Source: Planctomycetota bacterium (lineage in GTDB: Bacteria; Planctomycetota; Planctomycetia; Pirellulales; Pirellulaceae). Taken from it: DNA of 61,013 nucleotides. Below are positions 1 through 61,013 of the stretch, in pieces. Every line of letters begins with the position of its first letter. Position 1 is the first letter of the stretch. The stretch lies in contig JAPLNL010000029.1 in NCBI GenBank assembly GCA_026692905.1, forward strand, positions 1 through 61,013, in the 5' to 3' direction. Under the pieces are notes generated by a model. It was not told where the DNA came from, did not search any database, and worked only from the letters and a program-made list of their open reading frames with translations. Both the position numbers and the translations under genes were made by a program.

Positions 1-175
1 AAGAGTTTCGGTGTTAGTCGAGCGGTAAACTAAAACTTGATTTAGCACGACGCGCAAGCTAGTGACTTTGCTATCCAATTCACTAGCTTGCGCGTCGTGC
101 TAGGAGTAGAGAACCCGCCGCTCGCCTTACATAATCGCCGAAAGTCTTGACGACTTTCGCTACCCATCCGATTGT
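1..175. repeat. nested palindromic repeats at window start
   Basis: A perfect 21-bp inverted repeat lies at 44-64 and 81-101 (arm agcacgacgcgcaagctagtg, 16-nt loop). It sits between the separated halves of a second palindrome: 1-11 reads aagagtttcgg, and 135-172 carries the matching cgaaagtcttgacgactttc arm. Both families recur at 59.06-59.45 kb and the second also at 18.80 kb. A third motif, cgccgctcgcctta at 117-130, resembles short stretches near 3.28 and 51.53 kb. No coding region is visible here. Confidence 0.8.
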
Positions 176-185
176 AGCAGCGAGA

Positions 186-1484
186 CTATCGATCCGGGGC
201 CCACCAACTATCCAGTGTCTTTTTTAGCTCCAACACACTCTCGCTCTGTAAGCCTGCCAAGTTGTTCATTTCGGTCGGGTCGGAATCCAATTGATAGAGC
301 TCCGTTTCCGCTTTTGCTTCGACCGCCGTATTCGGAACAATCAGCTTCGTATTGCCATCAATCATCCAACGCCATCGCAAGCTTTTCTCAGGTCGGTCCA
401 AATCATTGGAGTTATGGGTGAAGCACTCGCCGAAAATTGCCTTTCGCGATGCAACCGCTTTTTCATCGAGCAGATTAATCCCGGGCAACGATGCGTCGAC
501 CGCTAGTCCAAGGGCGCTACGTAAAGTCGGCAGCAAGTCGATCGATTGTGCCAATTCGTCGGACATCCTCGCTGCAATTTTCTTGGGCCAATGAATCATG
601 ATGGGGGTTCGCACTCCACCATCATACTGCGATTGCTTGGACTTCGGCGCATAGCGAGTATTATCTCGACTCTGTATCCAACCATTGTCCGCAATGTAAA
701 CCACGATCGTGTTTTCTAGCTGTCCTCGTTCCTTGAGACCATCCAACAATTGTCCAACGGATTCGTCAAACCACTCGATCATGGCCCAATATCTCGCGAT
801 GTGAATCGAATCGGTTTTGCCTTTGTACTTTTCTAACAATCGGTCTGGCGGCGTATGTGGATCGTGGGGCAGCAATGGTGCGTACCAGACCATGAATGGG
901 CTCTTTGCCGCTATGCACTTGTCTATGAAGGAGGTAATGGGTTCCATCGTTTTGCGTCCGATAATTAGCCCATCATCGCCATGACGGCCACCTTTGGTCA
1001 TACCGTCGGTAAAACCGCCACGAGTGTAATCGCCTTGCCACCATTTTCCTGTTTGCAAGGATTGATAACCATTTTCTTTGAGGAGCCTGGGAAGAGTAAC
1101 ACATGCTTCCATGTGTTTGTTCATTCGTTCGCGACCTTCTTGAAAGAGGGGGGAGCGATTGAACTCGGCGTTGGTCATACCTTCTGGAATCGGTGGATCA
1201 TTTGAAGTGATTTTGTGTTGATGCGGATACATTCCAGTGATGATGCTGGCCAGACTTGGGCAGCATAGGCTGCTGGTCACGTATCCCCGTCGAAAAGTAA
1301 GACCGCTTTTTGCCAAGCGATCGATGTTTGGCGTTTGAACAACCTTGTGTCCCATAAAGCCGTAGTCGGTCCAGGCATGATCGTCGGAGATGATCATTAC
1401 AACGTTGGGCCGATCGTCAGCATTGCCTTTCGAGTTTCCCACGAACAAAAGACAAATAGCAACGATTTGAGCAAACGTTTTCAT
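186..1484 (-). CDS. secreted sulfatase (arylsulfatase family)
   Basis: Predicted periplasmic sulfatase of the formylglycine-dependent alkaline phosphatase-like superfamily, 432 aa, with a Sec signal peptide over about residues 1-22. The first metal-binding pair is D34-D35 (ISDDH). The signature region is SLCCPSLASIITG, so the residue converted to formylglycine would be C74, followed by P76 and S77; the usual Arg of C-x-P-S-R is Leu78. The TGKW segment (146-149) ends in Trp where many relatives have His. ADNGW (D266, N267) supplies further metal ligands. The substrate cannot be inferred. It is the first of several minus-strand genes with an oxidoreductase and an SUMF1-fold protein upstream, a common planctomycete setting. 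The ATG has no strong ribosome binding site. Confidence 0.92.
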   Translation of the reverse strand: MKTFAQIVAICLLFVGNSKGNADDRPNVVMIISDDHAWTDYGFMGHKVVQTPNIDRLAKSGLTFRRGYVTSSLCCPSLASIITGMYPHQHKITSNDPPIPEGMTNAEFNRSPLFQEGRERMNKHMEACVTLPRLLKENGYQSLQTGKWWQGDYTRGGFTDGMTKGGRHGDDGLIIGRKTMEPITSFIDKCIAAKSPFMVWYAPLLPHDPHTPPDRLLEKYKGKTDSIHIARYWAMIEWFDESVGQLLDGLKERGQLENTIVVYIADNGWIQSRDNTRYAPKSKQSQYDGGVRTPIMIHWPKKIAARMSDELAQSIDLLPTLRSALGLAVDASLPGINLLDEKAVASRKAIFGECFTHNSNDLDRPEKSLRWRWMIDGNTKLIVPNTAVEAKAETELYQLDSDPTEMNNLAGLQSESVLELKKTLDSWWAPDR

Positions 1485-1517
1485 GGGATTTCAATAAAAA
1501 GAAGGAGCGATTCGCAA

Positions 1518-1647
1518 TTGGTAACCCGTCGCGTGAGCGAGGAGCACTTCGTTTCACAGACAGTCGTAGGCAAACTGTCAAAGCAGAGTATGCCTTCGGC
1601 TGACTGTTTAACGACTAAATCAGTGAGCCCTGACGCTATTGGTTACC
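1518..1647. repeat. dispersed repeat, ggtaaccc family
   Basis: A motif at 1520-1543 (ggtaacccgtcgcgtgagcg and following) is followed at 1641-1647 by the inverted ggttacc. A second copy of the same architecture lies at 48169-48226. Read in one frame both copies give VTR(R/S)VSEE, which produces spurious short reading frames. It fills the spacer between the sulfatase and oxidoreductase genes. Confidence 0.7.
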
Positions 1648-1677
1648 AAAATAGCAGCCTCGAGTGGCTGCTATTTT
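1648..1677 (-). terminator. Rho-independent terminator, possibly bidirectional
   Basis: Perfect 12-bp stem aaaatagcagcc / ggctgctatttt with a 6-nt loop. On the minus strand the stem ends in TTTT just after the oxidoreductase gene that stops at 1719, so it fits termination of that transcript. The symmetric A/T ends could serve both directions. Confidence 0.7.
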
Positions 1678-1718
1678 CTATGGTATCGAAATTCTCAGCA
1701 AGGATGCCGATCTACACT

Positions 1719-3110
1719 TTATGCGTTCTCAGCGTATTCGCGATCGGTGATGATACCAGGTTGTGGGACCGGATACTTACCATTCTTGTCTGCTCGAACC
1801 GGGGCTGGACTGTTGTAAGTCATGTTCTCAATCCCAGGTGCGAACTCATGCGGGCTGTTCAACATCTGATTGTAAGTGACTTCCACTCCCGTGTGAGCTG
1901 CCATACGGCCCATACTGGTTACCACAGAAGCCTGGACGCCTCGCTCCACTTCGTTGTACGGCTCGTTGTCGCGGATGGCAGCAATGAGGTGATTCCATTC
2001 CAATTGGTAAGGGCTTGGTTCATTTGGCGGATACTGCCATTGCAAATTCGCTTTGGTCATCAACTGGCCGCTATAGATCTTGCACTTGGCAGGTGAGTGA
2101 GAAGCGGTCGAAATAACAGCTGATCCCTTGGTCCCGTGCGCGTAGCTCGCAAACTCATCTTTGCAGCCAGGAATGGTTCGGCCATTGACCATAAGCTTTG
2201 CACCATCCTCGAACGTGTATTCGATGGAATACGTGTCGAAGTTTTGATCCACGCATTCGTTACGATAGTGACGACCACCGCTCGCCTGAGCCTTGATTGG
2301 CCATGCATCCTTCATCCAGCAGCATTCATCGATGTTGTGAATCAAGAAGTCGCTGACAGCTCCGCCGCTTGCCCATAGGAATCCGTGGAAGCGATTGATT
2401 TGATACATCAATTCGCTCATGTCATCTGGCTTTTTCTCTGTGGCCGCTGAGCCGGTTGGTCCTGCCATGCGATAGGCTCGCATCAACATGATATCGCCGA
2501 TTTCGCCACCCTTGATTCGGCGATACAGTTCACCGCGAGCATCGCAGTGACGGCACATCAGTCCGATACCAACCTTCAAGTTCTTTTCAACAGAAAGCTT
2601 TCCAAGCTCAAGCATCTTTCGGCTTGAAGGGCCGTCTGCTGTGACCGGCTTTTCCATGAAGACATTCAGTCCTTTGGAAATGGCATATTCAAATTGAACC
2701 CAACGGAATGCACACGGCGTTGCCATGACAACAATGTCGCCAGGTCGCAAGCAATCCATCGCCTTTTTGTAACCATCAAAATCAACGAACTGCTTGTCCG
2801 GCGACACTTTGACCTTGTCTGGGAACTGAGCCTTGAGACTTTCGTAGCAAGCCTTGAGTTTGTAATCGAACACGTCAGCCATCGCGACCAATTCGACAGG
2901 GCCATTGTTGACGGTCAATGCATTCGCTGCAGCGCCGGAGCCGCGTCCTCCGCAGCCAACCAGGGCAACTCGGATCGTGTTGTCTTCACCGGCGTGCACG
3001 CTTCGCGATAGATTTGAGGCCACTACGCCGGCTGTTGCGGCAACACCGGTGCTTTTCAAAAAGGAACGACGACTTGCGTCATTCGAAGAGACTGTCTCTT
3101 GGTGGGTCAT
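1719..3110 (-). CDS. Tat-exported Gfo/Idh/MocA family oxidoreductase
   Basis: 463-aa NAD(P)-dependent dehydrogenase-like protein of the Gfo/Idh/MocA superfamily, members of which usually act on sugars or inositols. A twin-arginine signal is at R14-R15 (SRRSFLKS) with a hydrophobic stretch to about residue 40, so export in folded form is expected. The Rossmann loop VGCGGRGSGA is at 51-60, and the superfamily EKP motif is at residues 153-155 with K154. The start is well supported: the minus strand reads AGGAG six bases before the ATG. A terminator-like hairpin follows the stop. Exported planctomycete members of this family are common; the substrate here is unknown. Confidence 0.93.
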   Translation of the reverse strand: MTHQETVSSNDASRRSFLKSTGVAATAGVVASNLSRSVHAGEDNTIRVALVGCGGRGSGAAANALTVNNGPVELVAMADVFDYKLKACYESLKAQFPDKVKVSPDKQFVDFDGYKKAMDCLRPGDIVVMATPCAFRWVQFEYAISKGLNVFMEKPVTADGPSSRKMLELGKLSVEKNLKVGIGLMCRHCDARGELYRRIKGGEIGDIMLMRAYRMAGPTGSAATEKKPDDMSELMYQINRFHGFLWASGGAVSDFLIHNIDECCWMKDAWPIKAQASGGRHYRNECVDQNFDTYSIEYTFEDGAKLMVNGRTIPGCKDEFASYAHGTKGSAVISTASHSPAKCKIYSGQLMTKANLQWQYPPNEPSPYQLEWNHLIAAIRDNEPYNEVERGVQASVVTSMGRMAAHTGVEVTYNQMLNSPHEFAPGIENMTYNSPAPVRADKNGKYPVPQPGIITDREYAENA

Positions 3111-3211
3111 GGTTAGCTCCTGAAATTAGGACATGGAAAGGAAGGAAGGGGGAGTGAATCGTTTGTTGGAGTACACTAAGGCTATTGGCAGACCTAGATC
3201 TACCGTAGGAT

Positions 3212-3255
3212 GGGACCATTGTCCCGTCCGTTTATTCGTTCGGGACAATGGTCCC
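3212..3255. repeat. 15-bp perfect hairpin between genes
   Basis: gggaccattgtcccg (3212-3226) and cgggacaatggtccc (3241-3255) are perfectly complementary with a 14-nt loop. It lies just downstream of the SUMF1-like gene on the minus strand. No T-run follows on either strand, so it is better described as a palindromic repeat than as a standard terminator. Confidence 0.75.
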
Positions 3256-3290
3256 AAACTACAACTAGTAGTTTCCGTCCTGCCGCTCGC

Positions 3291-4379
3291 CTAGCGTTCA
3301 AGCGGAACCGCTCGTTCTTTCATTACTGGCAACGACGCTTCCCAGTAGGCTTTTTTCTCTTCGTCGCTAGGTTCTTGCAACGGGCGGACGACACGAAAAC
3401 CGACATGCAACGCATCGGTCAAGTACCAAATGCTTACCGGGATTTGCGGGTCTTGTTGGATCCAATCCTCTGTCGAACCTTCGCGGGCTGCGCTGCGGCA
3501 TTCCGCCGCCGACTTGTCCCAGCCGCCGCCTCGAACCGTTCGTGGATAGAGTGTCTGAGGTATCAAAAGCGGATTGGTGTTCTTCAGTTGATCAATCGGA
3601 TAGCCTTCAGGGATATGCTGATCAAGCACCCATTCTGCGACGTTGCCGTGCATGTCATGCAGGCCCCACGGGTTCGGCTTCTTTTGGCCAACTTCGCGGT
3701 AACCTTCTTCTACGTTGTCTGCAAACCAAGCGTACTCGCCCAATTTTTCAGGATCGTCGCCAAACGAGTAGGCCGTGTTTGTGCCTGCGCGGCATGCGTA
3801 CTCCCACTCGGCTTCGGTCGGCAATCGGTAGTAACGCCCCGTCTTGGCGGACAACCACTTGCAATACGTCCTCGCAGCATGCTGAGTCATGCAAATCGCT
3901 GGAAAGCGACCTTTGCCCATTCCAAACGACATATCGGTATATGGTTTGGTCGGCTGGCTCTTCTGGAACGCGTCGGCAATGGTGTCGCGTGGAGTCGCTG
4001 CGACTTTGTTTACGGTGCGTGAAAACACGTCAAGGTCCGACATCCAGACGTCGTAGGCCTCCCAAGTCATCTCGCATTTGGCCATCCAAAATGGAGACAC
4101 TTCAACGGGATGCAATGGTCCTTCGTCGGTGTTCCGATCGGCTTCGGTCTCCGGGCTTCCCATCAAGAACTTGCCGCCAGGAATCGGAATCATTTCGATC
4201 TTGGCATTGGTGTGCTCAATTAACTCCACGTATTTCTTCATCTCCTCTGGCTTGCTCGCAACCGAGTCTTTGACAGGAAGAATTCGACCGGAGTCATCGG
4301 CGGTAAGTGAACTGAGCCATGAAGTGCATATCGTGACGATGGTCGCGACTTTCAAAACTCGTTGACGATTTATTTGCAT
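3291..4379 (-). CDS. SUMF1/FGE-fold secreted protein lacking one active-site Cys
   Basis: 362 aa with an N-terminal signal (about 1-27) and one formylglycine-generating-enzyme-type domain: PGGKFLMGS near 67-75, LPTEAEWEYACR at 187-198, HDMHGNVAEW at 241-250 and RGGGW at 283-287. In genuine FGE a Cys pair follows this last motif (RGGSW-x-C-x4-C). Here the first position is K289 and only C294 remains, so sulfatase-activating oxidase activity is unlikely despite the sulfatase gene nearby. Such proteins may bind ligands or serve other enzymes of the fold. The start has a weak ribosome binding site. It is the gene upstream of the oxidoreductase, separated by a hairpin. Confidence 0.9.
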   Translation of the reverse strand: MQINRQRVLKVATIVTICTSWLSSLTADDSGRILPVKDSVASKPEEMKKYVELIEHTNAKIEMIPIPGGKFLMGSPETEADRNTDEGPLHPVEVSPFWMAKCEMTWEAYDVWMSDLDVFSRTVNKVAATPRDTIADAFQKSQPTKPYTDMSFGMGKGRFPAICMTQHAARTYCKWLSAKTGRYYRLPTEAEWEYACRAGTNTAYSFGDDPEKLGEYAWFADNVEEGYREVGQKKPNPWGLHDMHGNVAEWVLDQHIPEGYPIDQLKNTNPLLIPQTLYPRTVRGGGWDKSAAECRSAAREGSTEDWIQQDPQIPVSIWYLTDALHVGFRVVRPLQEPSDEEKKAYWEASLPVMKERAVPLER

Positions 4380-4424
4380 AGTTGAAGTGATGTTTTACTG
4401 GATGATCGGAAGCGTTTGAGTTGC

Positions 4425-4480
4425 GGGCGCTAGCCGCGACTCGGTTTCCCTTTACTCGATGGTTGTCGCGGCTAGCGCCC
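4425..4480. repeat. gggcgctagccgcgac palindrome
   Basis: Perfect 16-bp inverted repeat (4425-4440 and 4465-4480, 24-nt loop) between the SUMF1-like gene and the DUF1080 gene. Related copies are at 55625-55678 (two mismatches between arms) and, more degenerate, near 51556-51575. Confidence 0.8.
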
Positions 4481-4528
4481 TCGGCTCAGTCCACTGCATT
4501 GGCGTTCCTAATATGGGAAGTAACGCTT

Positions 4529-5962
4529 CTATTTCGCTATGGATCGGATATCGACATTGCGGAAACGAACAGGGTCACCATGGCCAGCAAAGCCAACGTG
4601 ACCACTCTTGCGATCTTTGCCTGGATGTGGGCTCTTTGCCATATACTCGGTGACCGTCGCAACGTCTGTTTCAAGGATCCGTGTGCCATTCAATTCGACA
4701 ATAATCGTCGAGCCTGAGACAGTTACGACTTCGTGATTCCATTGTCCCTGAGGACGAAGGAAGCCACGTTTCGCGGCAGCTATGCCATAAGCACTGCCAT
4801 GGGCTTGGCGAGGATCAATTTTTGCATACTTCGCGTCCCCGTCGTCGAGGACCTGCAATTCGGTCATAGCAACATATGCCCCATCATCCGACCGAGTCTC
4901 TTTGGGCATCGCATCGATTTCCTCTTTGCTCGGATATCGCATGACTAGGCCGTTGTTTCCACCTGGGGGTAATTGAAAGTCGACTCGCATCACATAGTCG
5001 CTAAACGACTTCTCGCTAACGAGCGTTCCACCTTTGCCAGGTAGGCACTGAATGGCTCCGTCAACGACCGAATAATTGTCGACTGCTCCCTTCCAGCCAG
5101 CGAGGTCCTTTCCATTAAACAATGGGACAAACTTTTCCAAGGTCGTCGTGTTAATGGACGAGGTTGTGGTCGCGGTCGTTGGATTGGTAGTCGTTTTGGT
5201 AACGGTGGTTGTAGTTACTACAGGTAGTCCTTCCTCCTCGGATTTCCTCAACAGGTCATTCGCTTCGTCGGCGTTGAACTCCTTTAGCTTCAAGTTACGC
5301 CAGCGGATTTCGGCACCGTGGGTTTGCAATTGGATTGGACCTTTTGCATTGAGCGGTTCGCCCTTCGCAAAAAAGTTCGCTAACCGTTCGTGATTGACCA
5401 CGCATTTGCCATTGAGCCAAACACTGCATCGTTCTCCGATGAGTCGAATCCGCATGGCGTTCCATTCCCCTACCGGTTTGTCGGCTCGAACCAGAGGGTC
5501 CTTTCCGCTGTAGGTGGGCGGGTTGTTCCAAAGGCCACCGCTTCCTTTTTCATTGCCGTTTGGCTTGTTGTTTTCTGCGTTCGGGTCCCAAATCTGAACT
5601 TGTGGAACACCTCGCAAATAGACACCGGAATCCGAGCCAGGGACGATCCAATATTCAAAGGAAAACTCAAAGTCTGCGAAGTCTTGATTGGTGGTCAGAA
5701 ACGCGCCATGTCCGTCGCTGACAATGACATCGCCTTCGATCTTCCAATGGTCTTTGATGTCTTGGTTCCATTTGGTCTTCTGTTGCTCCGAGACGGTGTC
5801 CCATTTGGTCGGGTCAGTCGTGTCGCGGCCATGCCAATTGCTGAAGTCCTTGCCGTTAAACAATTGGACATCATCGGCAAATCCATGGCTAGAAAATCCA
5901 GAGAAGATCGATGCCGCTGAGAGGAAGCACGCGCAAGCAGAGAGGAGTACGTTTTTTTTCAT
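4529..5962 (-). CDS. secreted two-domain DUF1080 protein
   Basis: 477 aa with a signal peptide (MKKNVLLSACACFLSAAS) and two DUF1080 (concanavalin-like, 3-keto-disaccharide hydrolase family) domains, each opening with the hallmark LFNGKD: VQLFNGKDFSNW at about 32-43 and PLFNGKDLAGW near 282. A Thr-rich linker of roughly 25 residues joins them. The ATG at 5962 is chosen over a longer frame because it overlaps the stop of the upstream radical SAM gene as ATGA, implying translational coupling, and puts the signal at the true N terminus. The family is linked to glycan or glycoside turnover at the planctomycete cell surface; the precise substrate is unknown. Confidence 0.9.
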   Translation of the reverse strand: MKKNVLLSACACFLSAASIFSGFSSHGFADDVQLFNGKDFSNWHGRDTTDPTKWDTVSEQQKTKWNQDIKDHWKIEGDVIVSDGHGAFLTTNQDFADFEFSFEYWIVPGSDSGVYLRGVPQVQIWDPNAENNKPNGNEKGSGGLWNNPPTYSGKDPLVRADKPVGEWNAMRIRLIGERCSVWLNGKCVVNHERLANFFAKGEPLNAKGPIQLQTHGAEIRWRNLKLKEFNADEANDLLRKSEEEGLPVVTTTTVTKTTTNPTTATTTSSINTTTLEKFVPLFNGKDLAGWKGAVDNYSVVDGAIQCLPGKGGTLVSEKSFSDYVMRVDFQLPPGGNNGLVMRYPSKEEIDAMPKETRSDDGAYVAMTELQVLDDGDAKYAKIDPRQAHGSAYGIAAAKRGFLRPQGQWNHEVVTVSGSTIIVELNGTRILETDVATVTEYMAKSPHPGKDRKSGHVGFAGHGDPVRFRNVDIRSIAK

Positions 5963-7287
5963 CGTGGTGAGGCAGGAGTTTGGGTGGCAAGCGTAGGGGA
6001 ATACAATCGAGGTTCGCTGCAACACGATTCCGAGGAATCGGCTGGAATGCTTTTTAACGCATCTGGGTCAACCCAGTCTTTTGCGTCGAAGTTCCTAGTG
6101 TAAGTACCGTAGTCGTGAAATGCATACCATTTTGCCAAACGATATGCCCAAGAACGTTCCGGAATTTCTGCGCCCGGCACATATTGGCTCCGTCTCGGCG
6201 TGATCGCAGCGATTTCTTGAAGGGCAGTTTGCCGAATCGTTGAGTCTTTTGCACCATGTTTCGCCGCCAAGGTCTCCAAAAGGTCTGGTCGTTCCAAAAC
6301 AACGCACCCACGGGTGTGTTTTGAAACGGTCTCCCGGAAATCCCTAAGAAATTCGCTTTGCTGAAAAACCTCTTTGAGCGGTCTACCATCATGGATCGAC
6401 TCCTTGGCCAGTTGGATGATCGGGCAAGGCTCGATGTGGCCACCTGGACCGATATGGTGGGTAAAGCCGGTGACAGCAGGACATAGTGCACGTCCTTTTC
6501 CATCGTGATACGCATCGATAACAATAATCGGCTTCTTGACTCGCGTGCTGACGACAAACTCACGAACCCGCGCGAGCTCAGCAGTATCCAATGCAAGTTC
6601 GGGTGAGCTTTCTGGTCCGACCACGCGAAATACGTGAAACCAGCAATACATAACTCCCATCTCAACCAACCGATCGACCCACGCGTCGTTCAGCGAATCG
6701 TCGATGTTGCTCTTGCAGACGCTCGTGCAAACGCCAGTCATCACTTTATTGTTGAGGCAGTTCTGGAGCCCTTCCATCGTCTTGCTCAAAACACCGTCGC
6801 GTCCACGACGAGTATCGCTCACAATTTGCGATCCCTCGACACTGATCAGCGGCGTTACATTTCCAAGCTCCCTCAGCCGCTTCGCGACCTCATCGGTGAT
6901 GAAGTGCCCGTTGGTAAAGACTTGGAAATAAGCGTCGGGGTGGGCAGCTAGAATGTCCAGCAACTCTTTGTGCATGAACGGTTCGCCACCAAGGATGCCA
7001 AAGAACGAATTGCCCATCGCCTTGGCTTCGTTGAGCGTTTTGTTCATGGCGGCGAAGTCGATTTTGGTTTGCTTGGCGGCAACGTCGACCCAACAACCTT
7101 GGCATCGCAAATTGCAAGTGTTGATGATGGAAATGTAAAGAAACGGAGGGAAGAACTCACCTCGTTTCAATCGCGACTTGTGCTTCTGAACACTCCGCAG
7201 ACCTTTGAAGCCCGCGAGGTAAGCGAGTTTGAACAGCAATCGCTTGTCGGTCTCGAGAAGCAAACGTTTAGCAAGCTTGAGGTACAT
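5959..7287 (-). CDS. radical SAM protein
   Basis: 442-aa cytoplasmic radical S-adenosylmethionine enzyme. The 4Fe-4S motif CxxxCxxC is C58-N-L-R-C62-Q-G-C65, after ISIINT. FGILGGEPFMH supplies the GGE SAM-contact motif. Later Cys residues (GGHIEPCP, HTRGCVVL) suggest an auxiliary cluster region, but a full SPASM pattern is not clear by eye. The gene is coupled by a 4-bp ATGA overlap to the secreted DUF1080 gene. A maturase or modifying role for that protein or its pathway is conceivable, but this is inference from position only. Confidence 0.9.
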   Translation of the reverse strand: MYLKLAKRLLLETDKRLLFKLAYLAGFKGLRSVQKHKSRLKRGEFFPPFLYISIINTCNLRCQGCWVDVAAKQTKIDFAAMNKTLNEAKAMGNSFFGILGGEPFMHKELLDILAAHPDAYFQVFTNGHFITDEVAKRLRELGNVTPLISVEGSQIVSDTRRGRDGVLSKTMEGLQNCLNNKVMTGVCTSVCKSNIDDSLNDAWVDRLVEMGVMYCWFHVFRVVGPESSPELALDTAELARVREFVVSTRVKKPIIVIDAYHDGKGRALCPAVTGFTHHIGPGGHIEPCPIIQLAKESIHDGRPLKEVFQQSEFLRDFRETVSKHTRGCVVLERPDLLETLAAKHGAKDSTIRQTALQEIAAITPRRSQYVPGAEIPERSWAYRLAKWYAFHDYGTYTRNFDAKDWVDPDALKSIPADSSESCCSEPRLYSPTLATQTPASPR

Positions 7288-7686
7288 TCAATTCAATCGC
7301 GTTGAGGGCAGGTGTTTCCAATTGGCCACCACCCGAACTGCACGGGCCCAGCCATAGCAACAGTTTACCAGCAATTTGCATGGAAATGGACTGTCAATTG
7401 GGGATCGATTGGTCAAAGTCTTGCATTTGCGGACAATTTCCGCAGAGTTGCTGGTTTCGAGAGAAACCAGTCACGGGAGAGGAGCCGGTTTCTCGGGAGA
7501 GGAGCAGGTTTCTCGGGAGGGCGAGGCTCCTGCCGAGCCAGGGTTGCAATGGTTCGGCAGGAGCCTCACCCTCCCGAGCAACGAATTGCTGAGGTAAACT
7601 CGTTGGAAACATGTTTACAGCGGTGGCCTCACCCTCCCAAGCAACGAATTGCTTAGGTAGACTCGACAACGCATTTGAGCCTCAAA
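7288..7686. repeat. repeat-filled spacer with 25-bp palindrome
   Basis: No gene is seen in this 399-bp spacer. A 20-bp unit (cgggagaggagcnggtttct) is tandemly repeated from 7474 to about 7513. A 25-bp inverted repeat follows (7512-7536 and 7554-7578, one mismatch), centred on gcgaggctcctgccga. The segment ccctcc(c/a)gagcaacgaattgct recurs twice between 7571 and 7655. On the minus strand it reads as repeated AREGEAPAEP-like peptide, which is a repeat translation and not a protein. Confidence 0.75.
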
Positions 7687-8466
7687 CTAGCTCCGTTTCA
7701 AAAGCGTTTCGGCCCATTTGGATTCTTCTTCCGTAAGCGGCGGATTCAATGGTCGTGTGTAGTCGGTGGCATAGTACCGTCCATCGCGATAGCAAGCGTC
7801 GATAATAGGCTGCAATTCCAGCACCACATCCCGATCCTGATTGCGAAGTGGGATCGCAATGTTGGGAAGCTTTTCCTGCAGCTGGATTCCAATTCCGGCA
7901 GCTACCCAGGGTCGATTCACTCGTCGAATGCAAATTTTGTAGGGGGCTTGATGGGCTTTTGGCCACTCCTCTTCCGGCATTGCCAAGACAAACTCGCCGC
8001 ACCTGAGCAAATCGATTTCCACCAAGTTCACCATTCCTTGGATGTACTCCGATTGTTTCTTGCGATAAGCTGCCCGGCCTGCCGGCATCGTTTTATTGAC
8101 GGGACTTAGAAGCTCGATGACCGTTACCACGCGATTGCCACTACCTGAGTCTATGATCTCCAGACGACGTTGGGGAGGTGACTCCATTGGAATCGGTACT
8201 TCGAACGGATCAGCAACCGCAACATTCGATGGTTCAGACAGAAGCTCGCCAAATGGAGCTGGCCGTTCGACAACACTAACATCTGGGTAAACAACCCGCA
8301 CGCGTCCATCGTCTGTCTCAACGGCTAAGCTCTCTTCTACACGAGCTAGGAGCTCTGCGGGAAGTTGATTGTTGAGTTGTTGTTTGGCGTAAACCATAAA
8401 TGTGGAATGGACATCTTGCCAGTTCCGTTCCAAATAGGGATCCATGCCAGGAAATGGACTTTTCAT
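7687..8466 (-). CDS. DUF4058 family protein
   Basis: 259 aa, no signal peptide. The opening SPFPGMDPYLER and the W-x-D-V-H segment are characteristic of DUF4058, a family frequent in planctomycetes and cyanobacteria with no established function. VVTVIELLSPVNK and a following basic stretch (AYRKKQSEY) resemble the core of the PD-(D/E)XK-like restriction-endonuclease fold, but I cannot confirm that by eye. It is isolated between a repeat-rich spacer and a pair of secreted-protein genes. Confidence 0.85.
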   Translation of the reverse strand: MKSPFPGMDPYLERNWQDVHSTFMVYAKQQLNNQLPAELLARVEESLAVETDDGRVRVVYPDVSVVERPAPFGELLSEPSNVAVADPFEVPIPMESPPQRRLEIIDSGSGNRVVTVIELLSPVNKTMPAGRAAYRKKQSEYIQGMVNLVEIDLLRCGEFVLAMPEEEWPKAHQAPYKICIRRVNRPWVAAGIGIQLQEKLPNIAIPLRNQDRDVVLELQPIIDACYRDGRYYATDYTRPLNPPLTEEESKWAETLLKRS

Positions 8467-8579
8467 AAGAAACTCAATGAGCTCCAGTTCGTGTCAAAGT
8501 CGTTCAGGAATACTTTCATTGTATCCGGCAGGCGGCGACGTCGCGAACAAAGGGAAAAATCCACCGGGGTGCTAAATCA

Positions 8580-9674
8580 CTATTCCCACACACCCCTTAC
8601 AAGTTGCTTAAGTTTTTCCTGGAAATCGCGAGGCATGACACTAAGTTCACTTAGGAGTACCTCCATTTCTTTCTTGATACGAAACTCAGAAATGCTTTTG
8701 GCTGCCTCGATAATGCTCTCCTTGACGGCATCCACTTCATTCTTCTCAAAGCCAACATGCTTTATCAATTCAGGACTCAAAAGGATTTTTACGTCTGACA
8801 CCAGCAGATACCTTTGCAATCCCTGAACAATCGCAGACCGTTGTGGTTTCGAGAGTATTCGGTCCAATTCAGCTGAGATCTCAGACGATCTGTTGACCTG
8901 TAACAATTCCCTTTTTTCAAGCTTACTAATTTCCGCCATTTGTGAATTCGAAATCTTCAAATCATCATCGAGACGCAACATCGTCGCAAACATCAATTGC
9001 GTTTTCGGATCCGCGGAATGGAAGACTTGGATCTGTTGCCAGTCGAACTCACTACGAGGCGGGGAGCGGAAGTCTTTGCCAAACAACTTCCATAGTCGAC
9101 TCGATTTATCCAAAGAAACATCCTTCGACATATTTTCCAAGACTCCAATGACCATGTCGTCACGCATCTCAAGAATTTTATCATTTTTCGAGAAGGCAGA
9201 AGTTTTTAGTTCTGTCCATTGTTCTCGCGACATGCCAAGCTCAATGAGAAGCGTCGCCCCGCCTTGAAAGAGTGTCAATGGAGACGAGTAATTATTCTTT
9301 AGGACGTTGACTCGGAGTAACGACTGCTGATTTGGATCGAGAATCTCAGATAATCGCAATTGAATCAATTGCTCACGAAGTACCTTGAGTTCTTTTGGGC
9401 TCTTATTGGCTCCCAGCTTTTTGATTTTTTCATCGATCTCGATACCCGAATTAAGTCCCCGTAGCTCATCCATATCTTCGGGTTTTAGATCTAGCAATTT
9501 TTGCCAGCGATCAACTTCAGTAAGTTCTTTTACCGCTCGACTTCCGCTAATGCTAGAAAGTATCGAAGGGCCAGCACTTAGCTCAAGTATGTCTGTTTCG
9601 ATATCCTGTGCAAAAAGACCTTGGTAAGGAATGATTATTGAGCAAACCAAGGCGTATATCCAAGCTGCATGCAT
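8580..9674 (-). CDS. secreted helical protein of unknown function
   Basis: 364 aa. I do not recognise the family. A signal peptide (MHAAWIYALVCSIIIPYQGLFAQ) is followed by a charged, apparently all-helical body rich in Leu, Lys and Glu with no obvious motif. The ATG at 9674 is preferred over a GTG at 9686 because GGAG lies six bases upstream. It is followed upstream on the same strand by another secreted protein gene (9751-10749), and the two probably form a unit. The region looks more A+T-rich than the neighbouring DUF4058 and succinyl-CoA ligase genes. Confidence 0.8.
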   Translation of the reverse strand: MHAAWIYALVCSIIIPYQGLFAQDIETDILELSAGPSILSSISGSRAVKELTEVDRWQKLLDLKPEDMDELRGLNSGIEIDEKIKKLGANKSPKELKVLREQLIQLRLSEILDPNQQSLLRVNVLKNNYSSPLTLFQGGATLLIELGMSREQWTELKTSAFSKNDKILEMRDDMVIGVLENMSKDVSLDKSSRLWKLFGKDFRSPPRSEFDWQQIQVFHSADPKTQLMFATMLRLDDDLKISNSQMAEISKLEKRELLQVNRSSEISAELDRILSKPQRSAIVQGLQRYLLVSDVKILLSPELIKHVGFEKNEVDAVKESIIEAAKSISEFRIKKEMEVLLSELSVMPRDFQEKLKQLVRGVWE

Positions 9675-9750
9675 CGCAATCTCCACCCTAGAAAAACCTC
9701 ATTGAACGCTACATTCCTAGACATCAATTATCGAACGTCGATCCGACGTT

Positions 9751-10749
9751 TTACCAACTTAAAAAAGGTGGCACCGTCCAGGGTATAAAACTCATGAAGT
9801 TCTCGTAAAAATAAATATTGCGACTTGCTTCCGGAGGGTTTACCACTTTTGCGCCAATTAAGTGACCATAAAACGAGTCGTCGGGGGCGAAAGCTCCAAA
9901 GCTAAGCGACCCGGCTTGATTGGCGGTACCGTCACTCCTCGGGTAGCTCCCTGAGTCCGTTTTGAGGTTTCCTTTAAACCCTCTTACTAAGTTCCAAGTA
10001 GTTCCAGGAACTGAATTGTAAGTTACACTTAGGCGTTCATCGACCACTGGAGTTGTAGTTACCAAATGAGTCGGCGCCATTTGAACTAACGACTTAATAT
10101 CTTTCATTCTTTCTGTTAGGGTCTTTTTCGTTTTGATAGTCGCTGCAAGCGTGCAATGGGCTTTTATCACTGCCTCATCAACACCGTCCCGATTTCTCTC
10201 AAGCACGAATCCAGTTGCGACAGAACCCACTTTATCGTTCTCCGCTATGCTGGTGAAGTTTCCCGCAGCAGCGGCGAAGTTTACGGTTCGAGGCAAGTAC
10301 TCATACGAAGTTTCCCTCTTAGAAGTGTATCCCTGAATACTTTTTGTGACGAACTTATTACCGATCCAGGCAAATCCATATCGAATGCACATCTGGTAGG
10401 AGGTTGAATCACCAACAAACTGGTCACCATTCGTTACGGTTTTTCGTTCCCAGTGATAAACGACCTTTGCGGAATTGGGTACGGTATAGACGACATCGAA
10501 ACCGGTTTCTAACGACCCAGTAGCAGTTAGGGTTGAATTTGGTATGATTTTTTGTGTGGGGATATCAGACGGAAAGGGCAAACCGGGTATCCAAGTTATA
10601 ATCCATAAAACTCCACCACTCGAGCCACTTCCACCGCTCGAGCCACTTCCACCACTCGAGCCACTTCCACCACTCGAGCCCTGAGCCAAGACACTGTTCA
10701 CAAATGTGCACCCGATTAGGGCGAAAGCTAAGCACCTTAGAATTGACAT
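9751..10749 (-). CDS. secreted protein with N-terminal Gly/Ser repeats
   Basis: 332 aa. Signal peptide MSILRCLAFALIGCTFVNSVLAQ, then four 6-residue GSSGGS-type repeats (encoded by an 18-bp tandem repeat at about 10611-10680), then a mature domain of unknown family. The Gly/Ser stretch sits directly after the cleavage site and may be a flexible tether. GAGG lies about 11 bases before the ATG. A protein with a Gly/Ser tract at the opposite (C-terminal) end is encoded at 33373-33951, also beside secreted unknowns. Confidence 0.82.
   Translation of the reverse strand: MSILRCLAFALIGCTFVNSVLAQGSSGGSGSSGGSGSSGGSGSSGGVLWIITWIPGLPFPSDIPTQKIIPNSTLTATGSLETGFDVVYTVPNSAKVVYHWERKTVTNGDQFVGDSTSYQMCIRYGFAWIGNKFVTKSIQGYTSKRETSYEYLPRTVNFAAAAGNFTSIAENDKVGSVATGFVLERNRDGVDEAVIKAHCTLAATIKTKKTLTERMKDIKSLVQMAPTHLVTTTPVVDERLSVTYNSVPGTTWNLVRGFKGNLKTDSGSYPRSDGTANQAGSLSFGAFAPDDSFYGHLIGAKVVNPPEASRNIYFYENFMSFIPWTVPPFLSW
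10611..10680 (-). repeat. 18-bp tandem repeat inside CDS
   Basis: About four copies of an 18-bp unit (ccaccactcgagccactt on the plus strand, one copy with ccaccgctcg) encode the GSSGGS repeats after the signal peptide of the secreted protein. Copy number is likely to vary between strains by slippage. Confidence 0.85.
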
Positions 10750-10858
10750 TTAAATGTACCTCAATGTTTTTTGAAAAACGCGAGCTTTGACGGTTTGTCG
10801 ATCGGCCGTGTTTCAGAAATCTACATTGCTTTTATCAAAAGCACAAGTCGTTGAACAC

Positions 10859-11673
10859 CTATTTACCGCGTTTGATCGCTTCGACCACGGCTTTACCCAT
10901 ATCCGCAGGCGATTGAGCGACGACGATTCCGGCGGCTTCCAAGGCAGCCACTTTCTCGGCTGCTGTCCCCTTGCCACCGGTGATGATCGCTCCTGCGTGT
11001 CCCATTCGTTTTCCTGGAGGTGCAGTTCGGCCTGCGATGAAGGCAGCGACAGGTTTGGTCACATTTGCCTTAACATAAGCTGCCGCTTGTTCTTCGGCAT
11101 CGCCGCCGATCTCTCCGATCATCAAGATGACTTCGGTTTGATCGTCGTCTTGGAATCGCTTGAAGATATCGATGTACGAAGAGCCGACGATTGGATCGCC
11201 ACCTAGTCCAACGCAAGTGGATTGGCCTAGATTCAAACTGCTTGTCTGCCAAACGGCCTCGTAAGTCAACGTACCGCTGCGGGACATGATCCCAACCTTG
11301 CCAACGTTGTGAATGTAGCCAGGCATAATGCCGATCTTGCATTCGCCTGGAGTGATAACTCCAGGGCAATTCGGACCGATCAAGATCGACTTGCTGCGAC
11401 GAACGCGATCATAAACGTGTACCATGTCGATGACAGGTACCCCTATGCAGGAGGAACAAAGATCATCGAAGCGTTTGCGCCCGTTTGCTTGACCGCTTCT
11501 TCGACCGTATCGAAAACAGGTAGCCCCTCTACGGTCTCGCCTGACTTTCCTGGCGTTACGCCACCTACCATCGTGTTGCTGTACTCTTTGCAACCCTTGG
11601 TATGGAACGCTCCGGCTTTACCGGTGATACCTTGGCAGATGACTCGCGTATCGCGATTGATAAGAATACTCAT
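10859..11673 (-). pseudogene. sucD: succinyl-CoA ligase alpha subunit, disrupted by 64-nt deletion
   Basis: Succinate-CoA ligase (ADP/GDP-forming) alpha subunit of the TCA cycle. The 5' part (11673 to 11443, 76 aa) matches family members from [21 protein letters not shown] to ASMIFVPPA and then meets TAG. The rest, from GVPVIDM through [13 protein letters not shown], the active-site segment KRMGHAGAI and the C terminus at 10859, is in another frame. Against the E. coli protein, 22 codons between VPPA and GVPVIDM should be present but only T and A remain, a net loss of 64 nt around 11444-11447. Both flanks are otherwise well conserved, so this is a very recent mutation or a sequence/assembly error. 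sucC, immediately upstream, is intact. Confidence 0.9.
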
Positions 11674-11734
11674 AGTTTATTAATTCTGGATATCGTTGGT
11701 TTTGGTAAATGCGATTGAAATAAGTAGCGAAGTA

Positions 11735-12919
11735 CTACGCGATCGATGCGACGACTTTTTTCGCAGCATCTGTTAAGTCGTCTGCGGAGATGATGGCAAG
11801 ACCGCTGTCCTTCAACATCTTCTTTCCTTCGTTCACTTCAGTACCTTCGAGTCGGACGACGAGAGGCACGGTGAAGCCAACTTCTTTCGAGGCCTCAATG
11901 ATCGCTTGGGCAATCGTCGTGCAACGAGCAATACCACCGAAGATGTTGACGAGGATCGCTTTCACGTTTGGATCGGACAAAATGATTCGGAAGGCTTCGG
12001 TCACCTGTTGTGTATTCGCACCACCACCTACGTCGAGGAAGTTGGCTGGGGCTCCCCCGTGGTGTTTGATGATGTCCATGGTTGCCATTGCGAGTCCGGC
12101 ACCATTTACTAGGCAACCGATGTTGCCCTCAAGTTTGACGTAGCTGAGTCCGGTGTTTCCAGCTCGCGTTTCGGCAGGCTCTTCTTCGTTGATGTCTCGA
12201 AGTTCCTTGAGATCCGGATGACGGAACATGGCATTGTCATCAAACGTGATCTTGGCATCGAGCGCGATCATCTTGTTGTCTTCGGTGATGACCAGCGGAT
12301 TGATTTCGGCCATCGAGCAATCGAGTTCAACGAAGAGCTTGCAGATCTTTTTCATAAAGAAATCGGCGCTCTTGGCCGCGTCGCCGGTGATCCCAAGCTT
12401 CTTGCAAAGCTTGCGAACTTGAAATCCTTGTAGACCGTAAGCTGGGTCAAACGATTCTTTAAGAATCTTTTCTGGTGTTTCGTGAGCTACCTGCTCAATG
12501 TCCATTCCTCCTTCGCTGCTTACCATCATCAATGGCATTTGGCTGCCGCGATCGACAACTACTGCTAGGTACAATTCGCGAGCGATCTTGCATCCCTGCT
12601 CAACGAAGACTTGATTGACTTTGCTGCCGGCAGGTCCGGTTTGAATCGTGACCAACCGATTGTTGATCAGGTTTTTCGCGACGGTGGCAGCTTCGTCGCC
12701 GCTTTTCACCAATTGAACGCCACGCTGAGTCGGCACTTCGATGACGGTTCCCTTACCTCGTCCGCCCGCATGCACTTGTGCTTTGACGACCGCGATAGGG
12801 CCCCCCAGCTTTTCGAAGGCCGCTTTGGCTTCTTCAGGAGTTTTGGCGACAAAACCCTGGAGCACAGGCACTTGAGCTTTGCGGAAGAGTTCTTTGGCTT
12901 GGTATTCGTGGATTTTCAT
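11735..12919 (-). CDS. sucC: succinate-CoA ligase beta subunit
   Basis: 394 aa, the normal length for SucC. It binds nucleotide and, with SucD, interconverts succinyl-CoA and succinate with ATP or GTP formation in the TCA cycle. It opens with the family hallmark [25 protein letters not shown] belongs to the ATP-grasp domain, EINPLV is conserved mid-protein, and the C-terminal CoA-ligase domain has [15 protein letters not shown] and FGGIARC. The gene lies 61 bp upstream of sucD in the usual sucCD order. Its partner reading frame is broken in this sequence. Confidence 0.97.
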
Positions 12920-13150
12920 CAGGGATTTCTCGTTGGTGACAACACCGGCTTTGTAGAACTCTGCCGGCGAAAAATGGCAAGGGAAATGATTGGCTATTCT
13001 GCATTTCTGTCAAGGACCATGTTTGCCAGATCTAGACCGGGTTTCCTGTGTTCCGGCGAGATTGCGTTTCGTTCCAGTTCAAATCCGCTACAATCCGGAG
13101 CCTCCACAAGTTCTTGAATCCGTTCCCTTACCGCTCTTTAGGCTGACCCA
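12920..13150. other. divergent intergenic region sucC / ftr
   Basis: A 231-bp spacer between divergently transcribed sucC and the formyltransferase gene, so it must carry promoters for both. No convincing -35/-10 pair, riboswitch or operator was identified by eye. Confidence 0.4.
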
Positions 13151-14098
13151 ATGACGCCGTGGCTCAACAACCCACAATGGGATCTTCTTGTTGAAGATAC
13201 CTATGCCGAAGCTTTCAAAAGTATTTACGCTTCTGTGCTGGTCACCGCTAGGGACCGAAAATGGCTGATGGCGGCCTGCCAAGCCGCGACCGGACATGCG
13301 AGCAGCACGATATTGTGCGATTGTGAAGCTGGCATCGAGCAGATCCTGGACGGCGTTTCGCCTGGTCAGGAAACACCGGACGGACGAATCGGCGCTATTC
13401 TTCAATTCCATGTTCCGCGTTTTAGAAAAGATCGTGTTGTTCATCTGGAAAAAGTCTTATTGGCTAGACTCAGCCAAAACGTTTTGACTTGCCCGACCAC
13501 TCGTTGTTTCAATGTTCTGGATACAGACCCCTACTTCAAGCTGGGACGCAAAATTGCTTTCTTTGGCGACGGCCATCAAACGCGAACCGAAATGTTTGGC
13601 CACAAGGGCTGGACCATCCCAACCTTAGGAGGCGAATTTTTCTTGTCGCGAAGATTCGGATTTGCCGATGGCATCATGGGGGGCAACCTTTGGTTTCTGG
13701 GATATTCCGAGGAGGCCGCCATCGAAGCCGCGGATCGTGCGGCTGTGGCTGCCGATGCAATGCCCGGCGTCATCACCACCTTTCCCGGCGGGGTTGCAGC
13801 CAGCGCAAGCAAGGCGGGTAGCAGCTATAAGTTTTTGATCGCGAGTACCTACGCCGAGTACTGCCCAACCCTAAAATCGAAGCTTGGCGACAAATCACTC
13901 GTGCCCGATGGCGTGGTTTCTATTATGGAAATCATCATCAACGGTTCGGATTTGGAGAAAGTAGCTCAGGCAACCTACGCGGCCATCGATGCCGCTTTGC
14001 CGGTCAAAGGACTGCAAAAGATTCGAGCAGGGAACTATGGTGGGCGACTCGGGAAATCATTCGTTTACCTTCATCCAGACAAACATCCATTGACCTAA
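13151..14098 (+). CDS. ftr: formylmethanofuran--H4MPT formyltransferase
   Basis: 315-aa cytoplasmic enzyme that transfers a formyl group between methanofuran and tetrahydromethanopterin, part of the archaeal-type C1 pathway found in methylotrophs and many planctomycetes (fhcD in methylotroph nomenclature). Family hallmarks: VEDTYAEAFKS near the N terminus, a TGHASSTILCDCEAGIE segment, TPDGR, and the alternating Ala/Gly-rich PGGVAASASKAGS in the C-terminal half. Length matches the roughly 300-residue family. The formyl-MFR dehydrogenase subunits and the cyclohydrolase are not in this window. The next gene follows after only 16 bp. Confidence 0.92.
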   Translation: MTPWLNNPQWDLLVEDTYAEAFKSIYASVLVTARDRKWLMAACQAATGHASSTILCDCEAGIEQILDGVSPGQETPDGRIGAILQFHVPRFRKDRVVHLEKVLLARLSQNVLTCPTTRCFNVLDTDPYFKLGRKIAFFGDGHQTRTEMFGHKGWTIPTLGGEFFLSRRFGFADGIMGGNLWFLGYSEEAAIEAADRAAVAADAMPGVITTFPGGVAASASKAGSSYKFLIASTYAEYCPTLKSKLGDKSLVPDGVVSIMEIIINGSDLEKVAQATYAAIDAALPVKGLQKIRAGNYGGRLGKSFVYLHPDKHPLT

Positions 14099-14114
14099 GG
14101 ATTGGGTTTCGACG

Positions 14115-15002
14115 ATGCCAATTGACTCATTATGCTCGGGATGTGGCAAGACTCTTCGCGTCAACGATGAATTCGTTGGCCGCAAAGCTCGTTGTCCCGC
14201 GTGCGGAAAAGTATACGTCGTCGGGGAAGCCTCATCTAACCCTTTCGTCGCGAATCCAAGCCCACCGGCCACATTAGCCGAGACGACATATGCTGATCCA
14301 ATCAGGACGAGCGACTCTTCATCCCTGCCTTTGGCGGACTCTTGGTCTGCGCTCCCGACCTCTCTATCACAATTGGAGGTACCAAGCGAACGGCAATTAT
14401 TTCAACAGCCAACAGCAGTTCCAGAACAAAAGAGCGGCGGAGTGCCACCTGGGTTAGAGCTACCACAAGCAACGCCGATTGTGGAACCAAAATTCTTCGT
14501 TCGAACACCTAACACGATGATCTATGGACCATCGGACAAGGCAACGGTGCTTGACTGGATCGAGCAAGGTCGATTGGACGACACTTGTCACATACGTGAG
14601 GAGTCGTCCGAACAGTGGCTTGGTTTGGCAGCTTGGCGATTCCAAACACGCAAAGGAAATGCCCCCGTTTCCAGTCCAGTTCATCCAACGGTAACGGGAT
14701 TCGGACAAGTGCCAAGATCCAGTGTTCAGTCTGCTGGCTACGCGAAGTCTGGGAATGGCACGGTCGTATTGGTGCTTGGCTTGGTTAGCTGGTTGCTATG
14801 TCCCACCGTCGTCGGTGGATGGATTTGCGCAATCTTGGCGATCGTGTTTGCCTCTTTCGAATTTAACAAACTTCGAAGTGGCCAAACTCCGGGCAACGAG
14901 CGTTGGTTGGTTCTGCTAGGAATGTGGTTGGGGATCGCGAACTTGGTCGCCTGGGTGTTATGCGTGGTCGGTTTGATCATTGCGTCTATCGTTTCGAATT
15001 GA
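14115..15002 (+). CDS. zinc-ribbon / GYF-like / membrane protein
   Basis: 295 aa with three parts. Residues 5-35 form a zinc ribbon (C7-x2-C10 and C27-x2-C30). About residues 130-180 resemble a GYF_2-type domain (FFVRTPNTMIYGPSDKATV, then WIEQGRLDDTCHIR), preceded by a Pro/Gln-rich linker. The C-terminal 75 residues hold two hydrophobic helices in a DUF4190-like arrangement. This architecture is common in planctomycetes with no known role; membrane-anchored protein binding is a plausible inference. It starts 16 bp after ftr and may be co-transcribed with it. Confidence 0.8.
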   Translation: MPIDSLCSGCGKTLRVNDEFVGRKARCPACGKVYVVGEASSNPFVANPSPPATLAETTYADPIRTSDSSSLPLADSWSALPTSLSQLEVPSERQLFQQPTAVPEQKSGGVPPGLELPQATPIVEPKFFVRTPNTMIYGPSDKATVLDWIEQGRLDDTCHIREESSEQWLGLAAWRFQTRKGNAPVSSPVHPTVTGFGQVPRSSVQSAGYAKSGNGTVVLVLGLVSWLLCPTVVGGWICAILAIVFASFEFNKLRSGQTPGNERWLVLLGMWLGIANLVAWVLCVVGLIIASIVSN

Positions 15003-15097
15003 GTTCTTGCACGGGCAACAGGATTTGTCCGTTCGTCCGCCCTGTGTGCTAAACTGGGATGGAAATAAACTCAAAGTCACCACTAGGATTCTCCGTC

Positions 15098-15817
15098 ATG
15101 GCCAACCTCATTCACTTTGCGCTCTTGTCTATTTTATTCATTTGCTTGGGGGCGATTTCTTGTGGCGGCGAAGTTGAACGAGACTATTTCGTCTTCCTGA
15201 CAACGGGCAAAACTACACAGGGAGTTGCTCCTGAGGAAATCCAAAAAAAGCAGGCTGCCCATTTGGAGAACTTCGGGCGACTTGCAAAACTAGGATCGCT
15301 AACAACCGCAGGGCCTTGTGCGGACCCAGACAAAGTGACTCGAGGGGTCGTCGTAATCAATGCGGATTCGATTGCGGATGCCGAAGCCATGTTCGGCCCT
15401 GATCCTTACGTTTCAGAAGGATTCATGAAGGCGGAATTGAATGGCTACAAGACAATTGTTGGCAAGCTGCAATTGGTCACCGAGGTCACTTCGATGGAGC
15501 AATCGGTTTTGGTGATCCTGACTCAAGGTGATAAGTGGTCCGCGGAGCCATCGTTTGTGAAATCCGTCGATGAGCAATTCGTCAAGCTTGCGAAGGACCA
15601 ATTTGAGGCGAAAAAGATTGGGTTTGCTGGTCTTTTGAACGGCAAGTCCAACAACACTTCGAAACGCGTCGCGGTCATGTTGTTCCGTGGAAAAGAGATC
15701 GAACCTGTAAAAGCAGTCTTAGAATCGCAGGCGTTTGTTCAAGACGGCGTCGTCCGTTTTAAAGCTTTTCCGCAGTATTTGGCGACAGGTGCGCTGCCGT
15801 CAAACGAGGAACACTAA
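15098..15817 (+). CDS. secreted YCII-like protein
   Basis: 239 aa from the preferred ATG at 15098, which begins a clear signal peptide (MANLIHFALLSILFICLGAIS); a longer frame from 15059 would bury it. The mature part looks like two tandem YCII-type (dimeric alpha/beta barrel-like) units: FVFLTTGKTT near 30-39 with HLENFGRLAKLGSL, and a second beginning SVLVILTQGDKW. YCII proteins are mostly cytoplasmic with possible enzymatic function, so an exported version is less usual. Function unknown. It lies between the zinc-ribbon gene and a convergent PanB-like gene. Confidence 0.78.
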   Translation: MANLIHFALLSILFICLGAISCGGEVERDYFVFLTTGKTTQGVAPEEIQKKQAAHLENFGRLAKLGSLTTAGPCADPDKVTRGVVVINADSIADAEAMFGPDPYVSEGFMKAELNGYKTIVGKLQLVTEVTSMEQSVLVILTQGDKWSAEPSFVKSVDEQFVKLAKDQFEAKKIGFAGLLNGKSNNTSKRVAVMLFRGKEIEPVKAVLESQAFVQDGVVRFKAFPQYLATGALPSNEEH

Positions 15818-15888
15818 ATGATAAAGATTGGTGTTCCTAGGCTTGTTCCGTCGGGGCTTGCCAAAAGCATCGATTAGAACGAATCTTC

Positions 15889-16785
15889 CTAGGTACAAAT
15901 CCTTGCAAGGAATCCCTCAATAAGTCCTTCTGGTGCTTTGACGACGTGCTCTGGGCCTGGAAACCCGCTGCTTTTGACGTCGTTGATATAGTCGCGAAAT
16001 CCTTCGACTCGCTCCACTTGCATTGCCTGTTCCATCTTGAAGAGGTTTCGATACTGTTTCGTGTGTCGCGGATAGGGTGGAGCATGATTGCCTAAGATAT
16101 CTTCGGCAAACATGAATTGAATGTCACCGCCACTACCCGCACCAATCGATGAGGTCACCAAGCAAGTGCGACTGGAAATCTCCGTAAGCAAATCCGCCGG
16201 TACGACTTCAACTTCGACGGCCCAAGCGCCTGCGGCTTCGAATGACTTGATCTGCTCGAACACCCAGATGGCCTCGTCCATGGTCTTTCCAACCGCCTTG
16301 AGGCCACCCGTCCATGTACTCAATCGGGGTACCAGTCCAGCATGAGCTTGAACAGGAATACCAACGCTAGAAACAGCCCGAATGAATTCGGGTCCCCATT
16401 GGCACATGATTCCATCCGCACCGGCCTCCATTGCGTCGAAGCCCGCTCGGACCGCTTCCTGCACCGTCGCAATCTTTGTCAGCCCGATGCAGAATGTCAT
16501 GAACGTATTGGGGGCAGCTTTGCGAATCGCGATCGCGCTAGCCGGATTCCGTGGATCAAACTTGACTTTGAGCGTATCGATTCCCGCCGCTTCCGCTGCC
16601 GCCGCCTCGCTCGTCGTAAAGGGCATCGTCTCCGTAAGAACCGTCTTTCCCTTCAGGCTTTGAAGGTGCTTGATGGTGTAATTGCGAGTGCCATACTCAC
16701 CACCCAACGTCATGATCCGGTGCAGTCCACGTTTGTGAGCATCTCTAGGAGGCAAAGTGCTAGAGGTCGATGCATCTGGGTTCAT
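15889..16785 (-). CDS. PanB-like (ketopantoate hydroxymethyltransferase fold) protein
   Basis: 298 aa from ATG 16785; a TTG start at 16866 with GGAG upstream would add 27 residues. The C-terminal two thirds align well with PanB: AHAGLVP (GHLGLTP in E. coli, His kept), EVEVVPADL (LECVPVEL, catalytic Glu kept) and SSIGAGSGGD. By hand alignment the Mg-binding residues seem absent: the VGDS Asp, the LADLP Asp (here FCIGL) and the KIEGG Glu (here MCQWG). It may therefore be a PanB paralogue with a different reaction. A canonical panC lies 35 kb away, not beside it. Confidence 0.8.
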   Translation of the reverse strand: MNPDASTSSTLPPRDAHKRGLHRIMTLGGEYGTRNYTIKHLQSLKGKTVLTETMPFTTSEAAAAEAAGIDTLKVKFDPRNPASAIAIRKAAPNTFMTFCIGLTKIATVQEAVRAGFDAMEAGADGIMCQWGPEFIRAVSSVGIPVQAHAGLVPRLSTWTGGLKAVGKTMDEAIWVFEQIKSFEAAGAWAVEVEVVPADLLTEISSRTCLVTSSIGAGSGGDIQFMFAEDILGNHAPPYPRHTKQYRNLFKMEQAMQVERVEGFRDYINDVKSSGFPGPEHVVKAPEGLIEGFLARICT

Positions 16786-16935
16786 GGATTTGATCTTCTG
16801 TTCCTGGCAGAGATTTTCGTTCGACGGGTTGGTTTCAAGAAACGGCTTGAAAATAGACAATTTCAACCCAACTCCATGGTAACGGACCCAATAGGAAATG
16901 GAAGGAGGAGGAAGTAGCCATTTCTGATGGAACCG

Positions 16936-17523
16936 CTAATGCTCTTTCCAGTCGCTGTTTTTCGACGGCCATACGTGCAGAATCGTCAGGACATCGGCTC
17001 TCCATTTCGGCAAGATCCATGTGATGGCTGTCGCCTCTAAGTTGGTTAACGTCACCAAGAACATAGCCAGTCGAAATGGCCATACGGTATAGTCGAGCAG
17101 CAAGCAGACCGCTCCCGCCAATACAAACCACTGCGATATCTTGGCTCCTCGGGTGTGGTAGCTTGGAATACGACCATATTTGCAAAGCCCGGCCCCTGTC
17201 GTTAACACGTAGCTGAGGAGACCAACAATCCACCATAGTGCTTCTTGAATGAGCACGTCTCCACGAAACCAAAAGAGTCCGAAGAACATCGCTCCGTAGA
17301 GTACCGAATCCGCAAAGCTGTCCAATCGAGCACCGAAATCGGATCGAAGATTAAACCATCGAGCAATGCGACCATCCACGGTGTCGCTCAAGCTAAGCGC
17401 GACGAATACCCACGTGAAGAGCACCGGGCGATCTTGCATGGCAACCCAAAAAAGCCATATCGATCCGATGAGACGTATCGTGCAAATGATGTTGGGGATC
17501 GTAACATATTTATGTTTGGACAT
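16936..17523 (-). CDS. CDP-alcohol phosphatidyltransferase (PgsA-like)
   Basis: 195 aa from the ATG at 17523 (MSKHKYVTIPNIICTIRLIG); an in-frame start at 17613 would add 30 polar residues. The family signature DG-x2-AR-x8-G-x3-D-x3-D reads DGRIARWFNLRSDFGARLD followed by SFAD. Several membrane helices surround it. It condenses CDP-diacylglycerol with an alcohol such as glycerol-3-phosphate or inositol phosphate; the acceptor cannot be told from the sequence. It follows cdsA, the CDP-diacylglycerol synthase gene, on the same strand, so the two make a phospholipid head-group unit. Confidence 0.9.
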   Translation of the reverse strand: MSKHKYVTIPNIICTIRLIGSIWLFWVAMQDRPVLFTWVFVALSLSDTVDGRIARWFNLRSDFGARLDSFADSVLYGAMFFGLFWFRGDVLIQEALWWIVGLLSYVLTTGAGLCKYGRIPSYHTRGAKISQWFVLAGAVCLLLDYTVWPFRLAMFLVTLTNLEATAITWILPKWRADVLTILHVWPSKNSDWKEH

Positions 17524-17625
17524 GCCCTCGCGGTCTAGGGAGTTCACGTTGGAATTGTCCTTCGCGAGCGTTGAATGCGTGAATGCTTCGCTTGGTTTCA
17601 TGCGGTTGCTCATCTCTGATTAACT

Positions 17626-18603
17626 CTAATTGACGTGCCGATTCATCAAAAGCACTGCTTTGACGAAGTAGTAAAAAACCGGCGCAGAAAACGTCAAGCT
17701 ATCGACTCGATCCATCATCCCACCTTGGCCTGGAATCAGCGTCCCACTGTCCTTAATACCCACATCCCGTTTCATGCCGGACTTATTGATGTCCCCCAGA
17801 AAACCGAATATCGCAATTAGGATGCCAGAAAACGCCGCAAGAAACACACCTGACCGCCAAGAGTTTTGCATCCAAGACGTTAACCACGGAGCCAAAAAGA
17901 CCGCGAGTACCGTTGTTGCCATTATTCCTCCGACGAGTCCTTCGAGAGATTTATTTGGAGACGTAACGGGAGCTATCTTGGTGCGACCCCATTGACGCCC
18001 AATGAGTGCTTGAGCGATGTCGTTGGTTTCCGTCAATAGAACCAAATACAGAATCCATCCAAGGTTTCCCGCCCAAGGTTCCGGCAAGCCAGGCAACGTC
18101 AGCAGGAAGTAAGCATGCGACAAACAATAAACAAACAACAGCATACCCCAAATTGTTGCGGCGGTGACTCGGATGAAGTCCTCGACTAGACCAAGCCAAG
18201 CTCGGAATGCTCCGAGTACCAAGACAATCGCGACTGGTGCGATAACTTGCATTGATTCCGCATAACCAAATAGCAGTGACAAGTAATAAATTGTAGCTAA
18301 GCCAAATACAACGCATGTCGTTGCCTTGCCAACACGTTTCCATCCAAGGATTCGTAAGAACTCCCATAGACTTAGGGTTCCAACGCCTGCAAGCAGTGCG
18401 ATGACTCCGATCTTCTCAAGAAGCATTGCGATTGACAGCACAAGGGCCAAGGCCCACCAGGATCGGACACTGTCGAGATGCGACTGGTTTTTTTTTGCAT
18501 CAGTACCCCCACGAAGCATCCATACTCGGAAGCACGTTCCTGTCGCCAGCAGTCCAAACAGGCATGCGATCACCCAAGTCATGTGTGGCGAGGGAATGAA
18601 CAT
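17626..18603 (-). CDS. cdsA: phosphatidate cytidylyltransferase
   Basis: 325-aa integral membrane enzyme making CDP-diacylglycerol from CTP and phosphatidic acid. Multiple hydrophobic helices run from MTWVIACLFGLLATG onward. The C-terminal signature is present: GDINKSGMKRDVGIKDSG followed by LIPGQGGMMDRVDS, matching the cytidylyltransferase pattern KR-x-x-x-KD ... PGHGG-x-x-DR. The ATG at 18603 is favoured because GGAGG lies 5 bases upstream, although a longer frame begins at 18699. It is upstream of the CDP-alcohol phosphatidyltransferase gene that uses its product. Confidence 0.93.
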   Translation of the reverse strand: MFIPSPHMTWVIACLFGLLATGTCFRVWMLRGGTDAKKNQSHLDSVRSWWALALVLSIAMLLEKIGVIALLAGVGTLSLWEFLRILGWKRVGKATTCVVFGLATIYYLSLLFGYAESMQVIAPVAIVLVLGAFRAWLGLVEDFIRVTAATIWGMLLFVYCLSHAYFLLTLPGLPEPWAGNLGWILYLVLLTETNDIAQALIGRQWGRTKIAPVTSPNKSLEGLVGGIMATTVLAVFLAPWLTSWMQNSWRSGVFLAAFSGILIAIFGFLGDINKSGMKRDVGIKDSGTLIPGQGGMMDRVDSLTFSAPVFYYFVKAVLLMNRHVN

Positions 18604-19012
18604 CTTTCCTCCGGGAATGGCGACAATGCGTATTTTCCTTGGTAGTTGGCTCTGCTTCACTCCCCTACAGCACATAGCGTACCGAAGCGCATCGGACACT
18701 TGCGGAACTATTGTTTTCTATCAATGGCACTTGATTTGCGTCTCAGAGGAATGCAGCTACTTGGCTGGAGCTAGGAACGTCGACCCGGCTTTGGTGTAGC
18801 GAAAACCCGTCAAGACTTTCGGCTGCATCGCCTAAACGACCGAAACTTTTGACGGGTTTTCGCTACAACATGCTTCACCGCGTTGCCTTGGAGGGCCAGG
18901 GGAGCAATGTCAAAAAGAGCAGGTGATGACAAGGCTAAGAATTGCCCTAATCGCATTTCCCCGCTTCCCGTTGAAGTAACCCCTTTGTTCGCATCTAATA
19001 AAATAGCCCAAA
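18604..19012. other. divergent intergenic region with 27-bp palindrome
   Basis: A 409-bp spacer between cdsA (minus) and a metallophosphoesterase gene (plus). It contains a long inverted repeat, 18796-18822 and 18840-18866 (27-bp arms, two mismatches, 17-nt loop) with core cgtcaagactttcgg. Related copies are at the window start and at 59380-59447. No small gene or clear promoter was seen. Confidence 0.7.
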
Positions 19013-19852
19013 ATGGATCGCACTGAAAAAACCATCCGACTGCTTCAAATCTCCGATCTCCATTTTGGGCCTCCATTTGTAGAAAAGGTTGGTGAAGCTG
19101 CGCTGCGTATAGCCAATGCGGAGCACTCCGATGCAATCATCATCAATGGAGATCTGACACAACGTGCCACGAAGGAACAGTTTCAAGCCGCCAAGCAATA
19201 CATGCAACGATTGCCGCAAGTGCCTCAGTTAGTGATCCCCGGAAATCACGACGTACCGCTTTATCGATTGGCCGAAAGGTTTTTTTCTCCCCATCGACTG
19301 TATCGAGAGATCATTTCCGAAGAACTTAATCCGGTGCTCAAGATAGAGGGAGCGGTGATTGTTGGTTTGGATTCGACTGCGCCGCGAACAGCGATAAGCA
19401 ATGGAAAGATCTTCAAGTGGCAATTGGACCTGTGCGACCGCGTGTTTCGGGAGGCGCCGAGTGAAATTGCAAGGATCGTGGTTGCTCATCATCATTTTGC
19501 TCCAGCTCCGGACCTTCTTCACGACAGCAACATGCCACAGGCAAAACGCGCGATCGAACGATTCTCCGATCTCGATGTGGACATGATTCTCGGCGGGCAT
19601 CTGCATCGAGCATACATCGGAAACTCGCTAGATTTCTATCCGGGATCGCATCGAGACCGAGGCATCATCATCGCACAATGTGGCACCACAACGTCCAGGC
19701 GAGGACGCGGACGTGAACAGGAAAAAAACTCGCTCAACCGAATCGAGATTTCAAGGCATGCAATCACGATAACCCATTTCATGTACTTCCATGAAATGGA
19801 TGCGTTTGAGGCTGTGAGTTGGCATTCCTTTCGTCGCAGCCAAAACAACTGA
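19013..19852 (+). CDS. metallophosphoesterase
   Basis: 279-aa calcineurin-like phosphoesterase, most like the CpdA/cyclic-nucleotide phosphodiesterase group. All dinuclear metal motifs are visible: D15-L-H17 (ISDLHFG), GD47 (INGDLTQ), GN78-H79-D (IPGNHD), VVAHHHF near 158-164, and GGHLHRAY near 195. No signal peptide, so cytoplasmic. It could cleave cyclic nucleotides, diadenosine compounds or phospholipid-derived esters; the sequence does not decide. It is transcribed away from the phospholipid genes. Confidence 0.88.
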   Translation: MDRTEKTIRLLQISDLHFGPPFVEKVGEAALRIANAEHSDAIIINGDLTQRATKEQFQAAKQYMQRLPQVPQLVIPGNHDVPLYRLAERFFSPHRLYREIISEELNPVLKIEGAVIVGLDSTAPRTAISNGKIFKWQLDLCDRVFREAPSEIARIVVAHHHFAPAPDLLHDSNMPQAKRAIERFSDLDVDMILGGHLHRAYIGNSLDFYPGSHRDRGIIIAQCGTTTSRRGRGREQEKNSLNRIEISRHAITITHFMYFHEMDAFEAVSWHSFRRSQNN

Positions 19853-19863
19853 CCATGGCCCTC

Positions 19864-19914
19864 GTTGGTGTACCGGCTTCAGCCGGCTTATCGCAATTTG
19901 GTTCAGCGAAGCCG
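19864..19914. repeat. gttggtgtacc palindrome, copy 1
   Basis: gttggtgtaccggcttcagccggc at 19864-19887 (24 nt, shown here as gttggtgtacc plus ggcttcagccggc), with a further gccggct at 19911. Related arms occur at 42226-42251 and 55778-55821. It occupies the short spacer before the TVP38-like gene. Confidence 0.6.
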
Positions 19915-19976
19915 GCTTTGCGTGCCCCGCGTCCGAAATTCTAGTCCTGCCACTTTTTGGCTCAGTGTGACACATA

Positions 19977-20759
19977 ATGACACAAATCAAAAACGATTTC
20001 ACATCGGAGTGCAGAATATCGGCCAGTGCGAAACCAATCTCGGACAACGCTTCTGTCGGCGGCATCGCTCGCATTTCTCCTGCTCTGAGTTCGCGCCGTT
20101 TCCTAGTCACATTGATGCTCATTCTCACAGTGTTAGCGGTTGGGATTTGCGTTAGGTATCTGCCGGACTTGGAATGGGTTGCAGAACGGGAAGATTGGCT
20201 TCGTAGCAAACTTGGTTCGGCCCCGATCACTTGCTATGTTTTAGGGCTCGTTTTTTACATTGGCTTGTCCTTGATTCCAGGAACTGCTGGCAAGTCGATC
20301 GTATTTGGCTGGTTCTTCGGTTTCGCAGCGGCATTTTTCCTTGTCGAGATCGGTTTGACCACGGCAGCTGTCGTTTCGTTCCTGATCGGACGATTCGTCG
20401 TTCGGCGCTTGCTCCACCGACGTTGGCAAATCTATCTGCGTTGGATCAGCAAAAGATTTGAGCAGGAGGGGGCCTTTTATCTCCTTTGGCTGAGAATGGC
20501 ACACGCGCCGTTTACGTTGGTCAATTACGGCGCAGGTGCAACGAACATTCCATTGACGACTTTTTGGTGGACAACACACGTTGGGATACTTCCCGGTACG
20601 ATGGTTTACACGTTTGTTGGTTCTCGAGTCCCCAATATTCGCACGGTCGCCGAACAAGGCGTATTTGCCATCGTTGATCCATGGCTAGTGGTCGTCCTCA
20701 TTGCCATCGCATTCTTTCCTTTGCTGTTTCGTTCTTGGTTTCGAACCGTCCGGCACTAG
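19977..20759 (+). CDS. TVP38/TMEM64 (VTT domain) membrane protein
   Basis: 260-aa inner-membrane protein of the TVP38/TMEM64, DedA-related VTT superfamily, implicated elsewhere in lipid scrambling or undecaprenyl-phosphate traffic. After a polar N terminus of about 40 residues come a first helix (LMLILTVLAVGICV) and the VTT core: SLIPGTAGKSIVFGWFFGFA, then GLTTAAVVSFLIGRFVVRR, and YLLWLRMAHAPFTLVNYGAG. The last is typical of the family. The start is uncertain, as no good ribosome binding site precedes 19977. It is followed by a tiny membrane peptide gene and a UspA gene. Confidence 0.85.
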   Translation: MTQIKNDFTSECRISASAKPISDNASVGGIARISPALSSRRFLVTLMLILTVLAVGICVRYLPDLEWVAEREDWLRSKLGSAPITCYVLGLVFYIGLSLIPGTAGKSIVFGWFFGFAAAFFLVEIGLTTAAVVSFLIGRFVVRRLLHRRWQIYLRWISKRFEQEGAFYLLWLRMAHAPFTLVNYGAGATNIPLTTFWWTTHVGILPGTMVYTFVGSRVPNIRTVAEQGVFAIVDPWLVVVLIAIAFFPLLFRSWFRTVRH

Positions 20760-20819
20760 ATTTGCAAGTTGCAATTCAAAACGTCTCTCTTGCAAAGTAT
20801 CTAGAACGGGGAAAGCGAA

Positions 20820-20939
20820 ATGTTGAACTGGTTGAAGAGCGTTCCGAAATCGCACGCGTTGGGGTGGATCGGTGTCGGCTTGCTTGCCATCGTACTCGTT
20901 CTGGTTTTCGTCCGTCGACTGGTTGGAATGGGTGGATAG
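20820..20939 (+). CDS. 39-aa single-helix membrane peptide
   Basis: A short gene-like frame of 39 codons plus TAG, beginning MLNWLKSVPKSHALGW and continuing with a hydrophobic helix (IGVGLLAIVLVLVFV) capped by Arg-Arg. It lies 60 bp after the TVP38-like gene and 10 bp before the UspA start, on the same strand. A purine-rich ggggaaag lies shortly upstream. Codon use and the amphipathic-then-hydrophobic layout fit a small membrane protein. No family is recognised. Alternative: a chance frame in the intergenic region. Confidence 0.5.
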   Translation: MLNWLKSVPKSHALGWIGVGLLAIVLVLVFVRRLVGMGG

Positions 20940-20949
20940 GAGCACTACA

Positions 20950-21825
20950 ATGAAAATTTTGCTTGCAACCGATGGTTCTCAATTTGCGGAAGAGTCCGCT
21001 TGGCTTTTGGCTCATTTACCGCATGCGGAAAGGCTTGAACTCACGGTATTGTACATTAGCAACATTCCGAACTTGCATGGCGTAGCCAATGCAACTGAGT
21101 TGGCGAAAAGCCTGCAGGTCGCCGACCAGGAAAAAGCGAAGTCCTTACTTGTGCGCATCAAGAAGCTATTTGATGGCGCAAATGCAACCATAACGCTTGT
21201 GATTGGCGAGGGCCACGTAGGGACCCAAATCGTCCGCACTGCAGAGTCCCAAAAAAGCGATCTCATTGTTCTAGGGGCAATCGGTCATTCTTTGTTCGAG
21301 CGAATGTTCGGCAGTACCAGCGACTTTGTGGCTACGCACGCAAGATGTTCGGTGCTTGTTGTTAGACCGACCGGATTACGAAACGCTAATCGACCAATCC
21401 ATGTCTGCGTTGCATACGACGAAACCAATTCTACGTCGGCTGTATTTGGCCAACTGGCCCAATTTGGCTGGGGGGCCAATTGTAGGATGGAAGCCGTGAG
21501 TATCGTTTCCGCACCCTACACTTATTCTGAAATCCCTATCCCCTTCGATATCGACGAGATCATTGCGACTAGAAAAAAAGTGATTGAGTCCAAGGAGATT
21601 GAACTCCGCGAACTTACCCCGGTTGTCACAACCAACGTGATTGAGTCGAGCCACGTGGGGGATGGGCTTGTGCAATTCGTCAAGGAAAACAAAAGCGATG
21701 TGATTGTTCTTGGTAGCACTGGTGGCGGATTACTTAGCGCTCTATTGTTAGGAAGCGTTTCGAGATACGTTTTGAGACATGCTGGGTGTTCCGTTTGGAT
21801 CGCAAGAAAAAACGGCCTCGCTTAG
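20950..21825 (+). CDS. tandem universal stress protein
   Basis: 291 aa with two UspA domains. The first opens KILLATDGSQFAEE and ends with the ATP-binding G-x2-G-x9-G-(S/T) type region (VLGAIGHSLFERMFGSTSDF, then ARCSVLVVRP). The second starts near residue 150 (IHVCVAYDETNSTSAVF) and ends VLGSTGGGLLSALLLGS followed by AGCSVWIAR. The ATG at 20950 gives a standard Usp N terminus; a longer frame from 20872 overlaps the small membrane peptide gene. Tandem Usp proteins bind ATP and respond to energy or envelope stress in other bacteria. The link to the TVP38-like gene is by position only. Confidence 0.92.
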   Translation: MKILLATDGSQFAEESAWLLAHLPHAERLELTVLYISNIPNLHGVANATELAKSLQVADQEKAKSLLVRIKKLFDGANATITLVIGEGHVGTQIVRTAESQKSDLIVLGAIGHSLFERMFGSTSDFVATHARCSVLVVRPTGLRNANRPIHVCVAYDETNSTSAVFGQLAQFGWGANCRMEAVSIVSAPYTYSEIPIPFDIDEIIATRKKVIESKEIELRELTPVVTTNVIESSHVGDGLVQFVKENKSDVIVLGSTGGGLLSALLLGSVSRYVLRHAGCSVWIARKNGLA

Positions 21826-21972
21826 ATGCGAAGACAGTGAAGCCTTCTCACCAGATTCTGCTACTTTCCATGATGCTTTAGCTTGAATTCGCTCATGCGA
21901 GCGTCGAAAAGCTTCTGTGAGGTTATACTCTAGGTCGAATTGTTTCCCTTCTGTATTCCTTTCGAGGCTGAC

Positions 21973-24900
21973 ATGCGCTCTCCTTTTTGGCTCGCGAACT
22001 TGATCGTTGCATCAACACTTGGATGGATGTTGTGCGTAGACAGGTGCATGGCGTGGGAATCCCCGGAGTCGGCACTCGCTTTTCGGGCGGGGGCAGCCAC
22101 CGTCGATATCACGCCGATGACGGAACGTTCTATCGTGGCCGGAGGTTTTTTGGAGGCTCAGTCCTCTACGATTCACGATCGGCTCTTCGTTCGCAGTATT
22201 GTTCTTGACGATGGTACATCAACGATCTGCTTAACGGTTGTCGACACTTGCATGATGACGCAATCGCTTATTGACGAAGCGAAACTTTTGGCCAACAAGC
22301 AATGTGGCATTCCTATTTCAAACATGATGGTTTCCGCAACGCACACTCACTCGGCGCCCGCAGCTATGGCTTGCCTGGGAACGCGTTTGGATACAGCGTA
22401 TGCGGAATGGTTGCCGGCTAAAATTGCGGAATCGATTGTCGCTGCTCATGCGAAACGTGAGCCTGCCAGAATCGGCTGGAATTCGATCAACGATTGGGAA
22501 CACACGCACAATCGTCGTTGGATACGCAAACCTGAAAAGAAAATTGTCGATCCGTTTGGAAATGCAACTGGGCTGGCGCACATGCATCCTGGCTACCAAA
22601 GCCCTGACGTGATTGGACCATCAGGGCCGGTAGACCCCGAACTCTTTCTCATTTCAGTTCAAGCCACGGATGGACATCCTCTTGCGGTGTTTGCTAACTA
22701 CTCACAGCACTATTTTGGCGCCCAAGCCATTTCGTCGGACTACTACGGACTGTTTTGTAAATACATTGCAGAATCCATGGGAGAATCCGGTGATGGCAAT
22801 GGCCCATTTGTCTGCGCGATTTCTCAAGGGACTAGCGGCGATTTAATGTGGATGGACTATGGTGTTCCATCGAAATCGATATCAATTGCGGCGTACGCGG
22901 AATCGGTTGCAAGGTACGCGGAGCAATCACTCCAAGCCATAGCCTATCGAGACTTCGCTCGTCTCGGCATGGTTGAGCGAACATTGGCTCTCAACTACCG
23001 CGTCCCCGATTCGAAAAGACTCGAATGGGCGAGACCCATTGCGGACCACATTGAGAATGATCTCGCAAAAAATCTGCAAGAGGTTTATGCCAAGGAAGCG
23101 TTGATACTTCACGAGCGACAATCGACGCAACTAAAACTTCAAGCCATTCAAATCGGAGATGTGACGATTGCGACTCTTCCTAACGAGGTCTATGCGCTTA
23201 CGGGTCTCAAGCTCAAAGGGCGATCGCCGTCGCCATGGCACTTCAATATCGAACTAGCCAATGGAGCGGAGGGCTACATACCTCCACCCGAGCAGCATAC
23301 GCTGGGCGGCTATACGACTTGGCCTGCCCGGACAGCAGGGCTCGAAAGCGAAGCGGAGCCAAAAATAGTTGAGTCACTTCTCCAATCATTGGAAGAAGTA
23401 ACAAATCGATCGCGTCGATCGATGGAAGACACTCACGGTCCCTACGCTCGAGCAATCTTGAATGCAAAGCCAATTTCCTATTGGCGATTAGATGACGCGG
23501 ACGGTAACAGCGCACGCAATGCGATCGCAGATAGTCAACCCGCCCGACTAAGCCCCGGTTACGCTTGGTACTTGCCAGGTGTCGGGAGCGGTACCGGCAT
23601 TGGAGCAGGCGAAGTGCTAACGCCCTCAGCTTTTTCTGGTCCCGATCAGATCAACCGAGGGCTGCATTTGGCTGGAGGGGAACTTACATGCGAATTGCCT
23701 CCGGGCTCAGAAAACTATACCAACTCCTTTTGGTTCTGGCTCGGAGAACGAAGTGGTGCGAGCGAGCGAAAAGGTACGCTTTGCGTCGGACCCATGGGAG
23801 AATCGCTTGTTGCCAAACAATTTGGCGATCATACAGTACAGCTTGAACTCGATGGTATTTTTCGAAGCGAACGACTCGAAGCGGATCAATGGCACATGGC
23901 GACTTTGATTCGAGAAAAAGGGACCGTTAGCGTGTGGATTGACGGTGGAACAGAGCCATTCCTGAAATCGACTGCGACACTCGTTTCCGAAAACAGGCAA
24001 CTGCGTTTTGGACAAGGAATGCAAGGCAAAATCGATGAGATCGCGTTTTTTGGAAGGCCTCTTTCAACGGAAGAAATTCAATCTTTTTGGAACGTGTCGG
24101 CTGTCGGAAACCCGGTGCAAGTCGACATCGCCAAGCGAAAACGCTTGGAAGAGCGAGGCCTAACCGGTACCAGTACCATCACCTTTCCAGCTCCCTATGC
24201 GGACGAGATGGCATCGCTGAAACCCACTGGGTTGGAAACATTCGCGGCTGCCCCTAAGGCATTGGAAACATCCGGAAGCGTTCGCTACGCGGCAAATTCT
24301 TTCGCATCGTTTCAATCGGGTCGGATTGCAACGACCTACGAAGCGATTGGCGATACGTACAGCGTTGCGTTTTGGTTTCGAAACCAAGTCCCGAATGCCG
24401 CACGCCCCGTGACCGCTTATCTTTTTTCACGTGGTCCGGACAAGGACCCGCGAGCATCTGGTGATCATCTCGGAATCGGCGGGACGTACGACCCCAAGAT
24501 GACAGGCAAATTGTTTTGGTTCAATGGCAACGATCGCGATCAAGTTGCGATTGGTCGTACCAGCATTGCTCCCAACACATGGAACCACGTGATCGCGATT
24601 CGCGAGAAGAATCATATCAAGCTCCTGCTCAACGGCGAAATGGTCCCTGACCTAGAAACCGATATTGAGATGACAACCAATGGTAGCAAGCAGTTTTTCC
24701 TCGGTGCTCGCACGGATCAATTTGCACCATTGCAGGGCCAGCTTGCTTATTATGCAATCTTCAATCGAGCGTTGACGGCCGACGAAGCCAAGCAGCTTCA
24801 CACAGCTTCCGGACAATCGGCAGGCGCACCGGATCCCGCACCTGAACGCATAGACAAACAGACGCTACCACTGCCACATAGCGAGCCGCTGTCGGCGGAG

Positions 24901-27714
24901 CGTTCCCTCTCCAAGATTCACGTTCCTGAAGGCTATCGTGTCGAGATCGTTGCATGTGAACCGCAAGTCATCGATCCAGTCGCTTTCGATTGGGATGCCA
25001 AAGGCAGGTTGTGGGTTATTGAAATGTCGGACTACCCGATGGGGATGGACGGACACGGAAAAGCAGGTGGCCGAGTTCGTATCTTAGAAGATCGAGACGG
25101 GGATGGTCGCTATGAATCCAGTTCACTCTTTGCCGAGGGGCTCAATTTCCCAAATGGACTGTTGACTTGGCGGGATGGCGTTTTGGTCGCTGCGGCGCCT
25201 CAAATCTTGTTCCTGCGAGACACAAACGGCGACGGAAAAGCGGATACCAAGGAAGTGCTGTTCGAAGGCTTCAACGAAGGCAATCAGCAGCTTAGGATGA
25301 ATGGTTTGAGATGGGGGTTGGACAACTGGGTGTATTGTGCGAACGGAGGACACCATCCCAATCATGGATTGAAAACCGAGGTGAAGTCGAATCGCAATGG
25401 TCTGTCTTATGCCATTGGAAGCCGCGATTTTCGGATCCAGCCGGATTCTGGCGAACTTGTTATCGAGTCGGGACCTTCGCAGTTTGGTCGCAATCGAGAT
25501 GCATGGGGACACTGGTTTGGGACTCAAAATGCCAAGCCGCTTTGGAACTATGTGCTCGCCGACCGCTATCTCGCGAGAAACCCATACGTTCCAGCGGCAA
25601 GTGCCATTCAATTCGTCTTGCCACCCAATAGTCCGGAAGTTCATCCAGCCAGTCGACCTGAAAAACGCTTCCATAGCTTTCAGGAGGCGGGGCACTTTAC
25701 CTCGGCCTGTGGAGGCATGATCTTCGGTGATAGCCGATTGTTTGGTCCGAGCGAGCAGATACACGCATTTACATGCGAACCCTTTCACAACTTGGTCCAG
25801 CATAATATTGTGACCGATAGCGGGGTTAGTTTCACGGCGGAGCGTCCGACAGGCGAAGGTAGGTTCGATTTCTTTGCCAGCGAGGATCGATGGTGTCGTC
25901 CGGTAATGGCGCGCACAGGGCCCGATGGAGCGTTGTGGATTGCCGACATGTATCGCTACATGATTGAGCATCCAGACTGGCTACCACCGGAAGGCAAGGA
26001 GGAGCTTTTGCCGCATTATCGCTTGGGGGACGACCGAGGACGCATTTATCGGGTCGTCCCGATGGAAAGACCATCGACCGCATCTCCTTGGGAGTTGCTA
26101 TCGGGCGATACTGCCGCGATCGTCAAAGCGTTAGAGTCTCAGAACGACTGGCAACGCGATAAAGCGCAGCAAATGTTGCTTTGGTCAAATGATATGTCAG
26201 CCATACCGATGCTTGAACAAATAGCGACCACAAGTGCGAGTCCGCAAACCCGCGTTCAAGCGTACGCAACGCTCGATGGCATGCGACGACTATCGAACGC
26301 CATGAAGATCAAAGCCTTGGGCGATAGTCACGCGAGGGTTCGTGAAAACGCATTGCGAATGGCGGAAGCATCGACGGACCCCGCGGTTCAAGCTGCGGCC
26401 ATACGACTGGTAAATGATCCGGATGAAAAGGTTTGTCTTCAGTTGGCCTTCACTCTCGGCCAATGGCCTGGAAAGGTCAATGGTGAAGCCTTGGTGTTCC
26501 TCGCAAAGCGATTCTACCGAGAGCCGATGATCCAATCCGCAATCATGAGCTCGGCATTGGAACATGCGAGTACCTTTGCGATTGGCATCGCCCAAAGCGA
26601 GCTGCAGGTTGTTCAAGCGTTTCGGGAGCCGATTGTGCGTCAGTCCGTGGGGCTTAAGGACGCCAAGGTACTAAACGTACTGCTCGTCGATGCACTGAGT
26701 TCTGTAGGCAAGGACAAGAAGCAAAAACTCGATGAATTGCTTTGGACACTACAGCGCGTAGGAGTGAGCTTCGAGGATTTCCTGGGATATGATGCGGATC
26801 AAAAGCTACTCGCCAGTTTGAAGCAGTTGGAGTCTGCATTGCAACAGTTGTCTGTGGATGCGAAAAATGATCGATTAGCGTGGGAGGATCGAATCGCTGC
26901 CGCGAAACCTTTGTGCCGGACAAAAAAGCATAGAGAACAAGGCCTTTTGTTACTATCGCAAGGTTTGAAACCAAGCGTTGCGTTGGAATTCCAGCAACAG
27001 ATCCTCGCGATATTTCTTCAAAGTGGTCATGATGAAGCTTTAATGTTTTTAGCCTCCGCATGGCCGGACTTCTCGCCAACCCTTCGCACACAAGCGATCG
27101 ATGTTTGGATGTCGCGCGCGAACTGGGCTCGCAATTTACTTGACCAAATGGAACATGGTTTGATCCATGCCAGCGGTTTTGAATTTGGGCAACGTGATCG
27201 GCTTTTGCACTACCCAGACCCGACCATCGCAGAGCGTGCAGTGCAGCTGTTTCAATCCAAAAGTACAGCAAAACGGCAAGACATTGTCGTAGCCTATCGG
27301 CAAGCGTTTGAGCTTCGAGGTGATAGCGCCAAAGGACGCGTCGTTTTTGAACGAGCCTGTGCGAGCTGCCATCGAAAGGGCGAACTTGGGAACGAAGTTG
27401 GTCCCAACATGGCCACCGTTGTCGAGCATACCAATGAAAAGCTTCTGGTCAACATTCTCGACCCCAATGCAGACATCCAGCCAGGTTTTCAAGCCTACAA
27501 CGTCTTACTTGAGAGCGGCGAAGTTTTGACTGGATTGCTTGTGGGTGAGACTGCCAACAGCATTTCCATCAAATCAGCCAAAGGAATTGTGCAAACGGTC
27601 TCGCGTCTCGAAATCGAGCAATTGCGCAATTCAAATATGTCACTGATGCCAGAGGGACTCGAGTCGATTCTGACCCAACAAGATCTAGCAGATGTTATCG
27701 CATTCATACGATAA
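21973..27714 (+). CDS. ceramidase-like / LamG / PVC-dehydrogenase / cytochrome c fusion
   Basis: 1,913-aa exported multidomain protein; the ATG at 21973 (GAGG six bases upstream) begins the signal peptide. About 35-480: neutral ceramidase-like domain with the zinc motif THTHSAP (H124, H126) and RAGAATVDITP. About 500-715 and 750-955: two LamG/concanavalin-like domains. About 980-1370: PVC-type sugar-dehydrogenase-like propeller (VPEGYRVEIVACEP, DRDGDGRYE, LNFPNGL). About 1375-1520 and beyond: HEAT-like helices. Residues 1796-1800: haem motif CASCH with a downstream VGPNM and LDPNADIQPGF typical of PVC cytochromes. Ceramidase and PVC-dehydrogenase parts usually occur in separate proteins. A surface amidohydrolase coupled to electron transfer is an inference. 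Confidence 0.9.
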   Translation: MRSPFWLANLIVASTLGWMLCVDRCMAWESPESALAFRAGAATVDITPMTERSIVAGGFLEAQSSTIHDRLFVRSIVLDDGTSTICLTVVDTCMMTQSLIDEAKLLANKQCGIPISNMMVSATHTHSAPAAMACLGTRLDTAYAEWLPAKIAESIVAAHAKREPARIGWNSINDWEHTHNRRWIRKPEKKIVDPFGNATGLAHMHPGYQSPDVIGPSGPVDPELFLISVQATDGHPLAVFANYSQHYFGAQAISSDYYGLFCKYIAESMGESGDGNGPFVCAISQGTSGDLMWMDYGVPSKSISIAAYAESVARYAEQSLQAIAYRDFARLGMVERTLALNYRVPDSKRLEWARPIADHIENDLAKNLQEVYAKEALILHERQSTQLKLQAIQIGDVTIATLPNEVYALTGLKLKGRSPSPWHFNIELANGAEGYIPPPEQHTLGGYTTWPARTAGLESEAEPKIVESLLQSLEEVTNRSRRSMEDTHGPYARAILNAKPISYWRLDDADGNSARNAIADSQPARLSPGYAWYLPGVGSGTGIGAGEVLTPSAFSGPDQINRGLHLAGGELTCELPPGSENYTNSFWFWLGERSGASERKGTLCVGPMGESLVAKQFGDHTVQLELDGIFRSERLEADQWHMATLIREKGTVSVWIDGGTEPFLKSTATLVSENRQLRFGQGMQGKIDEIAFFGRPLSTEEIQSFWNVSAVGNPVQVDIAKRKRLEERGLTGTSTITFPAPYADEMASLKPTGLETFAAAPKALETSGSVRYAANSFASFQSGRIATTYEAIGDTYSVAFWFRNQVPNAARPVTAYLFSRGPDKDPRASGDHLGIGGTYDPKMTGKLFWFNGNDRDQVAIGRTSIAPNTWNHVIAIREKNHIKLLLNGEMVPDLETDIEMTTNGSKQFFLGARTDQFAPLQGQLAYYAIFNRALTADEAKQLHTASGQSAGAPDPAPERIDKQTLPLPHSEPLSAERSLSKIHVPEGYRVEIVACEPQVIDPVAFDWDAKGRLWVIEMSDYPMGMDGHGKAGGRVRILEDRDGDGRYESSSLFAEGLNFPNGLLTWRDGVLVAAAPQILFLRDTNGDGKADTKEVLFEGFNEGNQQLRMNGLRWGLDNWVYCANGGHHPNHGLKTEVKSNRNGLSYAIGSRDFRIQPDSGELVIESGPSQFGRNRDAWGHWFGTQNAKPLWNYVLADRYLARNPYVPAASAIQFVLPPNSPEVHPASRPEKRFHSFQEAGHFTSACGGMIFGDSRLFGPSEQIHAFTCEPFHNLVQHNIVTDSGVSFTAERPTGEGRFDFFASEDRWCRPVMARTGPDGALWIADMYRYMIEHPDWLPPEGKEELLPHYRLGDDRGRIYRVVPMERPSTASPWELLSGDTAAIVKALESQNDWQRDKAQQMLLWSNDMSAIPMLEQIATTSASPQTRVQAYATLDGMRRLSNAMKIKALGDSHARVRENALRMAEASTDPAVQAAAIRLVNDPDEKVCLQLAFTLGQWPGKVNGEALVFLAKRFYREPMIQSAIMSSALEHASTFAIGIAQSELQVVQAFREPIVRQSVGLKDAKVLNVLLVDALSSVGKDKKQKLDELLWTLQRVGVSFEDFLGYDADQKLLASLKQLESALQQLSVDAKNDRLAWEDRIAAAKPLCRTKKHREQGLLLLSQGLKPSVALEFQQQILAIFLQSGHDEALMFLASAWPDFSPTLRTQAIDVWMSRANWARNLLDQMEHGLIHASGFEFGQRDRLLHYPDPTIAERAVQLFQSKSTAKRQDIVVAYRQAFELRGDSAKGRVVFERACASCHRKGELGNEVGPNMATVVEHTNEKLLVNILDPNADIQPGFQAYNVLLESGEVLTGLLVGETANSISIKSAKGIVQTVSRLEIEQLRNSNMSLMPEGLESILTQQDLADVIAFIR

Positions 27715-27994
27715 CCTATCGCCGAGTCGCCATAAGTCTATGTGGAGACCGATTGACTTAACGATTGTGAAGTGGCGTGTCCCCTTTTGCCTGCAAAAAA
27801 GTAATTACTGATTTGGTAAATGGTGTTTGGAACCTTAATTAACGTTCGCCATGTGTTGCGTGACAGTCGCATGTTGTGCTGCAAAAACAGCCCGGAGGGC
27901 GAAACATCTCTGCCGGCGGCGTAAGCCACCGGATCCATGGAAAACGCTCTTTAGCCCGGCGGGCGACACATTATCCCACAGTCGAGCCTTCCCA
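27715..27994. repeat. spacer with agcccggngggcga repeats
   Basis: Between convergent genes. Two direct copies of a 19-nt motif, agcccgg(a/c)gggcg(a/c)nacat, lie at 27889-27907 and 27953-27971, separated by a GC-rich hairpin-prone stretch (ccggcggcgtaagccaccgg). Short reading frames here are translations of the repeat. A T/A-poor spacer with no clear terminator. Confidence 0.65.
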
Positions 27995-30304
27995 TCACCG
28001 CGACTTGAGCCCCACCGTATTCACTGCATAAACGCGGTAGTCATGCACTTTTCCACTTTCAGGTTTTGGGTCAGTAAATCGCATCTGAACAAGTGGTTGG
28101 GCCGGGGTGTCGCTGTACTGGAGCTTCTGGAATATCGGCCGGCCGAAGGGATTCTTGTTTTGATCGGGAATATTGGCTAGGAACTCGCCTTCCCTTTCGA
28201 TGATGAAGCCTGCTAGGCCACTCTCGAGGTCCGCGTCGGCCTCCCAAGTTAATTCGCTGCCACGAACCTTTAAGTTCGATGGGGCGGGTGGCGGTGTGGT
28301 ATCCGTGATCTCAGTGTTTGTCATGTACTGCGCCCAAGCCTTTGCCATCGGTTCGTTCGGTAGCCAGATCGACTTCTCGATCGGGCCCTTGAAGTCACCT
28401 TGCGGGATCGGCTGTGAATGCTTCGCTGTTTCGCTGTCGATCGTTGCTATCCAAGCTCCTGCCTTGGACATCGCAGTGAGCGGCTCTTTGTTCGTTTTTG
28501 GTAAGCGAGCGGACAAGCACGCGTCGAACCATGGTATCGCTAAATAACGCTGATTTCCACATTCGTGGCTCGTTAACGGATCGATCGAAACTCCTACTAA
28601 CCCTCCCGTGCCGCGAAGGGCCAGAAAGAAAGCTTCTGTGCCGGGCCATACACCTGCGAACCGACCGTCCTTGACCGTTACCCCTTCTTGCGTCCCCACG
28701 TTGCACATGACGGGGACCTCGAGGGCGGCGTCTGGAATCGTGTAGGGAGTCGGTTTCCCCTCAACCGCCGTTACGGCAGGCACACCGGAACGCAGCCAAG
28801 CTGCTGCTACACGATCTGGGTGCAGCAACGTCATCCCACCTGCCCAATGCCCGCCACCGCTGTGACCCCACAAGGCCCATGGCACCGTTGCAAGTTCCGA
28901 ATGGCCCGATTGGGCACCTAGCTCGGACAGCGATCGCTGAAAAGCCGTGTCCGAACCGTTGCGTGGGTCGCACCACAGTTGGCAGTTCGCTTGGTCCGGC
29001 TGCTCATAGGAAGGTGACATCAACGCGCAGTGATGTTTCTTCGCCAGTGCTTGCCAATGCAAATCAAAAGCTCCCGTCTGACCCGATTTGCAGGAACCCT
29101 CGCCACATCCGTGTTGATGAACAATCAATCCTCGTAGCGGCGTTATCCCTGGCGGCACCCAGAGCGTGAAACTGACCGGATAACTCAATGCGTCTGCGTA
29201 GGTCGCGGCTTCGTAGCGTACTCGATAGTACGGAGGTTTCACGTCAAGCGGATTGACATAGACTGGAGTGTTTCCAACCATCCCGCTCAGCATCCATCGA
29301 TCCCGCGTTAGCTTGGCCGATGTCCACTTCGCATCCTCGATCATGCCCGTTGGCTGCGGGTTGTACGGAGCGACAAAGGAAACGTCCGTCTTGTCTGGGA
29401 TTTCGGACTCGTGGCCGGTGAGCGACAAAACGGCGTTGACCATCAGTCTCCTAAGATCGTCACTCTGCCAATCCAGCGAAGCGCCGGCGGTAGTGGTAAA
29501 TGCTCGGCCATGTTTGCCAGATGGTGCTGTATAGGTTTTGAACCATGCGAACGGCATCTTCGTGTCTTTGCGTTTGTCGGTCACCGGTGGATCGGTCGGC
29601 TTGAGCCCCGAGAGGACTTGTCCGTGAAACAAAACGACATCTTCGGCCGTCAGACGCTCGACCGAATTGACATCGGTATGACAGAAAAAGGTATCTGCAA
29701 CTCCTTTGAGGACCGGATGGTCGCTTACGGACATATTAATACGTGCCAATGTCGCTTCCTTTTGGAAAGCTCCATAATGCGCGATCCATGTATCACCTAA
29801 AATCTGCTGGCCGAAACCACCTGGCCATTCCTTGCTCTGGAAATCCCAGTTCTTGAATTTGCTCGTACTGTTCTGTGGGTAGCGAAATGCATGCGTCGCG
29901 TTGCGAATCCCAAACACGGGCTTGCCCGCCTCAACGTAGTCCACGATGTGCTGCATGTCCGCGTCCGGCAACTCTCGAAAGCGAGCAAAGATCACCATCA
30001 AGTCTGCAGTCTTCAGAGCTGCAAGCCCTGGTATATTTGTATTGCGATTGGGGTTGATGGTTCCCGTTGCTGGATCGATTGCAAAAAGCACAGTGCATTT
30101 GAAACCCTGATGCCGAGCAAGTATCTGAGCGAACATACTCATCCCTTCCTCGGATCGGTAGTACTCCTCGCCTGTAACAAAGACGATGTGCTGCCCTTTG
30201 CCGATCCCCTCTTTGCCCTCGATCACCAACCACGGATCTGCTGCGGACGACTCGAGCATGGAAAACAGACACAATACGAACAGCAAAAGGAAATTGATTT
30301 TCAT
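27995..30304 (-). CDS. secreted ThuA-like / alpha-beta hydrolase / Fn3-like fusion
   Basis: 769 aa. The signal peptide ([20 protein letters not shown]) sets the start at 30304 rather than 30355. About 35-330 is a ThuA-like (class I glutamine amidotransferase-like, trehalose-utilisation) domain: [34 protein letters not shown], and [13 protein letters not shown]. About 380-660 is an alpha/beta hydrolase with the nucleophile elbow G-H-S-G-G at S482 and a [14 protein letters not shown] oxyanion-side segment. The last 90 residues look Fn3-like ([18 protein letters not shown]). ThuA and hydrolase in one exported chain is an uncommon combination. Substrate unknown. Confidence 0.85.
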
Positions 30305-30403
30305 GGCGGGATACTTGGTTCGGAGAGGAATAAAAGAGTCGATGCGAAAGTACAAATTGTACCTCGATACGTGAATTGAGTAGTCTAGGTGTTCCCGTTC
30401 GTT

Positions 30404-30826
30404 CTAACTCCCCTTCTCCTCCTCGGGAGGAGAAGGGGGCGGGGGATGAGGAGGCGAATCGCACTTAAGTATCGATCGTTTTAAGGCGCTATCGATCTCT
30501 TGAAGTACCCGTTGTGTATCGTGCTCAATTTCCTGGCTAGTGAATCGAATCACTTCAATGCCTTGTTGCTTTAGCCATTCGGTCCGAATTCGGTCTTTTT
30601 TTATCCCTTCAGGAGTGAAGTGCGGAAGCCCATCGCATTCGACACATAATTTGGCTTCGGGGCAATAGAAGTCAAGGATGTAAATCCCTTTGATGTATTG
30701 CCGTCGGAACTTGGCGTTGCAACGTTGTCGGTTTCGAATGAGTTGCCATATCAAATACTCGGCGGGCGTCATTGCTTCTCGCAGGTGCTCCGAGAAGTCT
30801 TGTGGTTCCAGCCATTCCATCGCCAT
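30404..30826 (-). CDS. DUF559 endonuclease-fold protein
   Basis: 140 aa. DUF559 (very-short-patch-repair/restriction-like nuclease fold): LREAMTPAEYLIWQLIRNRQ, then FRRQYIKGIYILDFYCPEAK with the core Asp in LDFY, and LCVECDGLPHF with the E-x-D type acidic pair. GIEVIRFTSQEI is the final conserved strand. The last 16 residues (PPHPPPPSPPEEEKGS) are encoded by the flanking inverted repeat, so the repeat has become part of the gene. The gene fits exactly within the paired 46-bp repeats and looks like a small mobile or domesticated cassette. Confidence 0.88.
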   Translation of the reverse strand: MAMEWLEPQDFSEHLREAMTPAEYLIWQLIRNRQRCNAKFRRQYIKGIYILDFYCPEAKLCVECDGLPHFTPEGIKKDRIRTEWLKQQGIEVIRFTSQEIEHDTQRVLQEIDSALKRSILKCDSPPHPPPPSPPEEEKGS

Positions 30827-30879
30827 GCTCCAACCTCCTCATCCCCCAACCCCTTCTCCTCCCGAGGAGGAGAAGGGGA
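30409..30879. mobile_element. DUF559 cassette bounded by 46-bp inverted repeats
   Basis: Left arm 30409-30454 and right arm 30834-30879 are inverted copies of each other, differing by two positions in 46 by hand alignment. Each arm is itself palindromic, with ccccttctcctcc and ggaggagaagggg around a centre (ctcgggag or cccgagg). The only gene between them encodes a DUF559 nuclease-fold protein. No transposase and no clear target-site duplication are visible, so mobility is inferred from structure only. Confidence 0.65.
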
Positions 30880-30894
30880 GCTGGAATGATCATC

Positions 30895-31854
30895 TTAAAA
30901 GAATACGCGTTCGGCGGTCCCACGTAGCATCCATTGCTTATCCTCTGGCATTAGGAAATCGAGTTGATCGCGAATGAGCCCGATAGAGTTTGCATAGTTG
31001 TGTCCCTCCCCTACTTGGTAGGGACAATCCGAAGCCCACATCAGACGCTTGGCTCCAAACTCTTTCACCAGCCTCTGAATCATTGGACCAAGATCTTGGT
31101 ACGGAGCCTTCTTTTCACCCAGTGCGTAAAAGGCACTCGTCTTCACAAAAACGTTGTCGTATTTGGCCAATCGGCACAAGTCGTCCAACGCAGATTTATC
31201 GATAGTGCCCGAGACTCCAATCCTTGCGAAGTGATCGACGACCACACGCGTTTTCGGATACTGCTCGCACATGCTGTTCACAAAAGGGAGTGCGTCGGGA
31301 TTCGCCAAAAGGCACATCGATTGTCCTGTTTCGGCAGCATGGCTCCACATCTCTTTCATTCCAGTGGAATCCTTCCATTTGCTGGCTTTGTCCCGATCGG
31401 TGTACAAGCGAAAGCCACGTACTCCCTTTTTCCCTAAGGAGCTCATCGTCATTTTCAGGCCGGGCTTGTTCTCGTCCACAATGGCCACACCAGAGAACAC
31501 TCCTGGATGTTTCTCCATGCAGTCGAGCATGTATTGGTTGTCAAAACCATAGAAGCTCATTTGAATCAAGACAACTTTGGTAACCCCTTGCGGCTTGCAA
31601 TTCGCAAAGAGTTCTTCCGGCGTGAAGCTTGGTGGAACCATGTCCGATACCTTGTACGCATCCGACAACGGATACTTCTTGGTGTCGGGTGTCCAAACAT
31701 GCACGTGGGCGTCGATCCATTCGGACGCCTTTTGCGCGGCCGACAAAGTGGCGGCGGCATTTGCCGTTTCAGGCCAGAGAGTGCTTAATCCCATCGTTCC
31801 AATCAAGGAACTGCCTACCGCTGCCGTTTGGATAAAATCGCGTCTTGAAATCAT
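30895..31854 (-). CDS. Tat-exported amidohydrolase (amidohydrolase_2 family)
   Basis: 319 aa with a twin-arginine signal (ISRRDFIQTAAVG, R4-R5) ending near ANAA. The metal motif H50-x-H52 is in WIDAHVHVW. FGAKRLMWASDCPYQ supplies the conserved C-terminal Asp in WASD(C/F)P, and RVVVDHFARIG a further His. This group (TIM-barrel lactonases and decarboxylases) often acts on sugar lactones or aromatic acids. AGGAG six bases before the ATG supports the start. It lies 27 bp downstream of a decayed copy of an M20 peptidase 3' end on the same strand. Confidence 0.92.
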   Translation of the reverse strand: MISRRDFIQTAAVGSSLIGTMGLSTLWPETANAAATLSAAQKASEWIDAHVHVWTPDTKKYPLSDAYKVSDMVPPSFTPEELFANCKPQGVTKVVLIQMSFYGFDNQYMLDCMEKHPGVFSGVAIVDENKPGLKMTMSSLGKKGVRGFRLYTDRDKASKWKDSTGMKEMWSHAAETGQSMCLLANPDALPFVNSMCEQYPKTRVVVDHFARIGVSGTIDKSALDDLCRLAKYDNVFVKTSAFYALGEKKAPYQDLGPMIQRLVKEFGAKRLMWASDCPYQVGEGHNYANSIGLIRDQLDFLMPEDKQWMLRGTAERVFF

Positions 31855-31880
31855 GGGCTACTCCTGTTGTCTTTGCGAAC

Positions 31881-32018
31881 TTAGTGGATGCAAAACTCAG
31901 TATACCTTAACACGCAAAGACGATAAAACTCCGACGCCCTCGCGACTTGCTGCAATTCTATGAAACAAACTATTGCGCTTGCTTGGTCGATGCTGCTGGA
32001 CTCAAAAATAAAATCGGA
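31881..32018 (-). pseudogene. 3'-end remnant of an M20 peptidase gene
   Basis: On the minus strand 31958-31881 reads ELQQVARASEFYRLCVLRY, then a few changed residues and TAA. The intact M20 gene at 35266-36426 ends ELQQVARASEFYRRCVLSF-DEI, so 16 of the first 17 residues match. At DNA level 31911-31958 and 35287-35334 agree at 42 of 48 positions by hand. Similarity continues in degraded form to about 32018 (gcttg-tcgat-ctgc and tcggaa blocks) with a frameshift and TAG. It is a decayed duplicate in the same orientation, 3.3 kb from the intact copy. Confidence 0.85.
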
Positions 32019-32215
32019 ACTAAATCTTCATCCATTCTCGGCTCAATGGGTGCGTCATGCATGTTCCTGATAGACTCGATTCACCTTGCTCATCCTCATT
32101 CAAAAGACATTTTTTCGAAATTAACGAAATTAAGTTGACAGGAGACAATGGTACGGCTCAAATTTCAGTTGTTGAGAGATATTGCCCGATTTCTTCGTTA
32201 CGTTGGTTCATCCCG
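32019..32215. other. spacer upstream of secreted-protein trio
   Basis: Between the M20 remnant and the first gene of the trio. A+T-rich, with a short direct repeat (gctcaccagctcaccagctc) just after it at 32220-32239. No gene is recognised; any promoter for the trio would lie here. Confidence 0.35.
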
Positions 32216-33323
32216 ATGAAGCTCACCAGCTCACCAGCTCACAAGCCTTTGCAAAAAAAGGTTTTGGTTAGGTTCTTTCCGTTTTGCATTGATTCTTGTT
32301 CTTGTTCATTGCTCAATCCTAAGTGCTCAGCCTAGTGTAATAGAGTCGAAGGTATCGGCTGAACTGAAACTCTCAAAAGTAGGGGAGGTATTGGGCATTC
32401 AAGCGGAAATCATCGATGGGTTTTCTTATCGGTTCCCATTCTCAATTTCAACTGATTCAGACCAAATCGATCTCAATAGTTTGACTGCTGAATCGATTTG
32501 CAACTGCGTTCAGGTTCGATTCGACAAAGGATCGCTTTCCAAAAACACTGTTGCTTCCGGAGAAATTTTTCTTCGCCCCAAGTCTGGTCAGTTAGTCGAA
32601 GGGGTGAAAATTCGCGGCTTTCGAAGGGATGGATTGAACCAAAAAGCCGGAGAGGGTGACAATGTCGTTTTAATTTTTGCCCTTAAGGTAAAGGTGATCT
32701 GTCCCGTCGAGTTGTCGGATCGCCACTTGCTGGTAGAAGATGGGAAACTGCAAAAAAAAGAAGTCAAGTTGAAGGTTGCAGAGGGGGTCACGATCAAATC
32801 GTTGAGCGGGTCCTGTACTGATTCCGATCTTCAGTTGGTGACAGATTCGAAATTTAGTGAACTAACCCTGAAAGAGACAATGCCACTCACTGAGGGTCAT
32901 ATCTTTTTGGACTTCGAGTTGGAAAACCAGGGAGTTATTGGTAAATTCTCTCGGCAGATTGTTTATGGAGAGCGACTCAAGACGCGAATCGTTCCGTCAG
33001 TGTTGCTCTTCGATAAGCGCCAAGACAAGCCGCAGCAGAAATGCCTTCTTGTTGGGCCTGAATTGCTAGCGGGTAACGTGGCCGATTTGGCTCTTGATGT
33101 TCTAATCCGACAGCCGAAAGGTTTTAAGTGGGAGTCCGGTTTAATCAAGCCCGAGCTTGCAACGAAGGACCTGATCAATGCGGACAAAGCAATCCTTACA
33201 CTAACGATTGAGGAGAAAGTTGGCCTAGAGAAGTTCGATACTTGGACGATTCGTATCGTTGATCGAAATCATCCTGAGCTATTTGTTGATATTGACTGCA
33301 AATGGCGAGAGTCTAGCCCGTAG
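32216..33323 (+). CDS. secreted Ig-fold-like protein, probable frameshift in signal peptide
   Basis: The main frame runs to 33323 (344 aa from a TTG at 32289) but starts inside a signal sequence with no basic n-region. An ATG at 32216 in another frame gives MKLTSSPAHKPLQ before a run of seven A at 32253-32259. Removing one A joins it to KRFWLGSFRFALILVLVHCS followed by ILSAQ, an ideal signal peptide. So the gene probably starts at 32216 with a one-base indel or slippage in the A-run. The mature protein has no recognised motif; its beta-rich, hydrophobic-alternating pattern suggests Ig-like domains. First of three secreted unknowns on this strand. Confidence 0.7.
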
Positions 33324-33372
33324 TTGTGAATAGTTTTTCGTTGCCGTTTCGAAATTAATGGAGTTGGGTACT

Positions 33373-33951
33373 ATGTTTAGAAAGTTTTTGCTTCAAGTTG
33401 TTTTTTTGGTGATAGCCGGGTTCGCAGTTGATCTTCAGGCGCAAACAGGCGGAACCACGAATCCTAATTTTACTATCAACATTGTTAACGAAAAGGGGTG
33501 TCTTGATGCTGACCCGGAAACTGCAGAATTAGATAGCTGCCCGCCTGGGCAAGCCTCGCCGTGGACTAGTTGTCCCACGGGTATTTGTGATCGAAGCGCT
33601 GGTTCGGATACATGCAAGATACCCGCTCAAAACATCAACTTTGACCAATGGCGCCACTTTACGAACAGTTTCTACTATAATCCGCCCAAAGCTGCGCCAG
33701 GTGCGACTGGAAAGGCAGCAGTCGAAGTGGATCGTACACTTTGCTCTTACTTCCGCCAGTGCCCTTGCAAACGCCTTCCAGGCGGAGGGGTTGAATGCAC
33801 CTTGTATGAAGCCTTTGAGGATTGGTTGATCAAGTATGAACGCTCGAATACTGTGGTGTGTATTGGTGCCCCACCAGCGCCAGGAGGAGGTTCAGGAGGA
33901 GGTTCAGGAGGAGGCTCAGGAGGGCCAGAGGTGCCGCCAGAAGTGCCATAG
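33373..33951 (+). CDS. small secreted Cys-rich protein with Gly/Ser tail
   Basis: 192 aa from ATG 33373 (five more residues if 33358 is used; GGAG lies between them). Signal peptide MFRKFLLQVVFLVIAGFAVDLQA. The mature part has about ten Cys, including CPPGQ, CPTGICD and FRQCPCKRLPGGGVEC, suggesting several disulfides in an exported domain. It ends with a (GGGS)n-like tract and GPEVPPEVP. No family recognised. It starts 50 bp after the first gene of the trio. The C-terminal Gly/Ser tract echoes the N-terminal one of the protein at 9751-10749. Confidence 0.8.
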   Translation: MFRKFLLQVVFLVIAGFAVDLQAQTGGTTNPNFTINIVNEKGCLDADPETAELDSCPPGQASPWTSCPTGICDRSAGSDTCKIPAQNINFDQWRHFTNSFYYNPPKAAPGATGKAAVEVDRTLCSYFRQCPCKRLPGGGVECTLYEAFEDWLIKYERSNTVVCIGAPPAPGGGSGGGSGGGSGGPEVPPEVP

Positions 33952-34167
33952 TTAGCCCGGCAAAATAGTGTGTCTTTCGATCGTTGATCGGTTAAAGGGC
34001 GAACAGCAAAACAACGCCAATGTCGAGACTTGAAGGCTTCGTAACGTCGCCGGAAGTTTTAGAAAACTTAGTTGTTGGGGGTCTTCTCTTCGGGTTCGAT
34101 GAGCGTCATCGAATCCATCATGGGCGATTTATTCAGTTTTGTTGACAAAAATGCGGAGATCTTCGCG

Positions 34168-35127
34168 ATGGAAATCCATACTCGTTGTTGTGCTTTTATG
34201 CTCACATTTCTTTGGCTTAACGTTGCGAGCCAGCTAGATGCTCAAGATGACAAACTGGAGGATCGACTAGCCTTCTTGCAACTCGAGCGAAATGACCTTG
34301 ATCAGAAAAAAATGTCGGTTCTTATCGAAAAGTATCGAGTTTCAGAATCGGTGGTGCTTGGGGGAGCTAGGTTGTCAGGTGACAGGATACTTCAAAGGTA
34401 CATGTGCGATGGAAGAGCAAAGGTGCGAATTGACGCAATCAAATTGAATGCTTTGGGCGACGAAGATATCAACAAATCGCTTACCGAGGCTGAAATAGTA
34501 ACTCCCGTAAAGGGGATTCACTATCGCGGTAAGTTTCCCGCGGACCAAAAGTTCCTCGCTTTCGAGGTTCGAGCTGGCGTTATGGCGGTTGATACTTTTT
34601 CATGCCGAAAGCACCCATTCGAAATTGCAACGACATCAGCGACTGGAAATAGGAAGGATGGAGACAATAATTCGATGCTAGAAATCTCGCCCAAAAACAA
34701 AAAGATCATTGAAGAAAAGGTACTCCCTGACGGTAGGAGTTATTGGAAGTTTTACGTCTCTAACGATGCTGCAATCGGTCTCACGTTCAACAAGGATGAG
34801 AGCTGGTGCATTGAGCAGATGGAATGTTTTGCCGATGATTCGAACCTGTCGAATACTTTGGAGTCGGATGCAAAAAAATTGAAGATGTATGCGAGTACCC
34901 GCTCGCAATGGAAAAAAAATTCAGATGACCAGCTACTCCCATCGCGTGTATTTCTCGAGTCGGACGACAATGGAAAGGAGTCATGGGAGATTCGATTTGC
35001 AGATTGGAAATTTGGGGATCAGGTTGATACATCCCTTTTCGACGAGGTCAATTTCACAGAGGAAAAGATCAAAAAGTCGATTGACTTTCGGAAGGTCAAA
35101 AAGATGTTCGATGATTTACCCAAATAG
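34168..35127 (+). CDS. secreted protein of unknown function
   Basis: 319 aa from the ATG at 34168 (GGAG about 10 bases upstream), where a signal peptide begins: MEIHTRCCAFMLTFLWLNVASQLDAQ. A longer frame from 34072 adds 32 residues before it. A charged segment follows (LEDRLAFLQLERNDLDQKKM), then a mixed alpha/beta body with repeated strand-like stretches. It vaguely resembles lipoprotein-carrier-like folds, but no motif supports this. Third of the secreted trio lying between the M20 gene and its remnant. A+T-rich compared with the flanks. Confidence 0.78.
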   Translation: MEIHTRCCAFMLTFLWLNVASQLDAQDDKLEDRLAFLQLERNDLDQKKMSVLIEKYRVSESVVLGGARLSGDRILQRYMCDGRAKVRIDAIKLNALGDEDINKSLTEAEIVTPVKGIHYRGKFPADQKFLAFEVRAGVMAVDTFSCRKHPFEIATTSATGNRKDGDNNSMLEISPKNKKIIEEKVLPDGRSYWKFYVSNDAAIGLTFNKDESWCIEQMECFADDSNLSNTLESDAKKLKMYASTRSQWKKNSDDQLLPSRVFLESDDNGKESWEIRFADWKFGDQVDTSLFDEVNFTEEKIKKSIDFRKVKKMFDDLPK

Positions 35128-35265
35128 TTCGTATATTCCAAGATTGGCTTGCGTTTTATCACAATAGCAACGGCCATTAATGGCATTGCTGGCAGTCTGT
35201 CCCTCTAAATTTCGTGCGTGCCGAACTACAGCATTCGGTTCTTTCCGTTGATGTGACATTCGGAC

Positions 35266-36426
35266 CTATATCTCATCAAAACTGAGCACGCAACGACGGT
35301 AAAATTCCGACGCTCGCGCGACTTGTTGCAATTCGATGTACTCTACCGCTGCATGGGCTTGATCGATACTGCCGGGCCCGAAAATAATGGTCGGAATCCC
35401 TGCGCGGCCAAGCTTACTGGCATCGCTGCCAAAGGGGACACCGATGGGCTGGTCGTTCTCTCCCATCGCTTTCAAAACGTTTTGGGAGGCCAACACGATG
35501 GCGCTCGAGGGATCGACCGTCCATGCTTCGTCGAGCAGCATCGGTTCTTCCATTCGAACATCCATTTCAGGAACCTGTTGCTTTAATCGATCGATCAGGT
35601 TTTGATAGTGCTTCCAAACTTCGGCAACCGATTCGCTCGGAAGCAATCTTCGATCGATCTCGATCACGCAACTATCCGGAACGAAGTTGACTTGCACGCC
35701 ACCGGCGATCTTGCCAACGTTGCAACTAGCTGGACCAAGCAAAGTATCCGGTGCCTGCGCAAGTGCAACGTGCTCTTGTTCGAAGGCCAATACGATGCGG
35801 GCCATGTGATAGATGGCGTTTGTACCTAGATGTACTTTCGAGCTGTGTGCCGATTTGCCATGAGCATGAATGCGCCAGCGGAGCACTCCTTTGCTGGCGA
35901 TTGCAACCCGAAGATCGGTTGGCTCCGCCACAATGGCGGCGTCTGCCTTGAGTTCCTTGCATAAAGTCGTGACTCCTTGAAAGGAAAACTCCTCGTCCAC
36001 GACCGCAGCCAGCAAAACATCACATGGAGGTACCGTCCCCTGTTCTTTCAACGCCGCAACAGCATGCATCATCCCGGCCAAGCCCGCTTTCGTATCGCAC
36101 GACCCCCGTCCAAACATCAAGCCATTTTCCACCGTCGGCTCAAAGGGAGGGATGGTCATGCCCTGGACGGATACGGTGTCCATGTGGGCTTCGAGCACGA
36201 TGCGGCGGTTTGAGTCGACTCCGGGTAAACGAGCGATGACATTCGATCTAGCTTCGATGGCCCCGTTCGCATCAATAACTCTCTGTTGCCAAGTCTCGAT
36301 TCCACGGTTCGCAAAGAAACGCTCGACGTAGCGAGCGATTTCGGCTTCTCCGGGGCCATTATCGTAAAATGCGTTGACGCTATTGATGCGAATGAGATCG
36401 GCCAGCGTTGAGCTTAGGTCGGTCAA
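35266..36426 (-). CDS. M20 family peptidase / deacylase (ArgE/DapE-like)
   Basis: 386-aa dinuclear zinc hydrolase of the acetylornithine deacetylase / succinyl-diaminopimelate desuccinylase group. Metal and catalytic motifs: EAHMDTV (H81, D83), GRGSCDTKAGLAG (Asp), VVDEEFSFQG (Glu-Glu) and SKLGRAGIPTIIFGPGS near the C terminus. The start is a TTG at 36426 overlapping the upstream stop as TTGA, with AGGGG about 8 bases before it. Coupling to the PLP lyase gene points to amino-acid catabolism. Its 3' end is duplicated, in decayed form, at 31881-32018. Confidence 0.92.
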   Translation of the reverse strand: MTDLSSTLADLIRINSVNAFYDNGPGEAEIARYVERFFANRGIETWQQRVIDANGAIEARSNVIARLPGVDSNRRIVLEAHMDTVSVQGMTIPPFEPTVENGLMFGRGSCDTKAGLAGMMHAVAALKEQGTVPPCDVLLAAVVDEEFSFQGVTTLCKELKADAAIVAEPTDLRVAIASKGVLRWRIHAHGKSAHSSKVHLGTNAIYHMARIVLAFEQEHVALAQAPDTLLGPASCNVGKIAGGVQVNFVPDSCVIEIDRRLLPSESVAEVWKHYQNLIDRLKQQVPEMDVRMEEPMLLDEAWTVDPSSAIVLASQNVLKAMGENDQPIGVPFGSDASKLGRAGIPTIIFGPGSIDQAHAAVEYIELQQVARASEFYRRCVLSFDEI

Positions 36427-37442
36427 GATCGGTCCCCTTCTTGAAGATGGCGATCAAAGGTATCGATGTCGACGTTGCGTCCGCTCAAGACGAGCACCAC
36501 GTCACCTTCGCCGCTCAAGTCGATCTTATTGCAGAGGGCCGCAGCGATTGTGATTGCGCCCGAAGGTTCAGCACGCAAGCCGTGGCGAGTGTACATCCAC
36601 TTCATCGTCTGTTGTATTTGATGATCGGAAACGACTGCCGATTCACGCACATGCTTTTGAAGGATGGGCCAATTGTTAACACCAACGTCATAGGACAACA
36701 GGCCATCGCAAATGCTAGTCGGCTTGGGCAAGCGGACTCGTTCATTGGCTGCTAGCGATTGTCGGAAATCGTCCGCTCCCTCTGGTTCCACTCCGATGAT
36801 GCGAGCGGACGGGAAGTTGGCTGCGATCGAGATGGCATGCCCTGCCATCAGTCCTCCGCCGCTGACCGCACAGACGAAATGCGAGATGTCGCGCCGATCG
36901 TGCGATAGCGTTTGTGCTATCTCGAGCCCACCGACTCCGTTCCCAGAGATCACATAGGGATCGTCGTAAGGGGAGGCTTGCAATGCGTTTTCATTTTCAG
37001 CGATCTCGCGAGCCATCTTGTCGCGGGCGCCCGTCAAGTGATCGGTTACGATGTCGTACGTGCGAATCTCGGCGCCAAACGATCGGGTCAGTTCGAACTT
37101 CACTTTTGGCGCCGACTCCGGCATGACGATGATCACGCGTTTGCCGTACCGCATGCCGGCATAGGAAATTCCGGATGCGAAATTGCCTGACGAATGGGCC
37201 GCAACGGGTCGCGTTTCGAGATCGCTCAAGTGGTTGGCCATCCAATTGAGTGCCCCCATCAACTTGAAAGAACCAACGGGTGTCCAGCCGTAGTCTTTGA
37301 TCCAAACACGACGACTTGCAGCTAGCCCCAATTCTTTTTCCAATGCATAGGAGCGAATCAAGGGTGCTGGTGAAATGTGCTGCAACATCACTTTTTGGGC
37401 AGCTTGAACATCGTCTAGCGATACGGGGAGGGTCGTAGTCAT
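36423..37442 (-). CDS. PLP-dependent threonine/serine dehydratase-like enzyme
   Basis: 339 aa, fold-type II pyridoxal phosphate enzyme of the threonine dehydratase / serine racemase / hydroxyaspartate ammonia-lyase group. The Schiff-base lysine is K60 in VGSFKLMGA, AHSSGNFASG is the asparagine-loop motif, and SGGGLMAG near 195 binds phosphate. No C-terminal ACT domain, so it is a catabolic-type enzyme rather than a regulated IlvA. It overlaps the downstream M20 gene by 4 bp, so the two are co-translated. The substrate is a beta-hydroxy amino acid by family, otherwise unknown. Confidence 0.9.
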   Translation of the reverse strand: MTTTLPVSLDDVQAAQKVMLQHISPAPLIRSYALEKELGLAASRRVWIKDYGWTPVGSFKLMGALNWMANHLSDLETRPVAAHSSGNFASGISYAGMRYGKRVIIVMPESAPKVKFELTRSFGAEIRTYDIVTDHLTGARDKMAREIAENENALQASPYDDPYVISGNGVGGLEIAQTLSHDRRDISHFVCAVSGGGLMAGHAISIAANFPSARIIGVEPEGADDFRQSLAANERVRLPKPTSICDGLLSYDVGVNNWPILQKHVRESAVVSDHQIQQTMKWMYTRHGLRAEPSGAITIAAALCNKIDLSGEGDVVLVLSGRNVDIDTFDRHLQEGDRS

Positions 37443-37826
37443 GGGGGAACTGAAGGGTTTCTATCGCTTGCCGGCCTGTTGTTTTCGTCCAGTGAATTGG
37501 AGATTGTAGCGGAATGCTCAGGACGGTTGGGGCTTGACCCCACCGTCCGCTGCTTTGGAGTTCTAGATTCAGCTCGCCCGATCGCACAACTCTGGCTTCA
37601 TTTCACTACTCGGCGCCATTAGAACACCAGAGCGGTGTCCGGTCGGGACAAGCCCGAACCGGAAAAAAAGTCAACTATCAAAAGTCACTGTCGGCAGAAT
37701 TGACTTGCCAAAGTCGCACCTGCCGGATGCGACTTTGGAGGCGTTACGACCCTTCGGCCCTAAATACAAATATCGCAACTTCAAAGCTTACGCTTCGGGG
37801 TGGGGAATTTCCATTTGCCTGTTCAC
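37443..37826. other. intergenic region with palindrome
   Basis: A 384-bp spacer with no gene. It contains a perfect 11-bp hairpin with 9-nt loop (ccaaagtcgca 37708-37718, tgcgactttgg 37728-37738) related to hairpins at 46851-46901. Further GC-rich stretches include gacggttggggcttgacccc at 37521-37540. It follows the stop of the DUF1501 gene, so one hairpin may end that transcript, but there is no T-run. Confidence 0.55.
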
Positions 37827-39290
37827 CTACGCGATAATATCTTTCGCAACTTGGCCTGCGACGTCCGTTAAACGGAAATCGCGACCGGCATAGCGATAGG
37901 TGAGACGTTCGTGGTCCATGCCGAGCAGATGCAGGATCGTCGCATGCAAATCGTTGACATGCATTTTGTTTTCGACGGCATAATAGCCATAGTCGTCGGT
38001 AGCACCGTATGCGAAACCACCTTTCACGCCACCGCCAGCCATCCACATGGTAAAGCCGTGAGGGTTGTGGTCGCGTCCGTCAGTGCCTTGTGCGGTTGGA
38101 GTACGGCCAAACTCGCCTCCCCAAAGAACTAGCGTATCTTCCAACATGCCTCGAGCCTTCAGGTCGGCCAAGAAACCTGCAATCGGCTTGTCGACCTCGG
38201 CTGCGTTCTTGGTATGTCCTTGATAGAGATTGCTATGCTGATCCCACTGGACTTCGCTGTCGCTGTGGGTCACTTGCACAAAGCGGACACCGCGTTCGAG
38301 AAATCGACGAGCCATCAAGCACTGTCGCCCAAAGTTCTCGGTGATCGGATCATCTAGACCATATTGTTGCATCGTAGCGGCGGTCTCTTGCGAGAGATCT
38401 TGTATGTCCGGCATCAGGCCCTGCATGCGATAGGCGAGTTCGAACGAATTCAAACGTCCCTCGAGTGCCGCATCTTGACCTGTGGTTTGGAGGTGCTCGC
38501 GATTCATCTCGGCAATGAGGTCGAGTTGTCGGCGTTGTTCGGGGAGGTCAATTCGGGAATTGCGGAAATGTTTTACCGTGGCTTTGACGGCGGCTAAGCT
38601 CGCGTTGCCGATCGGAGTCCCCTGGCAATAAGCTGGCAGAAAGGCGGAGCCCCAGTTGTTCACGCCGCCATGAGCGAGTGTTGGGCAAATGGTGATAAAG
38701 GCAGGCAAGTCTTGATTCTCGGTACCAAGACCATACGTTACCCAGGAGCCGAGACTCGGACGAACGAACTGGTCACTTCCCGTATGAAGTTTCAGAGCGG
38801 CACCTCCGTGGGCTGGATTGGTACCATGCACGGAGCGAAGGATACAGAGATCGTCGATGTGTTTGGCGACGTTTGGGAACAGATCACTCACAGGCAATCC
38901 ACTCTGGCCATATTGTTTGAACTTCCACGGTGACTTGAGCAAGTTCTCCGCTTTTGCAAACAAGACTTTCGGCAGCTCGAACGGAGCAGGCTTTCCGGTA
39001 TCGCGAGTCAACATCGGTTTCGGGTCAAACGTGTCGACTTGAGAGGGACCACCTTTCATGAAAAGGAAGACGATTCGCTTGGCTCGGGCTGCAAAGTGCG
39101 GTAGCTTGGCCGCCAACGGTCCAGCATTAGCGTCCTGGATTGCGGACGCTTGCATTTCTTGACCCAGCATGGCGCTGAACGCCAAGTGGCCGAAGCCTAT
39201 TGCAGAACACTTCAGAGCCTGTCGGCGCGTTGGCATTGAGGTTGGGTAATGGATGGAAGGTAGGTTTTGGATGGTAGGAGAGGTGCTCAT
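37827..39290 (-). CDS. DUF1501 (Tat-exported sulfatase-like) protein
   Basis: 487 aa from ATG 39290, giving a Tat-type signal with R22-R23 (PTRRQALKCSAIGFGH). DUF1501 is an alkaline phosphatase-superfamily domain: RIVFLFMKGGPSQVDTFDPK, WVTYGLGTENQDLPAF, FGRQCLMARRFLERGVRFVQ, TLVLWGGEFGRTPTAQG, and DHNPHGFTMWMAGGGVKGG. It sits 17 bp after a PSD1-family gene, the standard planctomycete PSD1-DUF1501 pair. The pair is widespread in this phylum and linked by context to polysaccharide breakdown; no activity is established. Confidence 0.93.
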   Translation of the reverse strand: MSTSPTIQNLPSIHYPTSMPTRRQALKCSAIGFGHLAFSAMLGQEMQASAIQDANAGPLAAKLPHFAARAKRIVFLFMKGGPSQVDTFDPKPMLTRDTGKPAPFELPKVLFAKAENLLKSPWKFKQYGQSGLPVSDLFPNVAKHIDDLCILRSVHGTNPAHGGAALKLHTGSDQFVRPSLGSWVTYGLGTENQDLPAFITICPTLAHGGVNNWGSAFLPAYCQGTPIGNASLAAVKATVKHFRNSRIDLPEQRRQLDLIAEMNREHLQTTGQDAALEGRLNSFELAYRMQGLMPDIQDLSQETAATMQQYGLDDPITENFGRQCLMARRFLERGVRFVQVTHSDSEVQWDQHSNLYQGHTKNAAEVDKPIAGFLADLKARGMLEDTLVLWGGEFGRTPTAQGTDGRDHNPHGFTMWMAGGGVKGGFAYGATDDYGYYAVENKMHVNDLHATILHLLGMDHERLTYRYAGRDFRLTDVAGQVAKDIIA

Positions 39291-39307
39291 GCTGTTTTCC
39301 GTGATGC

Positions 39308-42124
39308 TTACCGAATATACATGAATTCGTTGCTTGCCATCAGACTCTGGCACCATAGAGACCATCGTCTTTGCGAAAATTGGCTGCCATTGGAATCGCT
39401 GGAAGCATTGGGAATATTGGCTTCACCGATAAAAGCAATGGCTCGCTGGACTTCCGCTTGCGTTGGCTCGCGTCCGACTGCAAGCTGGTAGGCCAATTGG
39501 ATTCTCGCGGCGCTGTCCATTGATTGTTCGGAGAGTCTTTTCACCATTGCATCTGCGGAGTCCATCAACAATTCGGAGTTCATCACCAGTAACGCTTGTG
39601 GTGCGACGGTCGTCGAGTTGCGATGTCCTGTCGGAGTTGTTGGGTCTGGGAAGTCAAATTGTTCGAACAGCGAGTAAAGGTTGTTTCGAATGACTGGCAA
39701 ATAAATAGCTCGACGCAGGCTCTCATAATTGGTGTGATCGATCGACGTGTGGTCGAACACGAATTGACGGTTTCTGAGTGGCACCGACTTGCCGCCTAAC
39801 GCAGTATCCAAGCGACCGCTCACCGCCAATACGGCATCGCGAATCTGTTCAGCGTCCAACCGCTGCAGTCGAAACTTCCATCGCAATCGGTTTTCAGGAT
39901 CGATACGATTCGCGACCGAATCATCCGGGTGCGATGATGTCATTTGATACGTGTTTGAGGCCACGATCAATCGATGCAAATCTTTGATCGACCAGCCACT
40001 GTTCATGAAATGGTCTGCGAGCCAGTCGAGCAGCTCGGGGTGCGATGGTCGATCGCCGAGGCTACCAAAGTTTTCCGGTGATAAGACTAATCCAGAACCA
40101 AAATGCCAGTCCCAAATGCGATTCACAAAGACGCGGGCGGTGAGAGGATGGTCCTTGTTGGCCATCCATTGGGCTAGCTCCAATCTGCCGCTGTGTTCGG
40201 CGGGCAAGGTAAAACTTGTTTGCGATACCAACATAACCGTTGGGAATCCACGAGGGACTGGCTGCCCAAGATTGCGATGACTTCCGCGGATATGGATCGG
40301 CAACTCCGAGATTACTTTGTTCTCCGAGACGCCCATTGCGGAGCGGGCGTCGGCGGCGTTGCTTTCAAAGACTCGCGATTCCTCGGACAATCGATTGTAT
40401 TCCGCAAGCGTTGTTGCATCGAGCGCCATGTCTGGCTTGGCCGGCACTGCGAGTAGTCCTGACGTATCGAACAGCGCGGCGCGAGCAGCTTCCAAGCGAG
40501 GATCGTCGAGCGTGTTCGTTTTCGGATTGGCCTTGCGAGCGGTTTCCAAGGCTGCATTGGCATCGGCAAACAACGCGCGATAATGCAGCTCAATCCCGCC
40601 AAGATCGTTTGCCTCGGCCAGCTCATGCCAGCGGGCGAAGACAGGGTCCTCGCGTCGATTGGCCAAGTGGCGACGGCTGTGATGGAGGATATGCGCGTGA
40701 AGCCCTTGTGGTTCGGCTATCTCTTGGATCGTAGTGAGAGGCGTCTCGAGATTGAACTTCGCGGCGGCGACAAGATAGTCGGCTACTTTCGCCCTCGCTT
40801 CCTTGGTTATACTCTCTACCGCTTTGTTTTTTACGGCAGCGATGGCGGCTTTCTTTTCGGTGATGGTCTTCTCGAGTTCTTTGATTGCCGCCGTCTCTTC
40901 GTCGCTTGCAAAAGAGTATTCGTGCCAGTGCTTGATCGCGCCCATGTTGGTGCCGTCATACGTTTTGGTGCTCTTGAAAATGGCAGCCAATGCGTAGTAA
41001 TCCGATTGCTTGATCGGGTCAAATTTGTGATCATGACATCGGACGCAGCCAATCGTCATTCCCATGAACGCTTTTCCTAGTGTGTCCAATTGCTCATCGA
41101 TGGTGTCCATCTCAAGTTTATCTCGATCCGGTTCTGCTAGGACTTTAGCACCGAGCATGAGGAAGCCGGTGGCTGTCTTGGTTTCTTGGTTCGCTCCCTC
41201 CAGCAAATCGCCAGCCAGTTGTTCGACCAAAAAACGATCGAATGGCTTGTCATTGTTGAATGCATCCACGACATAGTCTCGGTATCGCCAAGCGTTGCCA
41301 TAGGCGAGATTTTCGTCCAGTCCGTTGGAGTCCGCGTACCGTGCAACATCGAGCCAATGGCGACCCCAGCGAACGCCATAAGCGGTCGAACTCAAAAGGC
41401 GCTCGACGAGGGTTTTGTATGCGTTGGGGGACTGGTCAGCGAGGAACGCGTTCACCTCGTCTGGCGTAGGTGGCAGTCCGATGAGATCGTAAGTCAAGCG
41501 GCGAATGAGAGTTCTTTTATCGGCTTGCGGTGCAGGATGAATTTTGTTCGCTTCAAGCTTAGCCAAGACAAATGCGTCGATCGGCGTTTGGACCCAATCA
41601 GGATTTTGAACTTCGGGCAGGGGTGGCTTGGTCACAGGCCGGAACGACCAGAATTGGCGTCCGTCATCAATGCTCATGCCGACGGGTTTCGGCGCCGTGC
41701 TTGTTGGATTGGCGATTCTGGGATCGGGAGCTCCAGAGGCGATCCATTTTTCGAGCGTCTGCACTTCGGCGGGCGTTAGCCGATTCTTTGGGGGCATTTG
41801 CAAGTCGGGGTTGGTGTAACGCACGGCGTGGACGAGCAAGCTGCGTTCAGGATCACCAGCAACGATGGCCGCACCAGAATCGCCCCCTTTCAAAACACCA
41901 TCGCGCGTATCGAGGAGCAAACCGCCATTGGAATCTTGGCCGGAATGACATTCGTAGCATTGCTTGACCAATAGTGGTCGAACCGATTTCTCAAACTCTT
42001 CCAGTTCGGTTTTTGAGAGTTCTTGGGATATCGCTTTGGTTGCGAAGTTGGATGCAACGAACGCTGTAACGCAAACCGCGACGATACGCATAGCCAGTCG
42101 AAGGATGTGTGGCTTGTGCTCCAT
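39308..42124 (-). CDS. PSD1 family protein (PSCyt1-DUF1549-DUF1553)
   Basis: 938 aa from ATG 42124 (42130 also possible), with a signal peptide around LRLAMRIVAVCVTAFVASN. Domains in order: a planctomycete cytochrome C domain with haem-binding CYECH and AVRYTNPDLQMPPKNRLT; DUF1549 with RRLTYDLIGLPPTPDEVNAF and a second CxxCH in GCVRCHDHKFDPI; and DUF1553 with ANKDHPLTARVFVNRIW, RPSHPELLDWLADHF and LRWKFRLQRLDAEQIRDA. Two haem sites imply redox function outside the cytoplasm. The partner DUF1501 gene follows immediately. The length is normal for the family. Confidence 0.94.
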   Translation of the reverse strand: MEHKPHILRLAMRIVAVCVTAFVASNFATKAISQELSKTELEEFEKSVRPLLVKQCYECHSGQDSNGGLLLDTRDGVLKGGDSGAAIVAGDPERSLLVHAVRYTNPDLQMPPKNRLTPAEVQTLEKWIASGAPDPRIANPTSTAPKPVGMSIDDGRQFWSFRPVTKPPLPEVQNPDWVQTPIDAFVLAKLEANKIHPAPQADKRTLIRRLTYDLIGLPPTPDEVNAFLADQSPNAYKTLVERLLSSTAYGVRWGRHWLDVARYADSNGLDENLAYGNAWRYRDYVVDAFNNDKPFDRFLVEQLAGDLLEGANQETKTATGFLMLGAKVLAEPDRDKLEMDTIDEQLDTLGKAFMGMTIGCVRCHDHKFDPIKQSDYYALAAIFKSTKTYDGTNMGAIKHWHEYSFASDEETAAIKELEKTITEKKAAIAAVKNKAVESITKEARAKVADYLVAAAKFNLETPLTTIQEIAEPQGLHAHILHHSRRHLANRREDPVFARWHELAEANDLGGIELHYRALFADANAALETARKANPKTNTLDDPRLEAARAALFDTSGLLAVPAKPDMALDATTLAEYNRLSEESRVFESNAADARSAMGVSENKVISELPIHIRGSHRNLGQPVPRGFPTVMLVSQTSFTLPAEHSGRLELAQWMANKDHPLTARVFVNRIWDWHFGSGLVLSPENFGSLGDRPSHPELLDWLADHFMNSGWSIKDLHRLIVASNTYQMTSSHPDDSVANRIDPENRLRWKFRLQRLDAEQIRDAVLAVSGRLDTALGGKSVPLRNRQFVFDHTSIDHTNYESLRRAIYLPVIRNNLYSLFEQFDFPDPTTPTGHRNSTTVAPQALLVMNSELLMDSADAMVKRLSEQSMDSAARIQLAYQLAVGREPTQAEVQRAIAFIGEANIPNASSDSNGSQFSQRRWSLWCQSLMASNEFMYIR

Positions 42125-42225
42125 TTGCATTTTGGTGATTCGACCTCCCGATCGAGGGAACTCTTGTGTTTTGTCCGCCGAAGCGGTGTGAATCTTCCAG
42201 TGTAACAAGAAACGAAGGCAAAGTC

Positions 42226-42251
42226 GTTGGTGTTCCAAGCCGGTACACCAA
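42226..42251. repeat. gttggtgtacc palindrome, copy 2
   Basis: gttggtgttcc (42226-42236) and ggtacaccaac (42241-42251) form an 11-bp hairpin with a 4-nt loop and one imperfect pair. It sits in the divergent promoter region between the PSD1 gene and the NHL-repeat gene. Confidence 0.7.
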
Positions 42252-42358
42252 CTGGTCACCAACAAATCGCTCTTCTACTTCCCAAAGTGCTGCTCACTTC
42301 GATTACAATTCACGGAATCCAATTTGGTTTCCCACCCTCTCAACCCCACCTATTCACC

Positions 42359-43396
42359 ATGAAGCACCTGCTAAACCTTTCGATTTTGAAATCCGTACTG
42401 TTCGTTGCTTTGATCTCATCGGCGAGTTTCATTTCGCCCGTGTCCGCTCAAGAAAAAGCAGCTAAAGTCCAACCCGTACGAATGGGTTGTGGGCTCATGA
42501 CCTTCGACACGGTCCCTGGCTGGGGGCTACGACCTGACGGTAAGTCTGCACTTGGGCCGACTCACGGCGGCGTCGTCGTTGATAAAGCGGGCAACATTTA
42601 TACGAGCACAGACGCTGGAGTAGTCATCTTTTCACCCGAAGGACAAGTCATCCATTCGTATCTCGGCAAAGAATACTCACGAATGCACGACATGGAAATT
42701 CGGGAGGAAGCGGATGGCGAGTTCATTTATGCCGCAAGAAACGCTGATGCCGAAGGGATCAAGTTCAATATCAAGAGTGGCGAAATCGTTCTCAAGCTGC
42801 CTTTCCCGAAGGAATCTGGCCTGAACCTCAAGCAGTTCAGTCCGACTGCAATCACCGTTGCTCCGAACGGAGACATTTTTCTATCCGATGGTTATGCCAG
42901 CAACCATATTTTCAAGTTCGACAAGACCGGCAAGTACTTGATGCACTTCGGTACGAAGGGGAACGATCTCAAGCAATTTAATACGGCGCACGGAATGACG
43001 CTCGATACACGCTATGAACCGCCTCGACTTTTGATTTGCGATCGCAATCACACCCCCAAGGGGCGGTTAGTGCATTACGATCTAAACGGCGAGTTCATCG
43101 AAGAGATTATCACCGGCTTAGGAATGCCAACTTCGGCAGCGGTGCAGGGTGATTATGTCTCGGTTCCAGACTTGCATGGACGCGTGGTCATTCTCGATAA
43201 GTCAAATACGATCATGGCTGTCTTGGGGCACAATCCAGATCCAAACCAAGGTAAAAACTACAATGTCCCGCAGGATCAATGGGTTGAAGGGGTGTTCAGC
43301 GGAACGCACGGATCGTATTGGGATAAAGACGGCAACCTTTATGTCCAGGACTGGAACGTCTCGGGCAGAATCATGAAACTGGTTCGGGTCAAGTAG
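42359..43396 (+). CDS. secreted NHL-repeat beta-propeller protein
   Basis: 345 aa from the ATG at 42359, which begins a signal peptide (MKHLLNLSILKSVLFVALIS, cleavage near VSAQ). NHL-type blades are visible: HGGVVVDKAGNIYTSTDAGV, ITVAPNGDIFLSDGYASNHI, HGMTLDTRYEPPRLLICDR and SYWDKDGNLYVQDWNVSG. The pattern resembles the propeller of peptidyl-alpha-hydroxyglycine lyase and related proteins. Binding or lyase activity towards a carbohydrate-linked substrate is possible but unproven. It is divergently transcribed from the PSD1 gene with a palindrome between them. Confidence 0.87.
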   Translation: MKHLLNLSILKSVLFVALISSASFISPVSAQEKAAKVQPVRMGCGLMTFDTVPGWGLRPDGKSALGPTHGGVVVDKAGNIYTSTDAGVVIFSPEGQVIHSYLGKEYSRMHDMEIREEADGEFIYAARNADAEGIKFNIKSGEIVLKLPFPKESGLNLKQFSPTAITVAPNGDIFLSDGYASNHIFKFDKTGKYLMHFGTKGNDLKQFNTAHGMTLDTRYEPPRLLICDRNHTPKGRLVHYDLNGEFIEEIITGLGMPTSAAVQGDYVSVPDLHGRVVILDKSNTIMAVLGHNPDPNQGKNYNVPQDQWVEGVFSGTHGSYWDKDGNLYVQDWNVSGRIMKLVRVK

Positions 43397-43761
43397 GACG
43401 GTTCCGAATGCGATTCAATCGCGAATGAGATGGCATTTTTTAGTCTGGGGTAAAGTTCGCTGTGCGAACGAAACCCCAGGCACAAAACCAAATAGGGACA
43501 TACCACTTCCGAGGGAGACATAATGTCTTGAACTGCGGAGCAGTGCCATTGGATAGCCACGGATGCAATCCGAGGTTAGCGATACAAAATGATTCCGGAG
43601 TCGCAACGCGACGGCACTCATGCGTATGGCGCGTGGTAAATAATAGCCAACCGTACGCTTGGCCGAGCCAAACCCAAACCGCCAATGTCGATCTTAGTCG
43701 ACAACCGAGGCGAACGCCGTGCGTCTAATTTTGATTTCACCCATAGAGGCGTCGCCAATCG
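43397..43761. repeat. spacer with two-module repeat, copy 1
   Basis: A 365-bp spacer without a gene. Module one is a palindrome, 43444-43480, with tctgggg / ccccagg ends around gttcgctgtgcgaac. Module two, about 43531-43620, reads aactgcggagcagtgccatt, then agccacggatgcaatccgag, then gagtcgcaacgcgacggcac. Both modules recur at 50808-50970 in the opposite order. Module two is built of three short hairpins. Confidence 0.75.
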
Positions 43762-44751
43762 TTAATTTCTTAACTTCTTAACCAAGAAATCGATCGAGTT
43801 CTGAAATTCCGGATCTTGTTTGCCAGGATAGGAAACTCGGCAGTCGACTCCTATTTCCTCACAGCGCTTTGCGAACTCGATTCCATAGATCGCTGAGTGT
43901 GTCGGATCTGGCTCTTTGCCACCAAACACGGGCTCCGTTTTCTGGTTTGGATATTCTAGAAACAACATTGGATCATCCTTGGAAACGAGCTCAATAGGAG
44001 AATACTCCTTGATCCAGGGAAGTACTTTTTCTCTGTTCTCGATCAACAAATCAAATTCGTCAGCTCGACTGCGGCCTTTGGTTGCGAATCCAAACGCATG
44101 TCCTCCATAAATCGAATTAGAAATCCAGACTCGAAGCTGTTGGGCATCAAGCGAAGTTTGCGCACCTGTAACAGCAGCAAATTGCAGACGCGACGATTGC
44201 CGAGCGATTGGGTCCTCGCTTTTGGGATCGGCCAGATCATCGTGAAGTGCTAACCACAACGATGTGCAGGCGCCAGCCGAGCCGCCTGTCGCGCCGATTC
44301 GCGACGGATCGATGTTCCACTCAGTCGCTCGTGCGCGGATCGTCTGAAGCGCCCGAGCTGCGTCTTCAACACATGCCTTCACCGGTGGTTCAACTTTTTG
44401 TTCCATCGCCTGTGGAATAAATCGATAGTTAATGGCGGCAACCGAAATTCCCGCATCCAACAGAGTCTTGATCGGACGATTTCCATAGCTCGTTTTGTCC
44501 CCGTTCATCCAACCGCCACCATGGATCAAAAGAACGACAGGGGTCGGTTTGTCGGACTTGGCTTGCCAAAAATCAAATTTTTGACGCTCCGAGTCTTTGC
44601 CATAGGTTACGTCCGCATGGGTTGGTGCCGGTCTCTCAGGCGGTTGCTTAGCAGCAGGTACCTCTTTCCCCTTTACTTTGGCTGGGGCCTTGTCTTGAGC
44701 GAAAACGGCCGAACCGAAAACACAGAATGCGAGAGCTAAAAACCACTTCAT
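43762..44751 (-). CDS. secreted alpha/beta hydrolase (esterase/lipase group)
   Basis: 329 aa from ATG 44751 (AAGGA seven bases upstream), with signal MKWFLALAFCVFGSAVFAQ and a Lys/Pro/Ala linker. BD-FAE or hormone-sensitive-lipase-like fold: oxyanion motif HGGGW at 77-81, nucleophile S158 in GATGGSAG, and YGIEFAKRCEEIGVDCRV before a likely C-terminal His. An exported carboxylesterase that may remove acetyl or feruloyl groups from polysaccharides, by analogy with the family. It is followed upstream by a secreted LamG-like gene on the same strand. Confidence 0.9.
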   Translation of the reverse strand: MKWFLALAFCVFGSAVFAQDKAPAKVKGKEVPAAKQPPERPAPTHADVTYGKDSERQKFDFWQAKSDKPTPVVLLIHGGGWMNGDKTSYGNRPIKTLLDAGISVAAINYRFIPQAMEQKVEPPVKACVEDAARALQTIRARATEWNIDPSRIGATGGSAGACTSLWLALHDDLADPKSEDPIARQSSRLQFAAVTGAQTSLDAQQLRVWISNSIYGGHAFGFATKGRSRADEFDLLIENREKVLPWIKEYSPIELVSKDDPMLFLEYPNQKTEPVFGGKEPDPTHSAIYGIEFAKRCEEIGVDCRVSYPGKQDPEFQNSIDFLVKKLRN

Positions 44752-44813
44752 AGGAGAGTCCTTATTGGGAACACAGGGAGGAGGGTAAATCACAATAGTG
44801 AAGGCGCCGATGG

Positions 44814-45506
44814 CTATTTGCCAAACAATCGAACATCGTCGAAATCATTCATGTCGTCAAAAGAACCAATCCCGATACGGCCTTTGCTAAAGGTTTTGTC
44901 CGTCGCGGTAAGATGCGGCTTCTTCATGTCGTCAAAGTAAACCTCAATCGATCCCGCGGCGCTGTCGCGTACGACTTTTACCGTATGCCATTGATCATCC
45001 CATGGCACCTCCGCCTTGTTGTCCGTCAGTGGGCGCCGAGGCTCCGCGTTCACGATCATGATTTGCCCGCTCGCAGGATCGGGTTTGGCGCCGAGATGCA
45101 CATAGTAGAAATGCTCGCGATCTTGATGGCAAAAGAACGCACAGCAGTCGCGGTGATTTCCCGTGTCCTTGGTACTGCGAACTTGGAAGATCAGTACGAA
45201 GTCTGACAGTTGCACCTCCTTGATCAAGGCGATATTGTGTGGGCTTCGAACTTTGGGTTGGTAGTCGCTGATTCGTTTGTTGAGGCCAAATGACTTCTTG
45301 CCTGCTTCCTCGTGAAGATACCAAGAAGCGTCATCGGTTGTTTCCCACCGATCGCGGCCCTTCTCAAAATCCTCGCTAAAGACCAAAGGCAATCCTCGGG
45401 ACTCTTCCTCCGATTGCCCAAGCAATGTCTGCGACGCCGGCAATAGGAATAGGGGTAACGAGCAGATCAAGTAAGATGCAAAACACAAGGGACGACGATT
45501 CGACAT
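44814..45506 (-). CDS. secreted concanavalin-like (DUF1080/LamG-type) protein
   Basis: 230 aa from ATG 45506 where a signal peptide begins (MSNRRPLCFASYLICSLPLF). The frame extends upstream to 45992, but that would overlap the plus-strand gene at 45747 and put the signal mid-protein. The mature part is a concanavalin-like jelly roll: LVFSEDFEKGRDRWETTDD, FVLIFQVRSTKDTGNHRDCC, HFYYVHLGAKPD, WHTVKVVRDSAAGSIEVYF and RIGIGSFDDMNDFDDVRL. Probably carbohydrate binding or cleaving. It lies 62 bp before the hydrolase gene, so the two may form an operon. Confidence 0.87.
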   Translation of the reverse strand: MSNRRPLCFASYLICSLPLFLLPASQTLLGQSEEESRGLPLVFSEDFEKGRDRWETTDDASWYLHEEAGKKSFGLNKRISDYQPKVRSPHNIALIKEVQLSDFVLIFQVRSTKDTGNHRDCCAFFCHQDREHFYYVHLGAKPDPASGQIMIVNAEPRRPLTDNKAEVPWDDQWHTVKVVRDSAAGSIEVYFDDMKKPHLTATDKTFSKGRIGIGSFDDMNDFDDVRLFGK

Positions 45507-45746
45507 GGGTAAAGTTGCTGTGAGAGGAATAGCAAGCACAAACGAAAACCCTATGGTACGTTGATTTTGCTTCAATTCGCAATGGCCCAACCGTAAATAT
45601 GCGGATCGAGTTGCATTGCTGGCCTGGGTTGGGATAATGCGTGGTCGGTTTTCGGGCCATCCTTTGATTGGTGACTCGAGGAACCTGAGCCGTTCCGTGC
45701 GTAGGTGTTCGGCAAATTGCATTCTCTCGATCATTGGAGCTGAAAT

Positions 45747-46826
45747 ATGTTGCGAAAGAAATTGATTTTGACTTTGACGCTCTGTGCAGCCATGCCCTCG
45801 GCGTTGCTCCAGGCGGATAGCGGTTTGAAGGAAGGGACCCCGGATATCAAGCATGCCGGCCCTTTGGCTTTTGCACCACATGGCGTTCTGCTCGTCGGTG
45901 ACACTCTGTCGGCAGCCATTTACGCAATCGATACCGGTGACGACAAAGCTACTGCCGGTGAAAAAACGGTCAACATCGAAGGGATCAATCAAAAGATCGC
46001 TGCGATGATGGGCTCTGAAGCTGCCGATACCGTTATCAATGATATGGCCGTCAATCCGCTAAGCGGAAACTTGTATCTGGCCGTTTCGCGTGGACGAGGT
46101 CCCGACGCGGCTCCAGTCATTTTCAAAGCGGATGCCAAGGGAGCTCTGACGGAACTCAGCCTTAAGAAAGTCAAGTTCAGCAAGGCAGCTATTGCCAACG
46201 CTCCCGCGTCCCAAGAAGGTCGCCGCAATCCCCGTATGAGCGCGATCACCGACATGCAGTACAAGGAAGGCAAAGTGGTTGTGGCAGGGCTTTCCAACGA
46301 AGAGTTCGCGTCTAAGCTTCGAGTCCTCAAGTACCCTTTCGACGGTAGCGGGCAAGCCACGAGCGTAGAGATGTACCACGGGGCACACGGCAAAGTCGAG
46401 ACAGCTTCGCCTGTTCGAACTTTCACGACTTACGAAGACACTGTGTTGGCTGCCTACACTTGCACTCCATTGGTTTCCATTCCTGTCGACGAGCTCAAGG
46501 ATGGAGCTAAGACCAAGGGAAAAACGATCGCCGAGCTTGGCAACATGAACCAGCCGCTAGACATGATCGTTTACAAGAAGGGTAACCAAGACTATTTGCT
46601 CATGGCCAACTCAGCCCGCGGTGTCATGAAACTAAAATTGAGCAAAGGGGATATCGATGCGACCAAAGCAATCGATTCCAGAATCGAAAGCACCGCAGGA
46701 CTTCCATTTGAGACACTAAAGGACCTCAAGGACGTCGTCCAGTTGGATAGGCTCAGCGACAATCAAGCTGTCTTGCTAGTCAACAATGCAGGCCGACAAG
46801 ACGTTCGAACCATCGATCTGCCTTAA
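45747..46826 (+). CDS. secreted protein, probable beta-propeller
   Basis: 359 aa with signal MLRKKLILTLTLCAAMPSAL. The mature part shows repeated propeller-like strands: LAFAPHGVLLVGDTLSAAIY, NDMAVNPLSGNLYLAVSRG, ITDMQYKEGKVVVAGLSNEE and MIVYKKGNQDYLLMANSARG. I cannot assign a named family. It is transcribed divergently from the concanavalin-like gene across a 240-bp spacer. Function unknown. Confidence 0.85.
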   Translation: MLRKKLILTLTLCAAMPSALLQADSGLKEGTPDIKHAGPLAFAPHGVLLVGDTLSAAIYAIDTGDDKATAGEKTVNIEGINQKIAAMMGSEAADTVINDMAVNPLSGNLYLAVSRGRGPDAAPVIFKADAKGALTELSLKKVKFSKAAIANAPASQEGRRNPRMSAITDMQYKEGKVVVAGLSNEEFASKLRVLKYPFDGSGQATSVEMYHGAHGKVETASPVRTFTTYEDTVLAAYTCTPLVSIPVDELKDGAKTKGKTIAELGNMNQPLDMIVYKKGNQDYLLMANSARGVMKLKLSKGDIDATKAIDSRIESTAGLPFETLKDLKDVVQLDRLSDNQAVLLVNNAGRQDVRTIDLP

Positions 46827-46850
46827 TTCGAAATGGATTGGCAATTCAAG

Positions 46851-46901
46851 GTCACATCCGGCAGATGTGACCCACGGTGGGTCACTCTTGCCAAGAGTGA
46901 C
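46851..46901. repeat. paired short hairpins
   Basis: gtcacatc / gatgtgac (46851-46870) and gtcactctt / aagagtgac (46881-46901) form two adjacent hairpins between co-directional genes. They share the layout of the 37.71-kb hairpin (a tetra- to nonanucleotide loop containing ccggca or cctgccgga). They could attenuate readthrough, but no T-run follows. Confidence 0.65.
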
Positions 46902-46954
46902 TTTGCACTGCCATAAGAGCAACAAAAACGACTGGCTACTATTCGGAGTGACTC

Positions 46955-48133
46955 ATGTCCAAATTCACGTTGCTTTTTTGCGTCCTACTATCATTTCAAC
47001 AAGCTCCACTTCCAGCCCATCAACCTGATGAAAAACCGGAGGTACTGATTCAGACGAAGCGAATCGATGGCTCGTCCATTCAAATTGAGTTGCGAGAATC
47101 ATCAAATTCCGCAACCTTTTCAGTCAAAGGAATTCGTTCACTTGAACAACTGCAAAAGTTGCCTAAGGACGACTTGCAAAAACTAGCAACCATTCGTGTT
47201 CAAAAGTCTCTGAACGCAAGTCTTCCGCCGTTGCTGGGAACGGTTTCTTTCATCGATTCCGAACTTCGATTTACCAGTCGCTTCCCGTTGAGCCCATCCG
47301 TTGTGTATCGGGTCGAACTATCGCCGATTCTCACAGACAATCGCGACGCGTCTCCTGTTTTATTTACAGCTCAACCGCGCAAAAGCAGTCCTCAAACAAC
47401 CGTAGTGTCCGTATTCCCATCGGCTGACGTTTTACCAGAGAACGTCCTTAAGTTTTATATCCATTTTTCGGCCTCGATGAGTCGAGGTGAAGCGTACCAG
47501 CGTGTCCATTTGATGCGAGGTAACACGGAAGTGCTAACTCCTTTTTTGGAGCTGGGAGAAGAGCTTTGGGATGCAGAACAGAGGCGATTTACGCTTTTTG
47601 TCCATCCTGGTCGTATCAAAAAAGGGTTAAAGCCCCGCGAAGAAAGCGGAGCCCCTATGGTCGATGGTAACGAATACGTTTTGCGCATCGATGGCGATTG
47701 GTTGGATGCCCAGCAGAAACCTCTGCGCGAACCTTTCGTGAAAAAATTCCGCGTCGCCGCTGCGGACGCAGTTCAGCCAGAGCCAAAGAGTTGGAAGATT
47801 GTTCCGCCTACGGCCAATTCGAGAGCCTCCGTTAAGGTGAGGTTCGATGAGCCATTGGATCATTCTTTGTTGAATCGAGTGATCAGAGTACTCGATGCTT
47901 CGAAATCAGAAGTTGCGGGAACGGTTTCCGTTTCAGAGAATGAAAAGGTTTGGTCGTTCGAACCAAAGGAACCTTGGACGCGCGGTCAATACACACTCGT
48001 AATTGCGTCGACATTGGAAGATCTCGCAGGCAACAATCTTGCGAGACCATTTGAAACCGAGGAACGAGAGGACAATGTCATCGGGGCAATTGAATCGGAG
48101 CTCTCGATACTCTTCTACGTATCGGGGCCATGA
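46955..48133 (+). CDS. secreted protein with Ig-like (SbsA/Big_5-type) domain
   Basis: 392 aa with signal MSKFTLLFCVLLSFQQAPLP. The middle and C-terminal parts look like bacterial Ig-like domains: FYIHFSASMSRGEAYQRVHL and SVKVRFDEPLDHSLLNRVIR resemble the Big_5/SbsA pattern in which F-S-(E/A)-x-(M/L) opens the domain, and WSFEPKEPWTRGQYTLVIAS then LEDLAGNNLARPF closes it. Adhesive or structural role suspected. It follows the propeller gene after 128 bp containing two hairpins. Confidence 0.82.
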   Translation: MSKFTLLFCVLLSFQQAPLPAHQPDEKPEVLIQTKRIDGSSIQIELRESSNSATFSVKGIRSLEQLQKLPKDDLQKLATIRVQKSLNASLPPLLGTVSFIDSELRFTSRFPLSPSVVYRVELSPILTDNRDASPVLFTAQPRKSSPQTTVVSVFPSADVLPENVLKFYIHFSASMSRGEAYQRVHLMRGNTEVLTPFLELGEELWDAEQRRFTLFVHPGRIKKGLKPREESGAPMVDGNEYVLRIDGDWLDAQQKPLREPFVKKFRVAAADAVQPEPKSWKIVPPTANSRASVKVRFDEPLDHSLLNRVIRVLDASKSEVAGTVSVSENEKVWSFEPKEPWTRGQYTLVIASTLEDLAGNNLARPFETEEREDNVIGAIESELSILFYVSGP

Positions 48134-48168
48134 TTCGAATCGATGTCTCAAGAAAACATTCGCCTTTT

Positions 48169-48226
48169 GGTAACCCGAAGCGTAAGCGAGGAGAGGATGA
48201 ATTTCCTCGATTACGCGTCGGGTTAC
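48169..48226. repeat. dispersed repeat, ggtaaccc family, copy 2
   Basis: ggtaacccgaagcgtaagcg begins at 48169 and the inverted cgtcgggttacc lies at 48215-48226, separated by gaggagaggatgaatttcct. It matches the element at 1518-1647 and again yields a VTRSVSEE peptide in translation. It lies between convergent genes. Confidence 0.75.
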
Positions 48227-48307
48227 CAAAGCAATCCCTTGCTCACGCATCGGGTTGTGAATAATCCTTCGAGCAGCGGTTTGCCGAAGGCGTACCTGCT
48301 GGTCGCT

Positions 48308-49423
48308 TTAGCGAATGAAGAATGGGACGGGAGGCAAGAAAGCATGCTGTAGATAGATACTAGCGGTTCCTTCCCAAAGCGCGAATTTGGCAATGTACAA
48401 GATTCCCAAATAGACCAAGACGACTGCGAACTGTGGGAACAAAGCGAAATATCTCCAGATCAAATAGATTATGTTCTCATGGTCACGTAGTTTGCGGAAC
48501 TTGCTTCGTCTCAGCGACCACCCAACGCAAAGCTTCGCCGGAAACATGAGGATGACAAAAAACAGCGACAGGATCCACCACAACTCGGGCGGTATCGGTT
48601 CAATTCGCAACAGGTAGAGTGGGACAGCAAGTACAAAGGTAGCCCAAGTTGCGAGGCAAAAAGACCATTGAGCGCTGTGATACGATCTCCATACCGACAG
48701 CACATCGAACACCGATAAGAATCGCATGTCGCGAGCCATTTGGATTTGCAGGAACGGTAAATTGAGAAGTACACACCACATTAAAAAGGCACCGATCAAT
48801 CCAACCAAAGCGGTCCCTCCGTTACCATTGCTGATCAATCCAATCGCAATAAAGCTGCTTGGCAAAACCAACCAGATGATAGCTCCAATGGATGCCATGA
48901 AGCCGAGCCACAACAGTTTGGGCAAATGAAGCGAACGAACGAATCTCCACAAGCGATCCTCGGCTTCACGCCAAACGCTGGGTCGAAAAACACTTCTCAA
49001 TGCCAACACGGGAGCGGGCCATAGAAAATGGCGAAACTTGCCGCCGCGAAAAAGAGCCCACAGGACCCACACGACCCACAGGACCGAGATAGCACGGGCT
49101 CCGCGTCGCCAATTCCTGGCCAAGTCACTGCCCTGTTGAACGAGCTCCGCCGTATAGGCCATGTCGGCGATGAACCAGACGGGCAACCAAGATAGGAAAA
49201 CAAAAATCATGATTGCAAACAATCGACCGGCAATCGCCGTCCCTGGAAAACACTTTCGGACTGCATCGCCGCGTGCAATGCGAGCCGATACCTCGAGCAT
49301 ATACCCAAAGCTGGCGAACTGCAGGATTGGAATCGTGGCCACAATGCTCAAAAGGACGATGAGGCTGGCGGTTGTCCAGAGAAAGGATGGAATCGAACAA
49401 ATCCAGCGAATCCAGTTGAGCAT
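48308..49423 (-). CDS. multi-pass membrane protein
   Basis: 371 aa from ATG 49423 (longer in-frame starts at 49501 or 49582 add hydrophilic residues). About seven to eight hydrophobic helices, beginning with SLIVLLSIVATIPILQFASF. The GYMLEVSARIARGDAVRK segment after the first helix resembles a motif in a planctomycete family of uncharacterised membrane proteins (DUF4013-like). Basic loops such as GWSLRRSKFRKLRD suggest a defined topology. No enzymatic motif is visible. Function unknown. Confidence 0.83.
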   Translation of the reverse strand: MLNWIRWICSIPSFLWTTASLIVLLSIVATIPILQFASFGYMLEVSARIARGDAVRKCFPGTAIAGRLFAIMIFVFLSWLPVWFIADMAYTAELVQQGSDLARNWRRGARAISVLWVVWVLWALFRGGKFRHFLWPAPVLALRSVFRPSVWREAEDRLWRFVRSLHLPKLLWLGFMASIGAIIWLVLPSSFIAIGLISNGNGGTALVGLIGAFLMWCVLLNLPFLQIQMARDMRFLSVFDVLSVWRSYHSAQWSFCLATWATFVLAVPLYLLRIEPIPPELWWILSLFFVILMFPAKLCVGWSLRRSKFRKLRDHENIIYLIWRYFALFPQFAVVLVYLGILYIAKFALWEGTASIYLQHAFLPPVPFFIR

Positions 49424-49810
49424 GCTTGATTGGATTCCTATCGGCTCGAAGCGAGTGGGATGCGGGAGGGAGTGAGCGAATCCTGTTCGGCTCAAACCCA
49501 TTCGATATTGGTAAAAATGGTGCAAAATGATTATTGTGTTTTGCAATCGCTTGCCTCGGCGAGTGATCTTACCACGTCGCACTTCCGGAGGACTTATGAT
49601 GGGGCAGAAAAATCGAACGCAGAAATATAGTTGCGACTTATTTTTCTGCGTTCGATCTTTCTGCCTATTTGCGTTTGGAATTCACACCGCTGTAGGCCTG
49701 TCATCAAAATCACAACTTTTTCTGTGATCTTGTTATGATAGTTGACGGTTCCGTCGCATGTGCCAAACGGACACATTTACGAAAGCCCATTGTATACCTC
49801 CGACAAAACC
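49424..49810. repeat. intergenic region with 23-bp hairpin
   Basis: A 387-bp divergent spacer before miaA. A 23-bp inverted repeat with one mismatch (49603-49625 and 49643-49665, 17-nt loop, core aatcgaacgcagaaa) dominates it. It follows gtggtaagatcactcgccg on the opposite strand. No small gene was recognised and no promoter could be fixed by eye. Confidence 0.7.
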
Positions 49811-50776
49811 ATGATTACCCCAAGTCAAACCTTCGCCGAATGGATTAAGCCTCCGATCGAAGATGCGTGGTTTTTGACTGGTCCAACTGCGTCCGGCAAG
49901 AGTCGCGTCGCTTTGGACTTGGCCGAGAAAATCGATGCTGAAATCATTTCGGTGGACTCCATGGCCGTCTACCGAGGGATGGACATTGGTACGGCCAAGC
50001 CAACCGCGGGCGAACGAGAACGGGTACCGCATCATTTGATTGACTTGGTGGAGCCCACGAGCGAGTACAGTGTTTCTCAGTTCGTAGTAGACGCGCACGC
50101 GAAAGCGGACGAAATCCGATCGCGAGGCAAGCGAGTTCTTTTGGTTGGTGGCACACCACTCTACATCAAGACACTTTTTTGTGGGATGTTTTTAGGGCCA
50201 CCGGCCGACTGGGAGTTTCGCGCCGCCGTCGAAGCGGACGTGGCAGAGTTTGGAATAGAGTCGCTTCGAAATCGACTTGAACAAGTGGACCCGTTGTCGG
50301 CCTTTAAGATCCTCGACGGTGACGTTCGGCGAATGACCAGAGCTTTAGAAGTTGCGAAGATCACAGGCAAGCCGCTCAGCCATTGGCAGAACCAATTCGA
50401 GCAAGTCCAAGGACCGACGAGCTGCAAATGCTTTGCGCTCGCATGGGATCGGACTCAAATGCATAGTCGGGTCAACCAACGCGTCGATGGCATGTTCCAT
50501 CGCGGCTTGCTCGAAGAAGTCAAGTCGCTCGTAGACAAGTTCGGTACCCTGGGACGGACAGCCGCTCAAGCAGTTGGCTACAAAGAGCCGATCGAATTCT
50601 TGAAGGGAGCGGTCAACGAAAAGGAGATGGTGGAGAAGGTCAAGGCACACACGCGTCAATTTGTGCGAAGGCAAGAAATATGGTTCCGATCGATGCCAAC
50701 CATCCAACGCGTCCCCGTGGCAAGCGAATCGGATCTAGATCAAGCTGCTAACCAAATTGTTGAACAGCTTTCCTAA
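49811..50776 (+). CDS. miaA: tRNA dimethylallyltransferase
   Basis: 321 aa from ATG 49811; an in-frame ATG at 49742 would add 23 residues. The enzyme transfers a dimethylallyl group to N6 of adenosine-37 in tRNAs reading UNN codons. The P-loop is at 24-31 (GPTASGKS), followed by SVDSMAVYRGMDIGTAKP with the substrate-binding Asp, PHHLIDLVEP, VGGTPLYIKTLFCG and TAAQAVGYKE near the C terminus, all family hallmarks. The length is typical. It is followed by a repeat-rich spacer and may be a single-gene unit. Confidence 0.96.
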   Translation: MITPSQTFAEWIKPPIEDAWFLTGPTASGKSRVALDLAEKIDAEIISVDSMAVYRGMDIGTAKPTAGERERVPHHLIDLVEPTSEYSVSQFVVDAHAKADEIRSRGKRVLLVGGTPLYIKTLFCGMFLGPPADWEFRAAVEADVAEFGIESLRNRLEQVDPLSAFKILDGDVRRMTRALEVAKITGKPLSHWQNQFEQVQGPTSCKCFALAWDRTQMHSRVNQRVDGMFHRGLLEEVKSLVDKFGTLGRTAAQAVGYKEPIEFLKGAVNEKEMVEKVKAHTRQFVRRQEIWFRSMPTIQRVPVASESDLDQAANQIVEQLS

Positions 50777-50807
50777 TCTATTTTGGCATCGTAGGACAGT
50801 TGTGCTT

Positions 50808-50970
50808 AACTGCGGAGCAGTGGCATTTGAAAGCCACGGATGAAATCCGTGGTAACGTGGTACGAATTGTCTGAGAGTCGCGGAGCGACGGCATTCCGCT
50901 CCTTCAGAGCTCGATATCAATCGGGGCGCAATACCTGGGGTTGCGTTCGCTGCGCGAACTCCACCCCAGG
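50808..50970. repeat. two-module repeat, copy 2
   Basis: Module two (aactgcggagcagtggcatt at 50808-50827, agccacggatgaaatccgtg, gagtcgcggagcgacggcat) is followed by module one, a palindrome at 50934-50970 with cctgggg / ccccagg ends around gttcgctgcgcgaac. The same modules occur at 43444-43620 in reverse order. Between miaA and a small membrane protein gene. Confidence 0.8.
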
Positions 50971-50980
50971 CTTTATAATA

Positions 50981-51322
50981 TCATCGCATTCGCGATTTAA
51001 TCGCAGATGGGTCGTACTGTTTAGCTGTGACGACATGCTTTGATTGCGCAGCACAACAAAGTAAGAATTCATTGCGCAAGCTCGCAAATCGAAATCGTCC
51101 CTTCGATCGAAAAACTCGCATAAGCAGTGCAATCACTGAGAGCGACATCAAAGTGAGAATAACTTGTTCGGCTGCCCCAAACTGCATTCCTAGAAAAGTG
51201 CAGGCCCCCAAAGTCAGAATTGCAGCGGCAATGACGACAAACAACCGTCTTTGCCAAATTTTTTTGCGAGCTAGTTGCGACGCAGGATTAAAGCTCGTCT
51301 CGATCGCTGATTCTTCTGTCAT
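50981..51322 (-). CDS. small membrane protein, hypothetical
   Basis: 113 aa from ATG 51322 (MTEESAIETSFNPASQLARK). Two hydrophobic segments, LFVVIAAAILTLGACTFLGM and VILTLMSLSVIALLMRVF, are followed by a basic C terminus. An upstream extension to 51490 runs into an intergenic palindrome and is unlikely. Unknown family. The layout suggests an inner-membrane protein, but the gene call rests only on reading-frame length and hydrophobic pattern. Confidence 0.5.
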   Translation of the reverse strand: MTEESAIETSFNPASQLARKKIWQRRLFVVIAAAILTLGACTFLGMQFGAAEQVILTLMSLSVIALLMRVFRSKGRFRFASLRNEFLLCCAAQSKHVVTAKQYDPSAIKSRMR

Positions 51323-51373
51323 CGTCCATGAAATCACAAATAAGGTGAGCGATTGGTGAAAAACGACCAAAGT

Positions 51374-51427
51374 GGCATAGGCTTCTAGCCTGTGTGTGAG
51401 CGTTTTCAAAGGCTGGAAGCCTATGCC
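51374..51427. repeat. ggcataggcttctagcc palindrome
   Basis: 17-bp inverted repeat with one mismatch, 51374-51390 and 51411-51427, 20-nt loop. It lies in the spacer between the small membrane protein gene and purQ. Downstream, 51530-51575 carries ggcgagcggcggtt and a degenerate gggctaacgcccg stem, related to other palindromes in the window. Confidence 0.75.
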
Positions 51428-51628
51428 AAAAGGCCGAATCCATTGGTTTTGCCAAGGGTTTAGAATATCGGAAACATCTCCAATGCGCATTGATAAGCAG
51501 GCTTTTCTTGGGTAGATTTCTCATCTGGCGAGCGGCGGTTGCCTGTCCAAAAACCGGGGCTAACGCCCGTCGGCTAATGATAAACCCAATACCCTAGCTT
51601 CGACCGCGATCAAGGAAAGATAATCAGG

Positions 51629-52414
51629 ATGCCTAAACCGAGAGTGCTCGTTCTGCGAGCTCCTGGCACCAATTGCGATGTAGAGACCGCTTTCGCCTTT
51701 GAAATGGCGGGTGCTGAGGCTGTCAAGCTCCACGTCAATCAGCTGATCGATCATCCCGATTTGGCCTCCAACTTTCAAATACTCTGCTTCCCGGGTGGGT
51801 TTAGCTACGGCGATGACATTGCTGCTGGCCGCATTCTGGCCACTCAGCTTCAGACCTTTTTGGCAGACACCCTTGAATCCTTCCGCCAGCACGATCGACT
51901 TGTGCTCGGCATTTGCAATGGATTCCAAATCATGATGCGTTTGGGGATCTTCTTTGATTCGGCGGAAAGCGTGCAACCTGCGACGCTCACTTGGAATCGC
52001 CAAGGTCGATTCGACAGCCGTTGGGTTCACCTCAAACCTGAAACCGACAATTGCGTCTTCCTCCGGGGAATCGACCAATGCTACTTGCCAATGGCGCATG
52101 CCGAAGGCCGATTCTTGTATCGCGACAGCGCTGCCGAGACTCTCTTAACGGAGCAAAAGCAAATCGTGCTTCGGTATGCGGATGCTGAGGGAGCAACGGG
52201 TCGCGATGTGATTTCCTTCCCCAGCAATCCCAATGGAGCGCAAGGAAACGTGGCAGGGATATGCGATTCGACCGGCCGCATCTTTGGTTTGATGCCGCAC
52301 CCGGAGCGACATTTGTTTGCGACCAACCATCCGCAATGGACCCGTCGTGAAACACAACCGGAGCATGGCGAGGGGCTCAAGTTCTTTCAGAATGCAGTCG
52401 CTTACTTTGGCTAA
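51629..52414 (+). CDS. purQ: phosphoribosylformylglycinamidine synthase, glutaminase subunit
   Basis: 261 aa, class I glutamine amidotransferase supplying ammonia to FGAM synthase in purine synthesis. The catalytic Cys is C96 in LGICNGFQ, and MPHPERHLF near 225 provides the His/Glu pair. APGTNCD at the N terminus and FPGGFSYGDDIAAGRI are diagnostic for PurQ. The length is on the long side of stand-alone PurQ (usually about 225-230), so the synthase partner PurL must be elsewhere. It is followed after 3 bp by panC, hence probably co-transcribed. Confidence 0.95.
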   Translation: MPKPRVLVLRAPGTNCDVETAFAFEMAGAEAVKLHVNQLIDHPDLASNFQILCFPGGFSYGDDIAAGRILATQLQTFLADTLESFRQHDRLVLGICNGFQIMMRLGIFFDSAESVQPATLTWNRQGRFDSRWVHLKPETDNCVFLRGIDQCYLPMAHAEGRFLYRDSAAETLLTEQKQIVLRYADAEGATGRDVISFPSNPNGAQGNVAGICDSTGRIFGLMPHPERHLFATNHPQWTRRETQPEHGEGLKFFQNAVAYFG

Positions 52415-52417
52415 CGC

Positions 52418-53272
52418 ATGAAAGTCATTCACGATCTAAACGAAATCTACACTCAAATCGATTTCGTGCGACGAGACTCTCGACGGATTGGCGTCATCCC
52501 AACCATGGGCGCGTTGCACAGCGGACACCTTTCCTTGGTGCAACGAGCCAAACAAGAATGCGATGTTGCCGTTGCTACGATCTTCGTCAATCCAACTCAG
52601 TTTGGTCCCAACGAAGATCTCGCCAAGTATCCTCGGACATTAGAATCCGATTTGGAAGGGCTTCGCCAGTTGGGCTGCGACTTCGTCTTTGTCCCGCCCT
52701 CGGATCGGGTTTACAGTGCGAACCATTCTACCTTCGTCGAGCCACCGTCGGTCGGCAAACGCTGGGAGGGGGAATTGCGTCCTGGCCACTTTCGGGGTGT
52801 GACGACCATTGTGCTCAAGTTGTTTCAATTGATTCCTGCGCATGTCGCCTACTTTGGTCGCAAGGATTACCAGCAGGTTGCCGTCATTCGAGCGATGGTC
52901 GATGACTTGAATATCCCGATTCGAATCGAAGCGTGTGCGACCGTTCGCGAACCAGACGGGCTTGCCATGAGCAGTCGCAACCGATATCTCTCCAAGGAAG
53001 ATCGTGGCCGAGCGTTAGGTCTTTGGCTAGCATTGACCAAAGCTCAAAATTGCTTGACAGCTGGCGATACCACTTGTGAAAGCTTAGAAAGGGTAATGCG
53101 AGAGGAGTTGGCGAAGGCTCCGGTTGACTCGATTGATTACGCAGCAATCGTAGATCCTGTTACGATGGAGCCGATGCGGCAAGTTGACCAGACCGCGGTA
53201 GCCATCATTGCGGTTCGGGTTGGCAGTACGCGCTTGATCGACAACATGACGCTTGTGGCAAACGAAAAATAA
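52418..53272 (+). CDS. panC: pantothenate synthetase
   Basis: 284 aa. Condenses pantoate and beta-alanine with ATP to give pantothenate. The nucleotide-binding HIGH-type motif is PTMGALHSGHLSLV (H34, H37); FVNPTQFGPNEDLAKYPRT is the pantoate-binding region, FGRKDYQQ the KDxQQ motif and EPDGLAMSSRNRYL the MSSRN motif. The length is normal. Between purQ and an lgt-like gene, with gaps of 3 and 20 bp, suggesting a purQ-panC-lgt transcript. No canonical panB is next to it; a divergent PanB-fold gene lies at 15.9 kb. Confidence 0.97.
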   Translation: MKVIHDLNEIYTQIDFVRRDSRRIGVIPTMGALHSGHLSLVQRAKQECDVAVATIFVNPTQFGPNEDLAKYPRTLESDLEGLRQLGCDFVFVPPSDRVYSANHSTFVEPPSVGKRWEGELRPGHFRGVTTIVLKLFQLIPAHVAYFGRKDYQQVAVIRAMVDDLNIPIRIEACATVREPDGLAMSSRNRYLSKEDRGRALGLWLALTKAQNCLTAGDTTCESLERVMREELAKAPVDSIDYAAIVDPVTMEPMRQVDQTAVAIIAVRVGSTRLIDNMTLVANEK

Positions 53273-53292
53273 CACCTTGAAAGAATCGAACC

Positions 53293-54561
53293 GTGCGTCC
53301 AACACTCTTCTACGTACCGCATGAATTCCTCGGTATTCCGGTACTTGGTTTTGGATGGGTTCTCGCGGCGCTCGTGCTCTTTGCAGTCGCATTTCTTTTG
53401 ACTTCTCGAAAGAAGCAAAGCGTCGCGAAAGTGCTTGAGGAGCAAGGGGTTGTTTGGGGTGTGGCCGCGCTCATCGTGGTTTTTTTGTTGCCACAGATCG
53501 AAACTCGGTTCCCAACCGGCGGTGGCCGACCCTGGGTCGTGGGATTACCTATTCGCGGTTACGGAGTCATGCTGATGTTGGGCGTCGTAAGCGCCATGGC
53601 GATTGCCCTGTTGCGATGCGAGAAAGCCGGGTTGTCTCGCGACGCATTTTTCTCGTTGGCGACTTGGACGATTGTGGCAGGCATGCTGGGCGCTCGCATG
53701 TTTTATGTGATCCAAAAATGGGATGAGTTGGCGGGTGAGACGATTCGCGAAAAGCTTTGGACCGCGTTGCAAGTGACTGAAGGGGGATTGGTGGTTTACG
53801 GTAGCGTTATCGGTGGCTTGATCGCAGTGGCCATTTGGAGCCGCAAGAATCGATTCCCGCTCCTTGTGCTCGCCGACTGCATTACTCCTGCTTTCTTTAT
53901 TGGATTGGCGTTTGGTCGTATTGGTTGTTTGCTCAACGGTTGTTGTTACGGCGGGTTGTGTGAGACATCGCTTCCTTCGATTACTTTCCCCTCGGGTTCC
54001 CCTGCTTATATGGATCAGTTGGTATCTGGGAAGCTCCTGGGAATCGAGGCCGAAAGCGATCCTTCTGGTGATTCTGCTCCATCTATCGTGCAGGTGAAGC
54101 CCAACAGTTGGGCTTCTGAAAACGAAATCCATAAAGGCCAAAAGTTGATTGCGATCAAGGAGTTGCAGGTGGACGGTCCAAGCCCGAGCGACACGCTGGC
54201 GGCCCCGGTTTTCGAAGCGATGATTCAAGTTGGCAATCGCAAGCTTCAGGTAACAGGAGGCACGCTACCGAAGCGTTCCGTTCCGGTGCACCCATCGCAA
54301 GTTTACGCGGCTATCAGTGGGCTTGTGCTCTGCCTTTGGACGATCCTTTTCTCCGCAATGACAAAGCGGCGTGGAATGGTTATTGGCGCCGGTCTGGTGG
54401 CGTATGGTGTTCAACGAATCATCGAGGAGATCATTCGCGTCGACGAGGCTGGGCAATTTGGCACATCGCTGAGCATCGCGCAATGGATCAGTATCGGCGG
54501 AATCTTATTGGGAGTTGGACTGATGGTTGGCTCAAAAACCGACGCAATTCAGACCAAATAA
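53293..54561 (+). CDS. lgt: prolipoprotein diacylglyceryl transferase with PDZ-like insertion
   Basis: 422 aa from GTG 53293, against roughly 260-300 for typical Lgt, the inner-membrane enzyme that adds diacylglycerol to lipoprotein Cys. Lgt-type features: IRGYGVMLMLGVVSAM, ATWTIVAGMLGARMFYVI, GGLVVYGSVIGGL, FGRIGCLLNGCCYGG from residue 207, and VHPSQVY at 332-338. Between residues about 225 and 325 lies an extra soluble segment (IVQVKPNSWASENEIHKGQK, LIAIKELQVDGPSP) with the look of a PDZ domain. The rest is membrane helices. An extracytoplasmic PDZ-like loop could bind substrates or partners; this is inference. Confidence 0.85.
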   Translation: MRPTLFYVPHEFLGIPVLGFGWVLAALVLFAVAFLLTSRKKQSVAKVLEEQGVVWGVAALIVVFLLPQIETRFPTGGGRPWVVGLPIRGYGVMLMLGVVSAMAIALLRCEKAGLSRDAFFSLATWTIVAGMLGARMFYVIQKWDELAGETIREKLWTALQVTEGGLVVYGSVIGGLIAVAIWSRKNRFPLLVLADCITPAFFIGLAFGRIGCLLNGCCYGGLCETSLPSITFPSGSPAYMDQLVSGKLLGIEAESDPSGDSAPSIVQVKPNSWASENEIHKGQKLIAIKELQVDGPSPSDTLAAPVFEAMIQVGNRKLQVTGGTLPKRSVPVHPSQVYAAISGLVLCLWTILFSAMTKRRGMVIGAGLVAYGVQRIIEEIIRVDEAGQFGTSLSIAQWISIGGILLGVGLMVGSKTDAIQTK

Positions 54562-54574
54562 TCGGTCGCCCGCC

Positions 54575-55603
54575 TCAGCTGGCTTGCTTTAGAATGTTGC
54601 GACTTATCAATTGGTCGCACGCTTGCGTAACATGTTCTGTAAAAATGGAGAGCATTGGGCCGCAGTCTTTTTTTCGATTTGCGGGATTTAGCAGTGGAAT
54701 GTTCTGGACTCCAACATGGCTCGCGCCGTAGGGGCTGACGCGCTCGATAGGCATTGGTCCAATCATGCCGATGGTTGGAGTTCCGAGAGCAGCCGACAAG
54801 TGCATGGGGCCGGTATCCGATCCGACAAACAAACTTGCGAGCCGAATCAAACTGCTCAGTTGAGCGAGTGTCGTTGGCGGAGCGAGGGACGCATGATTGC
54901 TGGATTCCAAAACGACGTGTTCAGCGATAGTTCGCTCTTGATCGCCTGACCAAACGACGAGCGAGGGAAGTCCCAACTGTTCGCCAAGGTGCCGAGCAAC
55001 GCGAGCGTATCGATCTGCGGGCCAAAGCTTTGAAGCCCACCCCGCACCCACGTTGATCATCGCGAATCGCCCCTCCATGTGTAATGTTCGCATGGTACGT
55101 TCGGCAAAAGCAGCATTGCTATCTGATTCCGGTAGCTCAAAGCTCACCTCGGAATCGTCCACTCCAAGAAGTTTCAGCAATTCTAGGCTTCGATCTACGA
55201 TATGTTTGGATTCAGGGCGATAGAGACGGTTGTTCAAGATGCAGCTTACTTCCCGCCCGTCGAATTGGTCGCGATGAAAGCCAAGACGGTCTTTTGCGCC
55301 GGACATCCATGCGATCAGGGAACTCTTGGTCAGGCCCTGTAGATCGAGAGTAATGTCGGGCTTCCAAGCTCGAATGGTTTTACCAAAGGCCAAAAGTTGA
55401 CTGGGGGATTTGAAGGTCTTTTTCGAAACAACAAACATTTCGTCGAGAGCCTTGTGCCCGAGAATGAGTTGGGAGGCAGCTCGTTCGATTACCCAACCGA
55501 TTTTTGCGTTTGGGAAATTGCGACGAAGTGCATTCAACACGGGGACGCTAAGAATACAGTCGCCGATCGCGGAAAGCCGGACGATGAGAATGCGCTTCGC
55601 CAT
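54575..55603 (-). CDS. glycosyltransferase family 9 (heptosyltransferase-like)
   Basis: 342 aa, GT-B fold. N terminus KRILIVRLSAIGDCILSVPV with the family R-x-(S/D)-A-I/L-G-D motif; AMINVGAGWASKLWPADRYA is the mid-protein nucleotide-sugar region; and FVGSDTGPMHLSAALGTPTI followed by GMIGP is the donor-binding motif. Likely transfers heptose or a similar sugar to lipid A core or another envelope glycan. It is convergent with the lgt-like gene and stands alone on its strand, with a repeat-rich spacer upstream. Confidence 0.93.
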   Translation of the reverse strand: MAKRILIVRLSAIGDCILSVPVLNALRRNFPNAKIGWVIERAASQLILGHKALDEMFVVSKKTFKSPSQLLAFGKTIRAWKPDITLDLQGLTKSSLIAWMSGAKDRLGFHRDQFDGREVSCILNNRLYRPESKHIVDRSLELLKLLGVDDSEVSFELPESDSNAAFAERTMRTLHMEGRFAMINVGAGWASKLWPADRYARVARHLGEQLGLPSLVVWSGDQERTIAEHVVLESSNHASLAPPTTLAQLSSLIRLASLFVGSDTGPMHLSAALGTPTIGMIGPMPIERVSPYGASHVGVQNIPLLNPANRKKDCGPMLSIFTEHVTQACDQLISRNILKQAS

Positions 55604-56047
55604 AAGAACACTCGTTGGAAGTGCGGGCGCTAGCCGCGATTGAGTTCGCCAAATCTAAAAAACGTGACTAGCGCCCACGTTTTCAATTGGAAAGTAGAGG
55701 AAACACAGTTGCGAATCAAGAGCATTCTCCGTTAGCTTGCAAACCCGCTTGTGTTTCGAAAAACGGCATTGGATACTGCCCTAGTTGGTGTACCAACTAA
55801 AGCCGGTACACCAACTAGGGCAAAAAATCCAAAGTAGTCATTTCACTTCAGCGGACGACACGACGGAGCGTCCCGGCCACGACGGAAGACGGTCATTTTG
55901 TGCGACACGTCTGGTCGGGCTTGATCAGCGGGTTTAAGATAGATAGGGATGTGAGCATGCTGCTTCCAGTGCCACCTTGGACCTTTGCTTCGAGACTTAA
56001 GGGCTACGTGTTTTACTCTGGTCGCGAATTCCAACTTGAGGTGTTGT
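55604..56047. repeat. intergenic region with two palindromes
   Basis: A 444-bp divergent spacer between the glycosyltransferase and the kinase gene. A palindrome of the gggcgctagccgcg family lies at 55625-55678 (two arm mismatches). A perfect 17-bp inverted repeat, 55778-55794 and 55805-55821 (gccctagttggtgtacc, 10-nt loop), is the best copy of the gttggtgtacc family. GAGG seven bases before 56048 is the kinase ribosome binding site. No gene recognised. Confidence 0.75.
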
Positions 56048-59020
56048 ATGTCTGGGCCGGACGAAGACAAGTTGAAACCGAACGAAACGCAGGTTGAATC
56101 GGCATTTCCGAACCAAACGACAGATTTTTCGGTTACGACAAATGTGAGAGTACCCGATCCGAAGGCGGCTTCGATCGATGTCTATTCGACTCAATTCGCC
56201 AATGCGACAATGGGCTCGGATGGAACCGATCCGTCTGCCCCTGCGTTTTCTCCAGGAACATCCAACAAGATTGACTTCCCCGCGGATATCCCTGGATTCG
56301 TCGTCGAAGGTGAATTGGGCCGTGGTGCCTTTGGCGTCGTCTATCGCGCTCGCGATGAATTGTTGGACCGTAAGGTTGCCATCAAGAGACCGCTAATCAA
56401 TAATCCTGCCCACCGGCAGCAATACATCGATGAAGCGAAAAAGGCGGTCAAACTGGATCATCCGTCGATCGTACCAATCTATCAAGTCGGAATGACGGCC
56501 AATCGCGAACCATTTGTCGTCCAAAAACTGATTGAAGGTTCAACGTTACGCGAAATTCTCCAGCGGGGGGATGTTCGATTGCCGCTGATGCAGACTGTCG
56601 ACATCATTCGCCAGGTTTGCTTGGCGGTTGATGCTGCACACACGGCAGGGATCGTCCATCGAGATCTAAAACCAGAGAATCTGTTGGTTGAACCGGAGGG
56701 GCGGGTCTATGTGGCCGATTTCGGACTCGCGATTCTCGAAGATGACGAACAAAACAAAAAAGGTCGGGAAGTCGCTGGGACGCCGATGTACATGTCGCCG
56801 GAACAATTCGCTGGCCGTGTTGAATGGTTGGACGGTCGATCGGACATCTGGGCACTCGGAGTCATGCTGTACGAACTTCTATCGGGAAAGACTCCTTTCA
56901 CTGGCGCGACGCTGAATGAACTTAGAGATCAAATCAAGAACAAAGACCCGCGACCGATTCACCAGCGTGATCCCAAAATCCCAAGTGCTTTTGACGCTGT
57001 GTTCCGAAAATGTTGCGCAAAGAATGTAGGGGATCGTTATGCAAGCGTCCGGGAGATAATTGCCGATTTGGATGGGATCGTAGAATCGCTTCCGTTCCTG
57101 GAAACGGTCAACTCAATGTCGGCGTCGCGAAGTGGCGCATTCCGAGCATTGAACTCAGCGTCGGGGGCGAACTTTGTTTTAGCGGGCGAAACAATCCAAG
57201 CGGGGCAGACGGCACGTGGACTCAGCGCTTTGGGCACAGCCCAGTCGACGATCAGAGACTCCACGGGAGGTGCTACTGAGCGGCAATCCCATTTGCTTTG
57301 GAAGCTCGCCTTACCAGCCATCTTACTGGGTGTTGTGTTGGCGGGAATCGGAAGCGTGGCTTGGTTTACTAAGCTTGGACCATTTGCGGCTGAGACTGAG
57401 AACCCGAAACAACCGGATTCGCCAACCAAAAATGGGGAGCCTAATTCGGGTGTTAATGAACATGGGGAGTCCCCAAAAAATATCCCAAGCGACGTTGGCA
57501 TCGCGGAGATCAAACCAAAAGAGCTAATGGTTGAACCCAAGCCTCTGCCACCTAGCAAACCCTTTTTGGTTTCGATTGGAGGTAAAGGCACGCACGATTC
57601 TATTGCGAAAGCCATTGCCGATTCAGCAGCAGGCGAAACCATCACGATCCTCGAAGGCACCTACCGCGAGTCCCTTGTGTTGGATCGTTCGATCCATCTT
57701 GTTGGTGAGGGGGCAGTAAGGATTCTTTCAACAGAGCAGGCCTGTGTCAAAATCCAAGCGGACAGCCAAGTCTCCATCGAAAAGGTAACGCTCGATTCTC
57801 AATCGGCGAAATTCAACACGATTGACTTAGCTGGAGGTAGCTTGCGACTCAAACAGTGCGATGTTTTTGCAAGTTCCAATCAGTCGTATAACTGTGTTAA
57901 AGCCAGGGCAAATGCAATCTTCGTGGCGGACAAATGCAAATTCCAATCAACGGTGGATGTTGTTGTCTCAGCTGAAAAATCCTCGTCCGTTTCCATCCGC
58001 GATTCGACTTTCAATTTCTCAGGAAATTCCGATCCCAGCTTGAAACGGATCGGCCTCCAGGGGAACGGCGCGTCCGGATTGATTCAACGTTGCATGTTTG
58101 AGGGTCCGTGCATTGCAGGTATCGACTGGATGGACAGTCCAACAGGTGAGCTCACCATTGAAAGTTGCCAGTTTGATAATTGCGACATCGGTATTCAAAC
58201 CAAGGGATGCAAATCAGTCGTCATCAAGGGGAATCCGGATGAACCTTGCGAGCTAAGAAACGCGATCTATGGCTTGAGCGTAAAGCAAAGCAATGTCCAT
58301 CTATCCTGGGTTAACGTGGACGGCGTCAGGGACATCAATAGCAATCGAAATAGAGTCGGTATGCAGATCACGGAGAACTCGGAAGTGACCTGTACTGATT
58401 GCGATTTTTTTGGTTGTGCGTGCGGGATCCTGCTTAATCAAAGCTCAATCGACATTAGCAATGTTGCGATTCGCGATACAAGCTTTGTTGGGATGCTTGT
58501 CGATGGCGGAACGGTTGTTGGCAATGAACTAAACCTCCTCAGCGTTGCGAACTATGGATTGGCCGTTTTGAGCAAAGGTGCTTCGGTCAAGCTGAGCAAG
58601 TTGATCGTTGAGGCGCGCATCGTTCCACAGAAAATCACGCCTGCGGTTTATGTTTCTTCCGGCGCCGTTGAATTCGATACGGGCATTTTCTCGAATTGCC
58701 TTTGCGGAATTTTTGTGGATCCCCCAAGAGAACTGATCAATGGGACTGGCTTTCCCGAGAAGAGAAGCTTGATCGAGATAATTGGGGAGTTGGCAAAGAC
58801 GAAGTTGACCACGCCCGTCAAGGTGAACAGCGATCACCTAACCCTCACCAATTGCGACGGCGGATGGGTTTTCAACGGAATTGGTTCAAGCCGAGTTAAG
58901 CAACTCGATGGAGACTTGTTGGATAGCCAACGAATGCCAAAATTGATGGACGAGGATTTGGAGCAGAAAGGAATAGACCTTACCAATTTTTCGGTTATCA
59001 AAAGAGCGGGGCGACCTTGA
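56048..59020 (+). CDS. Ser/Thr protein kinase fused to extracytoplasmic beta-helix
   Basis: 990 aa from ATG 56048 (GAGG seven bases upstream). Hanks-type kinase at about 82-360: glycine loop GRGAFG, K113 in VAIKRP, D206 in HRDLKPENLL, DFG at D224 and GTPMYMSPEQ. A Ser/Ala-rich linker follows, then one membrane helix at about 420-440 (LALPAILLGVVLAGIGSVAW). Beyond about residue 500 are repeated right-handed beta-helix motifs, such as VSIEKVTLDSQSAKF, GLIQRCMFEG and LTIESCQFDNCDIGI. This places the kinase in the cytoplasm and the beta-helix, a fold of polysaccharide-binding or lyase proteins, outside. All catalytic residues are present. The ligand is unknown. Confidence 0.93.
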   Translation: MSGPDEDKLKPNETQVESAFPNQTTDFSVTTNVRVPDPKAASIDVYSTQFANATMGSDGTDPSAPAFSPGTSNKIDFPADIPGFVVEGELGRGAFGVVYRARDELLDRKVAIKRPLINNPAHRQQYIDEAKKAVKLDHPSIVPIYQVGMTANREPFVVQKLIEGSTLREILQRGDVRLPLMQTVDIIRQVCLAVDAAHTAGIVHRDLKPENLLVEPEGRVYVADFGLAILEDDEQNKKGREVAGTPMYMSPEQFAGRVEWLDGRSDIWALGVMLYELLSGKTPFTGATLNELRDQIKNKDPRPIHQRDPKIPSAFDAVFRKCCAKNVGDRYASVREIIADLDGIVESLPFLETVNSMSASRSGAFRALNSASGANFVLAGETIQAGQTARGLSALGTAQSTIRDSTGGATERQSHLLWKLALPAILLGVVLAGIGSVAWFTKLGPFAAETENPKQPDSPTKNGEPNSGVNEHGESPKNIPSDVGIAEIKPKELMVEPKPLPPSKPFLVSIGGKGTHDSIAKAIADSAAGETITILEGTYRESLVLDRSIHLVGEGAVRILSTEQACVKIQADSQVSIEKVTLDSQSAKFNTIDLAGGSLRLKQCDVFASSNQSYNCVKARANAIFVADKCKFQSTVDVVVSAEKSSSVSIRDSTFNFSGNSDPSLKRIGLQGNGASGLIQRCMFEGPCIAGIDWMDSPTGELTIESCQFDNCDIGIQTKGCKSVVIKGNPDEPCELRNAIYGLSVKQSNVHLSWVNVDGVRDINSNRNRVGMQITENSEVTCTDCDFFGCACGILLNQSSIDISNVAIRDTSFVGMLVDGGTVVGNELNLLSVANYGLAVLSKGASVKLSKLIVEARIVPQKITPAVYVSSGAVEFDTGIFSNCLCGIFVDPPRELINGTGFPEKRSLIEIIGELAKTKLTTPVKVNSDHLTLTNCDGGWVFNGIGSSRVKQLDGDLLDSQRMPKLMDEDLEQKGIDLTNFSVIKRAGRP

Positions 59021-59060
59021 CTTTTGAAAGCAAAGTCGCATTCCTCGAACCCAGACATTT

Positions 59061-59326
59061 CTGCGTAGTACGACGCGCAAGCTAGTGTTTTTGCTCCGAT
59101 TGACTCGGACCGTCCTGCGTAGCACGACGCGCAAGCTAGTGTTTTTGCTTCGATTCACTCGGACAGTCCTGCGTAGCACGACGCGCAAGCTAGTGTTTTT
59201 GCTCCGATTCACTAGCTCTTCGATTCACTAGCTCTTCGATTCACTAGCTCTTCGATTCACTAGCTCTTCGATTCACTAGCTCTTCGATTCACTAGCTCTT
59301 CGATTCACTAGCTTGCGCGTCGTGCT
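59061..59326. repeat. 54-bp and 16-bp tandem array with shared palindrome arm
   Basis: Three 54-bp units start at 59061, 59115 and 59169 (ctgcgtagcacgacgcgcaa and following). Seven 16-bp units, cactagctcttcgatt, begin at 59210, 59226, 59242, 59258, 59274, 59290 and 59306. The last runs into gcttgcgcgtcgtgct, the inverted copy of the 54-bp units' agcacgacgcgcaagc. The whole looks like one palindrome, as at 44-101, whose left arm and loop have expanded. Confidence 0.9.
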
Positions 59327-59379
59327 AGGGTAGTTTTTGCGCTGTCGCTCGCTTGAACGGCAACACCGTGCAGCATTTT

Positions 59380-59447
59380 GTAGCGAAACTCGTCAAGAGT
59401 TTCGGTCGTTTAGGCGATGCAACCGAAAGTCTTGACGACTTTTACTA
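59380..59447. repeat. cgtcaagagtttcgg palindrome, copy 3
   Basis: gtagcgaaactcgtcaagag at 59380-59399 and the inverted aaagtcttgacgactttta near 59425-59443, with tttcggtcgtttaggcgatg between. Same family as 18796-18866 and as the split copy at 1-172. Adjacent to the 16-bp tandem array, as at the window start. Confidence 0.75.
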
Positions 59448-59718
59448 GACAAAAGCCTGTGTTTACTAGACAAAAGCCTGTGTTTAGAAGCGAAAAATGC
59501 TTGGTATCGCCAACCAAAAGGGGGGGTGAGTTAAAGACCTTTTTACTTGGACTATGGCTGCTGTTAGGCTACTATAGGCTACTATTTGAACAATAAAGAA
59601 TTCGACGCGAAAGACATTTTTGGGGTCACCAAGCAAGTCGTTGTCGAGCAAGTCGTTGTCGAGCAAGTCGTTGTCAAGTCGAATTCGTTTTTAGCATATA
59701 CATCGCAGTGAGGGCATC

Positions 59719-60993
59719 GTGTCTCAGTCAGAATCTTCCGGTTGTTTCGTTCGCGTGAATGGCCCCGAATTCGTCAAGACCGTATTTTCACGGTTAGCAA
59801 ATGCTGCCTTCGCTGTTGGACTTACGTTGTCAAACGCGTCGAGTCTTTGTGCGATGTTGGACGACGGCAGCAAAGTCACCGATCCGCATTTAGTAAAATT
59901 TCTAAACGCCCAGGGGCAAGAAATAGAGCTCCCAGAAGACTTCATGGTGAGGGTGGATGGCAACAAGATGGAAGTTGCATTGGTAGCGATGGGTGCGATC
60001 AATGCCCAAGTGCCGAAGTCAAGCCTTCTGGTTCGATTGCTAAATTCCAGCGGGAACGAAAAGGAAGCGACGACGGATTTGCGAGGGATTGCGACGTTCA
60101 CGGACGTACAACCAGATGAGCTACATGCACTGTTGGTGGTCGATGAGAAAGTTCATGCTGCGGTCCCACTGTTGACGGTGAGCACGGAAAATGCCATCCA
60201 GCGAAACATTTCTTCCAAACCAGTCAGCTTGCCATTAGCACTGGTTAATCGAGAAGAAATTTTGGGTTCGTTAGCCAGGGGCGTCGTCCCGACAAACGAC
60301 CCAGGAGGGAAGCTTTATGATACCAGCGAATACAAACTGCAATCGGTGAATCCATATAGTGTACGATTGCGGAATGATGGAAGTTTGTTAGGCAAGATTG
60401 TGATTGCCGACAAAGAATTGGCCGAAAGTCTTCGCTACGCGAAATTAACATTTCTAAAGGACAGTCAAGTAGTTGCTCGAACCGATTCGAATCCGAGCGA
60501 CGGGAGTTTTAATGTTGCCGGCCTAAAACCAGGTCCGTACAGCGTGATTGCCGCCGGGCCGGCAGGCTACGCATCTTATGCGTTCGATGTTCTTCCGGTA
60601 GAAAAGCAAGCCCGAATGGGAGAAGCCATTTCCGGAAGGCCCGTATCGTTGGTTCAGGCCGACACAAACGAAAAACTATTTGTCTTTTTGTGTCCTCCGA
60701 AACTGGTTCCGCAAATTACCGATCGAATTTGGCAAGCATATGGCCAGTCGAACGTTGCATCATCCTCTGCTAGTCCAGTTCAGGGACTGCCAATGGCTGG
60801 TAACGGCGGTGTGGGAGTCGGCTCGTTAGGTGGTGGGGGATTCGGCGGCGGGGGATTCGGCGGCGGGGGTATCGGCGGTGCAGGCCTAGGAATTGCAGGA
60901 CTAGCGGCTGTCACTGCGGTCGTCGCTTCGAATGACAACAACACGTCGAGCAACGTCGTCTCACCTATTGCCAAAGAACAATCTCCCAAATAA
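59719..60993 (+). CDS. secreted glycine-rich protein with regulatory-like domain
   Basis: 424 aa from GTG 59719 (GAGGG six bases upstream). A hydrophobic segment, FSRLANAAFAVGLTLSNASS, follows about 25 residues in and may be an atypical signal. The middle has a carboxypeptidase-regulatory-like pattern (SDPSDGSFNVAGLKPGPYSV type: SNPSDGSFNVAGLKPGPYSV). The C terminus is a Gly tract (GGGGFGGGGFGGGGIGGAGL) and a short hydrophobic stretch. A 15-bp duplication of caatctcccaaataa spans the stop codon. Function unknown; surface or matrix role possible. Confidence 0.85.
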   Translation: MSQSESSGCFVRVNGPEFVKTVFSRLANAAFAVGLTLSNASSLCAMLDDGSKVTDPHLVKFLNAQGQEIELPEDFMVRVDGNKMEVALVAMGAINAQVPKSSLLVRLLNSSGNEKEATTDLRGIATFTDVQPDELHALLVVDEKVHAAVPLLTVSTENAIQRNISSKPVSLPLALVNREEILGSLARGVVPTNDPGGKLYDTSEYKLQSVNPYSVRLRNDGSLLGKIVIADKELAESLRYAKLTFLKDSQVVARTDSNPSDGSFNVAGLKPGPYSVIAAGPAGYASYAFDVLPVEKQARMGEAISGRPVSLVQADTNEKLFVFLCPPKLVPQITDRIWQAYGQSNVASSSASPVQGLPMAGNGGVGVGSLGGGGFGGGGFGGGGIGGAGLGIAGLAAVTAVVASNDNNTSSNVVSPIAKEQSPK

Positions 60994-61013
60994 CAATCTC
61001 CCAAATAACAATC

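What the first reader, a model, noticed from the sequence alone, without database searches (positions are those of the whole stretch)
31881..36426. Secreted-protein trio lies between an M20 peptidase gene and a decayed copy of its 3' end
The last 17 sense codons before the tail of the M20 gene (35266-36426) are duplicated at 31881-31958 in the same orientation: 16 of 17 residues and 42 of 48 bases match by hand, and the similarity fades out near 32018. Between the copies are three plus-strand, A+T-rich genes for secreted proteins of unknown family. Duplication of a gene 3' end around a cassette is the signature of site-specific integration, but no integrase is present. A tandem M20 duplicate later invaded or eroded is the other explanation. 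In either case the intervening trio is a defined module.
Basis: partly seen in the sequence, partly recalled or inferred. Interest (0 to 1): 0.75.

Follow-up and report, generated by a model that had tools for sequence, protein, structure and literature searches.

The report
Gene trio inserted beside M20 peptidase
A rare set of three genes for probably secreted proteins of unknown function has inserted at the end of a peptidase gene in a Pirellula-like bacterium, duplicating about 120 bases of that gene's end, with no transposase or integrase found in the insert.

Summary
Window 31896-32011 is a diverged direct copy of the M20 gene's 3' end (35272-35387; 116 nt, 73%; BLAST core 76 of 101 bases, E 6e-15). 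The closest relative, G021 (M20 96% identical), has the empty site: PALP-M20-amidohydrolase, one M20 end, no trio. M20 and amidohydrolase are neighbours in 18 of 23 other genus loci fetched. The window's M20 ends ..DE-I*; the native ending (..EFCVH* in G021) survives on the remnant (..EFCIH*). So about 3.25 kb lies between two copies of the target, and the native continuation follows the far copy. The copy derives from this lineage's own M20 (tree node 0.75) and shows no codon constraint. Site-specific integration is not supported; no integrase, transposase or paired inverted ends were found. [quoted passage not shown] T3 of the trio is found at five loci in three genus genomes, plus a fragment in a fourth; the order T1-T2-T3 is seen at three of these loci. 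The relatives found are few. A second insertion in the same genome, also absent from G021, has no flank duplication.

The parts
35266..36426 (-). M20 peptidase (ArgE/DapE deacylase subfamily), complete but ending ..SFDEI*; the last four native codons are replaced by one Ile codon and a stop
   Evidence: PF01546 E 3.2e-35; TIGR01910 238.7 bits over cut-off 217.6; comparison with G021
35272..35387 (-). target copy 1: M20 3' end inside the intact gene
31896..32011 (-). target copy 2: duplicated M20 3' end, decaying (perhaps to about 32019-32034)
31881..31895 (-). native M20 terminal codons and stop (FCIH*), displaced from the gene and still next to the amidohydrolase leader
   Evidence: matches G021 FCVH*
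32020..35271 (+). inserted segment, about 3.25 kb, absent from G021; G+C 0.458 (measured on 32019-35271) vs window 0.512
32289..33323 (+). T1: leader-bearing protein; a homologue's model is all-beta, consistent with three Ig-like domains; leader frame disturbed
33358..33951 (+). T2: leader-bearing protein with ten invariant cysteines and a Gly/Ser-rich tail
34072..35127 (+). T3: leader-bearing protein of unknown family; homologues start at the equivalent of 34168
35128..35271 (+). 144-bp spacer between T3 stop and the M20 junction; no match elsewhere in the eight genomes searched
30895..31854 (-). amidohydrolase (Amidohydro_2, Tat signal), native downstream neighbour of M20
36423..37442 (-). 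PALP-family enzyme, threonine/hydroxyaspartate ammonia-lyase-like (below the NCBIfam cut-offs), upstream neighbour of M20 also in G021

Best explanation
An A+T-rich cassette of three genes for probably secreted proteins (T1-T2-T3) entered the 3' end of the M20 gene in the window's lineage by an illegitimate event that duplicated about 120 bp of that gene end. The likeliest forms are copying by a strand that switched template and returned upstream of its departure point, or filling-in of a long staggered break. The upstream copy became the new end of the M20 gene, which lost four codons. The downstream copy kept the native last codons and the leader of the next gene and has since decayed. The empty site and the duplication are shown; its local origin and lack of constraint are supported by short sequences; the molecular mechanism is inferred.
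For: Empty site in G021, collinear with the window at 88-93% DNA identity on both sides. M20 and amidohydrolase neighbours on one strand in 18 of 23 other-genome loci fetched. Junction geometry: window M20 ..DE|I*, remnant ..TE-FCIH*, G021 ..NE-FCVH*. On the last 36 codons of 12 sequences the tree is (G021,(window M20, remnant) 0.753) 0.917, remnant branch 0.45 against 0.05. At the 97 sites where window and G021 agree, the remnant's changes are spread over codon positions (7/35, 8/34, 10/28; p 0.34; low power). None of the 12 inverted-repeat pairs listed joins the two ends of the insert. The three long ORFs have no Pfam match; of 11 shorter ORFs of 60-92 aa in or overlapping the insert, one has a below-cut-off match at E 0.096 and the rest none. 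Insert G+C is reached or undercut by 4 of 1156 sliding windows, the lowest of which starts at 31901 and overlaps it; three other copies have 0.44-0.46.
Against: Remnant divergence (25 of 97 sites) exceeds half the window-G021 fourfold divergence (0.18 in M20, 0.25 in PALP), so the event may predate the split, with later loss in G021. The tree rests on 108 nt, and the key node has 0.75 support. The second insertion in this genome shows 70 bp replaced and no duplication, so duplication is not a constant of trio insertion. No Ku was found in the genome (96% complete), which speaks against classical end joining at a staggered break. No donor copy of the trio was identified.
Confidence: 0.7

Rival explanations
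1. The M20 gene (or M20 with neighbours) was first duplicated in tandem; the second copy was later invaded by the trio and eroded to its last 120 bases.
For: The remnant is probably a duplicate of the lineage's own M20, and its age may exceed the G021 split.
Against: No significant similarity beyond about 32019. The first copy ends at the duplication boundary and is followed by unrelated DNA, so insertion would have to hit the old junction precisely. No second M20 stretch in the 23 other-genome loci.
Confidence: 0.15
2. Single-crossover homologous integration of a circle or fragment that already carried an M20 3' end together with the trio.
For: Gives the same geometry. In G026 the trio lies about 3.6 kb from M20 in the same relative orientation.
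Against: In G026 it sits upstream of a serine-hydrolase gene whose neighbourhood is shared with G006, not at the M20 end. The remnant is closer to the window's M20 end than to that of any other genome compared.
Confidence: 0.08
3. Site-specific integration at a gene 3' end by an integrase acting in trans, as in genomic islands.
For: The target is a gene 3' end and the repeats are direct.
Against: No integrase found in the insert; the insert shortens the gene; the other copies sit in unrelated surroundings; the C119 copy has no flank repeat.
Confidence: 0.05

Closest known systems
Insertion with long target duplication (Nobusato et al. 2000, Helicobacter pylori; known here only through passages in citing papers)
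   Same: Polymorphic insertion of genes between long direct copies of the host target, seen by comparison with a relative
   Different: Described cases are frequently linked to restriction-modification genes; here the cargo is three probably secreted proteins in a planctomycete, and a second copy lacks the duplication
Genomic islands integrated at gene 3' ends by tyrosine recombinases (recalled)
   Same: Gene 3' end as target, direct repeats at both borders
   Different: No integrase found; the duplicated end is probably the host's own; the gene is shortened and not restored; other copies are at other sites
Arabidopsis transposed genes with flanking direct repeats (PMC2869330, passages seen)
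   Same: Ordinary genes moved, with direct repeats that often correspond to the target site in a relative
   Different: Eukaryote; circle formation and ectopic recombination discussed there

Membership tests
Insertion with long target duplication | Empty orthologous site in a close relative | tested here: met
   G021 L033
Insertion with long target duplication | Long direct copies of the target at both borders of the insert | tested here: met
   116 nt at 73%, about 124 nt with one gap
Insertion with long target duplication | Duplicate derives from the host's own target | tested here: met
   Tree node 0.753; a base shared only with the window at tail site 70 among the four relatives printed; moderate support on 108 nt
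Insertion with long target duplication | Cargo is a restriction-modification system (frequent, not required) | tested here: not met
   Window T1-T3: no Pfam or PHROGs match. Near homologues: no Pfam match for T1 and T2 and one below-cut-off match at E 0.22 for one T3 homologue; no NCBIfam or PADLOC match
Integrase-type island at a gene 3' end | Integrase gene in the insert | tested here: not met
Integrase-type island at a gene 3' end | Element-borne end restores the target gene | tested here: not met
   M20 loses four codons
Transposon or insertion sequence | Terminal inverted repeats | tested here: not met
   None of the 12 inverted-repeat pairs listed joins the insert's ends
Transposon or insertion sequence | Transposase gene | tested here: not met
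   No transposase match
Tandem gene duplication | Similarity over the duplicated gene beyond its last 40 or so codons | tested here: not met
   Anchored extension not better than shuffles
T1 as an Ig-like multi-domain protein | Tandem beta-sandwich fold | tested here: inconclusive

The most novel reading that the evidence does not exclude
T1-T2-T3 is a transposase-free mobile gene cassette of Pirellula-like bacteria that repeatedly enters new chromosomal sites by host-driven copying, sometimes leaving a duplicated target, and is kept under selection as one secreted functional unit.
Probability: 0.3. Interest if true: 0.6.

Novelty: new member of a known kind. Interest (0 to 1): 0.42.

Why it matters
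It gives a clean comparison, with an empty site in a relative whose M20 is 96% identical, for genes entering a chromosome with a duplicated target of over 100 bp and no recombinase found among them, a pattern described for Helicobacter restriction systems. It also defines a conserved three-gene unit that none of the four family libraries used here recognises, so its movement and role can be tested as one module.

Tried and rejected
Whole-gene remnant: a free local alignment with lenient gaps ran about 220 bases or more back from the M20 end, but the upstream part on its own scored no better than shuffles (162, 75 and 189 of 300 shuffles reached it). A first anchored test turned out to force end-to-end alignment of 279 bases and was also not significant (169 to 593 of 1000 over six settings). 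A properly written one adds 8 bases, not significant. Element-borne attachment site: disfavoured by the tail tree and the codon-position counts. Classical end joining: no Ku match in the genome. Phage origin: no relative in viral contigs, no PHROGs match. Defence role: no PADLOC match for three near homologues and a G023 T3. T3 fold: model too poor to use (mean pLDDT 37.9). By sequence, no significant solved relative for T3 (two matches at E 0.49) and none at E up to 1 for T1. Shared end motifs among trio copies: none that I could trust; a direct match at 32268-32283 and 35234-35249 (94% of 16 bases) is near chance by my own estimate. Promoter and terminator scans did not exceed shuffles clearly (3 found vs mean 3.7; 5 vs 4.3). 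One broad paper search that included Pirellula listed ten papers, none containing that word.

Rows dropped: G015 and G017 were meant for the tail tree but gave no tail by the motif used, so the tree has 12 rows. G012, G016 and G025 had no M20 stretch fetched. Weak T3 matches in G023:C68 (E 4.5e-5) and G019 (E 0.003) are not counted as copies.

Papers: PMC2869330, PMC1643837, PMC3031569 and PMC3077401 (reference list only) seen as passages. Nobusato et al. 2000 itself was not seen. PMC2853133 is not held. Other papers appear in search listings only.

Full report
What is there. The window is the first 61 kb of a 221-kb contig, G000:C29. Its genus includes G026, whose contig C45 has the same length and match position as JALOQZ010000414.1, 'MAG: Pirellula sp. 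isolate Prado168'. On the minus strand the order is PALP (36423-37442), M20 peptidase (35266-36426), then the insert, then a diverged copy of the M20 end (31896-32011), then amidohydrolase (30895-31854). Inside the insert three genes read on the plus strand. The repeat is real: 76 of 101 bases, E 5.8e-15; 116 nt at 73%; 70.7 bits against at most 30.1 in 1000 resampled and 25.6 in 269 overlapping real control stretches. It does not significantly extend into the rest of the gene.

The empty site. Of 26 genus-mates, 23 M20 loci were fetched (not G012, G016, G025). In 18 of the 23, M20 is followed by amidohydrolase on the same strand, at most about 0.3 kb away. The five others are G006 and G026 (M20 followed by a gene for a protein that looks membrane-bound by eye), G002 and G003 (M20 beside PALP, no amidohydrolase in the stretch) and G008 (fragment at a contig end). 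The closest, G021, is collinear with the window on both sides at 88-93% DNA identity, shows a single M20 end, and its genome has no T1 or T3 match. There, 36 bases separate the M20 stop from the amidohydrolase start (counted).

Junctions. G021 M20 ends NFNE-FCVH*. The window's gene ends SFDE-I* and runs into DNA not found elsewhere in the eight genomes searched. The remnant ends RYTE-FCIH* and continues into the native amidohydrolase leader. So the sequence up to GAG is present twice, and the native continuation follows only the copy next to the amidohydrolase. This is the geometry of a target duplication of about 116-124 bp.

Origin and age of the copy. On 108 nt from 12 sequences the remnant groups with the window's M20 (0.753) inside a window-G021 clade (0.917). 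At the 11 sites where window and G021 differ, the remnant agrees with the window at 6, with G021 at 3 and with neither at 2. One of the six, tail site 70, differs from all four relatives printed. Its private changes are spread over codon positions (7/35, 8/34, 10/28; p 0.34), whereas G022 and G009 differ mainly at third positions (17 of 25 and 14 of 23, first 96 bases). The test has little power, but fits decay without constraint. Against a young age, 25 of 97 sites have changed while window and G021 differ at 33 of 181 (M20) and 41 of 167 (PALP) fourfold sites, so an origin before the split followed by loss in G021 is not excluded.

The trio as a module. T1-T2-T3 occur in this order in the window, in G026 (T1 cut by the contig end) and in G023 C116. 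G023 C71 keeps T3 plus a 169-bp stretch (74%) that lies upstream of T1 in C116, so T1 and T2 were probably deleted there. G000 C119 has a shortened T1 and a T3; G003 has a T3 fragment at a contig end. Among 27 genus genomes T3 matches strongly in 4 (one a fragment) and weakly (E 0.003) in a fifth; T1 matches in 3 of 27. In the family sample T3 matches in 2 of 199 and T2 in 2 of 199, each time the own genome and one weak match. In the order sample T3 matches in 1 of 396, the own genome. The protein search, which reaches only relatives sharing short words, found 14 T3, 13 T1 and 3 T2 proteins, the window's own included for T3 and T1; for T2 only the 7983 candidates sharing most words were scored. 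Third-position excess between window and G026 (T3 61/41/156, T2 47/45/105, T1 C-terminal part 25/27/60) points to selection on the proteins. A T1 homologue is predicted all-beta, consistent with three Ig-like domains; T2 has ten invariant cysteines in six sequences. The four copies measured have G+C 0.44-0.46 beside flanks of 0.50-0.55; G023 C71 was not measured.

Other insertions. The C119 copy in the same genome is also absent from G021: bases 11563-13639 of L054 stand where G021 has 70 other bases, with no flank duplication. For the G023 copies, G024 aligns on one side (and at one copy through a short repeat), so their borders are unresolved. Duplication is thus shown at one of two resolvable sites.

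Mechanism. Without an integrase, transposase, paired inverted ends, Ku or constant borders, I favour a host-driven illegitimate event: template switching with return upstream of the departure point, or a long staggered break. This step is inferred. A pattern of this kind was named 'insertion with long target duplication' in Helicobacter pylori by Nobusato et al. 2000, known here through passages in PMC1643837, PMC3031569 and PMC2869330. An inferred effect is that the amidohydrolase gene, next to M20 in most relatives examined, now lies 3.4 kb away behind genes of opposite direction.

Verdict. The finding is a well-resolved insertion of a rare gene trio with a duplicated host target: a new member of a known kind of event, with unknown cargo. 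Site-specific integration is not supported.

Noticed in passing
window 32215-32330: A leader frame like that of T1 homologues (..HPDEAHQLTSSQ.., compare P0016 and P0019) is out of frame with the rest of T1 across a run of seven A; either T1 starts at TTG 32289 with a shortened signal, or the run is a frameshift, phase switch or assembly error.
   Followed up: partly
window 30399-30889: A DUF559 gene (nuclease-like, recalled) lies between 56-bp inverted repeats at 91% identity; the stretch does not align to G021, which has a different 0.95-kb segment there.
   Followed up: no
L054 11563-13639 (G000:C119): Second, decayed trio copy in the same genome, with T1 shortened and no T2 found; CGCCCATT-type tandem repeats precede T1.
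   Followed up: partly
L067 9336-10550 and L068 7087-10212 (G023): Two trio copies in one genome, 94% identical in T3; one seems to have lost T1 and T2.
   Followed up: partly
L091 3110-4291 (G024:C184): Where G023 has T3 beside an SDR gene, G024 has an AAA ATPase gene (PF13191); both sites share a 99-bp repeat at 78%, suggesting a variable site.
   Followed up: partly
window 7508-7582, 18792-18870, 43-102, 49603-49665, 48166-48230: Imperfect palindromes of about 60-80 bp (78-90% self-complementary), some with copies elsewhere in the window.
   Followed up: no
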